In this document: positions 1 through 64,000 of the stretch, in pieces
How the letters are laid out: every line of letters begins with the position of its first letter
Position numbering within the stretch: the stretch's first letter is position 1
NCBI GenBank assembly: GCA_023412495.1
Contig: JAEYNP010000114.1
Span: forward strand, 1-64,000
DNA length: 64,000 bases
Source: Pseudomonadota bacterium
GTDB lineage: Bacteria; Desulfobacterota; Desulfobulbia; Desulfobulbales; Desulfocapsaceae
Reading direction: 5' to 3'
Program-made: the position numbers and the translations under genes
The notes under the pieces: generated by a model
What the model saw: only the letters and a program-made list of their open reading frames with translations
Told to the model about the DNA's origin: nothing
Database searches by the model: none

Positions 1-88
1 TCCTCAGTCCTCAGTCCTCAGTCCTCAGTCCTCAGTCCTCAGTCCTCAGTCCTCAGTCCTCAGTCCTCAGTCCTCAGTCCTCAGTCCT
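1..88. repeat. Heptanucleotide tandem repeat (TCCTCAG)n
   Basis: About 12.6 exact, uninterrupted copies of the 7-base unit TCCTCAG run from the left edge of the window. The array may extend beyond the edge. It stops 4 bases short of the stop codon of the leftward NUDIX/hydrolase gene, so it sits in that gene's 3' flank. The perfection of the copies suggests recent slippage. Seven is not a multiple of three, so length changes inside a gene would shift frame, but here no gene is crossed within the window. Confidence 0.97.
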
Positions 89-92
89 ATTC

Positions 93-1076
93 TTAGTCGG
101 ACAGCAGTCTGCTCCAGGGGAGATTCATGAAGCTTTCGTGCAGCATATGGTCGTCGTCCTCGAGGCGGATCTCCAGATCGGCAAAGGTCGCTTTGGCGAG
201 TGGCAGGACATGATCGGGCGGCGTCACCGTGTCGTTCTTGCCGATCACCAGCAGGCACGGGGTGGAGAGCCTCTTTGCCGGCGGCCGGAATTCCGGGAAA
301 TTGAGCGCCGGGGCCAGCAGGATCAGCCGCTCCAACTTGTCCGGTTTGCCGGCGGCATAGGCGGTTGCCATGAGGCCGCCGAAGCTTGAGCCGATGAGGA
401 TGAGGCGCTGCCGGTCGCGGCAGATTTCCGCGAGATGGGCGAGCCGCTGGGTAAGTGTTCCTGTGAAGTCGGGCCGGTGGATATGGGGAAAGTGCTCCTC
501 GAAATAGCGTCCCTTGGTGCCCCGCCCGGAGGAATCGAGGCCGTGCAGGAAGAAGATGCCATCAGGGGGCGGATAAGCTTCCCCTTGGAGTTTTTCCAGG
601 ATCCTCAGGCCGTCGGGGGTGAACGTTTCTCTCGAGCTGAGCCTCAGGGCTTCGTCGACCGGCATGAATATTCCGCTTTCCACCTCTGCCTCCTGGAGAA
701 TGAAAGGTCCGTTGTGACGGCACCTGTAGACACGGCCCCAGACCCGGTTGGCGCGGTCTTCATAGTAGTGGTCAAAGAGAAAGTGAAGAGGGACATTCGC
801 AATTCCCAACTCTTCCGCCAACTCCCTCGCTGCCGATTCCTCGTAGGACTCGCCTGCAAGCACTACCCCGCCGGCCGCCACATCCCAGTAGCCCGGATAG
901 ATATCCTTGCTGCGGGTCCTCTTTTGCAGAAAGAGCTCCCCCTTCTCGTTGAAGACCAGGATGTAGCTCGCCCGGTGAATGAGCCGCTCCCGGCGCATGA
1001 TACTGCGGGGCAGCTGCAGGGTTTTCCGGTTCTCCTCGTCGACTATCTGGACCGTCTCGTCTTTCTTGGTGGTCAT
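93..1076 (-). CDS. NUDIX hydrolase fused to a small alpha/beta hydrolase
   Basis: Two-domain protein of 327 aa. The N-terminal part resembles the YfcD/Idi-like branch of NUDIX hydrolases; a complete NUDIX box (G-x5-E-x7-R-E-x2-E-E-x-G) spans residues 70-92. The C-terminal part, from about residue 172, is a short alpha/beta hydrolase: an LHG oxyanion-loop motif near 178, the nucleophile elbow G-S-S-F-G with Ser231, and likely Asp282 and His310. The substrate is unknown; NUDIX enzymes cleave nucleoside-diphosphate-linked compounds and the second domain would be an esterase, thioesterase or similar. I chose the ATG at 1076 because GGGAG lies just upstream; the frame stays open 90 bases further. 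The gene stands alone, reads leftward, and ends next to the heptamer repeat. The fusion is the odd point: the two domains are normally separate proteins. Confidence 0.85.
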   Translation of the reverse strand: MTTKKDETVQIVDEENRKTLQLPRSIMRRERLIHRASYILVFNEKGELFLQKRTRSKDIYPGYWDVAAGGVVLAGESYEESAARELAEELGIANVPLHFLFDHYYEDRANRVWGRVYRCRHNGPFILQEAEVESGIFMPVDEALRLSSRETFTPDGLRILEKLQGEAYPPPDGIFFLHGLDSSGRGTKGRYFEEHFPHIHRPDFTGTLTQRLAHLAEICRDRQRLILIGSSFGGLMATAYAAGKPDKLERLILLAPALNFPEFRPPAKRLSTPCLLVIGKNDTVTPPDHVLPLAKATFADLEIRLEDDDHMLHESFMNLPWSRLLSD

Positions 1077-1313
1077 GGCGCTCCCGTGGGAAGAGTTGAT
1101 CATGAGGCTGTATCCTACCGTAACCGGCGAAATCCGCAAGCGAAGAGCCGGTGCTGTCGGAAGCACTCATTTTTTGCCCGAAAACCCGGATGAGCTTATT
1201 TCAGGGGTTTATCTCCGGTGCGGAAATGGTAACATTGGAGAACGCCTTGGAGATAAGGAAATATTATCCAATAGAAATTGAACAGAAGGTAATTTACGGA
1301 AAACGCTGGTTCT

Positions 1314-1901
1314 ATGAAAAAAAAGGACAATCCATTCGTTCACCTGGAGTTTTCGGAGGAGGTTACGGCCGACTTGCGCGGGCGGCAGTCGGTCCGGACG
1401 ACTTTCAAGCTGACGGAACGCTCCATCGATGCCCTCAGCATTCTGGCGGGACAGCTGGGAATTAAGCAGAAATCTCTTTTCGATCATTTGATCGAGGATA
1501 CCCAGGCCTTGAAAACGATAGCCGGCGAGGTCGAATCGTTCGGTCGGGAAACCCGGAGGATCGCCAAAACCTACGTGATATCCAGGAAGACTCTGGAGAG
1601 TCTTGAAAGAGTGTCTCTGCAGTACAACGCCCCCAGGGACGCCTTGGTGGAATACTCGATCGAACGGATATTGCCACTGCTTTTGCGCGAAAAGAAGCGC
1701 CACGGCAAGCGAAAGATGCTGCTGGAGGAACTGCGCACATACCTGCAGGAGGGGGCGGCTATCCTCGCCAAGGCCGAGCGGGAACTCGGGAATGATGATC
1801 CTGTCTTCCTGGAAGTCGCGAGTATGATGCGGGGCATTACCAGCTGTTGTCAGGAGGTCGAGCTGTGTGTGGCCAAGGGAAATAAGATCGAAGATTTTTA
1901 A
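1314..1901 (+). CDS. Protein with two ribbon-helix-helix-like segments, function unknown
   Basis: The 195-aa product is soluble and charged. Two stretches each look like a ribbon-helix-helix DNA-binding unit: a short strand with alternating polar residues (VRTTFKL, about residue 27; KTYVIS, about 85) followed by two helices (to about 62 and 121). The remainder is helical with many Lys/Arg/Glu and ends with two cysteines (178-179). RHH proteins normally dimerise to form one DNA-binding unit, so two copies in one chain would make a single-chain pseudo-dimer. No toxin, nuclease or phage gene lies next to it, so an antitoxin role is not supported by context. It could be a transcription regulator. 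I do not recognise a named family; the RHH reading rests on pattern alone. Confidence 0.6.
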   Translation: MKKKDNPFVHLEFSEEVTADLRGRQSVRTTFKLTERSIDALSILAGQLGIKQKSLFDHLIEDTQALKTIAGEVESFGRETRRIAKTYVISRKTLESLERVSLQYNAPRDALVEYSIERILPLLLREKKRHGKRKMLLEELRTYLQEGAAILAKAERELGNDDPVFLEVASMMRGITSCCQEVELCVAKGNKIEDF

Positions 1902-1989
1902 TGCCTATAGATTATTCGTTGAGAACAAACAAAATAATAATCTGCGCAAGGCACTTATCCCAATGTGGGGTTAGTAACTTAGACAGTTC

Positions 1990-2037
1990 TTGTTTTCTAG
2001 AAACAAACATCGTGAAGCTCTTACCCAGCTCAGCTGG
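1990..2037. other. Two small dyads in the leader of the diguanylate cyclase gene
   Basis: Two short inverted repeats lie between the RHH-like gene and the cyclase: TTGTTT-TCTAG-AAACAA (1990-2006) and CCAGCT-C-AGCTGG (2025-2037). Neither is followed by a T-run, so they are not convincing terminators. They could be operators or leader hairpins. I see no riboswitch consensus here; in particular the conserved core of the c-di-GMP-I aptamer is absent. Confidence 0.35.
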
Positions 2038-2116
2038 TGAGACCTGAAAGATGCCTCCTCTTTTTCTTTTTCCGCAGTTTGTGGTACATCAGAAGATAGA
2101 AAAGGCGATGCGGCAA

Positions 2117-2179
2117 TCGTATATCGAACTTTTTCCAGAGTCCATCTCCACGGGTTGGAGCACTTTTTACGGCTTGATC
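2117..2179. repeat. Dispersed repeat family A, copy 1 (right half only)
   Basis: The sequence from TCGTATATCGAACTTTTTC to CACTTTTTACGGCTTGATC matches the right half of copies 2 (28035-28193) and 3 (30140-30227) almost base for base. The left half, with the GTAAAAAGT arm, is missing. The copy ends 8 bases before the ATG of the diguanylate cyclase gene, so it supplies that gene's translation-initiation region. Confidence 0.85.
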
Positions 2180-2187
2180 AAATCATA

Positions 2188-4185
2188 ATGCTTGATTTCT
2201 TCCCAAAAACAACTCCCGGCGATATCTGGAGAAAGTTCCTGATTTACTTTCCGGCCGGCCTGCTTGCCGTTCTGATGGTTTTCTGGATGATCGCCCGCCT
2301 TGAAAACAAACAGATCCCGCTGATGATGGTGGATCACGAGCGCAGCCACCTGCTGCAGGCACAGAACCTCATCAGCCGTCAACTGGGCATGCTCACTGCC
2401 GAGCTGTTGGCTCTTGCCGAGAGCGGTAACCTGAAAAAGCATCTGTCTTTTTCGTCTCTGGAGAATTTGACGGAGGATTTGTATACCATAGCCGAAGATA
2501 AAAAGGCCTACGACCGGATGTCCTATCTCGACCAGACAGGAAGGGTGCTCGCTGTCTTCGACCGCCACATTCAGGAAACGGGGGATGACCGGCAGCAAGG
2601 ACAGTATCGGGACCTCATGCGGGAGGCACCGCCCCTTGCTCAGGGGGAAATTGCAGTTGCGGTGACAACCGGTGGGGAAGAAGGGAGTCCGGACATCCCC
2701 GACCGTCATGTCCTGCACCTCTCTACCCCTGTTTTCGACGACCTCGGACAACGACGGGGCATACTCGTGCTGGACTGCCGCACCAACCGTCTCATGGACC
2801 GAGTCTTTGAATCTTTCCCCGCACAGGAAGGCGAGAGGTTTCTGGTCATCGACAATGGCGGCCGGCAACTCAGAACCCTACCTGCCGGTAAAGATAACGG
2901 TGATCTGTTTCTCGCGGCGGGCCGGTCGGATCTTTGGCGGGCTATGCAGAACAGTCCCACCGGACACATCCGGACAAAGGACGGCCTGTTCTCTTTTACC
3001 AGCTTTTCGCCCGCCATGGAAATGCGCAAAGCGGCCGGGGCGGCTCGGCAGGGAAATGCGGGGCAGGATGCTCCGCGGACGACGGACGAGTATGCCTGGC
3101 ACATAGTATTGTTTACCCCCTTGCTGAAGCGTTCTCTGCTCGATATCGTCAGCCGGGAAGCAAACCTGTGGTTACTCGCCTTCGGCCTGGCCGCCCTGGC
3201 GACGGGATCGCTGCACCTGGCCATAAACCGGGCCAACAAGGAGAGGAGCGACAGGGCGGTTGCGCTGCTGTCGACTGCGATTGAGCAGAGCCCTGCGGCA
3301 GCGGTCATCACCGACAAAAACGGCCTCATCAGGTATGCCAATCCGAAATTTGTGGCCATGAGCGGCTACCGGCGCGAAGAGATTGCCGGGCAGAACCCGA
3401 GGATATTCAAGTCGGGTGAAACGCCGGAAGATGTTTACCGGAATCTCTGGCAGACCATTTCGGTCGGTCGGGTGTGGACCGGTGAGTTCCGGAACAGGAG
3501 AAAGGATGGGTCCCTTTACATCGTTTCGGCCAAGATCTCGCCGATTCTTCAAAAAACGGGGACGATCAGCGGCTATCTGGCCATCCAGGAAGACATCACC
3601 GAGAACCGGCGGTTGCAGCAGCAGCTCGAACGTCTGGCGACGATAGACGGCCTCACCGGCACCTATAACCGCTGTCATTTCCTTCAGCTGTTCAGCCAGG
3701 AATTGAAAAGGGAAGAGCGGTACGGCATGCCGCTCTGCCTGTTGATCTTCGACCTGGATCACTTCAAGGCGATCAATGATACCTACGGTCATCAGATCGG
3801 CGACAAAGTTCTCGAAGAATGCGCCCGAGTCGTCGACTCCACCCTTCGCGAGACCGATATCTTCGGGCGGCTGGGCGGCGAGGAGTTCGGCGTCGTCCTG
3901 TTGCAGACCGACCTCGACGGGGCAAGGCTGCTTGCGGAGAGGCTGCGGTCTGCAATCGAGACTATGCGGGTTGACTGCGAGGGCGGCACCATCCGAGTGA
4001 CGGTCAGTATCGGCGGCACCCAGTGGGACCGGAATGACCGAAAGGTCGAGGTCATCATGAACCGCGCCGACAATGCCCTGTATGAGGCCAAGAGAAGAGG
4101 ACGGAACCAGGTCTGCTTCATGGGCGCCTCCGAAGACGGGGACAGAAATCAGGTGGAAAACCTGAACCAACACCGGAACGCCTGA
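2188..4185 (+). CDS. Membrane PAS-GGDEF diguanylate cyclase with extracytoplasmic sensor
   Basis: Predicted to make cyclic di-GMP from two GTP in response to a signal outside the cytoplasm. Order in the 665-aa chain: transmembrane segment (about 17-35); a roughly 290-residue periplasmic sensor region of the double-Cache type by position and length; second transmembrane segment (about 325-345); PAS domain (about 360-475); GGDEF domain (about 490-650). The active-site GGEEF is at 563-567. An RETD motif five residues before it fits the RxxD inhibitory I-site, so product feedback is likely. The frame is open from a TTG at 2155, but that codon lies inside repeat family A; I prefer the ATG at 2188, although neither has a good ribosome-binding site. 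No EAL or HD-GYP partner lies nearby. Confidence 0.93.
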   Translation: MLDFFPKTTPGDIWRKFLIYFPAGLLAVLMVFWMIARLENKQIPLMMVDHERSHLLQAQNLISRQLGMLTAELLALAESGNLKKHLSFSSLENLTEDLYTIAEDKKAYDRMSYLDQTGRVLAVFDRHIQETGDDRQQGQYRDLMREAPPLAQGEIAVAVTTGGEEGSPDIPDRHVLHLSTPVFDDLGQRRGILVLDCRTNRLMDRVFESFPAQEGERFLVIDNGGRQLRTLPAGKDNGDLFLAAGRSDLWRAMQNSPTGHIRTKDGLFSFTSFSPAMEMRKAAGAARQGNAGQDAPRTTDEYAWHIVLFTPLLKRSLLDIVSREANLWLLAFGLAALATGSLHLAINRANKERSDRAVALLSTAIEQSPAAAVITDKNGLIRYANPKFVAMSGYRREEIAGQNPRIFKSGETPEDVYRNLWQTISVGRVWTGEFRNRRKDGSLYIVSAKISPILQKTGTISGYLAIQEDITENRRLQQQLERLATIDGLTGTYNRCHFLQLFSQELKREERYGMPLCLLIFDLDHFKAINDTYGHQIGDKVLEECARVVDSTLRETDIFGRLGGEEFGVVLLQTDLDGARLLAERLRSAIETMRVDCEGGTIRVTVSIGGTQWDRNDRKVEVIMNRADNALYEAKRRGRNQVCFMGASEDGDRNQVENLNQHRNA

Positions 4186-4385
4186 GGATCCTGTCGGAAC
4201 GGAATCTTCGGTCCGACCGGCCGCCATTGCCTCGCCAATGTCGGTCAGGACTGGACTTTTTCCTCCAAATCGTTATTTTTAGCTGGCTCTGTCTCCGAGA
4301 ATCGGCGGCGAGGTAATTATTTTTTAGATATTCAAGAGCAGGACAGGGAGCAAGCGTTCCGAGCGATCATGAAAAGGTATGCAAC

Positions 4386-5132
4386 ATGCAGGTTGAACTA
4401 AGTCAGTGGCTGAGTCAGGTGGCCGGGCTGTTGCCCTTTGGCTATTCCTTCGGGGCTGGAATGGTATCGGCGGTGAATCCCTGCGGTTTCGCCTTGCTCC
4501 CGGTCTACCTGTCGCTCTATCTGGGCGGCAAGGAGCACGATTTCCACCAGCGGTCCCTCTTCTTTCGGCTGATCAAGGCGTTCTGGATAGCGCTGGTGGT
4601 CACCGCCGGATTCGCCCTGCTTTTCGGCCTGGTGGGGGCGGTTGTTTCGGCGGGGGGCACCTTTCTGATGGGGGCGATGCCCTGGCTGGCGGTTGTCGTC
4701 GGCCTGGCCCTGTTCGTCTTCGGGATATGGATTCTGCTGGGCCATACCATAACGGTTTACGCCATCCAGAACCTGGCGAATAAGCTCGGCGATCCCCGGG
4801 AGATTTCCGTACTCGGCTATTTTCTCTTCGGCCTGGCCTTCGGAGCCACTTCGCTGGGCTGCACTTTGCCGATATTTCTCATGGTGGTCGGCAGTTCCGT
4901 GGCTTCCGGGAATTTTTCCGAGGGTTTTATGCAGTTTGCCGGGTATATTCTCGGCATGGGTGCCGTCATGCAACTCCTGACGCTCGGCATCGCTCTGGTG
5001 AAGGAGCGGCTGGTGGTCGGAACCCTGCGCCGGCTCCTGCCTTATGTGCAGAAGCTCTCGGGGGTGTTCCTGCTCGTCGCCGGCGGTTATATCGTCTACT
5101 ACTGGTTTTCCAGCGGAATTCTTCTGGGTTGA
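4386..5132 (+). CDS. CcdA/DsbD-family membrane thiol electron-transfer protein
   Basis: The 248-aa product is an integral membrane protein with about six hydrophobic segments. The two membrane-embedded cysteines expected of CcdA/DsbD transmembrane domains are present: Cys in NPCGFALLP (about residue 32) and Cys in TSLGCTLP (about 159). The family carries reducing equivalents from cytoplasmic thioredoxin across the inner membrane to periplasmic thiol proteins, for cytochrome c maturation or disulfide reduction. AAGGT lies 7 bases before the ATG. The rarD gene follows 61 bases downstream on the same strand. A thioredoxin-like partner is not adjacent, but the exported one at 32343 is a candidate client. 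The exact physiological partner is not shown by sequence. Confidence 0.85.
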   Translation: MQVELSQWLSQVAGLLPFGYSFGAGMVSAVNPCGFALLPVYLSLYLGGKEHDFHQRSLFFRLIKAFWIALVVTAGFALLFGLVGAVVSAGGTFLMGAMPWLAVVVGLALFVFGIWILLGHTITVYAIQNLANKLGDPREISVLGYFLFGLAFGATSLGCTLPIFLMVVGSSVASGNFSEGFMQFAGYILGMGAVMQLLTLGIALVKERLVVGTLRRLLPYVQKLSGVFLLVAGGYIVYYWFSSGILLG

Positions 5133-5193
5133 TACCTCTTCCCGCCTTCCAATAATTTCTCCGGGCCTGCCGCCCGGACTCCGAGAAAAAGAG

Positions 5194-6084
5194 ATGAGCA
5201 ACTACTACGGAATTCTGGCCGCCGCCGGCGCCTTTCTCCTCTGGGGAGTGCTGCCGGCTTACTGGAAGCTCCTCATATCCGTTCCCGCCACGGAGATCCT
5301 CTGCCACCGGATGGTCTGGTCGCTCGTTCTGACTCTGGGACTCGTCTATTTTTTCGGCAGACAGGCGGCCCTGCGGCAGGCGGTACGGGATCGCCGGACC
5401 CTCGTCTTCTTTACCGGCACGGCGCTTCTGCTCGCGTTCAACTGGCTGCTCTACATCTGGTCGGTCAATGCCGGTTTCATCGTCGAGGCGAGCCTCGGCT
5501 ACTTCATCAATCCGCTGATCAGCGTGCTGTTCGGCATGATCTTCTTTCGGGAAAGGATGAGGGCGGTACAGTGGCTTGCCCTGCTGCTGGCCGCCCTGGG
5601 GGTGCTGTATCTGACGCTGTATTATGGTCGATTTCCCTGGATTTCCCTTTCTCTGGCAGTGACTTTTGCGACCTACGGTCTGCTCCACAAGAAGACGGCG
5701 CTGGCCGCCCTGGACGGGCTGTGCCTGGAAACGGCGGTAGTGTTCCTCCCGGCCATGCTCTTTCTGGTGGGAGTAGAGGCAGGAACGGGTGGCTCCTTCG
5801 GCCACATGGGACTTGCCGGCTCTCTGCTCCTGGCCGGCTCCGGGATCGTGACCACCGTACCCCTGCTGCTCTTTGGCTACGCCGCGCAAAAGATTGCCCT
5901 TTCTTCTCTCGGGCTGATACAGTATCTCGCGCCGTCCATCAGTCTGGTCATCGGTGTCTGGGTCTACGGCGAGGACTTTTCCAAGCCGCGACTGATCGGC
6001 TTTTGCATTATTTGGCTGGCCCTGGGACTCTATATGACGGAGAACATCGTCAGGCGTCTCAGGTACGAAAAAAAGATGTTGTAA
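5194..6084 (+). CDS. rarD: RarD-type EamA-family transporter
   Basis: The 296-aa product is very hydrophobic with about ten transmembrane segments and two repeated EamA halves. It begins SNYYGILAAAGAFLLWGVLP, close to RarD proteins (named for chloramphenicol sensitivity). The family belongs to the drug/metabolite transporter superfamily; the substrate is not known with certainty. The frame is open upstream to 5044, but family alignment starts at the ATG at 5194. The gene converges on tex with only 38 bases between the two stop codons and no clear terminator there. Confidence 0.9.
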   Translation: MSNYYGILAAAGAFLLWGVLPAYWKLLISVPATEILCHRMVWSLVLTLGLVYFFGRQAALRQAVRDRRTLVFFTGTALLLAFNWLLYIWSVNAGFIVEASLGYFINPLISVLFGMIFFRERMRAVQWLALLLAALGVLYLTLYYGRFPWISLSLAVTFATYGLLHKKTALAALDGLCLETAVVFLPAMLFLVGVEAGTGGSFGHMGLAGSLLLAGSGIVTTVPLLLFGYAAQKIALSSLGLIQYLAPSISLVIGVWVYGEDFSKPRLIGFCIIWLALGLYMTENIVRRLRYEKKML

Positions 6085-6122
6085 ATGGGCCGAGTCGGCA
6101 GAGTCTATTCAGCCTGGAATTG

Positions 6123-8273
6123 TCAAGGTCCCCCCTCCTTTTTCCGCAGGGACAGAGCGATCCGGTTTCTTTGCCGGTCGATTTCCAGTACCCGAACCTC
6201 GACCTTCTGTCCGACTTTAACCACCTCGGCGGGCTCCTTGACGAATCGGTCGGCAAGCTGGCTGATATGGATGAGGCCGTTCTGCTTGATGCCGATATCG
6301 GCGAAGGCCCCGAATTTAGTGACATTGGTGATGATGGCCGGCAGCCGCATCCCCTCGCGCAAATCCTCAATGGTGTGGACGCCCTCGGCGAAACGGAACT
6401 GTTCGAAGGTCCTGCGCGGGTCCCTGCCAGGCTTGGCCAACTCAGCCATGATGTCGGTCAGCGTCGGCAGGCCGACCGTTTCGTCCACATAGCGGCGAAC
6501 ATCGATCTTCTGCCGCGCCGTTTCCGACTGCAGCAGGGTGTCCGGCGTCACGCCTGCGTCCTCGGCCATTCTTTTCACCAGGGAGTACCGTTCGGGATGG
6601 ACGCCGCTGGCGTCGAGCGGATTTCGGCCGTCGCGGATGCGCAGGAAGCCGGCGCACTGCTCGAAGGCCTTCGGGCCGAGTCTGGGGATCTTGAGGAGTT
6701 CACGGCGATCAGCGAAGGGACCATTTTCGTCGCGGTGGGCGACAATATTGGCGGCAAGGGTAGGGCCAAGCCCCGAAACGTAGGTCAGCAGCTCGCGGCT
6801 GGCGCTATTCAATTCAACCCCGACGCTGTTGACGCAACTCTCCACCACCTCCTGGAGGCCTTTTTTCATCTCCGCCTGGTTCACGTCGTGCTGGTACTGG
6901 CCGACACCGATCGATTTGGGATCGATCTTCACCAGTTCGGCGAGCGGGTCCTGCAGGCGCCGGCCGATCGAGACGGCGCCCCGGACGGTGATATCCTGAT
7001 CGGGGAATTCGGCGCGGGCGATTTCGGAGGCCGAGTAGATCGAGGCCCCGTCCTCGTTGACGAGGGTGATGACGATCTGCGGGGCAAGGCCCAGTCCCCG
7101 GATAAAGGCTTCCGTCTCACGGCCGGCCGTGCCGTTGCCGATGGCGATGGCCTCGATCCGATGTCTGGCGACTAGGCCTGTGACGATCCTTGCCGCCTCT
7201 TCCAGTTGACGGCCGCCGTGGGTGGGGAAGACGGTGGCGGTGTCGAGGAGCTTGCCCTGGGCGTCGAGGCAGACGACTTTCGCCCCCGTGCGGTAGCCGG
7301 GATCGAGGGCCAAGACCCGCAGCTGACCGAGGGGCGGGGCGAGCAGCAGCTCCCGGAGATTGTCGGCGAAGACCTTGATGGCTTCGGCATCCGCCCGGGT
7401 CTTCAATTCGCCCGCCAGCTCGTTTTCCAGCGACGGGGCGAGAAGCCGCTGGTAGCTGTCCTCGATCGCCCGGCTCAGCTCCTCCTGCCAGGGGCCTGAC
7501 TGCAGGTGGCGTTTGCGCAAAAGGCGCAGGGCGCTTTCCTCGGGCGGCCGGATCACGATTTTGATGACCTTTTCCTGCTCACCGCGAAACATGGCGAGCA
7601 GACGATGGCTTGGGGCCTTGGCTGCCGGCTCCTGCCAGTCGAAGTAGTCCCTGAACTTTTCCCCCTGGGTCATATTCTTCTTCACGGCCTTGGACACGAT
7701 GATGGCCTGATCCTGAAAGAGGCGGCGCAGTTCCGTCCTGGTCGGCAGGTCTTCGCTGATGTCCTCGGCAATGATGTCCCTCGCCCCGGCGAGAGCGTCC
7801 TCCTCGGTGACCACACCTTTGTCCGGGGCGATGAAACGGTCGAGCTGAAGGTTACGGGCGCCCTCAACGAGCATTGCGGCAAGGGGCGCAAGACCCCGTT
7901 CCCGGGCGGCAAGACCTCGAGTCTTCCGCTTGGGTCGAAACGGCAGGTAGATATCCTCCAACTCGGCCAGCGTTCCGGCACCGTTCAGCCGGCCGCCAAG
8001 TTTGGCGTCGAGCAAGTCGTTTTTTGCGAGGGTCTCGAGAATGGCTTCCCGCCGCCTGTCGATTTCCACCAGCTTGCGATGCTGCTCCCGAATGGCGGTT
8101 ACCGCCACTTCATCCAGGGAGCCGGTATGCTCCTTGCGATACCTGGCGATAAAGGGCACCGTCCCGCCTTCTTCGAGCAAGTCGAGGGTGTTGTCCACCT
8201 GTTCCACACGAAGGTTGAGCAGGATGGCGATCTGGTGCGCGTAGGGAGCTGGAGGGGTGGCTGTGGAGGTCAT
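6123..8273 (-). CDS. tex: Tex transcription accessory protein, S1 RNA-binding
   Basis: The 716-aa product has the length and order of bacterial Tex, a homologue of eukaryotic Spt6. Helical N-terminal region with PFIARYRKE; YqgF-like nuclease-fold domain from about residue 320 (LALDPGYRTGAKV); helix-hairpin-helix region near 500-560 (YVSGLGPTLAANIV); C-terminal S1 domain from about 645 (FGAFADIGIKQNGLIHIS). Tex binds nucleic acid and affects transcription elongation; its exact role varies among species. The ATG at 8273 is close to the family N-terminus. It is divergent from the FHA gene at 8520. Confidence 0.97.
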   Translation of the reverse strand: MTSTATPPAPYAHQIAILLNLRVEQVDNTLDLLEEGGTVPFIARYRKEHTGSLDEVAVTAIREQHRKLVEIDRRREAILETLAKNDLLDAKLGGRLNGAGTLAELEDIYLPFRPKRKTRGLAARERGLAPLAAMLVEGARNLQLDRFIAPDKGVVTEEDALAGARDIIAEDISEDLPTRTELRRLFQDQAIIVSKAVKKNMTQGEKFRDYFDWQEPAAKAPSHRLLAMFRGEQEKVIKIVIRPPEESALRLLRKRHLQSGPWQEELSRAIEDSYQRLLAPSLENELAGELKTRADAEAIKVFADNLRELLLAPPLGQLRVLALDPGYRTGAKVVCLDAQGKLLDTATVFPTHGGRQLEEAARIVTGLVARHRIEAIAIGNGTAGRETEAFIRGLGLAPQIVITLVNEDGASIYSASEIARAEFPDQDITVRGAVSIGRRLQDPLAELVKIDPKSIGVGQYQHDVNQAEMKKGLQEVVESCVNSVGVELNSASRELLTYVSGLGPTLAANIVAHRDENGPFADRRELLKIPRLGPKAFEQCAGFLRIRDGRNPLDASGVHPERYSLVKRMAEDAGVTPDTLLQSETARQKIDVRRYVDETVGLPTLTDIMAELAKPGRDPRRTFEQFRFAEGVHTIEDLREGMRLPAIITNVTKFGAFADIGIKQNGLIHISQLADRFVKEPAEVVKVGQKVEVRVLEIDRQRNRIALSLRKKEGGP

Positions 8274-8432
8274 TTCTTAATTTGAATCGTGTAGAGAAAA
8301 TGGTTTGATAAGCGGGTATTGAAAACAGGCGAAAAATCATCGCCCTCACCTCTGCTGTCACATTCGAACAGAATCATGTACTGCACGAAAACACTGTACA
8401 TTTCTTTTCCCGGAATATCCCCGGAAACTGGT

Positions 8433-8461
8433 TTGATTTTCGATTATGAAAAAGATATGCT
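8433..8461 (+). promoter_or_regulatory. Candidate sigma-70 promoter for the FHA gene
   Basis: TTGATT (8433-8438) and TATGCT (8456-8461) are separated by 17 bases and lie about 60 bases before the FHA start codon. The rest of the 246-base tex/FHA divergent region holds no other clear element. Confidence 0.45.
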
Positions 8462-8519
8462 GGCGGACATAGGTCTGGCGTAAGGCGGTTACCGTAAACA
8501 ATTATAAAATAGGCCGGAA

Positions 8520-9014
8520 ATGGACGACAAGCTGACGATTCTGAAGGAAAGTCTGCCCAAGGCGATGTTGCAGGCGCTCAATCCCGAGACAAAAAATGCA
8601 GTGCCTCAAGCACTCCTGCGCGGCGACCTGGTGGTGATCAGCCGGTTTCCTTTCAAAGTCGGCAGGGAATCGAGGGTAGTCATGATCGACAGCAAACTCG
8701 AACGCGTTGAACGTCACAAAAAAGATGACACCCCGCCGAATAACGACCTCTACCTGATGGATCGCTGCCAACGCTTGAACATTTCCCGGGAACACTTTCA
8801 GATCGAGAAGAACGCCGCCGGCTACCGGCTGGTGGACCGTGGCAGTGCCTGCGGCACCAAGGTGGAAGGCGTCAAGGTCGGCGGCGGGAACAACGGTGGA
8901 TCGGTGGAACTGCAGGACGGTGATGTGATCGCGGTGGGTGCCGCCGGCACCCCTTATCTCTTCCGGTTTATCACCTTCGATGAATACTGCCTGGTTCGCC
9001 GGGACGCGTCGTAG
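8520..9014 (+). CDS. FHA-domain protein
   Basis: The 164-aa protein carries a forkhead-associated domain, a phosphothreonine-peptide binding fold. Visible hallmarks: FKVGRES with the conserved G-R (about residue 42), NISREHFQIE with S-x-x-H (about 90), and the G-T dipeptide in SACGTKV (about 115). Between strands there is an acidic/basic insert (KKDDTPPNNDLYLMDR). There is no kinase, catalytic or membrane domain, so it is presumably an adaptor. No Ser/Thr kinase or type VI secretion gene lies nearby to identify a partner. It converges with folP, 45 bases apart. Confidence 0.88.
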   Translation: MDDKLTILKESLPKAMLQALNPETKNAVPQALLRGDLVVISRFPFKVGRESRVVMIDSKLERVERHKKDDTPPNNDLYLMDRCQRLNISREHFQIEKNAAGYRLVDRGSACGTKVEGVKVGGGNNGGSVELQDGDVIAVGAAGTPYLFRFITFDEYCLVRRDAS

Positions 9015-9059
9015 ATCCTGCCTGGGTTGCCGGGGTGGGATTCTAGAAATAATCCTGCC

Positions 9060-9865
9060 TTAGTCCGCCTTTCGCAGCGCCTCGGCGATCAGCAGGGCCT
9101 GCCGGGTCGCGGCCACATTGTGAACCCTGACGATGGCCATCCCGCCGAGGCAGAATGCCGCCGCCACCCCGGTCACTGCGTCCCGTTCCGCTTCCACGGG
9201 GATCCCGGCGATCTCCCCCAGGAATCGCTTCCGACTGTGGCCGAGCAGCACCGGCAGCCCGAAAATGGATAATCTATTCAGGTGCTTCAGAATCGACAGA
9301 TTATGGGCGATGGTTTTGCCGAAGCCGATGCCGGGGTCGACGATCAGCCGGCTCCTCTCCACTCCGTTGGCGGTGATCCAGTCGATCCGCTCCCGGAAGA
9401 AATCGAGGATATCCTCGACGACATCCCTGTACTGCGGCTTGATCTGCATATCGGCAGGAGTACCCTTCATATGCATGATGATGATCGGGACGTCGGTCTC
9501 CCTTGCCACCGTGATCATCTCCGGATCGTGACGCAGGGCCGAGATATCGTTGATGATGCCCGCTCCTGCCCGGAGGGCGGCTCTCGCCACCGCCGCCTTG
9601 GTGGTGTCGATGGAGATGAGGATGTCATGTTTCCGGCGAACCGCCTCGATGACCGGAATGACCCGCCCCAGTTCCTCTTCCAGGGAAACCGGGGCGGCAA
9701 AGGGACGGGTGGATTCGCCGCCGACGTCGAGGATATCGGCGCCGTCGGCGATCAGGCGGTCGGCCTGGGCGACGGCTGCCTCAAAGGAGGCAAAGTTGCC
9801 GCCGTCGGAAAAGGAGTCGGGCGTCACGTTGAGTATGCCCATTATCCGGAGGCCCGTTTTCGTCA

Positions 9866-9866
<1 letters not shown>
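9060..9866 (-). CDS. folP: Dihydropteroate synthase
   Basis: Joins 4-aminobenzoate to hydroxymethyldihydropterin diphosphate in folate synthesis. The 268-aa length fits the family. Signature motifs: MGILNVTPDSFSDGG at the N-terminus (pterin-diphosphate site), ADILDVGGESTRP (about 45), IDTTKAAVA, NDISAL, DPGIGFGKT (about 177) and GHSRKRFLG (about 207). The start codon overlaps the ftsH stop by one base (TGATG), so the two are translationally coupled. The ftsH-folP order is common in bacteria. Confidence 0.97.
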
Positions 9867-11860
<1,994 letters not shown>

Positions 11861-12093
11861 AGAGGTCTCCGGTGCTCCTGTTTTGGTTAATTTCGCCCAT
11901 GCTCCTCAACGACTACTATCGTAACTCTCTTCATGAGCTGCGATATCCATCATCGGCAATCGTATGTCCCTAGGATCGTTGTTAAAATACATGGGCACTG
12001 GCAACTGTTGGTATCTGTAATCACAGGCTAAAGATAACTCTGAAAACGAGAATGTCGAGCCTGCGATCTTTTTATCTTAACCTGTCACATGTT

Positions 12094-15306
<3,213 letters not shown>

Positions 15307-15377
15307 AGGTCTGTCAGTGTGTCTTGTCGTTTTTAAGTTGTCCCGATCAGGGTGAGATTTTTGGCCAGATGGCTCGG

Positions 15378-16502
15378 CTATTTCTTGCGCATCATATCGA
15401 TGAAGCGGTCGAAGAGGTAGATCGCGTCATGGGGGCCGGGGGCGAATTCCGGATGATACTGCACGGAAAAGGCCGGGTATTTGGTATGCCGCATGCCTTC
15501 GAGGCTGTTGTCGTTCAAGTTGATATGGGTGATCTCCACGTCGCCGGGCGGAAGCGTTTTGATGTCGATACAGAAGCCGTGGTTCTGGGAGGTGATTTCC
15601 ACATGGCCGGTGGTCAGGTCCTTGACCGGCTGGTTCCCGCCGCGGTGGCCGAATTTTAGCTTGTAGGCCCGCCCGCCGTAGGCGAGGCCGAGGATCTGGT
15701 GGCCGAGGCAGATGCCGAAGATGGGCACGCGGCCGAGCAGGGCCCGCACCGTCTCCACCACGCCCTCGACGCCCTCCGGGTCGCCGGGGCCGTTGCTGAG
15801 GAAGACCCCGTCCGGGTTCATCGCCAGGACCTCGGCGGCGCTGGTCCCCGCCGGCACGACCTGGACCTGGCAGCCCTTCTCGGTCAAGAGGCGGAGCTGA
15901 TTGAATTTGATGCCGAAATCGAAAGCGACCACCCGCAGCGGATTGACCATTCCCGGCTGTGCGGTGCTGAAGTTGGTGCCCGGCACAGGACAGTTGTCGG
16001 CCCAGCCGTAGGGTTCCTTGCAGGTGATGTCCCGCACCAGATCCTGGCCGATGAAGCCCGGCCATTCATTTGCGCGTCTGACCAGAGACTCCCGGTCGAG
16101 ATCCAGAGTCGAGACGATGCCCTTCATCGCCCCTTTGGAGCGGATGTGCCGGACGAGGGCCCTGGTGTCGAAGCCTTCCACCCCGAGCACCCCGAATTTC
16201 TGGAGAAACTCGGCGAGCGACAGTCTGGAGCGATGGTTCGATGGGTAGGCGTTATATTCCTTGATGAGGAAGGCTCTGGGATAGATAGCCGCCGATTCCA
16301 TATCCTCGGGATTGATCCCGTAGTTGCCGATGAGCGGGTAGGTCATGGTCACGATCTGCCCGGTGTAGGATGGATCGGTGAGAACTTCCTGATATCCGCT
16401 GAGGGAGGTATTGAAGACAATCTCTCCGACCGCTTCACCTGGGCCGGTAAAGGATTGCCCCGCAAAGACAGTCCCATCTTCCAGAGCGATAAGTGCTTTC
16501 AT
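15378..16502 (-). CDS. carA: Carbamoyl-phosphate synthase small subunit
   Basis: Glutamine amidotransferase subunit, 374 aa, that hydrolyses glutamine and channels ammonia to CarB. The N-terminal CPSase domain starts [12 protein letters not shown]. The class I amidotransferase domain carries the nucleophile in [13 protein letters not shown] (about residue 262), with the His/Glu pair in [11 protein letters not shown] near the C-terminus. AGAGGAACACC precedes the ATG. It is followed by carB. A promoter candidate lies about 200 bases upstream, leaving a leader of roughly 190 nt whose function is not evident. Confidence 0.98.
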
Positions 16503-16698
16503 GGTGTTCCTCTATGTGCGACGATTTCGGTGCAGAGCGAAAAGTCTTTCGCGCCTTTGGAAAGGAGGGTCGTTCGTGCTCTTTCCGGTGTTGCTGCGAT
16601 TTCTGTCCATTGATAATGCGCTGCGGGGCCTGGCAGGGCATCCGGCGAGTGGAAGGGAAATTTTTTTGTCCCTCTTGAATCTGCAGACAAAACTGCAA

Positions 16699-16728
16699 TA
16701 TATAACCTGATAAGGCTGGCTACGTCAA
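16699..16728 (-). promoter_or_regulatory. Promoter of carAB
   Basis: Read on the minus strand, TTGACG (16728-16723) and TATATA (16704-16699) are separated by 18 bases, close to the sigma-70 consensus. Transcription would start near 16690, giving a leader of about 190 nt before carA. Confidence 0.6.
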
Positions 16729-16734
16729 CCGTAA

Positions 16735-16872
16735 TGCGGGCTGTCGCCCGCAACCCAAGGGTTGTGATCCCCTCCCACAGCAGAGGGGACTCTTTTCAGT
16801 ACCCCCTTGAGGGGTATTAGTACCTTAGGAAATCGTTTCTAAAAAACAAGAAACGATTTCCTAAGGTACTAA
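16735..16872 (+). repeat. Dispersed repeat family B, copy 1, with perfect 24-bp dyad
   Basis: Modules in order: hairpin GCGGGC-TGTC-GCCCGC; the conserved stretch ACCCAAG...ATCCCCTCCCAC.GCAGA; a small TACCCC/GGGGTA hairpin; then two perfect 24-base arms at 16817-16840 and 16849-16872 (TTAGTACCTTAGGAAATCG... and its exact complement) around an 8-base A-rich loop. A shorter copy in reverse orientation lies at 29134-29230. No open reading frame is inside. The dyad would form a very stable hairpin in RNA from either strand and could terminate transcription between the divergent genes. Confidence 0.85.
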
Positions 16873-17156
16873 TTCGGCTGGCAGGGGCCGCAGCGGGAAT
16901 TCCACGAGAATGTAATCATCAGCTAATTTCTTGCGGATTTTTTCCTGCGAATTTGTTAAAGATGTCGTTTCCTGCTCAGTAATCCTGATTGATTTGACAA
17001 GTAAAACTGATTAGCGTCATTGGACGCCGCAGGCAGTCGAACCGGTTTTGCCGGTTGGAAGAGGAATTGAAGGGTGCCGGGTTGCCCGGTTCCCTTTGTG
17101 GGGGGTAAGTAACGATTGAAGGAGGATCCGGTAGAACAACCGGATAAGGAGTTCCA

Positions 17157-18599
17157 TTGAAAAAGAGAATTCTAGTTGCAAACCGTGGCGAAATCGCCAT
17201 CCGCCTGATCAGGGCCATCCAGGAAATGGGATACGAGGCGATCGCCGTGTATGAAACTCCAGACGAGATGTCCCGGCACATCCGCATCGCCGATGAGGCC
17301 GTCCTGCTGGGGGATGGCCCGCGCAGCGACTATCTGAACATCGAGAAGGTCATCCGCGCCGCCAAACGGTCCGAAGCCTGCGCCATCCACCCGGGTTACG
17401 GCTTTCTCGCTGAAAATCCCTATTTCGCCAAGGCCTGCGAAAAGACCGACATCATCTTCATCGGCCCCACTTCGGACATCATCGCCAACCTCGGCAACAA
17501 GGTGGTGGCCCGAAAAATCATGGCGGAGGCGGGAATCCCCATGGTCCCCGGCACCTCCACCCTTAAACAGGGCAAGGAGGGCGTGGCCGAGGCGCTGGAG
17601 TTCGCCGCCCGTTACGGCTATCCGATTATGCTCAAAGCCACCTCCGGCGGCGGGGGACGGGGGATCCGGCGGATCGAATCGGATATCGAGATGAAAGAGC
17701 AGATCCCAATCGCCCGGGCCGAGGCGCTGGCCTCCTTCAACGACGACTCCGTATATCTCGAGAAGGTGATCGTCAACCCGAAACACGTCGAGGTCCAGAT
17801 CCTGGCCGACAGCCACGGCAACACGGTTCACCTCGGCACCCGCGACTGCTCGATCCAGCGGCGCAACCAGAAGCTCATCGAGATCGCCCCGTCGATGATC
17901 AAGGACAAGAAGCTGATCGACGAGATCTGCGAGACGGCGGTGCGCGCCGCCAGGGCCGCCAACTACTTGAACGCCGGGACGGTGGAGTTTTTGATCGATC
18001 AGGATATGAACTACTATTTCATGGAGATCAACACCCGGGTCCAGGTGGAGCACACCGTGACCGAGATGATCACCGGCATCGATATCGTCCGCAACCAGAT
18101 CAACATCGCCTTCGGCAAGCCGCTCTCATTCACCCAGGACGACGTGCAGATCCGCGGCCATGCCATCGAGGTGCGGATCAACGCCGAGGACCCGAAGAAC
18201 GACTTCATGCCGGAAGGCGGCAAGAAGGTCTCGGTCTACCGGTCCACCGGCGGTTTCGGGGTTCGCCTCGACGGTTTCGTCTACCAGGGCTATATCATCC
18301 CGGAAGTATATGACTCCCTGCTGGTCAAGCTGACGGTGCACGGCTTCACCTGGGACGAGACGGTCGGCCGCCTCAAGCGTTGCCTGCAGAACTTTGCCAT
18401 CAGGGGACCGAAGACGACCATCCCCTTCTATCTGAACATCGCCGATGAGAAGGATTTTCTGAGCGGCAATTTCGACACCTCCTACATCGAGACGCACCCG
18501 CATATCTTCCACTACGATGAGGATTCGAGCGAGGTCGGCAAGCTTTCGCGCTTCATCGCCCAACTCCAGTACCGCCGGGAGAACCCGTTCGCTAAATAA
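17157..18599 (+). CDS. Biotin carboxylase subunit of a two-subunit biotin carboxylase (pyruvate carboxylase A type)
   Basis: ATP-dependent carboxylation of biotin on the partner subunit. The 480-aa length suits stand-alone biotin carboxylases. Motifs: KRILVANRGEIAIRLIRA at the N-terminus, HPGYGFLAEN (about 78), the glycine-rich ATP-grasp loop KATSGGGGRGIR (about 160), EKVIVNPKHVEVQILAD, RDCSIQRRNQK, and FMEINTRVQVEHTVTE with the catalytic Glu/Asn/Arg/Gln set. The start is a TTG with AAGGAG five bases upstream. The carboxyltransferase/biotin subunit follows 55 bases downstream. The pairing resembles the PycA/PycB pyruvate carboxylase of archaea and many Desulfobacterota; by itself the chain could equally serve acetyl-CoA carboxylase, so the context decides. 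Confidence 0.93.
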   Translation: MKKRILVANRGEIAIRLIRAIQEMGYEAIAVYETPDEMSRHIRIADEAVLLGDGPRSDYLNIEKVIRAAKRSEACAIHPGYGFLAENPYFAKACEKTDIIFIGPTSDIIANLGNKVVARKIMAEAGIPMVPGTSTLKQGKEGVAEALEFAARYGYPIMLKATSGGGGRGIRRIESDIEMKEQIPIARAEALASFNDDSVYLEKVIVNPKHVEVQILADSHGNTVHLGTRDCSIQRRNQKLIEIAPSMIKDKKLIDEICETAVRAARAANYLNAGTVEFLIDQDMNYYFMEINTRVQVEHTVTEMITGIDIVRNQINIAFGKPLSFTQDDVQIRGHAIEVRINAEDPKNDFMPEGGKKVSVYRSTGGFGVRLDGFVYQGYIIPEVYDSLLVKLTVHGFTWDETVGRLKRCLQNFAIRGPKTTIPFYLNIADEKDFLSGNFDTSYIETHPHIFHYDEDSSEVGKLSRFIAQLQYRRENPFAK

Positions 18600-18654
18600 G
18601 ATTGACTGCCGCAACCATTCAAAATCTCTAGAACCTTCCGGAAAGGATTTGCAT

Positions 18655-20562
18655 ATGACGCGTATCATCCAGGGAACTCCCGTCAAGGACATTATCAACA
18701 CCCTGCGCTCGGCGAAAGGGTATTACATCACCAACACCGCTCGCGACCAGTCCCAGTCCGACTTCAAAAACCGGGTTTTGCTGCACACCGATCTCCTGGC
18801 CGCCGAAAATCGGGAAAAAGTCGGCTATTTTTCCCTCGAGATCACCGGCGGCGCCTCGATCCACGTGGACATCCTGCGCAAGCAGGTCGATCCTTTCCTC
18901 AAGCTGAAGAAGCTGCGGGAAGAGATGCCGCACACCATGTTCCAGACCCTCTGCCGGGGGGTGAATCTCTTCGGCTACCGCCCGTATCCCCAGAACATCA
19001 TTCGGTTCACGGTACGGGAATTCGCCAAGTATGTGGATGTGTGGCGGACCTTCGACTTCCTCAACCATGTACCGAACATGCTCGCGGTTTTCGAGGAGGT
19101 CGGCCGCGCGGGCAAGCTCAACGAGCCCTGCATCTGCTTTTCCACCGGCCCCGAGCATACCAATGAGTTCTATGTCGGCAAGGCTGAGGAAATCATCGCG
19201 ATAACGGGACAGGACATCACCCTCTGCATCAAGAACCACGGCGGACTCGGCACCCCCAAGAGGATCGGCGAACTGGTCGACGCCTTGAAGCAGCGCTTCC
19301 CCGACGTCCCCATCCACTACCACGGCCACAACACCGACGGCAACGATGTCGGCAGGATCGTCGAGGCGGTGCGCAGCGGGGCCACCATTGTCGATGCGGC
19401 CGATTCCGCCTTCAGCGGCTTTTATGGACCTCCGCCGGTGCTCACCGTGGTGCAGACCCTGAGGGAGTACGGCTACGAGCCGGTGGGGCTCGACGAGGAG
19501 GCGGTGATAGCCACCTCAGAGGTCATCCGCGACCAGCGGAAGTACTACGAGCAGTTCGAATCGCAGATCAAGGGCTTCCAGCCCACCGTCCAGATTCACA
19601 AGCTGCCGGGCGGGGCCATGGGCTCGAGCCTCGAGCAGGCGGCCAAGGGCGGCTTTCTCGACAAGATGCCGGACATCCTGCACAAGGAGCTGCCCCGGGT
19701 CCAGAAGGAACTGGGGAATTACTGGTCGGTGACACCCGGCTCGCAGATCCTCTGGACCACCGCGGTGGCTAACGTCCTGGGCGGCGAGCGCTACGGCAAC
19801 CCATCCGGCGACCTGCGTAACCTGCTGTTGGGAAAATACGGGCCCTTTCCCTTCTATCAGCCGGAGGAATGGATCTACCAGAAGGTGCTCGGCGACGACT
19901 GGCGCAGGGTGCTGGAAGAGGAGGGCGGTGCGGAGGCGATCCCCGACATGGATCTTGCCCATGAACGGTACGCCCTGTCCGAACTCATCGGCGGCGAGCC
20001 AACCGACGAACAGCTCGTCCTCTACCTTCAGCATCCGAACGATGCTGTGGAGTTTTTCAAGTTCACCGAAAAGTACGGCCAGGTCCATGTGCTGCCGCCG
20101 TCGATCTTTTTCCATCGCGGCGGCTTTGCCATCGGAGAAAAGCTGCCCTTCCGGGACCATTACGGCAAGCAGCACATGATCGAGATAGGTCCGACTACCA
20201 AAACAGACTCGGGCGAGACAACCATATACCTCAATATCGACCACCACCCGTCGATTTTCAATTTCAAAGAGAAGCCGGCGGGCCAGCAGCCGGGCGAGGC
20301 CCTGATTCTCAGCAAGGAGGAGATCCTCGATCTCGCCAAGGCGGGTGACGTCCGTTCGCCGTTTTCCGGCACCATAGTGGAAATTTCCGTGGAAGAAGGA
20401 CAGGAGGTCCTGGCCGGAGACCGGGTGGCGATCATGGAGGCCATGAAGATGCAGACTCCCATTCTCTCGGAAATGGACGGCATCGTCACCTCGGTCTTCG
20501 CCAAAAAGGGCGACAGCCTGAAACCCGGCGGCAAGATCCTGAAAATCGACAAGAACGAATAG
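18655..20562 (+). CDS. Carboxyltransferase/biotinyl subunit (pyruvate carboxylase B or OadA type)
   Basis: The 635-aa chain has a carboxyltransferase TIM barrel (about 1-300), a PYC_OADA domain (to about 470) and a C-terminal biotinyl domain with the acceptor Lys598 in EAMKMQTP. In the barrel, RDxxQS (RDQSQS, about residue 32), the lysine of LCIKN (about 195) and the HYH of the IHYHGHNTDGN strand match catalytic and metal-binding positions of the family. Two positions differ from the usual form: the residue after the lysine is Asn where Asp is typical, and the pattern after HYH reads GHNTDG rather than THDTSG. The adjacent biotin carboxylase makes an ATP-driven pyruvate carboxylase the best guess. 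A transcarboxylase 5S role, known in propionate-producing Desulfobulbus, cannot be excluded. Confidence 0.88.
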   Translation: MTRIIQGTPVKDIINTLRSAKGYYITNTARDQSQSDFKNRVLLHTDLLAAENREKVGYFSLEITGGASIHVDILRKQVDPFLKLKKLREEMPHTMFQTLCRGVNLFGYRPYPQNIIRFTVREFAKYVDVWRTFDFLNHVPNMLAVFEEVGRAGKLNEPCICFSTGPEHTNEFYVGKAEEIIAITGQDITLCIKNHGGLGTPKRIGELVDALKQRFPDVPIHYHGHNTDGNDVGRIVEAVRSGATIVDAADSAFSGFYGPPPVLTVVQTLREYGYEPVGLDEEAVIATSEVIRDQRKYYEQFESQIKGFQPTVQIHKLPGGAMGSSLEQAAKGGFLDKMPDILHKELPRVQKELGNYWSVTPGSQILWTTAVANVLGGERYGNPSGDLRNLLLGKYGPFPFYQPEEWIYQKVLGDDWRRVLEEEGGAEAIPDMDLAHERYALSELIGGEPTDEQLVLYLQHPNDAVEFFKFTEKYGQVHVLPPSIFFHRGGFAIGEKLPFRDHYGKQHMIEIGPTTKTDSGETTIYLNIDHHPSIFNFKEKPAGQQPGEALILSKEEILDLAKAGDVRSPFSGTIVEISVEEGQEVLAGDRVAIMEAMKMQTPILSEMDGIVTSVFAKKGDSLKPGGKILKIDKNE

Positions 20563-20576
20563 ACCCGCCTCATTGT

Positions 20577-20605
20577 CGCCGGAGGTTGAAGGTTCCCCTC
20601 CGGCG
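20577..20605. other. Stem-loop after the carboxylase operon
   Basis: CGCCGGAGG (20577-20585) pairs with CCTCCGGCG (20597-20605), 15 bases after the stop codon. No T-run follows, so it may protect the 3' end or assist Rho-dependent termination rather than act as an intrinsic terminator. Confidence 0.5.
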
Positions 20606-20626
20606 GCTCCGCCATCAGCGGCTGCC

Positions 20627-20782
20627 AGGAGGCTGTCGGATTATGGCAATTTTTCTACGGGTGGACAGGGTGGACCAAGTGGACTGAGTTGATCGCTTGG
20701 CAGCCGGTTGTCATGTCCACAATGTCCATCCTGTCCATCCGCTCTCGGATATTACAGAAAGTGCATAATCCGACAGTCTCCT
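20627..20782. mobile_element. MITE-like element, family C copy 1, with 21-22 bp terminal inverted repeats
   Basis: The left end AGGAGGCTGTCGGATTATGG (20627 on) and right end TGCATAATCCGACAGTCTCC (20762-20782) are near-perfect inverted copies. Inside lies a second, imperfect inverted pair built from GTGGACA/TGGACC units (20660-20685) and their complement (20713-20738). There is no reading frame of note. The right end overlaps the stop codon of the rhomboid gene (20781-20783). A degenerate copy lies at 31043-31124. The shape suits a non-autonomous miniature element; no matching transposase is in the window. Confidence 0.75.
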
Positions 20783-21629
20783 ACCTCAAAAACGCCGAGC
20801 TCAGGCCGTTTGCGCATGACCAGAGCAGGCTCAGCAGGGTGACGGCCACGCACAGCAAGGCCAAGACCTTGTGGTTGAAGTTCTCCTCCCTCCGTTCCCG
20901 GTAACCGAGGAGATAGGCGAGCAGCGCTCCGCAAAGCATCCCGCCGCCGTGGGCCCAGTTATTGATTCCCGGCACCAGAAAACCGAAAATGAAGATGCCC
21001 AGAGCCCAGCCCCCGATCTGGCCGAAGACCGCTTCCCCGTAAACCCCGCCGCGGCTCTTGCCGTAGTAGAGCAGGGCGCCGATCAGGCTGCAGATGGCGG
21101 CCGAGGCGCCGAGGGTAAAGGGAATGCCGGCGAGGGTGGAAACCACAAAACCTCCAACGCTTCCCAAGGTGTAGAGGACGATCGTTCTGTTCAGGCCGTA
21201 TTCCAGGATAACGAGAGGCGCGAGCTGCCGGAATGCGAGCATGTTGAAGAGGATGTGCAGCAGCCCGCCATGCAGGTAGCCGGCCGTTATCAACGACCAC
21301 CAGTGACCTCTATAGAAGAGGGGAATGACTCCCGTCGCCCCGAGCTCGATGAGGCTTCCGCTGCTGGGGGAAAGAAATGCCAGTGGGTTGAAACTGAGGT
21401 TGGCGGAGCGAAAACCCAGGGCGAGCGACAACAGGAACATGAAGACGTTCATGACGATCAGGGCGGTAACCAGCCGGTCGGAAGCGCCGGGACCGGAGAA
21501 GAGCAGGGTACTTTTCCATTTCGCCCCCGGTTTTTTCAAGCCGCAGTGGGGACAATTGGGGGCCGAACTGCTGACCAGTTTTCTACAGTTGGGGCAAAGC
21601 AGAGCCCTGGAGGTTTTGTTCGCCGACAT
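20781..21629 (-). CDS. Rhomboid-family intramembrane serine protease with zinc-ribbon N-terminus
   Basis: The 282-aa membrane protein begins with a small zinc ribbon (CPNC at 12-15, CPHC at 26-29) followed by about six to seven transmembrane segments. Rhomboid features: HGGLLHILFNM with H-x3-N (about 120-129), nucleophile Ser176 in GASAAI, and the base His227 in NNWAHGGG. Rhomboids cut transmembrane substrates within the membrane; the substrate here is unknown. The ATG at 21629 has AGGAG 5 bases upstream; an upstream in-frame ATG at 21686 lacks support. The stop codon is shared with the right end of a miniature element. Confidence 0.9.
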   Translation of the reverse strand: MSANKTSRALLCPNCRKLVSSSAPNCPHCGLKKPGAKWKSTLLFSGPGASDRLVTALIVMNVFMFLLSLALGFRSANLSFNPLAFLSPSSGSLIELGATGVIPLFYRGHWWSLITAGYLHGGLLHILFNMLAFRQLAPLVILEYGLNRTIVLYTLGSVGGFVVSTLAGIPFTLGASAAICSLIGALLYYGKSRGGVYGEAVFGQIGGWALGIFIFGFLVPGINNWAHGGGMLCGALLAYLLGYRERREENFNHKVLALLCVAVTLLSLLWSCANGLSSAFLR

Positions 21630-21775
21630 GCTTTCTCCTGTAAAATTGAAGCGAAGGCAGGATTGGGGAAAGTTCTTCGCTGACACTCTATTCTTTTACA
21701 CTCACTCTGTCGAGAAAACTCCTCCGGCGATGGTGAGTGAGGGGGAGAAGGAGGGTAACAGTCGGGGGAATTGCA

Positions 21776-22264
21776 TCAGGAATGATGGGATTCTTTTTTC
21801 GCCTGAGTTTTTTCCATACGTTCCTTCAGCCGGGCATTGCGCTCGGCAACTTCCGGATTACCCTCGTACCAGGGAGGGATATCGTCGTAATCGGGGATGC
21901 CGTCATCTATCATATAGCGGGAATTGGGGTTGTGCGGATAGCCGGAGGCCACTCCGCCGGCGCAGACCACCAGGAGCCCTTCCCCATGCGCCTTGAGGGC
22001 CCGCCGTGCCACGGGCGATACACGCACCGCATCTCCCTTGGTCAGCTCCAGCAGTTCGTCGTCGACCAGGATAAGGCCGCTGCCCTCCATGACCAGATAG
22101 ACTTCTTCCTGCTCACGATGGCGATGGGTGAAGGTATAGCCTTCATCGGGCGGCAGCTTGATCAGGCCGAGGGCGACACTCTGCAGTTCCAGTTGATGCC
22201 GGGGGCTGGTGAGCCAGGGAAGACTGTCGAAATCGAAATGACATTTGGTGTAGTTCATAGCCAC
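21776..22264 (-). CDS. Cupin-domain protein
   Basis: A small beta-barrel protein of 162 aa. Cupin motif 1 is visible as THRHREQEEVYLVMEGSG (about 46-64; His, His, Glu ligands) and motif 2 as KGDAVRVSP...RALKAHGEG (about 75-95). The C-terminal 50 residues are rich in charge and tyrosine/tryptophan and outside the fold. Cupins range from isomerases to dioxygenases and sugar-binding proteins; nothing here fixes the reaction. It is probably monocistronic, with 146 bases to the rhomboid gene and about 200 to the rhodanese gene. Confidence 0.85.
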   Translation of the reverse strand: MAMNYTKCHFDFDSLPWLTSPRHQLELQSVALGLIKLPPDEGYTFTHRHREQEEVYLVMEGSGLILVDDELLELTKGDAVRVSPVARRALKAHGEGLLVVCAGGVASGYPHNPNSRYMIDDGIPDYDDIPPWYEGNPEVAERNARLKERMEKTQAKKESHHS

Positions 22265-22409
22265 GTCCGGAGGTGGGGAGAAGAAAACCTATCCGTAAGG
22301 ATAAGCGAAAACCTTGCCGGAGTCAACGGACAGCGAAATATCGAAGAGAGGCGCTCAGACCATTTGCTGAACAACCGGATCGTATGAATGGACGTTTATC
22401 GGAGAGGTG

Positions 22410-22435
22410 GTGGGGGGGATTTTTTCACCCCCCAC
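22410..22435. other. Hairpin after the rhodanese selenoprotein gene
   Basis: GTGGGGGG (from 22410) pairs with CCCCCCAC (22428-22435) about 33 bases past the stop codon of the leftward rhodanese gene. On the transcribed strand no U-run follows, so it is a 3' stem-loop rather than a textbook terminator. Confidence 0.45.
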
Positions 22436-22467
22436 ATAATGGCGACCAGCATGCTCAGTTTATTCTA

Positions 22468-23811
22468 CTACCAGATTTCATATTCCCCAGAGGTTGAGCA
22501 CTCGCATTCGGCATTAAGGAATTTTACCGAGTAGCCCGCTTCTTTCAGCATCTTGTAGCCGATTTCCCCACGCCCGCCCGTTTTGCAGTGGACGACTATG
22601 AATTTGTCGATGGGAATTTCGGCCATACGGCTTTTCATCTGTTCCAGCGGGATGTTGATCGCATTGGGAAAATGGCCGGACTCATATTCCACCGGAGTGC
22701 GGGCGTCGACAATAAAGATCAGATCGGACTGCAGCGACTTGGTGAAATCGGAGACGCTGATTTCTCCGGGACCGAGCTTCTTCTGCCACTTGATGGGGTT
22801 GTCCTCGGTAGCGACGGGGATGGACCCGCTTTGCAGCTGCTTCTCGGCCTTTGTCCAGATAGCCAGGGCATTGTGAAAGCCGGTGACATTCTTGTATCCC
22901 CAATCCGTCAAAATTGTCTTGGCCGCAGCTATATCGGCGTCCTTGTCGGAATAGAGGTAGATCGGCGCACCCTTGCCTTTCGGAAAGGCCTCCTCGGCAT
23001 CCTCCATCTCGTTCAAGGGGATGGAATAGGCCCGGGGAATGTATCCTTTCTCGGCCACGGCTTTGTCCCGCAGATCGATCAGGACGATATTGCCTTCGGC
23101 TATATAATCGATTGCGGGGGCAAGGTGTTTGCCGGCCTTTTTCCAGGCGGGAAGCCCGTCGACATAGACCAGCGGATTCTTGTGCCCCCATTTTTTCGCC
23201 AGACCGGCGGATTTGGGACTCATCGTTCAGGTGGAGCCGCCGCAGTAGAAGACGAGCTGTCTGTCCTGATACGGGGCCAGCAGCTTGGCCCCTTCCTCGC
23301 CCGCGGCCATGAGCTTGGCAAGAGGGATGGAAATCGCGCCGGGGATATGGCCCTCGTCGTACTTCGGCGCAGGGCGGGAGTCAACGATGATCGCCTTGCC
23401 TTCTCCTACAAGTTTGGCCAATGCTTCCGTTTTAATTTCCTCGACTCCTTCCGGCAACTTGATCAAATCCTTCTCGATCGAGGTGGCGATATTTTCACCT
23501 CCTGTCACTGTATATTTGGCGATTATGGCCTCGTCCTCCTTGAAGTCCGTCGCTTCTCCGCTGAAGGTGGTGGCATCTGTGAATTTCAGCAGGAAAAACT
23601 GACCATCGGCGGTGGCCAGGGCGATCGATTTGGCCTTCTGGGAGATATTGGAGATTTTTCCTTGGATAGTAGTCGTTTCCGCGGCTGCGGTGGTCTTTGC
23701 CGGCTCCGCTGCCAGAGCCGGCTTTGTGCCGGCTGGCAATGTCTCGCCCGGAATCCAAGCATTGGCGGCCAGCAGGGCGGCAAGACCGATTTTCAGGATT
23801 GTTTTTTTCAT
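22468..23811 (-). CDS. Probable selenoprotein: exported triple-rhodanese protein with in-frame UGA (Sec195)
   Basis: Read through one in-frame TGA (23229-23227), the frame encodes 447 aa. Order: signal peptide (KKTILKIGLAALLAANAW...), a small beta-rich domain (about 40-110), then three rhodanese domains. Domain 1 (about 110-230) spans the TGA: FYCGG-S-T-[UGA] then TMSPKSAGLAKKWG, so the fold is complete only if UGA is translated. Cys190 is the usual rhodanese position and Sec195 would be five residues on. Domain 2 lacks the cysteine (LYSDKDAD). Domain 3 has Cys409 in VVHCKTGGRGE. A bacterial SECIS-like hairpin lies 21 nt after UGA. GGAGGT precedes the ATG at 23811. Rhodanese-like sulfurtransferases are known among bacterial selenoproteins. 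A nonsense mutation splitting the gene is the alternative. Confidence 0.85.
23187..23217 (-). promoter_or_regulatory. SECIS-like hairpin directing UGA readthrough
   Basis: On the minus strand, 21 nt after the in-frame UGA, CGCC (23209-23206) pairs with GGCG (23200-23197) around the apical loop GGUCU. An outer CCCA/UGGG pairing (23217-23214 with 23190-23187) extends the stem across an A-rich internal loop. The GGUCU loop is the one found in the E. coli fdhF SECIS, where the G and U bind SelB. Position, loop and stem all fit a bacterial Sec insertion element. Confidence 0.75.
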
Positions 23812-24049
23812 GGATGACCTCCATTTTCGATTTTTCGGTGCCCAAACCAGACCCTTCAACCGGTGCAGGGACCTGTCTGAAGTGGTGAATATTCCACTAT
23901 AATGCAGCCTGCAGCGGTGATTCCGGGCAAGGTAAGATAAAGTAATTAATAATTTAATTATATTATTCTGGGGTGAAAATCAAGGGATTTGTCAACCGGG
24001 CAAAGAAAAGGGCGGAAAACCGACTGGGGAGGGAGGATGAATGGCAAGA

Positions 24050-24068
24050 GGGCGGAGAAATTCCGCCC
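24050..24068. other. Stem-loop downstream of the Rossmann-like gene
   Basis: GGGCGGA (24050-24056) pairs with TCCGCCC (24062-24068), just past the stop of the leftward gene at 24086. No clear U-run follows on the transcribed strand. Confidence 0.4.
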
Positions 24069-24085
24069 CCCAGCGATTGGAGACT

Positions 24086-24637
24086 TTACTTTTTCTCGCC
24101 AAACGAGACCTCGAATAGCTTTTCGATGGCCTCGCGTCCGGCATCGCTCAGGTAGCGGGTGCCGCTGCCGACGAAGGTGTCGTATTCGATGCGGGGAGAA
24201 TCCTCCTGCCAGCCGTTTTTCCAGGTGAACCACTTTTTCTGCGGCTGGTCGAATACATGCAGGGGACGATTGAACATCTTGGCGAGTTCCACCGCCCAGC
24301 CGGTACCGCCCTTCACCGAATTGTCCTCTTGGATGGTGCCGATGACAAAGACCTGATGGCCGCTGTTGACCATGTGGAAGATAGTCTGCAGGACTTTTCT
24401 GATCTTGTCCGTTTCATAATAGGTGCGGTTCAGCATGCGGGAGGCCAGTTCCATGCTGATATCACCCCGTTCGAGCTGCTCCTTGCCGAGAATGACCACA
24501 TTCTTGTCGCGGGTGAGCTTGTGGCCCTCGAAGGAGTAGACCACCTCCTTGACGCCCAGCTTTTCCGCGGTTTCACCGAAATATGCTTCGGCACCTTTGA
24601 GACCGCTGCTGAAAAGGGTGTAATCGGATAATTTCAT
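24086..24637 (-). CDS. Conserved-looking soluble protein, possible SLOG/Rossmann-like nucleotide-binding fold
   Basis: The 183-aa product has no signal peptide or membrane segment. The central stretch GHQVFVIGTIQEDNSVKGGTGWAVELAKMFNRPLHVFDQ alternates strand and helix with a glycine-rich KGGTGW turn. This is reminiscent of SLOG-superfamily proteins (YpsA, DprA-like) that bind nucleotides. It is followed by WFTW and FVGSGTRYLSDAGREAIE. The start at 24637 has GAGGAG eight bases upstream. It is isolated between the rhodanese selenoprotein and cmoB, with gaps on both sides. I do not recognise a named family and offer the fold only as a guess. Confidence 0.7.
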   Translation of the reverse strand: MKLSDYTLFSSGLKGAEAYFGETAEKLGVKEVVYSFEGHKLTRDKNVVILGKEQLERGDISMELASRMLNRTYYETDKIRKVLQTIFHMVNSGHQVFVIGTIQEDNSVKGGTGWAVELAKMFNRPLHVFDQPQKKWFTWKNGWQEDSPRIEYDTFVGSGTRYLSDAGREAIEKLFEVSFGEKK

Positions 24638-24746
24638 CGAATGACTCCTCATAAGAAAAACGATAGTTTAACATGGAAAATTTGCTTAAGTGTAATCCCA
24701 GTGATGCGGAAAGGCAATATCTCACAATTTTTTTGCCGCGATTGAA

Positions 24747-25709
24747 TCAGGCCTTCTTCTCCGCCCTGGCAAATATACGCCAGGGCGCCGGGTATCCTTC
24801 CACGGTCTGGGTCGGATCGTCTCCGTCAATATAATCGGCAAAGGATTCGAAGGTCATCCACGGGGTCTGACGCTGTTCCGAAGATGACATGGGATGGCTG
24901 CAGAAGAGATCGATGCCGACGTAGCCAGCCTTCTTCAGCCAGTTGGACAGGCATGCTCCGGTCGGCACGAAGTAGGTGCCGGGCACCTTGGCGTAGGTCT
25001 CGTCGGGAAAGAGGGCAACCGGCTGATCGCCGGGAATGGCCTGCGATTCGAGTATGAGGCTTCCGCCCGGTTTCAAGGCCGTGAGGATGTCCCGCAAAGT
25101 GTCGATGGGAGATGGGCGGTGGTAGATGACCCCCATCAGGAAGATCACATCGAAGCATTCCCGGAACAAAGGGAGGTGTTCGACGCCCAGAAGATCGACG
25201 TGCAGGAAAGGGTTTCGGGCCATCCCGTTCAGCGCCTGGAAACAGTAGTAGTGCTGTACGGAGGGTTCGAAACCCAGGACCAGCCGCGGGCGGGCGGCCG
25301 ACATGCGGAACATGTAGTAACCGTTGTTGCAGCCGATATCGGCGACGACCTTGCCGGCCAGGTCGGGGAGCGTCGGGAGGAGCCGCTGCCACTTCCGCTC
25401 GCTGCGCCACTCTGCGTCGATGTCGATGCCGAACACGGAGAAAGGTCCTTTGCGCCAGGGCATGAAGGCCCTGAGCTGTTCTTCGATCCTCAGGCGATCG
25501 TGGTCATCCACTTCGTCCGCCCGGCCGATGATCACCGTGTCCTTTGAGCAGTCGACATGGACCGCATTATACCGGGCCAGTTCCAAGGCCGGCCGGCGGT
25601 AGCGCAGGAAGCCCTTTTTGTCCTGATTGACCCAGGCCTGGAGTTTGCGGTGGGCAATGGCGATCGCGGTCGAATCCGCCGAGGCGGGAAGATGATCGAG
25701 ATAATGCAT
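24747..25709 (-). CDS. cmoB: tRNA U34 carboxymethyltransferase
   Basis: Transfers the carboxymethyl group of carboxy-SAM to 5-hydroxyuridine at tRNA position 34, giving cmo5U. The 320-aa length fits CmoB. The SAM motif is VADIGCNNGYYMFRM (about 123-137); FMPWRKGPF...WRSERKW before it and LMGVIYHRPSPIDTL (about 215) after it are characteristic. It follows cmoA by 9 bases, as in gammaproteobacteria where the pair was defined. The modification widens wobble decoding of four-codon boxes. Confidence 0.95.
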   Translation of the reverse strand: MHYLDHLPASADSTAIAIAHRKLQAWVNQDKKGFLRYRRPALELARYNAVHVDCSKDTVIIGRADEVDDHDRLRIEEQLRAFMPWRKGPFSVFGIDIDAEWRSERKWQRLLPTLPDLAGKVVADIGCNNGYYMFRMSAARPRLVLGFEPSVQHYYCFQALNGMARNPFLHVDLLGVEHLPLFRECFDVIFLMGVIYHRPSPIDTLRDILTALKPGGSLILESQAIPGDQPVALFPDETYAKVPGTYFVPTGACLSNWLKKAGYVGIDLFCSHPMSSSEQRQTPWMTFESFADYIDGDDPTQTVEGYPAPWRIFARAEKKA

Positions 25710-25718
25710 GACAGTGAA

Positions 25719-26456
25719 TCAGGATGGTTTTACCGCGACAAAAGAGGCGAAGTTGAACCAGCGGAAGTAGGTTTCGACCGGCGTGAAACCCGTGGTGCTC
25801 AGCATGGCGAGATTTTCCGCCACCGAGAACGGGATGAGGACATTTTCCAGGGCCTCGCGCTTCTTGGCGATTTCGAGCTCCGAGTATCCCCGCGCTATTT
25901 TGAAGCGATGGTAGATGTCGATGTAGTCCCGGTTGAGCCGGGGATCGTGGTTGATCACCTTTTCACTGACCAGGAGGATTCCGCCCGGCCTCAGGTTGTC
26001 GAAAACATTCTTGAGAAACGGTTCCCTCTGCAGGGGCCGGATAAACTGGAGGGTGTAGTTGAGAATCACTCCTCCGGCCCCCGGATGGTTGAAGGTGGTA
26101 ATGTCCTCGAAGGAAAAGGATGTCCGGTCCTGCTTGCGGTACAATTCCGCCTTGAGCCGGGCCTTGTCGAGCATTGCCTGCGAATTGTCGATACCAACGA
26201 AGGATAAATTTATATGCTGCAGCAGTCGGCTGAATTCGAGAAGGCTGGTGCCGTTGGCGCAGCCCAGATCGTAGACGGTATCGCCCGGGATCAGGAATTT
26301 GTCGAGCAGCCGCGCGGACGCCTCGATCACCTCCCGGTAGAAGGGGATGGATCGATCGAGCATGTCGTCGAAAACCTCGACCACCCGCTCATTGAAAACA
26401 AAGTCTTCGGGAATCGAATCGACCTGGAAGAGGGTATCTCTTTGGGCGTCGGTCAT
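25719..26456 (-). CDS. cmoA: Carboxy-S-adenosyl-L-methionine synthase
   Basis: Converts SAM and prephenate to carboxy-SAM, the donor used by CmoB. 245 aa. Characteristic stretches: FNERVVEVFDDMLDRSIPFYREV at the N-terminus, SAM motif VYDLGCANGTSL (about 61), GVILNYTLQFIRP (about 128), and SEKVINHDPRLN (about 163). It is the third gene of a tight leftward set: lipoprotein, ydbL-like, cmoA, cmoB. Confidence 0.95.
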   Translation of the reverse strand: MTDAQRDTLFQVDSIPEDFVFNERVVEVFDDMLDRSIPFYREVIEASARLLDKFLIPGDTVYDLGCANGTSLLEFSRLLQHINLSFVGIDNSQAMLDKARLKAELYRKQDRTSFSFEDITTFNHPGAGGVILNYTLQFIRPLQREPFLKNVFDNLRPGGILLVSEKVINHDPRLNRDYIDIYHRFKIARGYSELEIAKKREALENVLIPFSVAENLAMLSTTGFTPVETYFRWFNFASFVAVKPS

Positions 26457-26460
26457 TGTC

Positions 26461-26835
26461 TTATTTCCGATACCAGGTGTTGTCGGCTTTCTGCAGCCAT
26501 TGGCCGCTTGTCCCGTTTCCGGCGATCATTTCAGCCCGAATTTTTCCGACCAGGACGGTGTCCACTCCCTGACTCTTGCCGATGGCCTCGTATACCGCCA
26601 GGCGATCCCGGTTTTCTGCGTTCACCAGTGGCCGGTGTGTTTCGTCCGCGACCAGTAACTCCAGAAAACCCAGGTTATCTTCACCTGCCAGTCCGCTGTC
26701 CTTAAGGGCCTTGACTTCATGGCTGCGGGCTGCCATGTCGTCTCTGATTGATGCCGAATGGACGGTGGAGACAATGAACAAGGTGCAAGCAATAAACACA
26801 TACAGAAACGACATGAAAAAGATGTTTTTCGGCAT
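26461..26835 (-). CDS. YdbL-like (DUF1318) periplasmic protein
   Basis: A 124-aa exported protein with a signal peptide (IFFMSFLYVFIACTLFIVSTVHSA). The mature part shows the YdbL pattern: MAARSHEVKALKDSGLAGEDNLGFLEL, then a Val/Asn-rich stretch ending in ENRDRLAVYEAIGKSQG. AAGGAGTACC precedes the ATG. The cmoA gene starts 4 bases after its stop. In E. coli, ydbL sits beside ynbE (a small lipoprotein) and ydbH (an AsmA-like intermembrane protein) and YdbL is thought to modulate that system. Here a 63-aa lipoprotein lies 22 bases upstream, in the ynbE position, but no ydbH is in the window. Confidence 0.85.
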   Translation of the reverse strand: MPKNIFFMSFLYVFIACTLFIVSTVHSASIRDDMAARSHEVKALKDSGLAGEDNLGFLELLVADETHRPLVNAENRDRLAVYEAIGKSQGVDTVLVGKIRAEMIAGNGTSGQWLQKADNTWYRK

Positions 26836-26857
26836 GGTACTCCTTGTGAGGAATTTA

Positions 26858-27049
26858 CTATTCTTTCTGGGAATCTATGTCATCGAAGAAATCATGCAGG
26901 ACTGCCTCGACCTTCGCCCTGGTGCCGTCGGCGGAGTGAGCCTGTTCTCCGGAGAGTTGGCTGATATTTTGGTTATGGTTGTTACAAGCGGCGAGAGTCA
27001 GGAAAACGAAAACCGTGCAGGCGCCGGAAACAAGTCTTTGAGTCTGCAT
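26858..27049 (-). CDS. Small lipoprotein in the ynbE position, family not recognised
   Basis: The 63-aa product has a basic start, a hydrophobic stretch (ACTVFVFLTLAAC) and a lipobox LAAC with Cys at residue 22. The 41-residue mature part is Asn/His/Gln-rich at first, then helical and acidic (AKVEAVLHDFFDDIDSQKE). An ATG four codons upstream (27061) is also possible. It lies 22 bases before the YdbL-like gene. By size, lipidation and position it could be the local equivalent of E. coli YnbE, but sequence resemblance is weak. Confidence 0.6.
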   Translation of the reverse strand: MQTQRLVSGACTVFVFLTLAACNNHNQNISQLSGEQAHSADGTRAKVEAVLHDFFDDIDSQKE

Positions 27050-27061
27050 GTTGAGCCACAT

Positions 27062-27379
27062 TTTGTCAGGTGCCGGACTACATGGGATTACGCGTACTTC
27101 CGCGACCAGGTTGGGGGTGCAAGGTGAATATACCACTCTTGCAGGACCTGGAAAATAGAAAATTCCGGTCTTTGTGGCAGGAAGGTGCCATTTTGGGCGA
27201 TCCGCACGATCCAGCGGTCCGGCAAACCAAGGGAGGCGGGCCGGGCATGAAAAAATTGGCCTTGCCTTGCGCAGCGACTGCCAGTATAAACGTATGCCCA
27301 GAGACTTGGCCCTCATAGGGTGGAATTTATCGATCGGAGTTTTCGCCTTCGGTCGGAGAAGATAAAGAAACGGGTTCTT
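27062..27379. other. Divergent intergenic region with one promoter candidate
   Basis: This gap separates the leftward lipoprotein/ydbL/cmoAB unit from the rightward biotinyl-like gene. Apart from the promoter candidate at 27262-27290 I see no repeat, RNA gene or convincing reading frame. Confidence 0.5.
27262..27290 (+). promoter_or_regulatory. Candidate promoter of the biotinyl-like gene
   Basis: TTGCCT (27262-27267) and TATAAA (27285-27290) are spaced by 17 bases. The start codon of the biotinyl-like gene is 90 bases downstream of the -10. Confidence 0.5.
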
Positions 27380-28036
27380 ATGGCTAACGAAATAGATTTC
27401 GACGAGTTGTTGAGCAAATATAAATCGGATCCCTACGATTACGTGGATGTCCTGGCGGTTCACACCGGGCGGGTGTTGTTCAAGGTAGTCGAAGGTCAGG
27501 AGGTGTCGGTGGCCGCCGGCGAGTGGCTGCAGATCCCCGGTACGACTCTTTACGAGATCGACCGTGAGCGTAATCTGAAGGCGATTCCCGCGCAGACCAA
27601 TGGAATCGTCGACCAGATCAATAGTGAGTTGGACGGGCAGTTTGTCGAGGCCGGGGAGAAGCTCATGACGATCAAACACCCTCTCAAAAAGAAGGAGATC
27701 ATCGAGAACATCCTGAAAGAGGTGCTGTCCCTCTTCCACGCCCCGGAAACGGCCAAGTATTTTTTCGCCCTTGATATCCAGTCACGCATCGACAAAAAAA
27801 GCGCCAGGGAGGTCACCATCGATCCCGGCGATGAGATCCTGACCATGTCCCTCATGAAGCGGGATACGCCTATCTATTACAAGGGAGAGCGGGGCGTGAT
27901 CCACTCCGTTTACTTTAAGCCCGGGGTCTCGGTCGAGCAGGGAGCTCCGCTGATCGGCGTTTGCGCTCCGGAGAAACTGCCCCTGATCCAGAAGATCATC
28001 ACCCGCGTCAAGGCGGACTGGGACAGCGAACATTGA
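27380..28036 (+). CDS. Divergent biotinyl/lipoyl-domain protein
   Basis: The 218-aa soluble protein has two hammerhead-like segments. The first (about 20-105) contains VLAVHTGRVLFKVVEGQEV and IPAQTNGIVDQINSELDGQFVEAGEKLMTI. The second (about 150-198) reads EILTMSLMKRDTPIYYKGER then GVIHSVYFKPGVSVEQGAPLIGV, which aligns with biotinyl domains (E-A-M-K-M-E-T-P...G-V-V...G-x-x-V-x-x-G-x-x-L). The acceptor lysine position is kept but its surround is L-M-K-R instead of A-M-K-M. It is followed by a biotin-ligase-like gene, which suggests a substrate/ligase pair. Whether this lysine is modified, and with what, is not shown by sequence. A family A repeat begins within its stop codon. Confidence 0.75.
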   Translation: MANEIDFDELLSKYKSDPYDYVDVLAVHTGRVLFKVVEGQEVSVAAGEWLQIPGTTLYEIDRERNLKAIPAQTNGIVDQINSELDGQFVEAGEKLMTIKHPLKKKEIIENILKEVLSLFHAPETAKYFFALDIQSRIDKKSAREVTIDPGDEILTMSLMKRDTPIYYKGERGVIHSVYFKPGVSVEQGAPLIGVCAPEKLPLIQKIITRVKADWDSEH

Positions 28037-28193
28037 TGGACTTGTAAAAAGTCCGCTCTACTTCGTTGTAGGTCTGAAACGGCGCTTCGCTGTACCATAT
28101 GTACTACCAGAGCGCAGTTTCAGGCACTACCTCGTATATCGAACTTTTTCCAGAGTCCATCTCCACGGTTGGAGCACTTTTTACGGCTTTATC
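28035..28193. repeat. Dispersed repeat family A, copy 2 (full length)
   Basis: A 159-base element. The outer arms GATGGACTTGTAAAAAGTCC (28035-28054) and GGAGCACTTTTTACGGCTTT (from 28171) form an imperfect terminal inverted repeat around GTAAAAAGT/ACTTTTTAC. Inside, a second dyad pairs TCTGAAACGGCGCT with AGCGCAGTTTCAGG. It begins in the stop codon of the biotinyl-like gene and ends 13 bases before the ligase start, so it fills the space between two co-oriented genes. Confidence 0.9.
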
Positions 28194-28205
28194 TCCCAGG
28201 AAACT

Positions 28206-29129
28206 TTGAAGAACGTGGAAAACAAACCTACGCCGGAGATGGTCCTGCGCCATCTGCAGCGTGAGATGACAAGACCGAAGGCCGCTCGGCTCGATGCTGC
28301 GGCGGTTGTCCGCTACGGTTCGACAGTCGGCTCAGTGATCGAATGTCATGCCTCCCTGCCGAGGGCGATGGAGCATGCCCGCCGGCTCATTGCCGCTTCA
28401 GCCGCCTCAGGGAAATCCTTCGCCAGCGGCACGGTCATCCTGGCCGATACTATGACACATTGCCGGGGACGATTCGCCAGGACGTGGCATGCCCCACTGG
28501 GGGGCGTGTGGGGGTGCATGGCGTTTGCAAATACGCTTCTGCCCCGGTCGCGGAACTTCATCCCCCTGGCTGCCGGAGTAGCCTGCTGCCAGGCGGTGCG
28601 TGAATGCGGAGGGACGGGCAGCGTTATTCGCTGGGTCAACGATGTCCTGCATGACGGGAGAAAACTCGCCGGCTTTTTGGTGGAAGGGTATGTCGAACCC
28701 GTTCACGGGGAGGAGTTCGCCCTGATCGGCTTCGGCATCAATGTCAACAACACCTCCTTCCCCGCCGAACTTGCCGACACGGCGACGAGCCTCAGGCAAG
28801 TGCTTGGTAAAGAGACGGACCTCGTAGAATTCACCGCCATCTTTCTCGCGAGACTGGCCTGGAATTTCGGCATCCTCTCCTATGAAGAAGCGCGGGAACT
28901 GGGCGGGGAGCCGTTGTCCGGCCAAGACGGCCGGCATCTCCTGCTCGAAGAGTGGCTGGGGCTCTCCGACACCATCGGCCGGCGGGTCGTCTACGGCTTC
29001 GATGTGTTGACCGCTCCCCAATATCAGGCCGAAGTGCTGAGCATCGATTCCGACGGCGGCCTTTTTCTCCGTCTTGATGATGGCTTTGTAAGAGTCGAGC
29101 TGAGCGGAGAGGTTCGTTACCTGGATTAA
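28206..29129 (+). CDS. Biotin protein ligase (BirA/BPL)-like enzyme, divergent
   Basis: The 307-aa product matches the BPL catalytic fold: FASGTVILADTMTHCRGRFARTW (the ATP/biotin loop, normally GRGRxGRxW), PLAAGVACCQAV, IRWVNDVLHDGRKLAGFLVEG (normally KWPNDI...K..G.L.E), and FGINVNN. A C-terminal SH3-like cap (RRVVYGFDVLT...GLFLRLDDG) follows. BPLs activate biotin with ATP and attach it to the lysine of biotinyl domains. The substitutions Cys for Gly in the loop and R-W-V-N-D for K-W-P-N-D set it apart from standard BirA. There is no N-terminal repressor-type helix-turn-helix. The start is TTG with AGGAAAC upstream. Possible targets are the biotinyl-like protein just before it and the carboxylase subunit at 18655. 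Confidence 0.85.
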   Translation: MKNVENKPTPEMVLRHLQREMTRPKAARLDAAAVVRYGSTVGSVIECHASLPRAMEHARRLIAASAASGKSFASGTVILADTMTHCRGRFARTWHAPLGGVWGCMAFANTLLPRSRNFIPLAAGVACCQAVRECGGTGSVIRWVNDVLHDGRKLAGFLVEGYVEPVHGEEFALIGFGINVNNTSFPAELADTATSLRQVLGKETDLVEFTAIFLARLAWNFGILSYEEARELGGEPLSGQDGRHLLLEEWLGLSDTIGRRVVYGFDVLTAPQYQAEVLSIDSDGGLFLRLDDGFVRVELSGEVRYLD

Positions 29130-29133
29130 CCTC

Positions 29134-29230
29134 AGTACCTTAGAAATTTATTTCTTGTTGTTTTTGAAGAATGAATACCTTCTGCAGTGGGAAGGGATAA
29201 TACACTTGGGTCGCGGGCGGCTAGCCCGCA
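29134..29230 (-). repeat. Dispersed repeat family B, copy 2 (shortened)
   Basis: Read on the minus strand it follows copy 1 (16735-16872): hairpin GCGGGC-TAGCC-GCCCGC, the block ACCCAAGTGTATTATCCC then TTCCCACTGCAGAAGG, then AACAAGAAATAAATTTCT and AAGGTACT. The left arm of the 24-bp dyad is missing. It lies between the biotin ligase and recO genes, which converge. Confidence 0.8.
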
Positions 29231-29289
29231 TCAGAAAGTCATTTTCTGTTTTTCAAACGTTCTCCTGCGGTCCTCCCGCCTTTCTTGGG

Positions 29290-30042
29290 TCAGCCGCCTA
29301 TATATTTTTGCATCGTCTTCCATGAAATGATTTCCCTCTGAAAAAGTATCCTGCCGTACTGGTGGAGCAAATAAAGCGCTTCCGAGAGGACAGGACCGGT
29401 CAGTTTCAGGCGATGCAGGCGCTCCAGCGGGCAATCCTGCGCAGCCTTGAGAATCTTGATGGTGCCGTGGGATATTTCCCTGCCCCAGGACGCGGTGTCT
29501 CTGTTGCATGACGAGCAGGTGATCCGTCCATTGCCGGAGTGGAAGGTGTACTTTTTCCGTGACGTGACCGGGGTCCCGCAGACCATGCAGGCATTCAGAT
29601 CCGGGCGGTATCCGAGGTAATCGAAGTAGCGGATGAGAAAAAGGGCGAGGACGGCCCTGGGTTGGTTCCTGCGGTCGAGGTGATGCAAAGCCCAGAGAAC
29701 GAGGCGAAAGGTTTGTTCCTCGGGTTCGCCTTCGCTGACGCCGAGTCGAAGGAACTCGCCGACTATCGAGGCAAGCGCATACAGTTCCAGATCCCGGCGA
29801 ATATTGATAAAACTCGCAAAAAGATCGGCTTCGGCGAGAAATGCCAGGCTGCGGTTGTTTTTTTGGTTGTAGGAGATGTGAAGGAAGCTGAAGGGTTCCA
29901 GCTTGTTGACAAATCGTTTGAGACTCTTTTTGGCGTTTTTAGCGATCGCGGTGAGCTTGCCGACATCTCGACAGAAGAGTGTTACGATGACGTCCGCCTC
30001 GCCATGATCGCTGCAATCGAGGACAATGGCCTCGGTTTCCAT
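29290..30042 (-). CDS. recO: DNA repair protein RecO
   Basis: Recombination mediator that, with RecR, loads RecA on SSB-coated DNA. 250 aa. The N-terminal OB fold starts METEAIVLDCSDHGEADVIVTLFCRDVGKLTAIAKNAKKS. A helical domain follows, with a four-cysteine zinc site (CMVCG and CSSCN, about residues 150-180). I chose the ATG at 30042 because family proteins begin there; the frame is open further upstream and the local ribosome-binding site is weak. Confidence 0.93.
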   Translation of the reverse strand: METEAIVLDCSDHGEADVIVTLFCRDVGKLTAIAKNAKKSLKRFVNKLEPFSFLHISYNQKNNRSLAFLAEADLFASFINIRRDLELYALASIVGEFLRLGVSEGEPEEQTFRLVLWALHHLDRRNQPRAVLALFLIRYFDYLGYRPDLNACMVCGTPVTSRKKYTFHSGNGRITCSSCNRDTASWGREISHGTIKILKAAQDCPLERLHRLKLTGPVLSEALYLLHQYGRILFQREIISWKTMQKYIGG

Positions 30043-30139
30043 GGTTGGAACAGCGGCTAGTTCGGATTTCCCATGAATACTGATTTGGTTGCCCAGAACT
30101 GGTTTGCGATGCAATGGGTTGAACTCACTTCTTTTCTCT

Positions 30140-30227
30140 GATGGACTCGTAAAAAGTCCGATCTACGACTCGTATATCGAACTTTTTCTCCATCTCCACG
30201 GGTTGGAGCACTTTTTACGACTTTATC
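30140..30227. repeat. Dispersed repeat family A, copy 3 (short form)
   Basis: An 88-base copy with both arms (GATGGACTCGTAAAAAGTCC at the left, GCACTTTTTACGACTTTATC at the right) and the shared core CTCGTATATCGAACTTTTTC. It lacks the internal dyad of copy 2. It lies between recO and the RodZ-like gene, both leftward. Confidence 0.9.
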
Positions 30228-30300
30228 ATCTCTGAATAGATACAAAATGTTTCACGTAGAGTCCCGAAAGAGTTCTCTGAAGGTCTCCCGAAGAAATCGT

Positions 30301-31011
30301 TCACCTTTCTTGTGAAAGAGCTTTCATTGCGGCGGGTCGTCGATCACCAGTTGTGCCAATCCGATTTTCTCCGAGAGCATCCGGAGCTTCCGTAAAATTT
30401 TCAGGTCGAGTGGTAGCGGCAGTCACCGGCGAGGGCGAGAACAGGCTGAGGGGATCCGATTTTCTTGATATCTCGGACATTTCGGTCGTGCCGGGAATAT
30501 CCTGCTCTGGCTCGTCGCTGTGCACCTGTTCCTGTCGCTGCGGGTCTTCCAGGCTCCTCAGTTTTTCGCTGAGGTAGGAGGCGGGATTCCAGCCGAAATA
30601 CCAGCAGAGAAAGGCGCCGAACAGCAGGAAGATGAAGATTATCAAACCGATAGAAGAAGATGGTGGGGAAGTGGGACGTTCGGCAAGACTTGCCATGTTC
30701 TGGGCCAATCGGTTGGGAGGAGGGGTCGGACGGGCCGCGGTCTTTGGTGACTCTCTCCTCTCTCGGCCATACATTTCCAGTACTTCGCCCGGATCAAGAG
30801 CAAGCATTCTGGCATACATGCTGTAATATCCCCGGGCATATACCTCCGCAGGCAGGGAGGCAAGATCCCCGTCTTCCATCGCCAGGAGGTGCTTCGGGGA
30901 AATCTTCGTTTCCTCGGCCACCGTCTCCAATTCCAGACCGCGTTTCATGCGTGTTTCGCGGAGGATTTCACCGACGGTGGAGCTTTCTGAATCGGCAGCG
31001 TAAAAGGTCAT
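30301..31011 (-). CDS. RodZ-like protein: cytoplasmic helix-turn-helix plus one membrane helix
   Basis: The 236-aa protein has an N-terminal HTH_25-type domain (VGEILRETRMKRGLELETVA, then EETKISPKHLLAMEDGD, about 13-50; YARGYYSMYARMLALDP to about 75), a Pro-rich linker, one transmembrane helix (about 122-142), and a low-complexity outer tail rich in Ser, Pro and Glu. This is the plan of RodZ, which links MreB filaments to the elongation machinery. The usual C-terminal beta-domain of RodZ is absent or unrecognisable, so the chain is short for the family. No mreB or ispG is beside it. Confidence 0.75.
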   Translation of the reverse strand: MTFYAADSESSTVGEILRETRMKRGLELETVAEETKISPKHLLAMEDGDLASLPAEVYARGYYSMYARMLALDPGEVLEMYGRERRESPKTAARPTPPPNRLAQNMASLAERPTSPPSSSIGLIIFIFLLFGAFLCWYFGWNPASYLSEKLRSLEDPQRQEQVHSDEPEQDIPGTTEMSEISRKSDPLSLFSPSPVTAATTRPENFTEAPDALGENRIGTTGDRRPAAMKALSQER

Positions 31012-31042
31012 GCTTATATCCTGAACTGTCTGGTGGTGTTGC

Positions 31043-31124
31043 TAGGGGTCTGTCGGATTATGCCTTTCCCCCATCTCTCTTCGTATGCCTCGATCTGAGG
31101 AAAAATGGTCCGGACAGGCCCTAT
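31043..31124. repeat. Degenerate copy of family C element
   Basis: The left end TAGGGGTCTGTCGGATTATG (31043 on) matches the terminal repeat of the element at 20627. The right end, read in complement, is TAGGGCCTGTCCGGAC, a weaker inverted match. As with copy 1, the right end touches the stop codon of a leftward gene (the SurA-like gene, 31121-31123). Confidence 0.5.
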
Positions 31125-32128
31125 AACTTTTGAATGAAGGCATCCTCTTTCAGTTTTCTTACCCACTCCGCATAGGCTGCTTTCATTTTTTCATCGTAGA
31201 GTTTTTCCCTGATTTCCTCCTTCACTGCTTCGAAAGAAGCGGAAGAGGCCGTTTCTTTCTCTTTGCCTGAAAGAACTTTGTAAAATTGGAAGCTGTCGGC
31301 CGTCTCTATAATATCGGTCAATTCCCCTGGTTCTAAAACGGAAATCGCTTCTCGCATGGCCGGAGCCATGTCCTCGAGACCCATGACACCGATATCGCCG
31401 CCGTCGCTTGCCGATGGCAGATCGGAGAATTCTTTGGCAAGAGCCTTGAAATCTTTGCCGCTGCGAACCTGGGCGAGGATTCGCTCCGCCTTTTTTCTGG
31501 CCTCCTTCTTGGCCGCCTCGTCAGGAGAATCGGTCTTCCAGGTAACACCCATCTGCAGCAGGTAGTAACTTCCCTTCTCCTGGTTTGCGGAATAGTGCTC
31601 ATTGAAATAGCTCTTCAACATCTCTTCGGTGATCACTACCTTTGCCCGAACATCGTAACTGACCAGCTTGCTTTGCAAGATTTGATCTCTCAACTGTTTA
31701 CGGTAGAGGTCTTCCGTGAGCCCCGAGGCTGCGAGTTTTTCCCGGAATTGAGCGGGATCGAGGTTGAGGCGGTTCCGGGTATTTTCGTAGGCTGTAGTTA
31801 TTTCTTCTTCCGTAACGGTGGTGTTGGTCTGCCTTGCCTTCTGGTTGATAAGTCGGCGGTCGATCATGGAATCGAGGATCTCTTGCTTTGCTTCTTCCAA
31901 GGACTCGGTCAGATTCTTCCCCGAGTACTCTTTGGCAAGGGATTTATAGGCCCTGGTGGCTTCTTCTTCGACCTCCGATAGGGTGATGATCTCGTCATTT
32001 ACCACGGCGACGACCCTGTCGACCAGTTCAGCGCCTCCCGAACCGGGAAACAACTGGATGCATAGGACTACTATGAGCATCTGCCGGAAGAGATGCCGGG
32101 GGATCAACAGCAAAAAGGGAACTTTCAT
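31121..32128 (-). CDS. SurA-like periplasmic peptidyl-prolyl isomerase/chaperone
   Basis: The 335-aa exported protein has an N-terminal hydrophobic segment (about 5-33), a SurA N-domain (ELVDRVVAVVNDEIITLSEV..., about 34-180) and a single parvulin-type rotamase domain (YYLLQMGVTWKTDS..., with ILAQVRSGKDFKALAKEFSD and GGDIGVMGLEDMAPAM, about 187-285). SurA helps outer-membrane proteins fold; E. coli SurA has two parvulin domains, so this is a shorter relative. It is a single gene, divergent from the thioredoxin-like gene. The lptD gene in the same window encodes a known type of SurA client. Confidence 0.88.
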   Translation of the reverse strand: MKVPFLLLIPRHLFRQMLIVVLCIQLFPGSGGAELVDRVVAVVNDEIITLSEVEEEATRAYKSLAKEYSGKNLTESLEEAKQEILDSMIDRRLINQKARQTNTTVTEEEITTAYENTRNRLNLDPAQFREKLAASGLTEDLYRKQLRDQILQSKLVSYDVRAKVVITEEMLKSYFNEHYSANQEKGSYYLLQMGVTWKTDSPDEAAKKEARKKAERILAQVRSGKDFKALAKEFSDLPSASDGGDIGVMGLEDMAPAMREAISVLEPGELTDIIETADSFQFYKVLSGKEKETASSASFEAVKEEIREKLYDEKMKAAYAEWVRKLKEDAFIQKL

Positions 32129-32258
32129 CGGAATCCTGGCAATTTTAAGATCAGAGAACTGTCATTGGATGACCGGGGCGACAATGACCGCATATAATAG
32201 CCTCCGGTCATGGCAGAAGGCAATCAATATATGCATTTTCCTCCCGACTGCGTGGCGG

Positions 32259-32301
32259 TTGACTTTCAAGGATAGTGGAATATACTCTCGCGAGAGTATA
32301 T
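32259..32301 (+). promoter_or_regulatory. Promoter overlapping a perfect 22-bp palindrome
   Basis: TTGACT (32259-32264) and TATACT (32281-32286) are 16 bases apart, a strong sigma-70 pair. A perfect 22-base palindrome (32280-32301, half-site ATATACTCTCG) covers the -10 and the expected start point. A dimeric regulator bound there would block polymerase. The thioredoxin-like gene starts at 32343. Confidence 0.65.
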
Positions 32302-32342
32302 CATAGAAGCATCATTATTGAAATCTTCCCCGGAGCCGCCAT

Positions 32343-32843
32343 ATGAAAATACCTGGACATCTTTTCAAAACCATACTTGTGCTTGCCGTGTTGGTGTCAG
32401 CCGCTCTCTACGCGGCTCAAAGCCGGGCAGCTACCAAGATGCCTTCCTTTGCCCTGCAGGATGTCCGGGACGGAAAGATAGTCGATTCAGATTCGTTGAA
32501 AGGCAAGGTCCTCTTGCTGACATTTTTTGCGACATGGTGTCCGCCGTGTCTTGAAGAGGTGCCTGTTCTGGTAAAATTGCACAAGGAAATGGAAGGGGCC
32601 GGTTTTTCGGTGATCGGCATGTCGGTCGATCAGCAGGACCCGGCCGCCATCGCCAAGTTCGTTGAAAAGAAAGCGATCAATTATCCCGTTCTTCTGGCCG
32701 AATCGAAAACCACCCTGGACTTCGGCGGCATCTATGGCATTCCCGTGGCCTTTCTGGTCAATAAGGCAGGAAATGTCGTAAAAAAATACAGTGGTTATGT
32801 AGACCACGCCATTCTCGAAAAGGATATCCGCGGTCTTCTCTGA
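32343..32843 (+). CDS. Exported TlpA/ResA-type thiol-disulfide oxidoreductase
   Basis: 166 aa with a signal peptide or anchor (HLFKTILVLAVLVSAALYAAQSRA). The thioredoxin fold has the active-site pair in FFATWCPPCLEE (about 62-65), the cis-proline in GIPVAFLVN (about 140), and the SVDQQDP turn of the TlpA family. Such proteins reduce periplasmic disulfides, for instance apocytochrome c. The ccsA gene (34916) and the CcdA-like gene (4386) would supply the rest of a system II cytochrome assembly route, though they are not in one operon. Expression is probably controlled at the palindromic promoter just upstream. Confidence 0.9.
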   Translation: MKIPGHLFKTILVLAVLVSAALYAAQSRAATKMPSFALQDVRDGKIVDSDSLKGKVLLLTFFATWCPPCLEEVPVLVKLHKEMEGAGFSVIGMSVDQQDPAAIAKFVEKKAINYPVLLAESKTTLDFGGIYGIPVAFLVNKAGNVVKKYSGYVDHAILEKDIRGLL

Positions 32844-32859
32844 AGCGATCGATCCGGGG

Positions 32860-32888
32860 TTGCATTTAACCTCAAAGTAAAATACAAT
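32860..32888 (+). promoter_or_regulatory. Promoter of the small exported protein gene
   Basis: TTGCAT (32860-32865) and TACAAT (32883-32888) are 17 bases apart, about 85 bases before the start codon. A second TACAAT lies at 32923-32928. Confidence 0.5.
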
Positions 32889-32974
32889 GGGTTAGTTTGG
32901 TAATTACATCAAGCAGTTGTGATACAATGTAGGAGTTCGACTCCATCAACCCACAGAAAAAAAGGAGAAATGCA

Positions 32975-33181
32975 ATGAACAAGAAGATTGCGGCTTGTGT
33001 GGTGGCGAGTGCTTTTGCGCTGGGTATTGCGGGATTCGGTTACGCCGCCAAGGTCGATTGCGAAGTAACCGCCGTGGAAGGTGAAAAGGTCACCATGACC
33101 TGCAAGGACGCAGGCAAGCTGGCTCCTGGTGAAAAGGTCAAGGTAGCGACAGCCAAGAAAGGTGCAGTTGAGGGTTGTTGA
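32975..33181 (+). CDS. Tiny exported protein, function unknown
   Basis: A 68-aa product with a clear signal peptide cut after FGYA (about residue 24). The roughly 44-residue mature protein is Lys/Val-rich (AKVDCEVTAVEGEKVTMTCKDA) and has three cysteines, one of them the last residue. AGGAG precedes the ATG. It has its own promoter candidate and an intrinsic terminator, so it is a self-contained and probably well-expressed unit. I do not recognise the family. A metal- or thiol-related periplasmic role is possible but only suggested by the cysteines. Confidence 0.75.
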   Translation: MNKKIAACVVASAFALGIAGFGYAAKVDCEVTAVEGEKVTMTCKDAGKLAPGEKVKVATAKKGAVEGC

Positions 33182-33213
33182 TTGACATAGGATTCTTTTT
33201 TCAGTATTTTTCG

Positions 33214-33252
33214 AGGGTCAGTCGATCGTTCGGATCGGCTGGCCCTTTTTTT
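33214..33252 (+). terminator. Intrinsic terminator of the tiny exported protein gene
   Basis: GGGTCAGTCGATC pairs with GATCGGCTGGCCC (one or two G-T pairs), followed immediately by an eight-base T-run. Confidence 0.9.
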
Positions 33253-33447
33253 TGGAAGGGAGAGTGTGTTTTCCCCTGCCTGGGAGTACAGGATTTTTGC
33301 AATTGTTCCGCTGCCTGATATAATTCAGCAAAAAGATTGGTACGTATTACGCCACTTCTGTTTCTCTCGCCGGTTATCACCCCCCTTTGCAACTCATGTG
33401 TTTTAATCTTATTTGATGAGCTTTGGGCTCATGTGGATCAGTACTAC

Positions 33448-34152
33448 ATGGATATTCGCAAACTTCCCGAACGGGAACGGCAGATTTACAACCGCATCCG
33501 CGCACAATACAGCTTGACCTTCGATCGCCTGAGAGTCGGGCAAAAGGATCTGAGGCTTTTGAAAATTGCCGATCTTGCGGAATTCCTGGGTGATAAAGAC
33601 CCTTTTGCCAATGTCTCGGAGTTTCCTTTTTGGGTTCGCCTGTGGGATGCGGCGATGATTCTCGCCTATGTGCTCGGCAGTCAGAAGGATGTCGCGGGGA
33701 AGAAGCTGCTGGAACTCGGCGCCGGTCTCGGAGCGCCGGGTCTTGCCGCCGCCGCCGCCGGATACGAGGTCACCATCAGCGATTACGAAGATATAATTAT
33801 GGACTTCCAGCGGGTAAGTGCGGCCGCCTCCGGACTGGAAGGCATCGAGTTTATCCACCTCGACTGGCTGAATCCGCCGGACCTGGCTCCTTTCGATGTG
33901 GTGGTCGGGGCCGAGATACTCTTCCGCGAGACATTCTTCCAGCCGCTCTTGTCTCTATTCAAGCGGTATCTGAAAGGGGACGGCATGATTATTCTTGCCC
34001 ATGATGCGACCCGGCAGAGCCTCGCCAAGTTCTTGAAACTTGCTCAGAACGATTTCGAGATTTCCTTGAAAAAGCAGACGCTCACGCGGGATGGCAAAGA
34101 GAGAACCATTATCATCAACAGGCTGCGCCATAAAAAATTGCCTCAAAAATAA
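33448..34152 (+). CDS. SAM-dependent methyltransferase, METTL21/lysine-methyltransferase-like
   Basis: A soluble class I methyltransferase, 234 aa from the ATG at 33448. The SAM motif I is KKLLELGAGLGAPGLAAAAAG (about residues 88-107), followed by VTISDYEDIIMDF and DVVVGAEILFRETFFQPLL. A leading PFWVRLWDAAMILAYVL segment resembles the pre-motif of METTL21-type protein methyltransferases. The start is uncertain: the frame is open to 33337 and no good ribosome-binding site is visible. The siroheme gene follows 14 bases downstream, so this may be the first gene of the heme cluster. The substrate is unknown. Confidence 0.8.
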   Translation: MDIRKLPERERQIYNRIRAQYSLTFDRLRVGQKDLRLLKIADLAEFLGDKDPFANVSEFPFWVRLWDAAMILAYVLGSQKDVAGKKLLELGAGLGAPGLAAAAAGYEVTISDYEDIIMDFQRVSAAASGLEGIEFIHLDWLNPPDLAPFDVVVGAEILFRETFFQPLLSLFKRYLKGDGMIILAHDATRQSLAKFLKLAQNDFEISLKKQTLTRDGKERTIIINRLRHKKLPQK

Positions 34153-34166
34153 TTACGCCGACCATC

Positions 34167-34859
34167 ATGTCTTATTATCCCATCAACATACGCATCGCCG
34201 ACCGGTTGTGTCTGGTGATAGGCGGCGGGCCCGTGGCGCTGCGGAAGGTCAAGGGGCTGCTGCAGGGCGGGGCCCGCGTCCGGGTAATCAGTCCGGAAGT
34301 GGAGCCGGAGCTGCGCCGATTGAGCGAGTTGCAGGAGATAGAGTGGTTGGCGCGGGAATATGTCGAAGGAGACCTGGGGAGCGCCTTTCTCGCCTTCGCG
34401 GTCACAGATAACCGCTCGGTGCAGGATATGATCGTGAGAGAGGCGGAAAGATCAGGGATCCTCCTGAACAGCGCCGACGATCCGCAGCGGAGCGACTTTC
34501 ATGTTCCAGCCCATTTCCGGCGCGGCAAGATGCTGATCACGGTCTCCACAGGCGGTGGCAGCCCCGCCCTGGCGAAACGAATCAGGGAACAGCTGGAAGA
34601 CAATATTGTGCCGGAATACGAGGCGGTTGTGGATCTGCTCTCGCTGATCAGACAACAGGTGGTCGGCAGGAACGATGATTCCGCCAACCACGCCGAGCTG
34701 TTTCGCCGGCTGCTGCACGCGGGTGTCGTCGATTTGCTCCTCGAGGCCAAATGGTTTGAACTGCAGATGCTGCTGTTGCGTGAGCTGCCTGAGGATATCG
34801 ATGCGGTGGACTTGATGCGGCAATTTCTGGAGAAGCATGACAAGACCGGATTAGGATAG
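34167..34859 (+). CDS. Precorrin-2 dehydrogenase/sirohydrochlorin ferrochelatase (CysG N-domain/Met8 type)
   Basis: The 230-aa product oxidises precorrin-2 with NAD and may insert iron to give sirohaem. The N-terminal NAD fold reads LCLVIGGGPVALRKVKGLL (about 14-32). The family region LLNSADDPQRSDFHVPAHFRRG contains the conserved catalytic Asp (about 104). TVSTGGGSPALAKRIREQLE follows. The uroporphyrinogen methyltransferase half of CysG is absent. Sirohaem is the cofactor of dissimilatory sulfite reductase, so the gene suits the organism. It leads into ccsA and hemA on the same strand. Confidence 0.93.
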   Translation: MSYYPINIRIADRLCLVIGGGPVALRKVKGLLQGGARVRVISPEVEPELRRLSELQEIEWLAREYVEGDLGSAFLAFAVTDNRSVQDMIVREAERSGILLNSADDPQRSDFHVPAHFRRGKMLITVSTGGGSPALAKRIREQLEDNIVPEYEAVVDLLSLIRQQVVGRNDDSANHAELFRRLLHAGVVDLLLEAKWFELQMLLLRELPEDIDAVDLMRQFLEKHDKTGLG

Positions 34860-34915
34860 TTGTTGCAGCGTTCTTCTTGTTTGTTAACGGAATACAAAAT
34901 TTTCGGATACCCGTC

Positions 34916-35743
34916 ATGGAAGGAATAAATACACTCCTCTTCTCGGCCGTGCTTGGGGCAACCTTCCTGGCGGCAGCGGCATATGTGGTTTTTTTTGTGA
35001 ATCAGGGCAAGGAAATACGTAAAGCTGCCCGATCCATCTTTCTCATCTCGGGAATCCTGCAGACCGCGTACATCGTGTTGCGTTACGTTCAGGCCGGCCA
35101 TACCCCCATCACATCGCAGCATGAAGCGGTAGTATTTTTCGCCTGGGCCACCACCTGGGCCTACCTCTCCTTTCGGTGGCGTTATACGGTCAAGAATTTC
35201 GGCACCTTCGTTTCGATCAATGTCTTGGCCTTGCTGCTTATATCAGCCTTGTCGTCTCGGGAAGTAGCCCCGTTGCTGCCGGCCCTGAAGAGCGCCTGGC
35301 TGCCGATTCATGGCGGTGTGTCGCTCATTGCCTACGGCTTTTTGTCCCTGGCCTTCTGCGGAGGCCTCATGTATCTACTGCTCGAGAGAGAGCTGAAACG
35401 AAAACGGTTTGGTTATATTTTCGAGCGATTTCCATCCCTTGATTCGCTCGATCAATTGAACAGCCATTGTCTGACCGCCGGTTTCGTCTTTTTGACCCTC
35501 GGCATCGTCACCGGTTCGATCTGGGCACGACAGGCCTGGGGGGCGTACTGGCAGTGGGACCCGAAAGAAACCTGGTCGCTGATTACCTGGTTCTTGTATC
35601 TCGTCCAGCTTCACCAGCGATTCACGGTCGGCTGGCGCGGCAAGAAGGCGGCGGTGATGGCCGTCATAGGTTTCGGATCAGTCGTCTTCACCCTGTGGGG
35701 CGTGACCTACCTGTTGGGAGGAATTCACAGTTATGCCGGATGA
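34916..35743 (+). CDS. ccsA: CcsA/ResC-type cytochrome c assembly membrane protein
   Basis: A 275-aa protein with eight or so transmembrane segments. The haem-handling tryptophan-rich motif WGAYWQWDPKETWSLITWFLYL (about 205-226) is characteristic. The family exports and presents haem for covalent attachment to c-type cytochromes in system II, and the same fold occurs next to hemA as HemX. I chose ATG 34916; the frame is open 39 bases further upstream. It overlaps hemA by 11 bases. A CcsB/ResB partner is not in the window, so a HemX-like role supporting HemA is the alternative. Confidence 0.88.
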   Translation: MEGINTLLFSAVLGATFLAAAAYVVFFVNQGKEIRKAARSIFLISGILQTAYIVLRYVQAGHTPITSQHEAVVFFAWATTWAYLSFRWRYTVKNFGTFVSINVLALLLISALSSREVAPLLPALKSAWLPIHGGVSLIAYGFLSLAFCGGLMYLLLERELKRKRFGYIFERFPSLDSLDQLNSHCLTAGFVFLTLGIVTGSIWARQAWGAYWQWDPKETWSLITWFLYLVQLHQRFTVGWRGKKAAVMAVIGFGSVVFTLWGVTYLLGGIHSYAG

Positions 35744-37022
35744 GAAGATCCTCTTGCTGGGAGTGAACCACAAAACCACTCCGGTCGAGATTCGGGAAAA
35801 GATAGCCTTGACGAACGGCTACCAGGAGCCGCTCGCGGCGCTCAAGAATTTCGCAGGACTGCGCGAGTGTTATCTCCTTTCCACCTGCAACAGGGTGGAA
35901 CTCCTGCTCGTCGCCGAACCGGAAATCTCCATTGAAGAGGATATTTTTCAATTCCTGTTCAGCGGCCGGGTCGACAGCGAGGAGTGGCGTCGGTACCTCT
36001 ATGTTTTTTCCGGGCAGGCGGCGGTCCGGCATCTCTTCATGGTCGCGTCCAGCCTCGATTCGATGGTGGTGGGCGAGGCCCAGATTCTCGGCCAGTTGAA
36101 AGAAGCCTATCGGCATGCCGCCAAGTTGGGATGTACCGGTCCGTTCCTCAATAAGCTGCTGCATAAATCCTTTTCCGTTGCCAAACGGGTACGCACGGAG
36201 ACGGCCATCGGTTCCTCCGCCGTCTCGATCAGCTATGCCGCCGTTCAGCTGGCCAAGAAGATATTCGGCAATCTCAAGGGTAAAAAGGTCCTGCTGGTGG
36301 GCGCCGGGGAAATGGCCGAGCTTGCAGCCGAACATCTGGTCGGGCAAGGGGTCGGCGAGGTGGTTGTTGCCAATCGAACGCTTGCCCGCGCGGTTGATCT
36401 GGCCAAGCGTTTCAGGGGCCGTGCCGTTTCCATCCAAGAGCTGGTGCAGCAACTCGAACATGTCGATATCATAATCAGTTCGACCGGGGCAACCGATGTC
36501 ATTCTCGCAAAGGATCAGGTCAGGCCGGTGATGCGGGCCCGCATGAACAGACCTCTCTTTTTTATCGATATCGCCGTTCCACGGGACCTCGATCCCCGGC
36601 TTATCGAGATCGACAATGTGTATCTCTACGATATCGACGATCTCAACAATGTCGTGGAAATCAATAGGGCTGACCGCGATCGCGAAGCGGTGAAGGCGGC
36701 ACGTATCGTCGAAGAGGAAGCGCTCAAGTTCCAGAAATGGTACCAAGGAGCGGCAGTTACACCGACCATTGTCGCCCTGAAAGACAAACTCGAAGAGATC
36801 GGGCGGGGCGAGTTGGACAGGACGTTGGCCAAAATGCCGCAACTTGGTGAAATCGAAAGAAAAAATGTGGAGAAGATGATTGCCGCAATCATCGCCAAGA
36901 TCCTTCACGATCCGCTCACGTACCTGAAGGGCGAATCGTGCGCCGGGCGTGACAACAGCGACCTCAAGATCACTCTTGTCAGGGAGCTTTTTGGCTTGAG
37001 CAATGGAGACAGTGAGCGATAA
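35733..37022 (+). CDS. hemA: Glutamyl-tRNA reductase
   Basis: First step of the C5 tetrapyrrole route: reduces glutamyl-tRNA to glutamate-1-semialdehyde. 429 aa. The catalytic Cys is in LLSTCNRVELL (about residue 52), followed by the family signature HLFMVASSLDSMVVGEAQILGQLKEAY (about 99-125). The NADPH domain starts KKVLLVGAGEMAELAAEHL (about 186-204), and a helical dimerisation domain ends the chain. GGGAGGAA lies upstream. It overlaps ccsA upstream (11 bases) and the unknown gene downstream (20 bases). Confidence 0.98.
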   Translation: MPDEKILLLGVNHKTTPVEIREKIALTNGYQEPLAALKNFAGLRECYLLSTCNRVELLLVAEPEISIEEDIFQFLFSGRVDSEEWRRYLYVFSGQAAVRHLFMVASSLDSMVVGEAQILGQLKEAYRHAAKLGCTGPFLNKLLHKSFSVAKRVRTETAIGSSAVSISYAAVQLAKKIFGNLKGKKVLLVGAGEMAELAAEHLVGQGVGEVVVANRTLARAVDLAKRFRGRAVSIQELVQQLEHVDIIISSTGATDVILAKDQVRPVMRARMNRPLFFIDIAVPRDLDPRLIEIDNVYLYDIDDLNNVVEINRADRDREAVKAARIVEEEALKFQKWYQGAAVTPTIVALKDKLEEIGRGELDRTLAKMPQLGEIERKNVEKMIAAIIAKILHDPLTYLKGESCAGRDNSDLKITLVRELFGLSNGDSER

Positions 37023-37515
37023 GTTGGACGGGTTCCTGGAGGACGAGTGGTATATTGTCAGGAATTCCGGTGAGACGCCGGAGATTGCATTGCATTCCGC
37101 CCTCTATTATCTTACCGTATCCAAGGACGGTCCGGGGCTGAATCTGAGTGACGAGCAGATCGCCTGGCTGCGGCAGGCGGCGGTCGATCGATTTCACGAG
37201 ATAATCGTTCGCGATCTCCGGCACGCCAACTATGGGACATCCGAATACCGGGGCGTAGATCGGTCGATAATCAATTACCGGCGATTTTGCACCTTTTGCG
37301 ACCGACAGAAGATCAGCAAATCCATCCTGAGGGAATCGACCGCGGCAGCTCTTCTCAATTTTTTGGAAACTGAGGTGGCGGAGGTCGGTCAGCGACGAAG
37401 ACCCACCATCCTGACTTGTTCATACGGGACATTAAAATCCTTTGCGGCAGACCTTGGCATCGATACCGACTCCAGATTTCCGGAACTCGGCTCACTCTGT
37501 TTCTCTGCGAAGTAA
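37003..37515 (+). CDS. Unknown 170-aa protein coupled to hemA
   Basis: The start codon lies 20 bases inside the end of hemA, so translation is probably coupled. The protein is soluble and helical, with an acidic start (SDKLDGFLEDEWYIV), a central DLRHANYGTSEYRGVDRSI and two cysteines in RRFCTFCDRQK (about residues 104-107). I do not recognise the family. The position suggests a role tied to tetrapyrrole synthesis or its regulation, but that is guilt by association only. The CxxC could bind metal or haem, but the motif is not CxxCH. Confidence 0.7.
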   Translation: METVSDKLDGFLEDEWYIVRNSGETPEIALHSALYYLTVSKDGPGLNLSDEQIAWLRQAAVDRFHEIIVRDLRHANYGTSEYRGVDRSIINYRRFCTFCDRQKISKSILRESTAAALLNFLETEVAEVGQRRRPTILTCSYGTLKSFAADLGIDTDSRFPELGSLCFSAK

Positions 37516-37642
37516 GTGCCCTTTACTTTCCTCGAATTTTTCTTGATCGTGGATTTGTCTGGCCGTTCTGCTATTTCTTCATTACTATTCCATGAGTACG
37601 AAATCGTAATTCCAATTTTATTGATAACCTGAATATATCAAT

Positions 37643-39868
37643 ATGAAAAACATACAAAAAATTCTCATTGCTTTTCTTTCTCTGGTGGTCTTTTTCACTG
37701 CGGCCTTCAGCATGGCCGAGGAATCGGTGGAATTCGACCCCAAGAGAAACAGGTTTATCGGCTATTTGCTGAGCAAGCAATTGCCGTCCCTTCACTTCAG
37801 CGATAAAGTCGTCAACGATGAGTTGGCTATGGCCGCTTTCAATCTTTATATAAAACAGCTGGATTACCAGAAGCGGTTTCTGCTGAATAAAGACGTCGAG
37901 CAGCTCAGGGCTTTTGCCCCATACATTGACGACAATCTGGCCAATGGCAGAATTTCTTTGCCCGATACCGGTTTCGATATCCTGACCGAGAAGATATCCC
38001 TGGTCGAGAAGATGGTTGAAACCATGCTGAGCGACGACAAGATCAAAATGGCTCCCCGCAAGAGTACGGTAAAGAGCGGCGCTTCGGCATCCGGAGAGCA
38101 AGTGTTGATGGTCGGCAATTTCGATGTCCGCCAGAATGAGGCGTATGAGACGGATCCGGAAAAGGCGGAGTTCGTCGAAAATCTGACCGATCTCAAGGAT
38201 CGATGGCGCAAGGTTTTGAAAGCCCAGATCATTTCCCAGTATCTGGATTTGAGCGAAGAGCAGCAAAGGGCCGGAGAACAGAAGGGCAAGGACAGGGAGA
38301 AGCCGATTCAGGTAAGAAGTGAGGAAGAACTCTGGAAGGAAGCCCTCTCCAAAGTCAGCAAGAGGAACAAAACGTTTTTCCAGCGCCTTCGCCAGGACAC
38401 GCTTCAGGACCACTACGATCGGTTCTTCAACTGCATCACCAGGGCCTTCGATCCCCACACCAACTATATCCCCCCCGCCGGCAAGGAGCAGTTCGACATA
38501 AACATGAAAGGCAGCCTGGAAGGGATCGGCGCGCTGCTTCGGGAAGACGACGGCTTCATCAAGGTTATCAGGATCATACCCGGCAGCGCCTCTGCCATTC
38601 AAGGCCGGCTCAAGGCCGAGGATATCATCCTGCAGGTTGCTCAGGAGGGCGGGGAACCCGTCGATGTCACCGATATGCGGCTGCGCGATGCCGTGCGTCT
38701 GATCCGCGGCCCCAAAGGTGATGCGGTCACCCTGACGGTGAAAAAGCCCGAGGGCAGCACGGAAGTCATCAAGATCGTCCGGGATGTGGTGCAGATCGAA
38801 GAGACCTTCGTCAAGAGCACCGTCTTCACCTCTGCCGACGGGCGAAAGACCGGCTATATCTACATTCCCAGCTTTTACAGGGATTTTGAGGGGACGAGGA
38901 ACGGATCCAAGGGAAGGAACTCCACCGACGACACCCTGCAGGAAATCGAGAACCTGAAGAAACTGAATGTCGCAGGTATCGTGCTCGATCTCCGCGATGA
39001 CGGCGGAGGCGCCCTGGTCGATGCCGTCGATATCGCCGGCCTTTTCATCAAGAGCGGTCCGATCGTGCAGGTAAAGAACAGTTTCGGCGACAAGCGGATC
39101 CTCAGCGATACCGACGAGAAGATCAACTACGACGGCCCCCTGGTTGTTTTGGTCAACAAATTTTCCGCATCGGCTTCGGAAATCGTCGCGGCTGCCCTGC
39201 AGGACTATAAACGGGCGGTGATCGTCGGCGGTAAGCATACCCACGGCAAAGGCACGGTTCAGACCATCATCGACCTCAACGAGAACATCCCGCTGCTTCA
39301 CCTCAAGAAATACGATGATCTCGGGGCACTGAAGGTCATGATCCAGAAGTTTTACCGGGTCACCGGAGGATCGAACCAGTGGAAGGGGGTGGAATCGGAT
39401 ATTGTGCTGCCGAATCTTTTCGAGCACATCAAATCCGGGGAACGCTACCTCGATTACTCTCTGCCCTGGGATTCCATCGAGCCGGTGGCCTTTCCTCCCT
39501 GGACTGACAAACCGTTTGATCTCGATCTGCTCCGGAAAAAGAGCGCCGAAAGGGTGGCAAATGATGAAGCGTTTAAAATTATCGCCGAAGAAGCGGTGAA
39601 GGCTGCAGAGAGAGCGGAAAACACTGTTGTTTCCATCGCTCTCGAAGATATGAGCGAAAAACGCGAAGAAGCGCGTATCGTGCGGGAAAAGGTGGGAGCT
39701 CATTACCGCAAATACAGAGAGGAACAGGGTGAAGACGGTGAATTTCTTGAATCCGAGGACGACAAGGCCGACCCCAAGGAGGTCTGGCTGAAGAATGTCC
39801 AACAGGATCCTTATATCCGGGAAGCAGTCAACATCGTCGGTGACCTGATTCAGAACTCCAAGTCATAA
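37643..39868 (+). CDS. prc: Tail-specific (carboxy-terminal processing) protease
   Basis: A periplasmic serine protease of the S41 family, 741 aa, which trims or degrades proteins through their C-termini. Signal peptide (IQKILIAFLSLVVFFTAAFSMA), long helical N-terminal domain, PDZ domain (about 285-385: GSLEGIGALLREDDGFIKV...), protease domain with Ser in NKFSASASEIVAAAL (about 508) and general-base Lys in THGKGTVQ (about 537), then DUF3340-like tail. The length matches the Prc/Tsp subgroup rather than the shorter CtpA. A terminator follows. Confidence 0.95.
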   Translation: MKNIQKILIAFLSLVVFFTAAFSMAEESVEFDPKRNRFIGYLLSKQLPSLHFSDKVVNDELAMAAFNLYIKQLDYQKRFLLNKDVEQLRAFAPYIDDNLANGRISLPDTGFDILTEKISLVEKMVETMLSDDKIKMAPRKSTVKSGASASGEQVLMVGNFDVRQNEAYETDPEKAEFVENLTDLKDRWRKVLKAQIISQYLDLSEEQQRAGEQKGKDREKPIQVRSEEELWKEALSKVSKRNKTFFQRLRQDTLQDHYDRFFNCITRAFDPHTNYIPPAGKEQFDINMKGSLEGIGALLREDDGFIKVIRIIPGSASAIQGRLKAEDIILQVAQEGGEPVDVTDMRLRDAVRLIRGPKGDAVTLTVKKPEGSTEVIKIVRDVVQIEETFVKSTVFTSADGRKTGYIYIPSFYRDFEGTRNGSKGRNSTDDTLQEIENLKKLNVAGIVLDLRDDGGGALVDAVDIAGLFIKSGPIVQVKNSFGDKRILSDTDEKINYDGPLVVLVNKFSASASEIVAAALQDYKRAVIVGGKHTHGKGTVQTIIDLNENIPLLHLKKYDDLGALKVMIQKFYRVTGGSNQWKGVESDIVLPNLFEHIKSGERYLDYSLPWDSIEPVAFPPWTDKPFDLDLLRKKSAERVANDEAFKIIAEEAVKAAERAENTVVSIALEDMSEKREEARIVREKVGAHYRKYREEQGEDGEFLESEDDKADPKEVWLKNVQQDPYIREAVNIVGDLIQNSKS

Positions 39869-39935
39869 GTCGGGATATCGTCGATCATGTCCTTTTCTTG
39901 GAGTCGCCGCCGCTAGGCATGACCTATCAAGGCGT

Positions 39936-39976
39936 GAGAGGTTATCACGGGAAATACCCGTGAAACCTCTTTTTTG
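39936..39976 (+). terminator. Intrinsic terminator after prc
   Basis: AGAGGTT..CACGGG pairs with CCCGTG..ACCTCT around AAATA, followed by TTTTTT. Confidence 0.85.
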
Positions 39977-40057
39977 CGCCCTTCTTGAGCCTACTGTGCT
40001 GAAGAAAAATGTTCTTGAAAAAGAGGGGAAAAGGTGCTAGAGATTTGTCTATTTTGA

Positions 40058-40071
40058 TGAATGGTCATTCA
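40058..40071. promoter_or_regulatory. Candidate operator upstream of the dsr operon
   Basis: TGAATG-GT-CATTCA is a perfect inverted repeat 67 bases before the RsbRD-like start codon. Its size and spacing suit a TetR/FadR-type dimer. No promoter hexamers of good quality were found beside it. Confidence 0.4.
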
Positions 40072-40137
40072 CCCGTATCTTCTCCGTGTATCTCTTTCTC
40101 TCGTGATGAAATTGTAATATTTTGAAGGTAGTAGTTT

Positions 40138-40668
40138 ATGGATCTTGCTGAAGGTTTTAGGAACCACAGAGAAAAAATCGTCAATAAGTGGGTGGAATAT
40201 ACCCTTTCAACATATCTTTCCTCCGGTTTCTTCATTAAAGAAAACGACAAGTTCGCCAACCCGGTGGGCGGCAATGTTCGAGAGGCTTTGAGCCTTCTCT
40301 TCTTGCTGCTCGCAAAAGGTGCCGACCCCAAGGAGTTTGTCTCCCCACTCGAACAGATAATCAGTATTCGGGCGGTGCAGGAATTCACGCCGTCGCAGGC
40401 AGTCTCGCCGCTCCATGCGGTGAAGCATATCACCCGGGAAATTTTTGCTGCCGATAAGGAGCGAAGCCACCTGGTGAGCGAGCTGTACGATTTTGAGTTT
40501 GCCGTCGATCTGGCAGTGCTGGCGGCATTCGATATCTATATGCAGTACCGGGAGCGGCTGTATCAGGTCCGCATCAACGAGATCCGGACCGGAAACCATA
40601 TATTGACCGAGAGCAGATGCCCTTCGCAGATGCTCTCTGATGGAATACAAGGTTTGCAAAAGGGTTAG
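40138..40668 (+). CDS. RsbRD N-terminal-domain-like protein leading the dsr operon
   Basis: The 176-aa protein is helical, opening FRNHREKIVNKWVEYTLSTY and later KHITREIFAADKERSHLVSE then AVDLAVLAAFDIYMQYRERLYQVR. This pattern resembles the non-haem globin-like N-terminal domain of RsbR-type stressosome proteins (RsbRD_N). No STAS domain is attached. The spacing to dsrM is 93 bases, and it shares strand and direction. From memory, a gene of this type often precedes dsrM in sulfate reducers, which suggests a sensor or assembly role, but I cannot confirm that here. The start has AAGGT about 10 bases upstream. Confidence 0.75.
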   Translation: MDLAEGFRNHREKIVNKWVEYTLSTYLSSGFFIKENDKFANPVGGNVREALSLLFLLLAKGADPKEFVSPLEQIISIRAVQEFTPSQAVSPLHAVKHITREIFAADKERSHLVSELYDFEFAVDLAVLAAFDIYMQYRERLYQVRINEIRTGNHILTESRCPSQMLSDGIQGLQKG

Positions 40669-40761
40669 CGGTTTTTTTAACTGGTTTCCGGCGGAGGCGG
40701 TTTGGCGGACTGCCGCTTTTCGTGTGGTTTCCAAAACAGTTCAACTGAAGCGAGGTAAGAA

Positions 40762-41790
40762 ATGAAGTATGCCTTCTCATTCCTGGCAGTCATTGCATTG
40801 ATATTGATTGCAGGGCTCGGATCTCAGATTCCGGGAATGCCATACCTGTTTGGTGTGGCTTTCCCGTATCTGGCCATGATGATCTTCCTTGGCGGGTGCG
40901 TCTATAAAGTGGTGCAGTGGGCTAAATCCCCCGTGCCGTTTTCGATCCAGACCACCTGCGGCCAAGGAAAATCACTCGACTTTATCAAGCATGACAAGCT
41001 TGAGGCCCCCCACACGACCGCCGAGGTCGTGGCGAGAATGTTTCTTGAGATCGTCACTTTCCGGTCTCTGTTCAGAAACACCAAATCGGAGATTCATGAC
41101 GGTCCGCATCTCACTTACGAGTCATCGAAATGGCTTTGGATGTTCGCCCTGATCTTCCACTACTCCTTCCTGGTCGTCATCATCCGGCATATGCGCTTGT
41201 TCCTGGACCCGGTCCCGTTTTTCGTCGACTGGCTGGAGTTCATCGACGGGATCTTCCAGGTTGGCGCTCCCAATTGGTACATTACGGATGTGGGGCTTCT
41301 GCTCGGCTGCGTGCTTCTTTTCAGCAGGCGTCTGATCACCCGCCATGTTCGTTTCATCTCGCTCGTCAATGATTACTTCCCGCTGGTCCTCATCTTTGCC
41401 ATCGCCTTGACCGGGGTCCTGATGCGCTATTTCCTGCGGACCGACATCGATATCGTCAACATCAAGCAGCTGCTGGTCGGATTGGTCACCTTTTCGCCCA
41501 CCATCGGCGCCGAGATCGGGGCAATTTTCTACATCCACCTGTTTCTTGTCTGCGTCTTGCTCGCCTACTTCCCATTCAGCAAGCTCGTGCACTTCGCCGG
41601 GGTATTTCTCAGCCCGACCAGAAACATGAAAAACAACAGCCGTGCCGTGCGGCATATCAATCCTTGGAATCCGAGAATCCTTCCCCATTCCTATGCAGGA
41701 TATGAGGATGAATTCCGCGAATATATGGTAAATGCGGGAATTCCGGTCGAAAAGGAGCTGTCTCCGGCAAAGGCTGAAGAGATTAATTGA
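40762..41790 (+). CDS. dsrM: DsrM, membrane cytochrome b subunit of DsrMKJOP
   Basis: A 342-aa membrane protein with about six transmembrane segments, related to NarI-type dihaem cytochrome b. Several membrane histidines are visible (ALIFHYSFLVVIIRHMRLF, about residues 131-149, and ITRHVRFISL). It would exchange electrons between the quinone pool and DsrK. It is the first subunit gene of dsrMKJOP; dsrK follows 31 bases on. The GAGGTAAGAA ribosome-binding site is good. Confidence 0.96.
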   Translation: MKYAFSFLAVIALILIAGLGSQIPGMPYLFGVAFPYLAMMIFLGGCVYKVVQWAKSPVPFSIQTTCGQGKSLDFIKHDKLEAPHTTAEVVARMFLEIVTFRSLFRNTKSEIHDGPHLTYESSKWLWMFALIFHYSFLVVIIRHMRLFLDPVPFFVDWLEFIDGIFQVGAPNWYITDVGLLLGCVLLFSRRLITRHVRFISLVNDYFPLVLIFAIALTGVLMRYFLRTDIDIVNIKQLLVGLVTFSPTIGAEIGAIFYIHLFLVCVLLAYFPFSKLVHFAGVFLSPTRNMKNNSRAVRHINPWNPRILPHSYAGYEDEFREYMVNAGIPVEKELSPAKAEEIN

Positions 41791-41821
41791 CCAATACTAG
41801 CTTAATAAGGACGAGTTAACG

Positions 41822-43450
41822 ATGGCAGTTCCAAAATTACAACAATTAGCGAAAAGTGTAGTGCAGGGACCATCCTTGGCCACGGGTGCGATACCTACCA
41901 GGGACTGGATGGAAGTCCCGGTGGTTTTCAAGGCCGGGAATTATGCCTATCCTGCCAAAAAGGAAAAAGTCGAATATCTTAACAGCCAGTCCGGCCTGCA
42001 TTTCCCCAATGCCAGGGAATGGTCGCCGGAAGACGACGACTGGAAATTGCCGGAAGACTGGAAGGAGATCATCCTGAAAGGCTTGAAGGAACGTCTGGAT
42101 AAATTCCGGTCCCTGAAGATTTTCATGGATTGCTGCGTTCGCTGCGGCGCCTGCGCGGACAAGTGTCATTTCTTCCTGGGCACCGGCGACCCGAAAAACA
42201 TGCCTGTCCTCCGGGCCGAACTGCTCCGGTCGGTCTACCGCAACGATTTCACTCTGGCCGGCAAGATTCTCGGCAAGATGGCCGGCGCCAGGGAGATGAC
42301 GGTCGGCGTGCTCAAGGAATGGTTCATGTATTCCTACCAGTGTACCGAATGTCGGCGATGCTCTGTCTTCTGTCCCTACGGCATCGATACCGCCGAGGTG
42401 ACCATGATGCTCCGTGAGCTTCTCCACCTTGTCGGTGTCGGCATCAACTGGATCCTTGAGCCGGCCTCCAACTCCAACCGGACCGGCAACCACATGGGGT
42501 TGCAGCCCCATACCTTCAAGGACAACGTCGAGTTCCTCCTCGACGATGTGGAAAACCTGACCGGCATCCGGCCGAACATCAGCTTCAACCGGAAGGGAGC
42601 GGAGATCCTCTTCATTACCCCCTCCGCCGACGTCTTTGCCGAACCCGGCCTCTACACCGCCATGGGCTATCTGCTGCTCTTCGAGGCGATCGGACTCGAC
42701 TACACCTGGTCCACCTATGCCTCAGAGGGCGGCAACTTCGGCCTGTTCACCAACAACGAGACCATGAAGAAGCTGAACGCCAAGATGTACGCCGAGGCCA
42801 AACGCCTTGGTGTCAAGTACATTCTCGGCGGTGAGTGCGGCCATATGTGGCGTGTTCTCCACCAGTACATGGATACCATGAACGGACCGGCGGACTTCCT
42901 GGAGAAACCGGTTTCCCCGATCACCGGGACGGTCTTCGAGAACGCCGCATCCACCAAGATGGTCCATATCAGCGAGTTCACCGCCGACCTTATCAAACAT
43001 GGCAAGTTAAAATTCGATAAAAGCCGCAACAGTCATGTGAAGGCAACCTTCCATGACTCGTGCAACACCTCCAGGGCCATGGGACTTCTGGATGAGCCCC
43101 GTTATATCCTGGATCATGTGGTCGACTGGGTGGAGATGCCGGAGAACACCATCCGCGAGCAGACCTTCTGCTGCGGTTCGGGCACCGGGCTCAATACCGA
43201 CGAAATCATGGAGCTGAGGATGCGTTCAGGACTGCCGCGCGCCAACGCCGTCAAGTACGTTCGCGAAAAACATGACGTGAACATGCTGGCGTGTGTCTGC
43301 GCGATCGACAGGGCCACACTGACCTCTCTGATGAACTACTGGAATCCGGAAGTTTCCGTCTGCGGACTCACCGAGCTGGTTGCCAACGCGCTGGTGGTGG
43401 AAGGTGAGAACCGAGGTGAGCTTACCGAAGGCCTCCGTACGATCCTTTAG
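41822..43450 (+). CDS. dsrK: DsrK, HdrD-like iron-sulfur subunit of DsrMKJOP
   Basis: The 542-aa protein carries two 4Fe-4S binding motifs (CCVRCGACADKCHFF, about residue 101, and YQCTECRRCSVFCPYG, about 177). Two CCG-type domains follow, the last with TFCCGSGTGLN (about 450), which in HdrB/HdrD binds the non-cubane cluster. It is thought to work with DsrC trisulfide/persulfide chemistry on the cytoplasmic face. It shows the standard CCG, with no selenocysteine. Confidence 0.97.
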   Translation: MAVPKLQQLAKSVVQGPSLATGAIPTRDWMEVPVVFKAGNYAYPAKKEKVEYLNSQSGLHFPNAREWSPEDDDWKLPEDWKEIILKGLKERLDKFRSLKIFMDCCVRCGACADKCHFFLGTGDPKNMPVLRAELLRSVYRNDFTLAGKILGKMAGAREMTVGVLKEWFMYSYQCTECRRCSVFCPYGIDTAEVTMMLRELLHLVGVGINWILEPASNSNRTGNHMGLQPHTFKDNVEFLLDDVENLTGIRPNISFNRKGAEILFITPSADVFAEPGLYTAMGYLLLFEAIGLDYTWSTYASEGGNFGLFTNNETMKKLNAKMYAEAKRLGVKYILGGECGHMWRVLHQYMDTMNGPADFLEKPVSPITGTVFENAASTKMVHISEFTADLIKHGKLKFDKSRNSHVKATFHDSCNTSRAMGLLDEPRYILDHVVDWVEMPENTIREQTFCCGSGTGLNTDEIMELRMRSGLPRANAVKYVREKHDVNMLACVCAIDRATLTSLMNYWNPEVSVCGLTELVANALVVEGENRGELTEGLRTIL

Positions 43451-43481
43451 AAAATCCTGAACAGAACAAGGAGTTAAGGTA

Positions 43482-43880
43482 ATGTATAATAAAGGAACTA
43501 TAATACCGGGGCTGATAATATTCGTCCTGCTGGTGACTTTCCCGCTCTGGTTCAATGCATTTTCCACGGCCAGCGATTTGCCGAAGCCCGAATTGCCTCC
43601 GGGTGGCGAGAAAGAGTGTGTCGCCCCTGCAGTAGAGATGCGCGCCAGTCACATGGTCATGCTGAACGAGTGGCGTGACGAGGTGTTGCGTGACGGTGAG
43701 CGTAATACGGTAACTGTAGGCGGTAAGGAATATCGTAGAGGGTTGCAGATGGCCTGCATGGAGTGTCACACCAACAAAGAGAAATTCTGTGACTCCTGTC
43801 ATGAGTACACTTCTGTCAAGCCCTACTGCTGGGATTGCCATTTGACCCCTGACCAGGCTAAGAAGAAGGAGACACACTAA
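43482..43880 (+). CDS. dsrJ: DsrJ, trihaem cytochrome c subunit
   Basis: A 132-aa periplasmic protein with an N-terminal anchor (IIPGLIIFVLLVTFPLWF) and exactly three CxxCH haem sites: CMECH, CDSCH and CWDCH (about residues 92-120). An isolated Cys in KECVAPAVEM and the following histidine may be the unusual distal haem ligands described for DsrJ. The stop overlaps the dsrO start (TAATG). AAGGAG precedes the start. Confidence 0.97.
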   Translation: MYNKGTIIPGLIIFVLLVTFPLWFNAFSTASDLPKPELPPGGEKECVAPAVEMRASHMVMLNEWRDEVLRDGERNTVTVGGKEYRRGLQMACMECHTNKEKFCDSCHEYTSVKPYCWDCHLTPDQAKKKETH

Positions 43881-44704
43881 TGGATAAGCAAAGAAGGAAA
43901 TTTCTGAAGATCGCCGGCGCGACAGCGCTGGCCGGCATCGGTGCGCCGGCTGTCGTCAAACTGACTGCGTCTCCGGTACTGGCTTCGGCGGATGCTGGTA
44001 AGGCCGAGGCCCATGGAGCTCATGGCGGTCATGGGGCTGAGGCAGCCCGCAAAGGCGTGCGTCTTGGGTTGGTCATCGACATGCGCAAGCTCTACGGCCG
44101 TCCCGACCTTCTCGACAAGGCTACAGCCGCGTGCAACAAAGTGCACAATATTCCGGCTATAGACAGTAAGAAGAGTGAAATCAAGTGGATCTGGAAGACC
44201 CCTTATGCCAATGCCTTCATAGACCAGGCTGTCTATCACGCCTCGAAAGAGACCAAAGAGAACGACTTTCTGGTACTCTGTAACCACTGCGACCAACCGC
44301 CCTGTGTTAGGGTTTGCCCGACCAAGGCCACCTACGTCGAGAAGAATACCGGCATCGTATCAATGGATTATCACCGTTGCATCGGTTGCCGTTTCTGCAT
44401 GATGGGCTGTCCCTATGGTGCACGAAGCTTTAACTGGTTCGATCCACGTCCTTATATCAAAGAATTAAACCCGGATTTCCCCACCAGGATGCGTGGTGTT
44501 GTCGAAAAATGCAACTTCTGCGGGGAACGTCTTGCGCTAGGTCAGGAACCTGCGTGTGTAGAGGCAGTCAAGGAAGTAGGCGCGATCGTCTTCGGAGATC
44601 TCAATGATCCCGATTCTGAGATTCGCCGGATTCTTGACAAGGAACATACCATCCAGAGGCAGGCAGCCCTTGGAACCAAACCTTCAGTCTTTTACATAGT
44701 GTGA
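43880..44704 (+). CDS. dsrO: DsrO, periplasmic ferredoxin-like subunit
   Basis: The 274-aa protein opens with a twin-arginine signal (QRRKFLKIAGATALAG), so it is exported folded. Four cysteine clusters for 4Fe-4S centres are present: CNHCDQPPCVRVC (about 134), CIGCRFCMMGC (about 167), CNFCGERLALGQEPAC (about 211), with the remaining ligands near them. A His/Gly/Ala-rich stretch (HGAHGGHGAE) follows the signal. It passes electrons between DsrJ and DsrP. Confidence 0.96.
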   Translation: MDKQRRKFLKIAGATALAGIGAPAVVKLTASPVLASADAGKAEAHGAHGGHGAEAARKGVRLGLVIDMRKLYGRPDLLDKATAACNKVHNIPAIDSKKSEIKWIWKTPYANAFIDQAVYHASKETKENDFLVLCNHCDQPPCVRVCPTKATYVEKNTGIVSMDYHRCIGCRFCMMGCPYGARSFNWFDPRPYIKELNPDFPTRMRGVVEKCNFCGERLALGQEPACVEAVKEVGAIVFGDLNDPDSEIRRILDKEHTIQRQAALGTKPSVFYIV

Positions 44705-44711
44705 GGATGTC

Positions 44712-45890
44712 ATGATCGAAAAAGCGCTAAGAGGAAACTCTAACTACTGGATGTGGCTGGCGTTCCTGACCGCATTCATCGCAGTCGGAGGGATCTGTTA
44801 CATCAGACAGTACCTCTTTGGTATGGGATTGACAGGGATGGGCCGAGATTTGTCGTGGGGGCTCTACATCTCTCAGTTTACCTTCCTGGTCGGCGTTGCC
44901 GCGGGGGGTCTGATGCTTGTTCTTCCCTATTATATCCACAACTACAAGGCCTTCGGCCGGATCACCATTCTCGGTGAGTTTCTTGCCATTGCCTCCATCG
45001 TCATGTGTCTCATGTTCATCATGGCCGATATCGGCCAGCCGATCCGCGGTCTGAACATGATCCTGCATCCCACTCCCAATTCCATGCTGTTTTGGGACAT
45101 GGTTGTTCTTCTTGGTTATCTGACCTTGAACATCATCTGCGGCTGGGTCATTCTGACCGCGGAGCGCAAGCAGGTCAAGCCGCCGAAGTGGGTGTACATC
45201 TTCGTTTACATTTCCATCCCCTTCGCCGTCTCCATCCATACGGTCACCGCCATGCTGTACTGCGGTCTGCCGGGAAGGCACTTCTGGTTGTCGGCCATCA
45301 CCGCCCCGCGCTTCCTGGCCTCGGCGTTTGCGGCCGGCCCCGCTCTGATCGTCATCGCCTGTCTGATCATGAAGCGCATCGCCAACTTCGATGCGGGCAA
45401 AGAGGCGATCAACAAGATCACCACCATCATCATGTATGCGGCGATCATCAATGCCTTCTTCGTGTGCCTCGAGTTCTTCGTCGGCTGGTACTCGAATATC
45501 CCCGGTCACAAGCACTCCCTGGAGTATTTGTTTTTCGGGCTCGAGCATCACGGCCATGTGTATGACAATCTCGTACCCTTCATGTGGACTTCAGTAATCT
45601 TCTGTTTTGCCGGTCTCGGGATCTTTGGCTACATGAAGATTACGAAAACAGGCACAGATCTGATGATCGGCGTCGCCTGTGCGTTGACTTTCATTGCTCT
45701 CTGGCTGGATAAGGGGCTCGGCTTTGTCATGGGCGGTCTGGTGGTCAATCCCCTGGACGAGATAGTCGAGTACTATCCGACTGCCAACGAAATCGCGATC
45801 TCCCTGGGGATCTGGGCAACGGGAATTTTTCTGGTTACCGTTCTCTACAAGATTGCAGTAAAAGTTGAACACGAAGTGGAAGGTCATTGA
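44712..45890 (+). CDS. dsrP: DsrP, NrfD-like membrane subunit
   Basis: A 392-aa integral membrane protein with about ten transmembrane segments of the NrfD/PsrC family, which binds quinone but no haem. It is the last gene of dsrMKJOP, 7 bases after dsrO, with GAGG upstream and an intrinsic terminator 24 bases after the stop codon. Confidence 0.96.
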   Translation: MIEKALRGNSNYWMWLAFLTAFIAVGGICYIRQYLFGMGLTGMGRDLSWGLYISQFTFLVGVAAGGLMLVLPYYIHNYKAFGRITILGEFLAIASIVMCLMFIMADIGQPIRGLNMILHPTPNSMLFWDMVVLLGYLTLNIICGWVILTAERKQVKPPKWVYIFVYISIPFAVSIHTVTAMLYCGLPGRHFWLSAITAPRFLASAFAAGPALIVIACLIMKRIANFDAGKEAINKITTIIMYAAIINAFFVCLEFFVGWYSNIPGHKHSLEYLFFGLEHHGHVYDNLVPFMWTSVIFCFAGLGIFGYMKITKTGTDLMIGVACALTFIALWLDKGLGFVMGGLVVNPLDEIVEYYPTANEIAISLGIWATGIFLVTVLYKIAVKVEHEVEGH

Positions 45891-45920
45891 GCTTCGGAAC
45901 ATACTGAATATAGATGAGAA

Positions 45921-45956
45921 AAGGCCTCCGACTTGTCGGGGGCCTTTTTTTTTGTT
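45921..45956 (+). terminator. Intrinsic terminator of the dsr operon
   Basis: AAGGCCTCCGAC pairs with GTCGGGGGCCTT around TT, followed by a nine-base T-run. Confidence 0.95.
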
Positions 45957-46013
45957 AAAAGAAGGTCATGTGGAATCGGGCAATAATAAAAGGAACAGGG
46001 AAAGGGAAGCGAT

Positions 46014-46646
46014 TTGCCGAAAAAGAGAGTACTCATAATCTTCTACTCATTCACCCAGCAGACCAAATTGCAGTTGAAGCAATTTGCGGCAGGACTGGAG
46101 AGCTGCGATGTTGAGGTGACCCAGGAGCGAATCGAACCCATTCATCCGTACGAATTCCCTTTCAGGACGAATCTCCGCCTTGCTGCGGCGATGGTCGAAA
46201 CCTTTTTTCGCAAGAAAATGCAGATACTGCCGATATCGGCACAGTGCTCAGGCGACTGGGATAGAATAATCCTGGCCGGACCTACCTGGTCATATCACCC
46301 GAGCGGTCCCATGCTCGAATTTCTCGACCGGTACGGCCGGGAAGTCTGCGCCGGTAAAAAGGTGATCCCTTTTATTTCCTGCCGTTGCTATTGGCGCTGG
46401 CATTACAGGAAACTGCAAACGCAGTTGCAGGCCATAGGCGCCTCGGTGGAGGAACCTATAGTCTTTACCCACCCGACTTCAGAGCCATGGAGGTTTATCG
46501 GGCTGCTCCTGCAACTGAGAGGGAAGATGATCAGAAAGTCATGGTTCAGGAAACGCTATCCAGGCTACGGGCACAATAAGGAGCAGGGAGTGGAGGCAAT
46601 GCGCAGGGGCAGAGAGATAGCCTGTAAATTGTTGAATGAAGCTTGA
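46014..46646 (+). CDS. Flavodoxin-fold protein
   Basis: The 210-aa protein opens RVLIIFYSFTQQTKLQLKQF, a flavodoxin-like phosphate-loop pattern (S-x-T-x2-T). It continues with DRIILAGPTWSYHPSGPMLEFLDRYG (about 83-108), the usual second FMN loop, and KKVIPFISC. The C-terminal 60 residues are basic (MIRKSWFRKRYPGYG). NAD(P)H-dependent or electron-carrier activity is plausible. The start appears to be TTG with AGGGA upstream. It is a single gene between the dsr terminator and the prepilin peptidase, with which it converges. Confidence 0.7.
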   Translation: MPKKRVLIIFYSFTQQTKLQLKQFAAGLESCDVEVTQERIEPIHPYEFPFRTNLRLAAAMVETFFRKKMQILPISAQCSGDWDRIILAGPTWSYHPSGPMLEFLDRYGREVCAGKKVIPFISCRCYWRWHYRKLQTQLQAIGASVEEPIVFTHPTSEPWRFIGLLLQLRGKMIRKSWFRKRYPGYGHNKEQGVEAMRRGREIACKLLNEA

Positions 46647-46675
46647 AGGAGCGGTTTCCCCTTCCTTTTGCACAA

Positions 46676-47467
46676 TCAAGGCCATTGACCGGTGGCATAG
46701 AGGTGATAAAAGTAGAGAATTTCCCGTGAAAAGAAAGTATACAGCAGAGCTGCCAGGGAGAGAAAAGGCCCGAAGGGAATGCGGGTCTGTCCCCCCTTTT
46801 TTTGGCTGCGCATGGCGATAAGACCGGCAATCGACCCCGTTGCCGAACTCACCAGGATGACGAATGGAAGAGATTGCCAGCCCAGCCAGGCACCGATCAT
46901 GGCCAAGAGTTTGATGTCCCCCCCTCCCATCCCGTCGATTTTGCGGAGCAAGGCGTAGGACAACGCCACGGCATAAAGTACGCCGCCCCCGAAAAAAAGG
47001 CCGATGAGTGAACTCTGCCAGGTGACGGTATCGCTCACCAGCGAAAAAAGAAAGCCCGCGATTATCCCCGGAAGACTGATGACATCGGGGATGATCTGAT
47101 GGTGGATATCTATGAAGATGATCACCAGGAGTGCGGCGCAGAACAGAAAATAGCCTGCGGCCGTAACCGTCAGGCCAAACCTGTAGTAGAGGCCGGCAGA
47201 GAGCATGGCCATGAGTATCTCGACCACGGGATACTGGATCGAGATGCTTGTCCGGCAGTGACGGCACTTGCCGCGGAGAACAATAAAACTCAGGATGGGT
47301 ATATTTTCATACCAGGCAAGGGAAGTGTTGCATTGCGGGCAATGGGACGCGGGGAAGATTATGGATTGGTCGTCATGGGGAAGCCGCAGTATGACGACGT
47401 TGAGAAAACTTCCGACGACAGCGCCGAACAGAGCGGCGGCAATGAAAAGGTACAATTCCGGGAGCAT
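46676..47467 (-). CDS. pilD: Type IV prepilin peptidase/N-methyltransferase
   Basis: Cleaves and methylates type IV pilins and pseudopilins at the inner membrane. 263 aa. The N-terminal methyltransferase part has GSFLNVVILRLP and the zinc cysteines CPQC and CRHC (about 43-71). The aspartic protease part has the first Asp in IIFIDIHHQIIPD (about 118-122) and the second in GMGGGDIKLL (about 179-183). It would process the products of the secretion or pilus genes that begin at the right edge (gspF). Confidence 0.95.
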   Translation of the reverse strand: MLPELYLFIAAALFGAVVGSFLNVVILRLPHDDQSIIFPASHCPQCNTSLAWYENIPILSFIVLRGKCRHCRTSISIQYPVVEILMAMLSAGLYYRFGLTVTAAGYFLFCAALLVIIFIDIHHQIIPDVISLPGIIAGFLFSLVSDTVTWQSSLIGLFFGGGVLYAVALSYALLRKIDGMGGGDIKLLAMIGAWLGWQSLPFVILVSSATGSIAGLIAMRSQKKGGQTRIPFGPFLSLAALLYTFFSREILYFYHLYATGQWP

Positions 47468-47532
47468 GATCCTAGGTAGGTAAGATAGAAATAATCAACA
47501 GGAACACAATCCTCATCAGTGTATAGGTAAGT

Positions 47533-48321
47533 ATGTCACAATACCAGGAAAAAGCGACGGTTGTCCGGGTTGAAAGGTTTTCGGAGACTCATTTCCGGCT
47601 GACACTCGATTGCCCGCTCATCGCCCGGAGTGCCAAGCCGGGACAATTCGTCATGATCCGGACCGCGGTCGGCAAGGATCCACTGCTGCGCCGTCCATTC
47701 TCCATCCACCAGACCAGCGAAGGCGGTACAATACAAATATATTTCAAGGTGGTCGGCAGGGGGACAGAGATCCTGGCCCATGTGCAAATGGGGGAGGAGA
47801 TCTCCGTCTTTGGTCCGCTGGGCAAGGGCTTTCGCCTCGACTCCCATGCCCCGGCGATCATCGTCGGAGGAGGGCTGGGCATTGCCCCGATGCTGTTCTT
47901 GGCCAAGGAAAACAGCCGATTGAAAAAGAGTTGCGATGACGACCTGATCATACTCGGCGCCCGCGGCAAAGAAGAGATCGCCCCGCTGCTCGATGATTTC
48001 CGGCAGTTCTGCAAAAAACTCCTCACGGCCACCGACGACGGAACCCTGGGGCATCATGGCTTTGTCACCGAGGTGCTGCAGTCGGTCGAGCTGCCGGCAG
48101 GCAGTAAAGTCTACGCCTGCGGCCCGGAAGCGATGATGGCCGGAGTGAATGAAATATGCCGGTTTCAAGGCATCCCCTGCCAGGTATCGGTCGAGAGTGT
48201 CATGGCCTGCGGGATGGGGGCTTGCCTCGGCTGCAGCAGGCCGGCCAAAAACGGGACCTACACCCATGTGTGCGTCAACGGACCGGTGTACGATGCGGAG
48301 GAACTGATATGGAATATCTGA
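47533..48321 (+). CDS. pyrK: Dihydroorotate dehydrogenase electron-transfer subunit
   Basis: The 262-aa FAD/2Fe-2S subunit lets type 1B dihydroorotate dehydrogenase use NAD. FAD site DPLLRRPFSIHQ (about 51-62), NAD site IIVGGGLGIAPMLFLAKE (about 112-129), and 2Fe-2S cysteines in MACGMGACLGCSRP...THVCVNG (about 226-250). It overlaps pyrD by 13 bases. The gene is divergent from pilD across 65 bases. Confidence 0.96.
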   Translation: MSQYQEKATVVRVERFSETHFRLTLDCPLIARSAKPGQFVMIRTAVGKDPLLRRPFSIHQTSEGGTIQIYFKVVGRGTEILAHVQMGEEISVFGPLGKGFRLDSHAPAIIVGGGLGIAPMLFLAKENSRLKKSCDDDLIILGARGKEEIAPLLDDFRQFCKKLLTATDDGTLGHHGFVTEVLQSVELPAGSKVYACGPEAMMAGVNEICRFQGIPCQVSVESVMACGMGACLGCSRPAKNGTYTHVCVNGPVYDAEELIWNI

Positions 48322-49292
48322 TCCCAACAGACGAGACTCTGCCCGATCTGCGGGTCAATATCGGCTCACTGGAGATCGCCAACCCGGTGATGACGGCCTC
48401 CGGCACCTTCGGCTACGCCAGGGAGTTTGAAAACCTGATGAATCTCCATCGCCTGGGCGCCGTCATCGTCAAAGGCATTTCACTGCATCCCCGGGTCGGC
48501 AACCCGCCTCCGCGGATCGTTGAGACCGCTTGCGGCATGCTGAATGCAATCGGTCTGCAGAACGTCGGGGTGGATCGCTTCATTGCAGAAAAGATGATGT
48601 ATCTGGCAGGACTGAATGTACCGGTCATCGTCAATATCCTTGGCGACTCACTGACCGAGTACATGGAGATCACGGAAAGGCTGAAGGGGGTTGCAGGCGT
48701 TGCCGGTATCGAGGTGAACATCTCCTGCCCCAATGTCAAGAAAGGCGGTGTGGCCTTCGGCACCGAGCCGGCGATGGCCGCATCGGTCACCGCGGCCGTA
48801 AAGAAAGTGGCCGATGTTCCGGTCATGATCAAGTTGTCACCCAATGTCACCGATATTGCCGCCGTCGCCAGGGCCGTGGAGGATGCCGGGGCGGATTCGC
48901 TGTCCCTCATCAATACCCTGATCGGCATGGCCATCGATCTCAAGACGAGGCGGCCGGCCCTTGCCAATGTCTTCGGCGGTCTCTCCGGTCCTGCCATCAA
49001 ACCGGTAGCTTTGCGGATGGTCTACCAGGTTGCCCAGGCAGTGAAAATACCGGTAATAGGTATTGGCGGCATCGAAACCACGGAAGACGCCCTGGAATTC
49101 ATGCTGGCCGGGGCGACCGCCGTGCAGGTGGGCACTGCCAATTTCATCAATCCGCGGGTAACCGAAGAGATTGTCGAAGGCATGTATGCCTATGCCCAGG
49201 CGGAAAAGCTGTTGGCAATACGCTCAATTATCGGCGGCCTCCAAGTCAAGGCCGCTCCCGTAAACCCATTCGAACAACTTCCTTCTTGTTGA
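48309..49292 (+). CDS. pyrD: Dihydroorotate dehydrogenase, catalytic subunit (type 1B)
   Basis: Oxidises dihydroorotate to orotate with FMN. 327 aa from the ATG at 48309, which lies inside the end of pyrK; the frame is open further upstream but the family starts here. Motifs: NPVMTASGTFGYAREF (about 26-41), VKGISLHPRVGNPPPR, NIS-CPNVKKGG with the type 1B active-site Cys (about 139), KLSPNVTDI, SLINTLIGMAIDL and GIGGIETTEDALEFMLAGA. Confidence 0.96.
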   Translation: MEYLIPTDETLPDLRVNIGSLEIANPVMTASGTFGYAREFENLMNLHRLGAVIVKGISLHPRVGNPPPRIVETACGMLNAIGLQNVGVDRFIAEKMMYLAGLNVPVIVNILGDSLTEYMEITERLKGVAGVAGIEVNISCPNVKKGGVAFGTEPAMAASVTAAVKKVADVPVMIKLSPNVTDIAAVARAVEDAGADSLSLINTLIGMAIDLKTRRPALANVFGGLSGPAIKPVALRMVYQVAQAVKIPVIGIGGIETTEDALEFMLAGATAVQVGTANFINPRVTEEIVEGMYAYAQAEKLLAIRSIIGGLQVKAAPVNPFEQLPSC

Positions 49293-49299
49293 TACGACG

Positions 49300-50571
49300 A
49301 TGATAGAAATACAACCAGTTGCCAAAGTGGATGCAGCAATTGAGGTGCCCGGCTCAAAGAGCCTCACCCAGAGAGCACTCATCGCCGCCGCCTTGGCCAA
49401 AGGAGAGAGCAGACTGATCGGCCCCCTGGAGAGCGACGACACCGCCTATTCGGCGAAGGCCCTGACGCAGATGGGTGTCAGCGTGGAAAAGGAAAAGGAC
49501 TGGCGGATTATCGGCAACGGCGGTCAGATAAAGGCCTCCGATACCCCGATCTACCTCGGCAACAACGGCACTGCCACCAGATTTTTGACCTCGGTTGCCG
49601 CCCTCGGCCAGTCGACGTTTACCATTGATGGCGATACCCGTATGCATCAACGGCCGATCGGCCCGCTGATCGCCGCCCTGCAGGGGTGGGGAGTGGACAT
49701 CGTTTCCACCAGGGGAACCGGCTGCCCTCCTCTGCGGATCAACGCTCGCGGCCTGGCGGGAGGGACGACCGTCCTGCCCGAAGGCAAAAGCAGTCAATAT
49801 CTTTCTTCGCTTCTGCTGGTGGCGCCCTACGCCGAGAGGCCGGCGACCCTGAAGGTGGAAGGGGAGGTGCTCTCCAAGCCCTATGTGGCCATGACCCTGG
49901 CGGTTATGTCCGAATTTGGCGTAGAGGTTTCGGCCGCCCGAGACTTCAGTTCATTTACCATTCCCCAGGGTTGTTATCAGGCAAGGGATTATCGTATAGA
50001 AGGCGATGCCTCGAACGCCTCGTATTTCTGGGCCGCCGCCGCAGTCACCGGGGGCCGGGTGACGGTGACCAACGTGCCGGTGCCGTCCCTGCAGGGGGAT
50101 GCTCTGCTGGTGCCGCTTCTCGGTCGGATGGGCTGCGAGGTTTCGAAAACGGGGCACGCGATAACCCTGCGGGGGCCCGAAAAACTTGCGGGCATCACCG
50201 TCAACATGGGCGATATGCCCGATGTGGTGCCAACTTTGGCCGTTGTTGCAGCGTTTGCCGAGGGCACGACGGTCATAGAGAACATTGCCCACCTCCGCAT
50301 CAAGGAGTGCGACCGGCTCTCCGCGGTGGTCACTGAGTTGACCAAACTGGGCGTCGAAGTCGAAGAGCGCGAGGCGGCCATGATCATTCATGGCCGCGGA
50401 GGGGAGGGTCTGCACGGTGCCGAGATCGAGACCTATGAAGACCACAGGATGGCGATGAGCCTGGCTGTGGCGGGCCTGAAGATTCCCGGAGTGAAGATTA
50501 CCGGCGAGATGTGCGTCGGCAAATCCTTTCCCGATTTCTGGCAGCGATTCGCTCGACTGACCGGACGATAG
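49300..50571 (+). CDS. aroA: 3-phosphoshikimate 1-carboxyvinyltransferase (EPSP synthase)
   Basis: Joins shikimate-3-phosphate and phosphoenolpyruvate in the chorismate pathway. 423 aa. Motifs: EVPGSKSLTQRALIAAALA (about 16-34), LGNNGTATRFLTSVAA (about 87-102), SSQYLSSLLLVAPYA, EGDASNASYFWAAAAVTGG (about 228), RIKECDRL (about 331) and EDHRMAMSLAVAGL (about 380). It starts 7 bases after pyrD, so it is the third gene of pyrK-pyrD-aroA, and ends before a terminator. Confidence 0.97.
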   Translation: MIEIQPVAKVDAAIEVPGSKSLTQRALIAAALAKGESRLIGPLESDDTAYSAKALTQMGVSVEKEKDWRIIGNGGQIKASDTPIYLGNNGTATRFLTSVAALGQSTFTIDGDTRMHQRPIGPLIAALQGWGVDIVSTRGTGCPPLRINARGLAGGTTVLPEGKSSQYLSSLLLVAPYAERPATLKVEGEVLSKPYVAMTLAVMSEFGVEVSAARDFSSFTIPQGCYQARDYRIEGDASNASYFWAAAAVTGGRVTVTNVPVPSLQGDALLVPLLGRMGCEVSKTGHAITLRGPEKLAGITVNMGDMPDVVPTLAVVAAFAEGTTVIENIAHLRIKECDRLSAVVTELTKLGVEVEEREAAMIIHGRGGEGLHGAEIETYEDHRMAMSLAVAGLKIPGVKITGEMCVGKSFPDFWQRFARLTGR

Positions 50572-50607
50572 TTCAATTCGCCGCTTGCGGCACTTCATCG
50601 AAAAAAG

Positions 50608-50645
50608 AGCGGCTGTGTCAATTGCCCGCACAGCCGCTTTTTTTC
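50608..50645 (+). terminator. Intrinsic terminator after aroA
   Basis: AGCGGCTGTG pairs with CACAGCCGCT, followed by a T-run. Confidence 0.95.
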
Positions 50646-50767
50646 ATCGTCGATGGCCGTGATATCAAGCTATTTCTGCTGATCAACCTTGGCTACCGCA
50701 TCCTGGGTCAGACGCTGGCGCACGCTGTCGAGGGTGACCAGCAAGCGAAAAGAGGAAGTGCCTTTTG

Positions 50768-51595
50768 CTAACGCAGTGACAGGCAGACGGGCGCGCCGAC
50801 GGCAATGTCCAGTTCCTGTGCGGCATCGCCCTGGTTGACGGCAATCTCGACTCGGTCGTGGCTGTCATAGAGTGCCAGTAGTCGGCCCCTATCCTGGTCG
50901 GCATAGGAATGGCAGAAGGGGATGGAAAGATCTGCGACTCTAACGATGACCTCCCGACCGGCGGCAAAATTTGCCACATCCTCCTTCGAGATGCTGGTGC
51001 ACAGATTGCCGAAGCGGTCGATATAGGTGATTTCTCCCCGCAGTATCTCGCCTTCCCGAATTACCTCGATATGCCGGAGATGCAGGCAATCGCGCACAGC
51101 AATGCGAGGCCCCACCTGGCCGAGGGCTGCAAGACCTGCGGCCAGGTGGGCGGCTATCGGCGCCATGATATCGCGACCGTGAAAGGTCTTGCCAACACTG
51201 CCGAGAAACAGATGGGAGGCGGTTACCCGATGTACGGCAAGGGAGGCTGCCTTCAGGAAAACCGGGGTAAATATGCCGTTGTCCGGGCCGACGAAGAACT
51301 GCCCGTCGGCAGCAACGGCCAGGATGGATCGGGATGAGCCGACCCCCGGGTCGACTACAGCGAGGTGCACGGTTCCCGCTGGAAAGTAGGGATAGGCTCT
51401 CTTGAGCAGGTGAGAGGCGGCCTCAATGTTCTGGGGTGGAACGAGGTGGCTGATGTCGACGATGCGTACGTTCGGAGCCAGGGACAAAATGACACCCTTC
51501 AACACCCCCACATATTCATCATTCAGGCCAAAGTCGGTAAGCAGGGTGATAAGAGGAATTTTCTGTCGCCAGGCGTGTTTCTTCCGTCGGTTCAT
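50768..51595 (-). CDS. SAM hydroxide adenosyltransferase family protein (DUF62)
   Basis: A 275-aa member of the family that includes fluorinases, chlorinases and the commoner enzymes that split S-adenosylmethionine to adenosine and methionine with water. LLTDFGLNDEYVGVLKGVI near the N-terminus, VVDPGVGSSR (about 80), GPDNGIFTPV (about 98), FHGRDIMAPIAAHLA (about 130) and YIDRFGNLCTSI (about 190) match. No halogenation-specific context is present, so the hydrolase activity is the default. The start lies 77 bases inside the end of the mltA gene; no later Met fits the fold, so the overlap seems real. AGGACC lies upstream. Confidence 0.9.
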   Translation of the reverse strand: MNRRKKHAWRQKIPLITLLTDFGLNDEYVGVLKGVILSLAPNVRIVDISHLVPPQNIEAASHLLKRAYPYFPAGTVHLAVVDPGVGSSRSILAVAADGQFFVGPDNGIFTPVFLKAASLAVHRVTASHLFLGSVGKTFHGRDIMAPIAAHLAAGLAALGQVGPRIAVRDCLHLRHIEVIREGEILRGEITYIDRFGNLCTSISKEDVANFAAGREVIVRVADLSIPFCHSYADQDRGRLLALYDSHDRVEIAVNQGDAAQELDIAVGAPVCLSLR

Positions 51596-52838
51596 GGGCA
51601 GGTCCTGTTTTGAGAGACTCAGTTTTGCTTGGCCGAGATATTTTTTTCACCAGAAAATAAAGCTCGCCTGCTTCCTTCATATGGTTGGCCGCCGTTTCCG
51701 CATACTCGCCATGGCCAAGGAAAAGGTCGACGCGGCCAGTACCTTTGATCGCCGCCCCGGAATCCTGGGGAAGAACGAAGCGGGTCAGGTTTTCCCAACC
51801 GCTTATCCGGCCGTCCTCCCCGAGGAAAGGTTTTCTGCATACGAGATAACCAAGGCTTCCCTCTGGCAGGACCGAGCCGTCGATGGCAATTGAACGGCCG
51901 GCAGTGAGTATTTCGCCGCTGCTCCCCCGCGCCCCCAAGGTATCGCCCCAGGCGAAGAATATGAAACGGGGGTTGTGGTGGAGAATGCGCCGGCGTTGCT
52001 CGGGATGTTGGTCGAGATAAGTCCGGATTGCGGGCACGGTCACCTCCTCGAGTGCCATTTTCTTCTCATCGACCAGAAGCTTGCCGATGCTTTTATACTC
52101 CAAGCCGTTGGAGCCGGCGAAACGCACGGTCCTTATCGAATGATCAGGCAGTCGAATCCTCCCGGATCCCTGGACATGGAGGAGAAAGGCATCGAAGGGA
52201 TCTTTCAGGTACACCAGTTCGTCTCCGGCTAGCATCCTGCCGGACTCGATCTCGGCTCGACTCCAGAAATTGATGAGCGTATTGTTGCCGTCGTAGCGGC
52301 CGATATAAGCGTCACCTTCCTGGCCTTTAACCGTGACCAGAGACTTCGGTGGCGCATAGAGCGGCGTGAGAAACGGCGGCTCGGCAGTGAGACTGCCGTC
52401 GAAGATCGGTTCGTAATAACCGGTGACCAGCATCTTCCTGCCTCGCTTGCCCTTTCTTCCTCCTGCCTGGTAGAAATGGTAATGCTGGCGCAGGAATTGT
52501 TCGAGGTCCGCGGGATCGGGCCCAGTTAAAAGTTTTGCCAGGAATTCCTCCTGGGAGAGCAGGAGCCACCGGACGTCATAGCTGTCTTCGCCGAAGGCAA
52601 CGGTCTTTGCCGGATCCTGCTTTTTCAGGAAGGCGATCTGGCGGCGGACGCATTCGATCAGTGAGTCCGTGTCCAGATCGTCGGCAATTTCCGGGAGAGC
52701 ACCGGAATCTAAACGATGCATGGGCTTGTAGCCCTCGTGGAAGAATGTCAGGTAAAGGAGCAGGGCGACGGCAAAGAGCAGGAGGAAAGCGGCTGGAAAA
52801 CTGCGGGGAATGGATCCTGCCATCTTGTTCTTTTTCAA
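51519..52838 (-). CDS. mltA: Membrane-bound lytic transglycosylase A
   Basis: Cuts the glycan strand of peptidoglycan to form 1,6-anhydro-muramyl ends. The 439-aa chain has an N-terminal membrane anchor (about 12-32), the MltA domain, and the C-terminal 3D domain with its three aspartates in VLPQDSGAAIKGTGRVDLFLG (about 365-385). No lipobox Cys is seen, so it is anchored by the helix rather than by lipid. The start is a TTG overlapping the mltB stop; an ATG at 52823 is an alternative. The last 25 codons overlap the next gene, and this tail (polar, Ser/Thr/Glu-rich) is outside the fold. Confidence 0.92.
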   Translation of the reverse strand: MKKNKMAGSIPRSFPAAFLLLFAVALLLYLTFFHEGYKPMHRLDSGALPEIADDLDTDSLIECVRRQIAFLKKQDPAKTVAFGEDSYDVRWLLLSQEEFLAKLLTGPDPADLEQFLRQHYHFYQAGGRKGKRGRKMLVTGYYEPIFDGSLTAEPPFLTPLYAPPKSLVTVKGQEGDAYIGRYDGNNTLINFWSRAEIESGRMLAGDELVYLKDPFDAFLLHVQGSGRIRLPDHSIRTVRFAGSNGLEYKSIGKLLVDEKKMALEEVTVPAIRTYLDQHPEQRRRILHHNPRFIFFAWGDTLGARGSSGEILTAGRSIAIDGSVLPEGSLGYLVCRKPFLGEDGRISGWENLTRFVLPQDSGAAIKGTGRVDLFLGHGEYAETAANHMKEAGELYFLVKKISRPSKTESLKTGPAHEPTEETRLATENSSYHPAYRLWPE

Positions 52839-53917
52839 TGCTTGATGGCTTCAGCCATTTCCGTCACAGCCATGGCATATTTCCCGCTGTGGTTGTACGC
52901 GGTGATGGCCTGGAAGTTGGGATAGCCGGCGACAAACCGCACCCCCCCGCCTTCTTGTGGCGACAGCTCGAGGCCGATGATGTTCAGCTGACCTTGATCA
53001 GGGGGGAGAGGGATGGGAATCTGCTGGGTCCTTGCCAGGACGTCCCATTCGACCAGGGCCTTGCGGCCGTTGTTGTAGGCGGCGGTAAGCTCCTCCGACT
53101 TCAGGCTGCCACCGATATCCGCATAAACGGGAGCATTGAGCTTCCAGCCGAACTTCTTCAGATAATTGGCGATGGAGGCAAAAATGTCCGGCATAGAGTT
53201 AATGAGATCACGCTTGTTGTCCCCGTCGAAATCCACGCCATATTCGTTGAAGCTTGAAGGCATGAACTGTGCCTGGCCAAAGGCCCCGGCATAAGATCCT
53301 TTCACGCTTTTCGGTTCCATATCGTTATCCCGGCAGAGAATGAGGAAGTTGATGAGCTCGGTGCGGAAAAACTCGGAACGCCTGGGATAGGCGGCAAAAA
53401 AGGTGTTCAAGGTCTGGAAGATCTCGAAGTTGCCCTGATTCATGCCGAACCTGGATTCGATTCCCCAAATGGCTACTATGAATTCCCGGTCAACCCCATA
53501 TTCTTTTTCGATGCGATCGAAGATTGTCCGGTACATGGTGAGGCTTTGTTTGCCTAAGGCAATAGTGGCCGGGGTGATATAAAGCGGCCGGTAGAGATAG
53601 TAAGGTTTGGCCTCCGCCTGACGGTCCATAAGCTGAAGGACCTTACGGTCGATGCGCATGCCGGTGAAGAGCTTTTTAAGCTGCTGTCTGGGAAAGTGGT
53701 GGACTTCTTCCAGTTCCCGAAAGAGGTCTTGATATTCTTTTGAGCTGACATCGATTGGTTGGTTATCGATGACCAGATCGGCTGCTGCTGGTTGATCCGC
53801 GGCGGCACAGATGGCTGCGCCCAGTCCAGATAAAAGAAGGAAAAGCCCTGCCAGGCTGGCACCGGCAAAAAGGAATTTATGGGTTTTCTGCAAAATATGA
53901 ACAAGCTGTATATTCAT
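52835..53917 (-). CDS. mltB: MltB-type lytic murein transglycosylase
   Basis: A soluble or tethered transglycosylase of the SLT_2 family, 360 aa. Signal peptide with a hydrophobic core (FLFAGASLAGLFLLLSGLGA), the catalytic Glu in IVAIWGIESRFGMNQG (about 150), GSYAGAFGQAQFMPSS (about 208), and the AYNNGRKALVEWDVL region near the end. No C-terminal peptidoglycan-binding domain. The ATG at 53917 overlaps the stop codon region of the DHH gene; a TTG at 53923 is the other choice. The overlap with mltA suggests the two cell-wall enzymes are made together. Confidence 0.93.
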   Translation of the reverse strand: MNIQLVHILQKTHKFLFAGASLAGLFLLLSGLGAAICAAADQPAAADLVIDNQPIDVSSKEYQDLFRELEEVHHFPRQQLKKLFTGMRIDRKVLQLMDRQAEAKPYYLYRPLYITPATIALGKQSLTMYRTIFDRIEKEYGVDREFIVAIWGIESRFGMNQGNFEIFQTLNTFFAAYPRRSEFFRTELINFLILCRDNDMEPKSVKGSYAGAFGQAQFMPSSFNEYGVDFDGDNKRDLINSMPDIFASIANYLKKFGWKLNAPVYADIGGSLKSEELTAAYNNGRKALVEWDVLARTQQIPIPLPPDQGQLNIIGLELSPQEGGGVRFVAGYPNFQAITAYNHSGKYAMAVTEMAEAIKH

Positions 53918-53919
53918 TA

Positions 53920-54876
53920 TCAAGTGTAGAAAGATTGGAATGTGTCTATAAACCGGTCAAGCATCTCGGTAGGCAGGCTGTTGATCCCCGCAGCAGCTGC
54001 TCTCCCCCCCCCGGTTGGAAAAAGGCGGCAAAGGCGATCTGCATGCCGTTGATTGGCAAGGGGGGCCCGCACGCTGACACGCAGGGTTCCGTCGCTGTTT
54101 TCGGTGACCACTGCGTGGGCCGAGTCTGGCTGTTCCTTGGCCCTGAGGTTAGAGAAGACCCCCACGACCCGACGGGCCCAGGGTGCGTCGGGAAGTCGAT
54201 AAATCCTGTTTTTTCCCGAGGTTTTCAACTCCGGCAGCTGCCTTGCCAAGGCAATATCTTCATGATAACCGGTGCGGAGGGTGACGAGTTCGGTCGAGGT
54301 ATCGATGAAATCAAAGGGATTGGCGAACTGCTGAATCGCCTGATAGAGCCTCTGCGGGTGGTAATGGAGATCGTCAAGGCAATAGCCGTATCCATTGTAA
54401 TTAAACAATTCGCCGAGTTCCTGCAAGCGAAGGATGTCCGGAGCGGAGAGGTTTCGGCTTTTTGCAAGTTCGGTCGCCTGGCGGTGGAGGTTATCGCCGA
54501 AGGCGCCGCAGGCGGCCCAGAGAACGGATCTGCCGCTCAGCTGACCATTGACGATCAGGGAGGTGCAGATCCCGGGCGAGGCATCGATATGAGCGGAAAG
54601 AGCAGGGGTAACCGGAAGGTCTCCGGCATAATGATGGTCGAAATAGCTGATGGTATTGCCGTGTTGCAGTAACTGGAGAAGAGCGCCGCGGTTGCTGTCG
54701 AGCGAGATGTCGAAAACAGCCAGGTTGCAGTTGCAGACATCCCGGACCCGTTCGAGCAGTTGGATATCCCTTTTTACACCGGTGACGAGCCGGGCGTGGG
54801 GCAGAGGATTTTCGAGACGATACTGATGGAGGGCAAATATACCATCAGCATCGCCGTTAAAAATGTCGTAATGCAT
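53920..54876 (-). CDS. DHH-family phosphoesterase
   Basis: The 318-aa protein opens MHYDIFNGDADGIFALHQYR, carries the DHH triad in ISYFDHHYAGDLP (about 80) and ends with a DHHA1-type GGGRAAAAGINSLP glycine loop (about 290). Such enzymes hydrolyse phosphodiesters such as pAp, oligoribonucleotides or cyclic dinucleotides; the substrate cannot be assigned from the sequence. AAGGAG lies 10 bases before the ATG. It heads the overlapping cluster with mltB, mltA and the SAM hydrolase family gene. Confidence 0.88.
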   Translation of the reverse strand: MHYDIFNGDADGIFALHQYRLENPLPHARLVTGVKRDIQLLERVRDVCNCNLAVFDISLDSNRGALLQLLQHGNTISYFDHHYAGDLPVTPALSAHIDASPGICTSLIVNGQLSGRSVLWAACGAFGDNLHRQATELAKSRNLSAPDILRLQELGELFNYNGYGYCLDDLHYHPQRLYQAIQQFANPFDFIDTSTELVTLRTGYHEDIALARQLPELKTSGKNRIYRLPDAPWARRVVGVFSNLRAKEQPDSAHAVVTENSDGTLRVSVRAPLANQRHADRLCRLFPTGGGRAAAAGINSLPTEMLDRFIDTFQSFYT

Positions 54877-54943
54877 GGGAAGGTCTCCTTCTGCCGACCA
54901 TTTCCCGGAAAAGGTGAATAATGACCCGCTCCTTTGTTTTTGT

Positions 54944-57241
54944 TTATAAGCTCACCCCGAACGGTGCACCGATGTTGGCGAGGCTGAACATCACGAGATA
55001 GGTGGTATCGATCGGAGTGTACCTCGTCTCAAACTGCACCGACCAGCAGAGAGCCTGATAAATAAGTGAGCCTGTTGCTTTGTTCGTTTCATCATGGGCT
55101 ATGGAATGCTGCACCTCGCCGCCGGCGAACCAACGGTTCCAGATCTGCGCTCGACCTCGGGCGTTGATTTGTTCTATATCTTGCTGTTCATTGAAGCTGT
55201 ATTCGAGGCCTATGCGATCGCCCCGACTGTTGCCGTACTCGCCGGAGAACGAATGGGTGGTGAAGTCCCCATCATAAACATCATAAAATGTCTTGTAATT
55301 GAGAGCTGTCCATGCCATGGGGTTCCAGACCAGCTTGGCGAAGATCGGTCCGAAAGGCTCATCCGACGCTTCATCCCGCAAATCGAAAATCTGCTCGATT
55401 TTCAAAGAAGCGGCCTGACGGGTATCATCGAGGTCCGGGCCGGAATTTTTGTACACGTTGAAGAAATTGTCAAAGCCGTAAGTAATGGAATTCCTGTCAG
55501 AGATCCTGTCGACGGAATCGAAGCTCGGCAAATCCTCCTGGTCGACATCAGGAATGTAGCCATATTTCACATACGGCCTGATCTGGTGGGCGAAGCTGCG
55601 GAGTTCATCGCCGCCAAGGTAATAATCTCTCTCCAGGGTGGTAGCCACCTCTGTTTCGAATTCCGGAAGGAATCTGTTCTGGGTGTCGCTCTCATCCCAA
55701 TCGGCATCGCCGTAGGTCTCAACGGAATAGAATGTGTCCCTAACGGCTACCTCGGCGCGTGATTCAAGATACGGGCTGAGGCGGACAGGGGCGGAGATTG
55801 CCGGTCGGAGATCGACGCGATGCCCCCCCACGCCGTCTTCCCGCCAGTAGTTGACGTAGTCGCCATTCCAGTCGGCGGTAAAGATGGATTCGCCGATCGG
55901 CAGGGCTCCCGAATAAATGATGTTCGGCAGTTTCCACAGCGGCGTATTGGTGTCGCTGGCATTGGACCTGGCGTCGTTTATCGCCAAGAGGTTGGCTTGC
56001 AGGGATTGACCGCTCCAGCTACGCAGGGTTTTCAGAGAGTTCTCACGGAAAACCGAGGTGTCGTTTTGGAACCCTCTGCCGAAGGTCTTGAGGTATCTGG
56101 TATAGGTGTTATCGAACCCGGTGACGCCTGAGTCGAAATCGCGCAGGTAGTCTTCGTCGGAGACTATGTCGATATCGAGACGGGTCTGCCATTCGCCGGC
56201 GAAGAGTTGATCGGCTTTACCCCGCAGCCAGTAACGCTCGCTGTCGCCGTCGAAACCGGATTCGGAGGGTTCGGACGAGCTGTCATCGAGATAACTCCCC
56301 GTAAACATGCCTTTGTCTCTGGCATCCAGGACATAGCGGTACTCGGCGCCGGGCATGAAGCCTCGATCGAAGTAATATTCAGGGAAGAGGGTGAGGTCGG
56401 TGGAATCGGAGATGTTAACGAAAAACGGTAAATTTATGCCGAATCCGCCGTCCTCCGATGTCTTGAATTCCGGAAAGAGAAAACCCGTCTGGCGGGTATT
56501 TTTAGCCGGAACGATCATATAGGGAAGATAGAATACCGGCACGTCCTTGATTCTGAAGGTGGCATGGCGCAGTTCCGCGTAGCCGCCCTGCTTTATGTCG
56601 GTATCGGCACTGGCGAGACTCCAGGGCGGCGTCTCTCCTTCTTCCACTTTACAGGTGATGACCCAGCCGTCGATGACCCGATAGGTGTTGAAGCCGGTTT
56701 TCTCGATGGTCTGTCCTTCCAGATGCATGCTGAGTTCCTTGCGGACGACGGTGGCATCGGTGAACTTCCCGGTTTCATCGGTGAGATTCAAGGTGGCTTC
56801 CTTGGCGTACAGCTGGTCTTCGTTGGTGATTATTTTTACATTGCCTTTGGCCTTGATGGATTGGAGTTCCACGTCGTAGACGACCCAATCGGCACTGATG
56901 GTGACCGTGGTGCGATATTTAGGCCCAACCTCCTTCTCGATTTCTTCCGCCGCTTTTTCAGGTTCCTCCACGTCCTCTTCCAGCAGTTCTGTCCAGGAGG
57001 TTTTTTTCAACCCTGCCGCCGGTTTTGGCGTGAACTGTTCCTTTTTTTCGAGAATAACATTGCCTTGGGCGACAATACTATTGGGATCCTCGTAGCGCAT
57101 CAGTTTATCGGCGGAGATGTCCCATTTCTGGGTGGAGACCTTTTCCGCGAGAGCATAATCGGCAATGCCATTGATCTGAAGGCAGCACAGAACAGCGAAG
57201 GCAAGACGCTGACGGAACATTCGAAACGGGCAGAGAGACAC
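54944..57241 (-). CDS. lptD: LPS-assembly protein LptD
   Basis: Outer-membrane barrel that inserts lipopolysaccharide into the outer leaflet. 765 aa: signal peptide (RLAFAVLCCLQINGIADYALA), an OstA-like jellyroll (about 40-215; WVVYDVELQSIKAKGNVKII), then the long barrel domain ending in ...VMFSLANIGAPFGVSL. An acidic insert (EEDVEEPEKAAEEIEKEV) interrupts the OstA region. I chose the GTG at 57241 because AAGGAG stands six bases before it; the internal ATG at 57220 has no such site. Conserved LptD disulfide cysteines are few here: I see only one or two in the mature part, unlike the four of E. coli. Confidence 0.93.
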   Translation of the reverse strand: MSLCPFRMFRQRLAFAVLCCLQINGIADYALAEKVSTQKWDISADKLMRYEDPNSIVAQGNVILEKKEQFTPKPAAGLKKTSWTELLEEDVEEPEKAAEEIEKEVGPKYRTTVTISADWVVYDVELQSIKAKGNVKIITNEDQLYAKEATLNLTDETGKFTDATVVRKELSMHLEGQTIEKTGFNTYRVIDGWVITCKVEEGETPPWSLASADTDIKQGGYAELRHATFRIKDVPVFYLPYMIVPAKNTRQTGFLFPEFKTSEDGGFGINLPFFVNISDSTDLTLFPEYYFDRGFMPGAEYRYVLDARDKGMFTGSYLDDSSSEPSESGFDGDSERYWLRGKADQLFAGEWQTRLDIDIVSDEDYLRDFDSGVTGFDNTYTRYLKTFGRGFQNDTSVFRENSLKTLRSWSGQSLQANLLAINDARSNASDTNTPLWKLPNIIYSGALPIGESIFTADWNGDYVNYWREDGVGGHRVDLRPAISAPVRLSPYLESRAEVAVRDTFYSVETYGDADWDESDTQNRFLPEFETEVATTLERDYYLGGDELRSFAHQIRPYVKYGYIPDVDQEDLPSFDSVDRISDRNSITYGFDNFFNVYKNSGPDLDDTRQAASLKIEQIFDLRDEASDEPFGPIFAKLVWNPMAWTALNYKTFYDVYDGDFTTHSFSGEYGNSRGDRIGLEYSFNEQQDIEQINARGRAQIWNRWFAGGEVQHSIAHDETNKATGSLIYQALCWSVQFETRYTPIDTTYLVMFSLANIGAPFGVSL

Positions 57242-58023
57242 TGTTAACTCCTTGGGAGAGAATGTTGTCGGGGTTGAAGTATAATTTTCTTTTCTGCGGA
57301 AAAAAATACCATGACTCCTTTGATGCGGTAAAGTCCCATGCAAGAGGTTCCGGATAATTAATTGCTCGAATGTAACGGCCCTCGGTAGACACTGTCAAGT
57401 TTAAAGTCATTGCACTGAGGAAGCCAAAACCAATTATCTTTCTTATATAATTAAGGAAATGGAGGGTGTAGCGCTTGCCCGGACACCAATGCAGGTGCTG
57501 CCTCCGATGTCAGACGTTCAGTGTCGTGTACAAATTTTATTTGTCTTTCGGTACAATAGACAGTACTAGTTTTTCCGAATGTAATATATTTCAATTATGA
57601 CAGATTCATTATGGTGAATCCTGTTGCAGCTTGGAAGACTCTTGTCCTGAGAAGTTGGAATCAGAAGAGATTTCGCATGATCGATGGACAGAGTGACAAA
57701 TGATGTGAGGCTTTCGAGTATGCCGGTGAAACGGACGCCTAGAGACCCCAGTCCGTTTCATATTCCAGTGAAGGTGCGGGTTCAGTAAGTTCAATCGTCT
57801 CCGTGCGGACAACAGCCTGGTTTACGAGCGGCGATATCCATCTTGGATGATGCCGCGCAGTGTTCGGAGATGATCTTCCTGAATGTGCGCCGATCGACGT
57901 AATGGCGTTAAACAAAATGGGGATTGCTGTGTTTGCCGGCTTATGTCCGGCGAGGCGGCAACCCAGGAACTTGCCTGATGTCCGGACGAAGGTTTTAGGG
58001 CATTCGGATGAAGAGGATTGCTT
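57242..58023. other. Divergent lptD/RNase E intergenic region
   Basis: A 782-base gap. It holds the lptD promoter (57370-57398). The part next to the RNase gene (about 57840-58010) contains nested inverted repeats: GCCGG-CTTATGT-CCGGC near 57938 within TTGCCG...CGGCAA, and a further TGTCCGG copy near 57978. This is plausible as a structured leader, as RNase E mRNA is self-regulated in other bacteria. No convincing small gene was found in either strand. Confidence 0.5.
57370..57398 (-). promoter_or_regulatory. Promoter of lptD
   Basis: On the minus strand, TTGACA (57398-57393) and TTACAT (57375-57370) are 17 bases apart, about 130 bases upstream of the start codon. Confidence 0.55.
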
Positions 58024-60402
58024 ATGGTTGCAAAAACAGAAGATGATGCTGAAAAAAAGGTGGTTCAAGTAAAGGCGAAGACCGGAGCTTGGTGGAAGAG
58101 TACAGAAAAGACGGAGGCCGCGTCCGATGGCGAGCCTGTAGCGCCGGCCGGGGAACCGGAGAAAAAGAAACCGAAGAGATCGCCCAGAAAAGCTGCCAAA
58201 AAGAAAGCGGCGGAGCCGGTTTTAGACGCAACGATTGCCGAAACGGTCGAGGCCGCACCCGGCGAGAGTGCGGAAGGCATCGCTCAGAATCGGCAGGCCG
58301 CAGAGAAGGCCGGCAGGAAGAGACCTCCACGCAATCGGAAAGGGTCGCGGAGGAAGGAGGCGAAGCCGGCCGCGGATCAGGCTTTTGAGGAGGCAAAGCC
58401 GGCAGAGGTTCGTGCTGTCGCCGAGGTGAAAACCGCTGAGGACCGGATTTCCGGGGAAACGAAACCGCCGAAGGAACAGGTTGTGGCGGCGCCGGCTGCT
58501 TTCACCCCCAAGGATTTGCCGGTTGGCGAGCTTTCGGAGTCCGCGGTTCCGGAGGCTCAGGCTGTCGAACAGATCCCTGCTCCGGAGGACGATAAAAACC
58601 TTCGTGAAAGACGAAAGGGCAGGGGCAGCAGGGGACGGCGCGGGAAGAGGGGAGGCAAGAAGCAATCTTCAGGCGAGGAGGTGCTTGTCAAAAGTGATTC
58701 CGTGGAGTCGGTGCCGGTTGAGTCGGAAGCGTTTCCGGATCGACCGCTGCCGGCAAGGGCGGAGGAAGATGAAGATTTCGGCGACTACTTTCATGAGGAA
58801 GATCTGCCGGAAGAGCTCGAGGAAGAGGAAGCGGTAGAGGTCGAAGAGCCGCAGCCGGAAGTGAAAAGGGTCTGCAAGCTGCTGATCAACGCTGAGGAGC
58901 CGGAGGAGTGCCGGCTGGCCCTGCTCGAGGACGGTCGGCTGGAATCCATTCATGTCTCGACCATCTCCCGGACCCAGACCAAGAATAACATCTACAAAGC
59001 CAAGATCGTCGCGATCGAACCGAGCCTCCAGGCTGCCTTCGTCGATTATGGGACGGAGAAGAACGGCTTTCTTCCATTCAGCGAGATCCATCCGGAATAC
59101 TACAAGCAGGATTTGAGCAGCGAGGTCCGCCATTTGGTGGAAACTCACCAGTGGAAGAAGCTTTCGATCACGGATGTGATCGAGAGGGGGCAGGAGGTGC
59201 TCGCCCAGGTGGTGAAAGAGGAGGTCGGCAAGAAGGGGGCCAACATGACCACCTACCTGTCTATTCCCGGAAGGTGTGTGGTTCTCATGCCGGGCTCCGA
59301 TTCCTCGGGCATTTCCCGAAAGATCTCGGGAGAGGAGCGGCGGTCGCAGCTGCGCGGGGCCATGGCCTCCATCGACATGCCGGAAGGGATCGGCTGGATT
59401 GTCCGTACCGCGAGCGTCGATATCAATGAAGAAGTGCTCAGCCGGGACGTCAATTACCTGCTGAGCCTGTGGGAGGAGATAAAGCGCAAGGGCCAGGAGA
59501 TGGATGGCTTCGGCCTTGTGTATGAGGATCAGGAGAGCGTTTTGAGGTTTCTCCGGGAGCATTTCGATCCTTCCATCCAGGAGATTCTGGTCGACGATCG
59601 GACCGCCCTCGAGCAGGTGAAGAAGTTTGTCGACCTTTTGCCGGAAAACCAGCGCAACGTCAAGGTTCGCCTGCATCAGGGAGCCAGGCCGATCTTCAAC
59701 CAGTACAGCATCGAAGACCAGATCGAATCCATTTACCAGCCGCAGGTCAACCTTCCTTCGGGCGGATCGATCGTCATCAGCCCGACCGAGGCGCTGGTCG
59801 CCATCGATGTCAACTCCGGCTCCACTTCACGGGGCAAGAATTTCGAGGCCTCGATCTTCCAGGCGAACATGGAGGCGGCCTCGGAACTGGCGCGACAACT
59901 CCGCCTCAGGGACCTGGGAGGCTTGATCGTCGTCGATTTTATCGATATGCGTAATCGCAAGCATATACAGGCCGTAGAGAAAAAGGTGCGGGAGGCCATG
60001 AAGAAAGACAAGGCCAAAGTCGATTTCAGCCGCATCTCAAAGTTCGGCCTCATGCAGATCTCGCGGCAAAAACTCGGCGCCCCGATCGAAGCCGGCAATT
60101 ACCGCCAGTGCGAACACTGTAAGGGCAGGGGCACGGTCAGATCGGTGGAGACCCTTTCCCTCTACTATCTGCGACGCATTCAGACCGGAGCGAGCCGCAA
60201 GGTGGTCGGTCGTGTTGAGTGCCATTTTCCCATCGATGTGGCATCCTATCTGCAAAACAACAAGAGGGCCGAGCTCTACGAAATGGAAAAACGGTACAAT
60301 GCTGAGATCTCCATTTACGCTGAACCCGACATGAAACCGATGGACAACGAACTCATTTTCCATAAGGGGGAAAAAGAGGAAAGCCCCAAAAAACAGGCTT
60401 GA
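58024..60402 (+). CDS. Rne/Rng-family ribonuclease with long disordered N-terminal extension
   Basis: Single-strand-specific endoribonuclease for mRNA decay and rRNA/tRNA processing, 792 aa. Residues 1 to about 280 are a low-complexity extension of alternating basic (KKKPKRSPRKAAKKK, RKGRGSRGRRGKRGGKKQ) and acidic (EEDLPEELEEEEAVEVEE) tracts. The catalytic core follows: S1 domain (about 305-400, NNIYKAKIVAIEPSLQAAFVDYG), DNase-I-like domain with metal-binding Asp in ALVAIDVNSGS and VVDFIDM (about 590-645), and the zinc-link CEHCKGRG (about 695). E. coli RNase E carries its disordered scaffold at the C-terminus; here it is N-terminal. AGAGGA precedes the ATG. Confidence 0.93.
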   Translation: MVAKTEDDAEKKVVQVKAKTGAWWKSTEKTEAASDGEPVAPAGEPEKKKPKRSPRKAAKKKAAEPVLDATIAETVEAAPGESAEGIAQNRQAAEKAGRKRPPRNRKGSRRKEAKPAADQAFEEAKPAEVRAVAEVKTAEDRISGETKPPKEQVVAAPAAFTPKDLPVGELSESAVPEAQAVEQIPAPEDDKNLRERRKGRGSRGRRGKRGGKKQSSGEEVLVKSDSVESVPVESEAFPDRPLPARAEEDEDFGDYFHEEDLPEELEEEEAVEVEEPQPEVKRVCKLLINAEEPEECRLALLEDGRLESIHVSTISRTQTKNNIYKAKIVAIEPSLQAAFVDYGTEKNGFLPFSEIHPEYYKQDLSSEVRHLVETHQWKKLSITDVIERGQEVLAQVVKEEVGKKGANMTTYLSIPGRCVVLMPGSDSSGISRKISGEERRSQLRGAMASIDMPEGIGWIVRTASVDINEEVLSRDVNYLLSLWEEIKRKGQEMDGFGLVYEDQESVLRFLREHFDPSIQEILVDDRTALEQVKKFVDLLPENQRNVKVRLHQGARPIFNQYSIEDQIESIYQPQVNLPSGGSIVISPTEALVAIDVNSGSTSRGKNFEASIFQANMEAASELARQLRLRDLGGLIVVDFIDMRNRKHIQAVEKKVREAMKKDKAKVDFSRISKFGLMQISRQKLGAPIEAGNYRQCEHCKGRGTVRSVETLSLYYLRRIQTGASRKVVGRVECHFPIDVASYLQNNKRAELYEMEKRYNAEISIYAEPDMKPMDNELIFHKGEKEESPKKQA

Positions 60403-60439
60403 GTTAGCTCTCGATCTGGGGTATATAGCAACTCTCCAA

Positions 60440-60516
60440 GCACCAGTAGCTCAGCTGGATAGAGTACCTGACTACGAATCAGGGGGTCACAGGTTCGAAT
60501 CCTGTCTGGTGTACCA
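60440..60516 (+). tRNA. tRNA-Arg (anticodon ACG)
   Basis: A complete cloverleaf. Acceptor GCACCAG pairs with CTGGTGT; D arm GCTC/GAGT; anticodon stem CCTGA/TCAGG with loop CTACGAA, anticodon ACG; T arm ACAGG-TTCGAAT-CCTGT. CCA is encoded. A-to-I editing at position 34 would let it read CGU, CGC and CGA. It lies 37 bases after the RNase gene and is followed by a terminator. Confidence 0.97.
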
Positions 60517-60528
60517 AGGACAAATCAA

Positions 60529-60564
60529 GGGACTTGCAGCATCTTGCTGTAAGTCCCTTTTTTT
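60529..60564 (+). terminator. Intrinsic terminator after tRNA-Arg
   Basis: GGGACTTGCAGC pairs with GCTGTAAGTCCC around ATCTT, followed by seven T. Confidence 0.96.
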
Positions 60565-60716
60565 ATTGTTACATGTGTAGTTTCCCGGTGCCGGTAGTGA
60601 TTTCTTTTAATCCGGTGTCGTTGGTGAATCGGCGTGACACCCGGATTTCCTGACAACGGTCTTGTCGTCCTCTGCTAGGAGGACGTCCAGCCTTTCCGGA
60701 GGCGCCACATATTCTC

Positions 60717-61415
60717 TCAAGTTTCTCTTTCAATCCGGCCAAACCTCTGCAGAAGGAGTGCTGTCAGCCAGCAGAGCAGAGACCAGGAGGAACCGGCTGT
60801 CCAGCCGGCCAGTACGTCGGTCGGCCAATGGACGCCAAGATAGACCCGGCTGCAGCCAACTATAAAAGTTGCCAGAATCGACAATATCAATATATACGAT
60901 TTCAGACGCAAAACTTTTGTGTGGCGGGCCAGCAGCCCACCTAATGTAAGGAAAACGACGGCAGAAAGCATGGAATGGCCGCTGGGGAAACTGGCGCTCA
61001 TTACATAGGTTTCATGGGGGACGAGGTCGGGACGAGGCCGATTGAAACCGTGTTTGAGGGCGGTGCTGAGCAAGAGCCCGCCGGAAACCGAAGCAACCAT
61101 GAACAGAGCCAACTTCTTCTTGTTTTGCAGAAGCAGAAAACCCACCACGACAAGACTCAGTGCCGTCAGAACGGCAATACCGCCCAGTGCGGAGAAATCG
61201 CGAATACCTTCCTCGAACCATTCTGGCCCCTTCGGATCCGACGGGTCGACCGGATTGCGCATTACCAGAAAAATCCATTCATCGATATGACGCGTTTCCC
61301 CCTCCCTCACCTCATCGGCCAGTTCAATGAACCCCCAGATTCCTCCGGCCGCCAGGAGCGATGTCAGAAGCAATACCAATTCAAGACGTGATATCTGGGA
61401 TAGAATGTATCTCAT
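60717..61415 (-). CDS. PAP2-family membrane phosphatase
   Basis: The 232-aa membrane protein has about six transmembrane segments and the three-part PAP2 signature: KHGFNRPRP (about 121), PSGHSML (about 144) and SRVYLGVHWPTDVLAG (about 189). Likely substrates are undecaprenyl diphosphate or phosphatidate; the sequence does not decide. A single leftward gene. Confidence 0.93.
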   Translation of the reverse strand: MRYILSQISRLELVLLLTSLLAAGGIWGFIELADEVREGETRHIDEWIFLVMRNPVDPSDPKGPEWFEEGIRDFSALGGIAVLTALSLVVVGFLLLQNKKKLALFMVASVSGGLLLSTALKHGFNRPRPDLVPHETYVMSASFPSGHSMLSAVVFLTLGGLLARHTKVLRLKSYILILSILATFIVGCSRVYLGVHWPTDVLAGWTAGSSWSLLCWLTALLLQRFGRIERET

Positions 61416-61526
61416 GTAAAAAGCATTGTGGAAAATTACCTGAGAGGATGATGAACAGCCTACAGACGGGAGGCTATTCTTTCTTCAATTCGGAACAGAT
61501 TCTGACTGGCTGCGGGTCTCCTCCGG

Positions 61527-61709
61527 TCATGTCAAAAAATAAAGCAACGGCACCTTGACAACCAGGGCGGAGTTTTTGGGATGACGGTAGCATGCCCTCT
61601 CGCTGCCGCAGCCGATAAGCAGTCGTTCGGGGAGATGGAGCGGATGTGAACTGCTGCAGCCGGATCGCATTTCATCCTGTGGGAACATCGGGTGAATTAC
61701 TTTTGCCAT
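61527..61709 (-). pseudogene. Remnant of a YrbL-like kinase-fold gene
   Basis: The 60-codon frame contains HLPERLLIGCGSERACYRHP and then KNSALVVKVP, which resembles the first strands of PhoP-regulated YrbL proteins (a protein-kinase-like fold): L-G-x-G-x-x-R-x-C-Y-x-H-P followed by I-K-I/V. It stops right after the presumptive ATP-binding lysine. Beyond the stop, neighbouring frames contain fragments that could continue the gene, each soon stopped, so it looks decayed. The whole 550-base gap between the PAP2 and ExoD genes holds nothing else recognisable. Confidence 0.45.
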
Positions 61710-61965
61710 AGAAATTGAGGACGAAATGCCGGCTGGGCTCTGGCTCTACCGAGGAAGGCACGTTGTATTGTAATTTTGTTAAAAAGCAGGCCCCGTTATC
61801 TTTTTCCTAACATTTCTTCTAATCTTTATCAAACAAATAACGCGGGAAAGGCGTTCGAATTCCGGCAGCGACAGCCTGATCCGCTTTTGCCGGGTTATCG
61901 GCTCTTATGATGTCATCTATGTTTGCGTGAAGTTTCGCTAGGACCACCATCTCTTCCCTCGTCTT

Positions 61966-62553
61966 TCAGGTGATGAGGTGGTAGGCAACCAAGCCGATGA
62001 TGATAATCGTGGCGGCAAAGGCAAACAGGGCGAGGAAGCCGTCGTGAGCGATCAGCGATAAACCGAAGGCGGTAAAAACGAGGCCGGTGCCGGAGGCGGA
62101 GAAGGGTATGAGTTCCATGAACGGCATGCCAAAGGTAAAAACCAGACAGATGATAGCGATGAAATACATGCTCGGCCCGCGAAGAAGAACGGTCAGGCGC
62201 GGGCGAAGCAGCCCGTCGATGAAACGGGCCGGTGGCATAAGCGATTTCAGAGCCTTTACCATCCTTGCCTGCTGAACCGAACGCTTGAGCAGCCACTGCG
62301 GCAGCCAGAAGTACTCTCTGCGCAAAAGGAGTTGCACGGCGATCAACAGCACGAAGAATCCCATGGTGGTGGGGAAGCCAGGGATGCCGCTCAGTGGTGA
62401 GATCAAAATGAACCCGACAAGGAGCAGTAAAGGGCCAAAAGATCTTGTCCCGACAGCCCTGACCATCACTTCCAGGGAGACATTGTCCCGGCCATCGGCG
62501 GCCTGGCCGAGCCGCAAAAGCAGCTGTTCGAGGTTTTTGAGGTCCTGAGGCAT
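61966..62553 (-). CDS. ExoD-like membrane protein
   Basis: The 195-aa protein has about five transmembrane segments and typical ExoD stretches: VSLEVMVRAVGTRSFGPLLLLVGFILISPLSGIPGFPT, then FWLPQWLLKRSV and PRLTVLLRGPSMYFIAIIC. ExoD was named for exopolysaccharide synthesis in rhizobia; its biochemical role is unclear. It is a single gene. Confidence 0.9.
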   Translation of the reverse strand: MPQDLKNLEQLLLRLGQAADGRDNVSLEVMVRAVGTRSFGPLLLLVGFILISPLSGIPGFPTTMGFFVLLIAVQLLLRREYFWLPQWLLKRSVQQARMVKALKSLMPPARFIDGLLRPRLTVLLRGPSMYFIAIICLVFTFGMPFMELIPFSASGTGLVFTAFGLSLIAHDGFLALFAFAATIIIIGLVAYHLIT

Positions 62554-63295
62554 ACTACCTTTCCCTAAATATGGACCGCCAGATACATGTGAACATCATT
62601 TTAAGATGTAACTCGAAGTGGTGAAGTTTCCATTGCTTTTTTTAAACGATGCAACAGGGAACAAGGGTAGTCAACATGTCAGGATTCAGGGATTGCGATG
62701 CCGAATGGTTCGAACGGTCCTGCAGCACGACGACGGGAAAAGGTGCGCGAACTGTCTCGACAGTTGCAAGAAAAAACATTTCATTTCAATAAGTAGCATT
62801 CATCATATAGTGTTGGCACAACCCGGCAATAAATTGTCTGCAAGAAAATTCATATTTTCCAATAATGTGGCAAGGCTAAACCGACTGCCTGAAAGACGCC
62901 GCAGGATTCAACACAAGCGGTACTATCGTTTTTCACTTTTTTCTGTCCAACAGCGGCATAGTGCGGTAGTGTGGTGCGAACGCTCCGCCGCATCTTCGGT
63001 TTTTTTCTCGGCTGTTATATCGTCCAACGCGGCGGGATCGCACCTTCATCTGCTGTTTTTTGGGGTAGTAGTAAGCTACTAAAGCGATAGGGTCTTGATT
63101 GTGATTTTGTTAGGAATAGGTTAGAATTGTCTCGCATCTCTCCTCATCCCATGCGGCGAGTGGATGATTCCGCTCCGATCGTAGCCGCAGTGGTACACAT
63201 TGATGAAATGTTGCCGTTATGGGATAATGTTCGTCGGGAATGGGGAGACCGCTGGAAGTGGCGGTGGATGTTCGACTTTTTGGCGAAGGGTAAGT
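62554..63295. other. Intergenic region before gspF
   Basis: A 742-base gap. Open frames at 62618-63082 and 63127-63309 have no convincing protein features or ribosome-binding site. One promoter candidate (63099-63127) lies near the right end. No terminator or repeat was recognised; the base composition is more AT-rich than in genes. Confidence 0.5.
63099..63127 (+). promoter_or_regulatory. Candidate promoter of gspF
   Basis: TTGTGA (63099-63104) and TAGAAT (63122-63127) are 17 bases apart; the gspF start codon is about 170 bases downstream. Confidence 0.35.
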
Positions 63296-64000
63296 ATGGC
63301 GGTTTTTGAGTATCGGGCTCTGGATGCAAGGGGCAAAAAACAAAAAGGGATAATAGACGCGAACAGTGAGGTCCAGGCTCGGACGAAGCTTCGCTCGATG
63401 GGGAAATTTCCGGTCTCGATCACTTTGACGAGCAAGGAACTGAGCAAGAGCGACGGTCAACGCAGGAGACTGATTCTTTTCAGGCGCGTCAAGTCCCAGG
63501 AAGTGACGCTGATGACCAGGCAACTGGCAACCTTGCTGGGAGCCGGTATCCCTCTGGTTCAGGCACTCGACTCTCTGATGGCGCAGACCCGGAACTCCAT
63601 GTTGAAAAAGGTCATAGCCCAGATCAAGGGGGCAGTGAACGAAGGTAACAGTCTTACCAACGCCCTTGGGGAACACCCCCGAATTTTTTCCTCCGTTTTT
63701 ATCAATATGGTGCGCGCCGGGGAGGCGTCAGGAACGCTGGATATCGTCCTCGAGCGGCTTGCCGATTTTTCGGAGAAAAGGGATGAATTGCAGGGACGAT
63801 TCCGGGCGGCGCTCGTTTACCCCATTTTCATGGCGGTCATCGGCGCCGCCATTCTCTTTATTCTCATTACCTATATCGTTCCCAACATCACCCAGGTATT
63901 TGCCGATATGAACAGGGTGCTGCCGCTGCCGACGCTCTTTCTCATCGCCCTGAGCGATGTCCTGAAAAATTACTGGTGGGTCGTTCTCCTGCTTTTCGGC
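63296..64000 (+). CDS. gspF: Type II secretion/type IV pilus inner-membrane protein GspF (partial, runs off the right edge)
   Basis: The first 235 residues of a GspF/PilC-family platform protein: FEYRALDARGKKQKGIIDA at the N-terminus, VTLMTRQLATLLGAGIPLVQALDSL (about 70-94), FINMVRAGEASGTLDIVLERLA (about 137-158) and the first transmembrane segment (YPIFMAVIGAAILFILITYIVPNI, about 178-201). The ATG has AAGGG about 7 bases upstream. Details such as the MAVFEYRALD opening favour the type II secretion branch. No gspE lies upstream; the operon seems to begin here. PilD at 46676 would process its pseudopilins. Confidence 0.93.
   Translation, partial: MAVFEYRALDARGKKQKGIIDANSEVQARTKLRSMGKFPVSITLTSKELSKSDGQRRRLILFRRVKSQEVTLMTRQLATLLGAGIPLVQALDSLMAQTRNSMLKKVIAQIKGAVNEGNSLTNALGEHPRIFSSVFINMVRAGEASGTLDIVLERLADFSEKRDELQGRFRAALVYPIFMAVIGAAILFILITYIVPNITQVFADMNRVLPLPTLFLIALSDVLKNYWWVVLLLFG

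Follow-up and report, generated by a model that had tools for sequence, protein, structure and literature searches.

On the reverse strand of the window, by which we mean the whole analyzed stretch of 64,000 nucleotides, a long reading frame for a rhodanese-like protein is interrupted by an in-frame TGA. The locus raises the question of whether this codon ends a gene, reflects damage to one or is read as selenocysteine (Sec), as the original prediction had proposed. Our comparisons of homologous sequences indicate that the UGA at codon 195 is almost certainly read as Sec by means of SelB and a bSECIS, giving one exported protein of 447 residues. The best explanation of the locus as a whole, to which we assign a probability of about 0.85, is a Sec-containing exported triple rhodanese with Cys190 and Sec195 in one loop, probably as a redox pair. 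The features of the locus are, in window coordinates:

22468–23811, reverse strand: complete coding sequence of 447 residues with the TGA as Sec, stop codon included (open-frame reading; relatives homologous over the full length, with one TGA)
23818–23822, reverse strand: Shine–Dalgarno-like GGAGG, 6 nt 5′ of the ATG at 23811 (sequence reading)
23707–23811, reverse strand: predicted export signal, residues 1–35, with a Lys-rich start, a hydrophobic run and ALA-A (read by eye)
23470–23673, reverse strand: small beta-barrel domain, residues 47–114 (AF2 model)
23116–23457, reverse strand: rhodanese domain 1, residues 119–232, with the loop C190-G-G-S-T-U195 (Pfam, AF2 model and structure matches)
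23242–23244, reverse strand: Cys190, position 0 of the domain 1 active-site loop (invariant, 118/118 genes)
23227–23229, reverse strand: TGA codon, Sec195, loop position +5 (TGA 90, TGC 20, TGT 8; n = 118)
23197–23209, reverse strand: bSECIS hairpin CGCC-GGTCT-GGCG (four pairs, each formed in 90/90 TGA genes)
22822–23112, reverse strand: rhodanese domain 2, residues 234–330, with a Cys-less loop, an inactive copy (sequence, AF2 model and homologue columns)
22471–22770, reverse strand: rhodanese domain 3, residues 348–447, with the loop C409-K-T-G-G-R414 (C409 and R414 invariant, 118/118 genes)
22498–22506, reverse strand: C-terminal Cys436-Glu-Cys438 pair (column counts in 118 genes)

The TGA is the sole in-frame stop interrupting the 447-residue frame, and its context in the protein is FYCGGST-U-TMSPKSAGLA. 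The Pfam Rhodanese profile (PF00581) matched three stretches with 147 bits against a gathering score of 22.2, and the best of these, residues 129–226, spans the TGA; the claim that a single TGA lies inside the active-site loop of domain 1 within a continuous frame is thereby borne out. In the AF2 model (mean pLDDT 87.4, pTM 0.77), residues 1–40 have low pLDDT and the barrel consists of strands 47–57, 62–66, 72–76, 95–103 and 106–114. As we picture it, the mature protein would combine this small beta-barrel with three rhodanese domains, of which domain 1 would carry the C-x-x-x-x-U loop, domain 2 would be inactive and domain 3 would be a sulfurtransferase. An antisense open frame of 409 codons on the plus strand (window 22588–23817) overlies almost the entire gene; pieces similar to it were found in at least 10 loci, mostly at 34–61% identity. 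The frame probably exists only as a by-product of coding on the other strand.

To place codon 195 in its evolutionary context, we collected homologous genes with a search that reads through stops. In the order to which the nearest relative (G001) belongs, 240 of 257 genomes matched at E ≤ 0.001, many of them weakly, and the matches listed had one TGA or no stop, the exception being genome G102, which had one TAG as well as one TGA. When genomes were drawn evenly from the phylum, 41 of 395 matched at E ≤ 1e-20; of the 46 rows, 30 had one TGA and 16 none. The best-scoring places of the order and phylum searches, together with further listed ones, gave 139 matches, which were reduced to 118 distinct genes by removing identical sites and assigned to column 195 by profile and alignment. 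Left out before mapping were L001 (identical to gene L011), L002 (a partial sequence from Spirochaetia) and L003–L010 (tRNA loci). In the gene with the extra TAG (L129, G102:C236:1558-2772), that codon lies 105 codons upstream of the TGA, in the barrel domain, and may be due to error, decay or another cause.

Column 195 held TGA in 90 genes, TGC in 20, TGT in 8 and no other codon. As one batch was picked for lacking TGA and the genes were chosen nonrandomly, the 90:28 split is no natural Sec:Cys ratio. The expectation that homologues would have Cys or Sec at residue 195 was thus realized in all 118 genes. In none of the 90 Sec genes was there a second in-frame TGA from 150 residues upstream to 240 residues downstream of the site, and the protein is conserved on both sides of the TGA at about 30–75% identity. 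The residues D144, R146, C190 and C409 are invariant across the 118 genes. Genome G128 carries two TGA-form genes of the triple-rhodanese family. L146, L147 and L148 are paralogous second TGA copies in genomes that have the first copy as well (G127, G155 and G130); the hairpin loop of these three second copies is CGGCG, not GGTCT.

The same columns inform on the individual domains. Cys is absent from the columns of residues 284–296 in 118/118 genes and Cys409 is present in all; judged from these sequences, domain 2 is an inactive rhodanese copy and domain 3 an ordinary sulfurtransferase domain; the original prediction of a dead domain 2 and of a catalytic Cys kept in domain 3 agrees with these counts. 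By rough patterns, an export-like N terminus (Lys and a hydrophobic run) was found in 99/118 genes and a lipobox-like motif in 37/118. The C-terminal pair is less regular, with Cys at column 436 in 12 and at column 438 in 65 of the 118 genes and CC or CxC anywhere past residue 428 in 53.

A bSECIS is a stem–loop shortly 3′ of the UGA with a G within the first two loop positions. The hairpin reported with the loop GGUCU, 21 nt past the TGA, is present at that distance, and its stem begins 17 nt past the TGA. Taken singly, it is unremarkable: a 50-nt piece folded with z = –0.57 and 52 of 200 shuffles were at least as stable, which is not significant, and for two longer pieces 187/200 and 189/200 shuffles folded at least as well. 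The reality of the hairpin rests, therefore, on its conservation. Numbering the T of TGA as 1, the pairs 21–33, 22–32, 23–31 and 24–30 are each formed in 90/90 TGA genes, with compensating types at 21–33 (C–G 81, G–C 5, T–G 2, T–A 2) and at 24–30 (C–G 88, A–T 2). Both of these pairs fall on third codon positions, and among the Cys genes they are formed in just 13/28 and 15/28, respectively. The full stem is present in 90/90 TGA genes vs. 7/28 Cys genes (Fisher P about 1e-17, uncorrected for kinship), and the stem together with loop G26 in 90/90 vs. 2/28 (likewise uncorrected). The loop is GGTCT in 62 of the 90 TGA genes and GGTCA, AGGTT, CGGCG or others in the rest; with the loop sequence varying and the stem constant, the element is kept by its structure.

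Sister pairs gave the same picture: among the six listed, the full stem was found in all six Sec members and in one of the six Cys members (L020). The Cys genes L053 and L123 have retained GCCGGTC and lost only the closing pair, which suggests that they hold bSECIS relics from recent Sec-to-Cys changes. On the tree of the 118 proteins, built by a quick method and with some long branches unsure, we counted 14 Sec/Cys changes, at least 10 of them forced by supported branches, against a mean of 25.3 after shuffling. One side of the midpoint root has 16 rows, every one of them Sec, and the window gene clusters with L011 (G001) and L012 (G142).

We then considered how such genes appear in protein databases. 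Of 185 matches in a protein search, 120 were listed, and 113 of these, including the window's own entry, were pieces of 249–252 residues covering what follows the TGA; all 14 of the short entries that were aligned begin with M-S-P. The 7 full-length relatives among the 120 all have Cys at 195. The Sec codon resembles a stop, so that entries often contain the back half alone, and an ATG two codons past the TGA, present in 72/90 TGA genes, accounts for the false start. Gene calling had been predicted to break the gene, and it does so here, although truncation is not universal: with a distant query, 113 of the 120 matches listed covered only about 60% of the query, whereas with a third, more distant one about half of the 120 listed covered most of it. 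A pair of half-genes in G241 (pieces 25–248 and 206–435) was considered as two real genes and rejected, the pieces being cut by contig ends. Among the 118 mapped genes, we found no halves as separate genes, and the two-gene relatives that could have spoken against a single protein did not turn up.

These observations weigh unequally on the readings of the codon. A nonsense mutation, a pseudogene or a sequencing error has in its favor the in-frame TGA and nothing more. The TGA is common to 90 distinct genes, which excludes the sequencing error raised in the original prediction, no further in-frame TGA occurs nearby and the protein is conserved on both sides; the comparison refutes this explanation and leaves it a negligible probability. 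A true stop would produce an exported fragment of 194 residues and a second protein started by translational coupling at the ATG two codons on. The frequency of that ATG among the TGA genes and the presence of the second piece in databases agree with such an arrangement, but 18 of the 90 TGA genes lack the ATG and 28 homologous genes carry TGC or TGT in the column. The second piece, moreover, begins inside a rhodanese domain, as had been noted from the single sequence, and has no signal peptide, and the hairpin pairs at third codon positions are kept only alongside TGA. We consider a true stop very improbable.

Decoding of the codon as Sec further agrees with the machinery of related genomes. 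Of the 257 genomes of the order, 214 have SelB and 211 have SelA over the cut-off, compared with 2/14 and 1/14 control genomes, respectively. Among the matches listed, 115 genomes of the order have the TGA form; SelB was missing from 18 of them, SelA from 18 and both from 2 (G137 and G156), some of the 115 being fragmentary, so that 113 have SelA or SelB. Of the other 118 genomes of the order, 13 have neither. The number of SelB-less genomes is 43 or 44, as G181, which is not a Sec genome, is probably over the cut-off. All 24 genomes with only the Cys form among the matches listed have both SelA and SelB, and the Cys forms are thus unexplained by a loss of Sec decoding. In the eight genomes searched for tRNA-Sec, the match was clear in G128, G137, G142 and G155 (69.9–75.9 bits), partial and at a contig end in G001 (49.2 bits) and below the 47-bit cut-off in G154, G156 and G157; scores near the cut-off say little because 5 of the 14 control genomes also pass. 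The proposed Sec reading is strongly supported by the TGA/Cys column, the covariation in the hairpin and the presence of SelA or SelB in related genomes with the TGA form.

The gene neighborhood points to no redox partner. In the nearest relatives, the gene is surrounded by conserved but unrelated housekeeping genes, and no partner gene common to all 22 sequences was found among the matches listed. In the window, the syntenic region (12094–28200) includes genes for the carbamoyl phosphate synthase small chain, pyruvate carboxylase-like proteins, a rhomboid protease, two methyltransferases and a cupin protein. Elsewhere, a histidine kinase and sigma-54 response regulator pair lies upstream of the Sec rhodanese gene (L077:19-3723), with similar kinase and regulator genes in L076, L079 and L083 of one branch, and a rhodanese–rubrerythrin fusion is found near another Sec rhodanese gene (L081:2048-2878).

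What the protein may do can be approached through its loop. In rhodaneses, the first loop Cys holds a persulfide and is encircled by the loop backbone, and a second chalcogen at +5 is therefore well placed for attack. Such an attack is supported by two known loops, discussed below, in which both positions are Sec (TsoB) or both are Cys (BH2092). The most likely mechanism, to which we give an even chance, is a sulfane-sulfur cycle between Cys190 and Sec195. In the periplasm, Cys190 would accept sulfane sulfur from a putative donor, for example polysulfide or thiosulfate; Sec195, which lies five residues further along the domain 1 loop, would attack, releasing sulfide and forming a Cys190–Sec195 selenenylsulfide, which a putative periplasmic reductant or thiol system would reopen. 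Domain 3, through Cys409, may donate or receive sulfane sulfur. Sec would speed the exchange relative to Cys, and lineages do swap the two. In its wider form, we offer the idea tentatively and at odds clearly worse than even: a distinct selenoprotein family for which NCBIfam has no model may be spread across Desulfobacterota, its members being exported triple rhodaneses that form the selenenylsulfide within one loop and in which the rhodanese fold has become a redox-cycling sulfane-sulfur reductase instead of a sulfur transferase.

The main competitor accepts the insertion of Sec and questions the cycle. The protein might be an ordinary sulfurtransferase in which Sec195 tunes the loop, it might serve as a persulfide relay linking domains 1 and 3 or might scavenge oxidants or metal(loid)s instead of reducing sulfane sulfur. 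Domain 3 is indeed a standard rhodanese and the Cys and Sec forms interchange, and, in the available part of PMC5877670, the rhodanese-like ExtH belongs to a gene cluster linked to the reduction of selenite and tellurite. On the other hand, Cys or Sec at +5 in 118/118 genes is beyond what tuning needs, and in TsoB, by NCBI's description, both loop positions are linked to a DsbD part. We regard this group of explanations as a real contender with somewhat less than an even chance. If a Sec-containing protein with the Cys190–Sec195 redox loop is confirmed, many entries wrongly truncate a sulfur-handling protein that sulfate-reducing bacteria and their relatives commonly export, and surveys of predicted proteins can miss its export signal, most of rhodanese domain 1 and the selenium. 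The many natural exchanges of Sec and Cys, in part between close relatives and with traces of a bSECIS left behind, provide a test bed for the benefit of selenium and for selenoprotein loss.

Rhodanese-domain selenoproteins are already a known kind, and the window protein probably belongs among them. In their available parts, two reviews (PMC9312934 and PMC13188914, the latter from 2026) count Sec-containing rhodaneses as predicted families, and PMC13188914 lists five rhodanese selenoprotein forms, one with U-x-x-S. The description of the gene as unannotated is, therefore, correct for the window gene and for the NCBIfam models, while the idea of a rhodanese selenoprotein was already listed. 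The U-x-x-S protein, form 1 (WP_010941598.1; PF00581, one Sec), is credited in the available part of that review to Zhang and Gladyshev 2005. It shares with the window protein PF00581, a single Sec and U-x-x-S (UTMS in the window), a comparison by motif, and the two may be one and the same family. Our third protein search named Trichlorobacter lovleyi and Desulfuromonadaceae and no Geobacter sulfurreducens relative among the 120 matches listed. As far as the available text goes, sulfurtransferase or rhodanese selenoproteins are also listed in surveys covering marine metagenomes and Deltaproteobacteria from marine sediments, and one survey from 2016 includes in its count a "sulfurtransferase homologous to a rhodanese-like protein." The deep-Sep paper gives 43 known selenoproteins for Desulfosediminicola flagellatus IMCC35005 (genome of 6,751,878 bases), and the available main text mentions no rhodanese. 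We found no description of a Sec-containing triple rhodanese in the results listed by our literature searches or in the available parts of PMC13188914, PMC9312934, PMC1088965, PMC2398784, PMC8318568, PMC5877670, PMC1794560, PMC12013277 and PMC5029168, and an earlier description is possible; the same holds for the window protein's architecture together with its redox loop, form 1 having been compared by motif.

Several named proteins are nevertheless close in one respect or another. The window protein reached the cut-off of no model in NCBIfam release 20. With rhodanese_LYCAU (NF041203; form 3 of the review, CxU), it has in common a rhodanese domain with Sec near Cys; the known protein differs in its CxU motif and its model of 126 positions, and the window protein scored 44.6 bits against a cut-off of 115. 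EanB and YnjE have three rhodanese domains each, and both matched the window model in Foldseek over about 400 alignment columns, at identities of 16–19% and 13–14%, respectively. The overall rmsd of about 17 means that their domains are arranged differently from those of the window protein. The structure entries of EanB name a persulfide on Cys412. The structure rows from VIA-align cover residues 106–444 and barely test the barrel fold (47–114). ExtH (NF040901), the rhodanese of a Geobacter selenite/tellurite operon, is of similar size (49.0 kDa; available part of PMC5877670), and at E ≤ 0.1 the window protein had no match to its model (cut-off 200 bits).

The closest comparison is with TsoB (NF045694), the NCBIfam model that domain 1 matches best, with 61.2 bits confined to that domain and a model cut-off of 805. 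The loops of the two proteins, VFY-U-AGLT-U-VRS in TsoB and VFY-C-GGST-U-TMS in the window, both have Sec at +5, whereas TsoB has Sec at both loop positions and is described by NCBI as a rhodanese/DsbD fusion. Sec occupied both positions (U-A-G-L-T-U and similar) in all four TsoB loci examined. Of 58 genomes of the order, 5 have a TsoB over the cut-off; the protein occurs in the window's nearest relative G001 as L149 (G001:C13:32043-33761), and L150–L152 are further loci. BH2092 (3nhv, 3o3w), whose solved chain matches domain 1, has the loop C-W-G-P-A-C with Cys at both positions. The comparison with TsoB renders a specific redox role of loop position +5 directly testable and, if the reading of the window protein is true, completes a natural loop series of CxxxxC, CxxxxU and UxxxxU in one fold.
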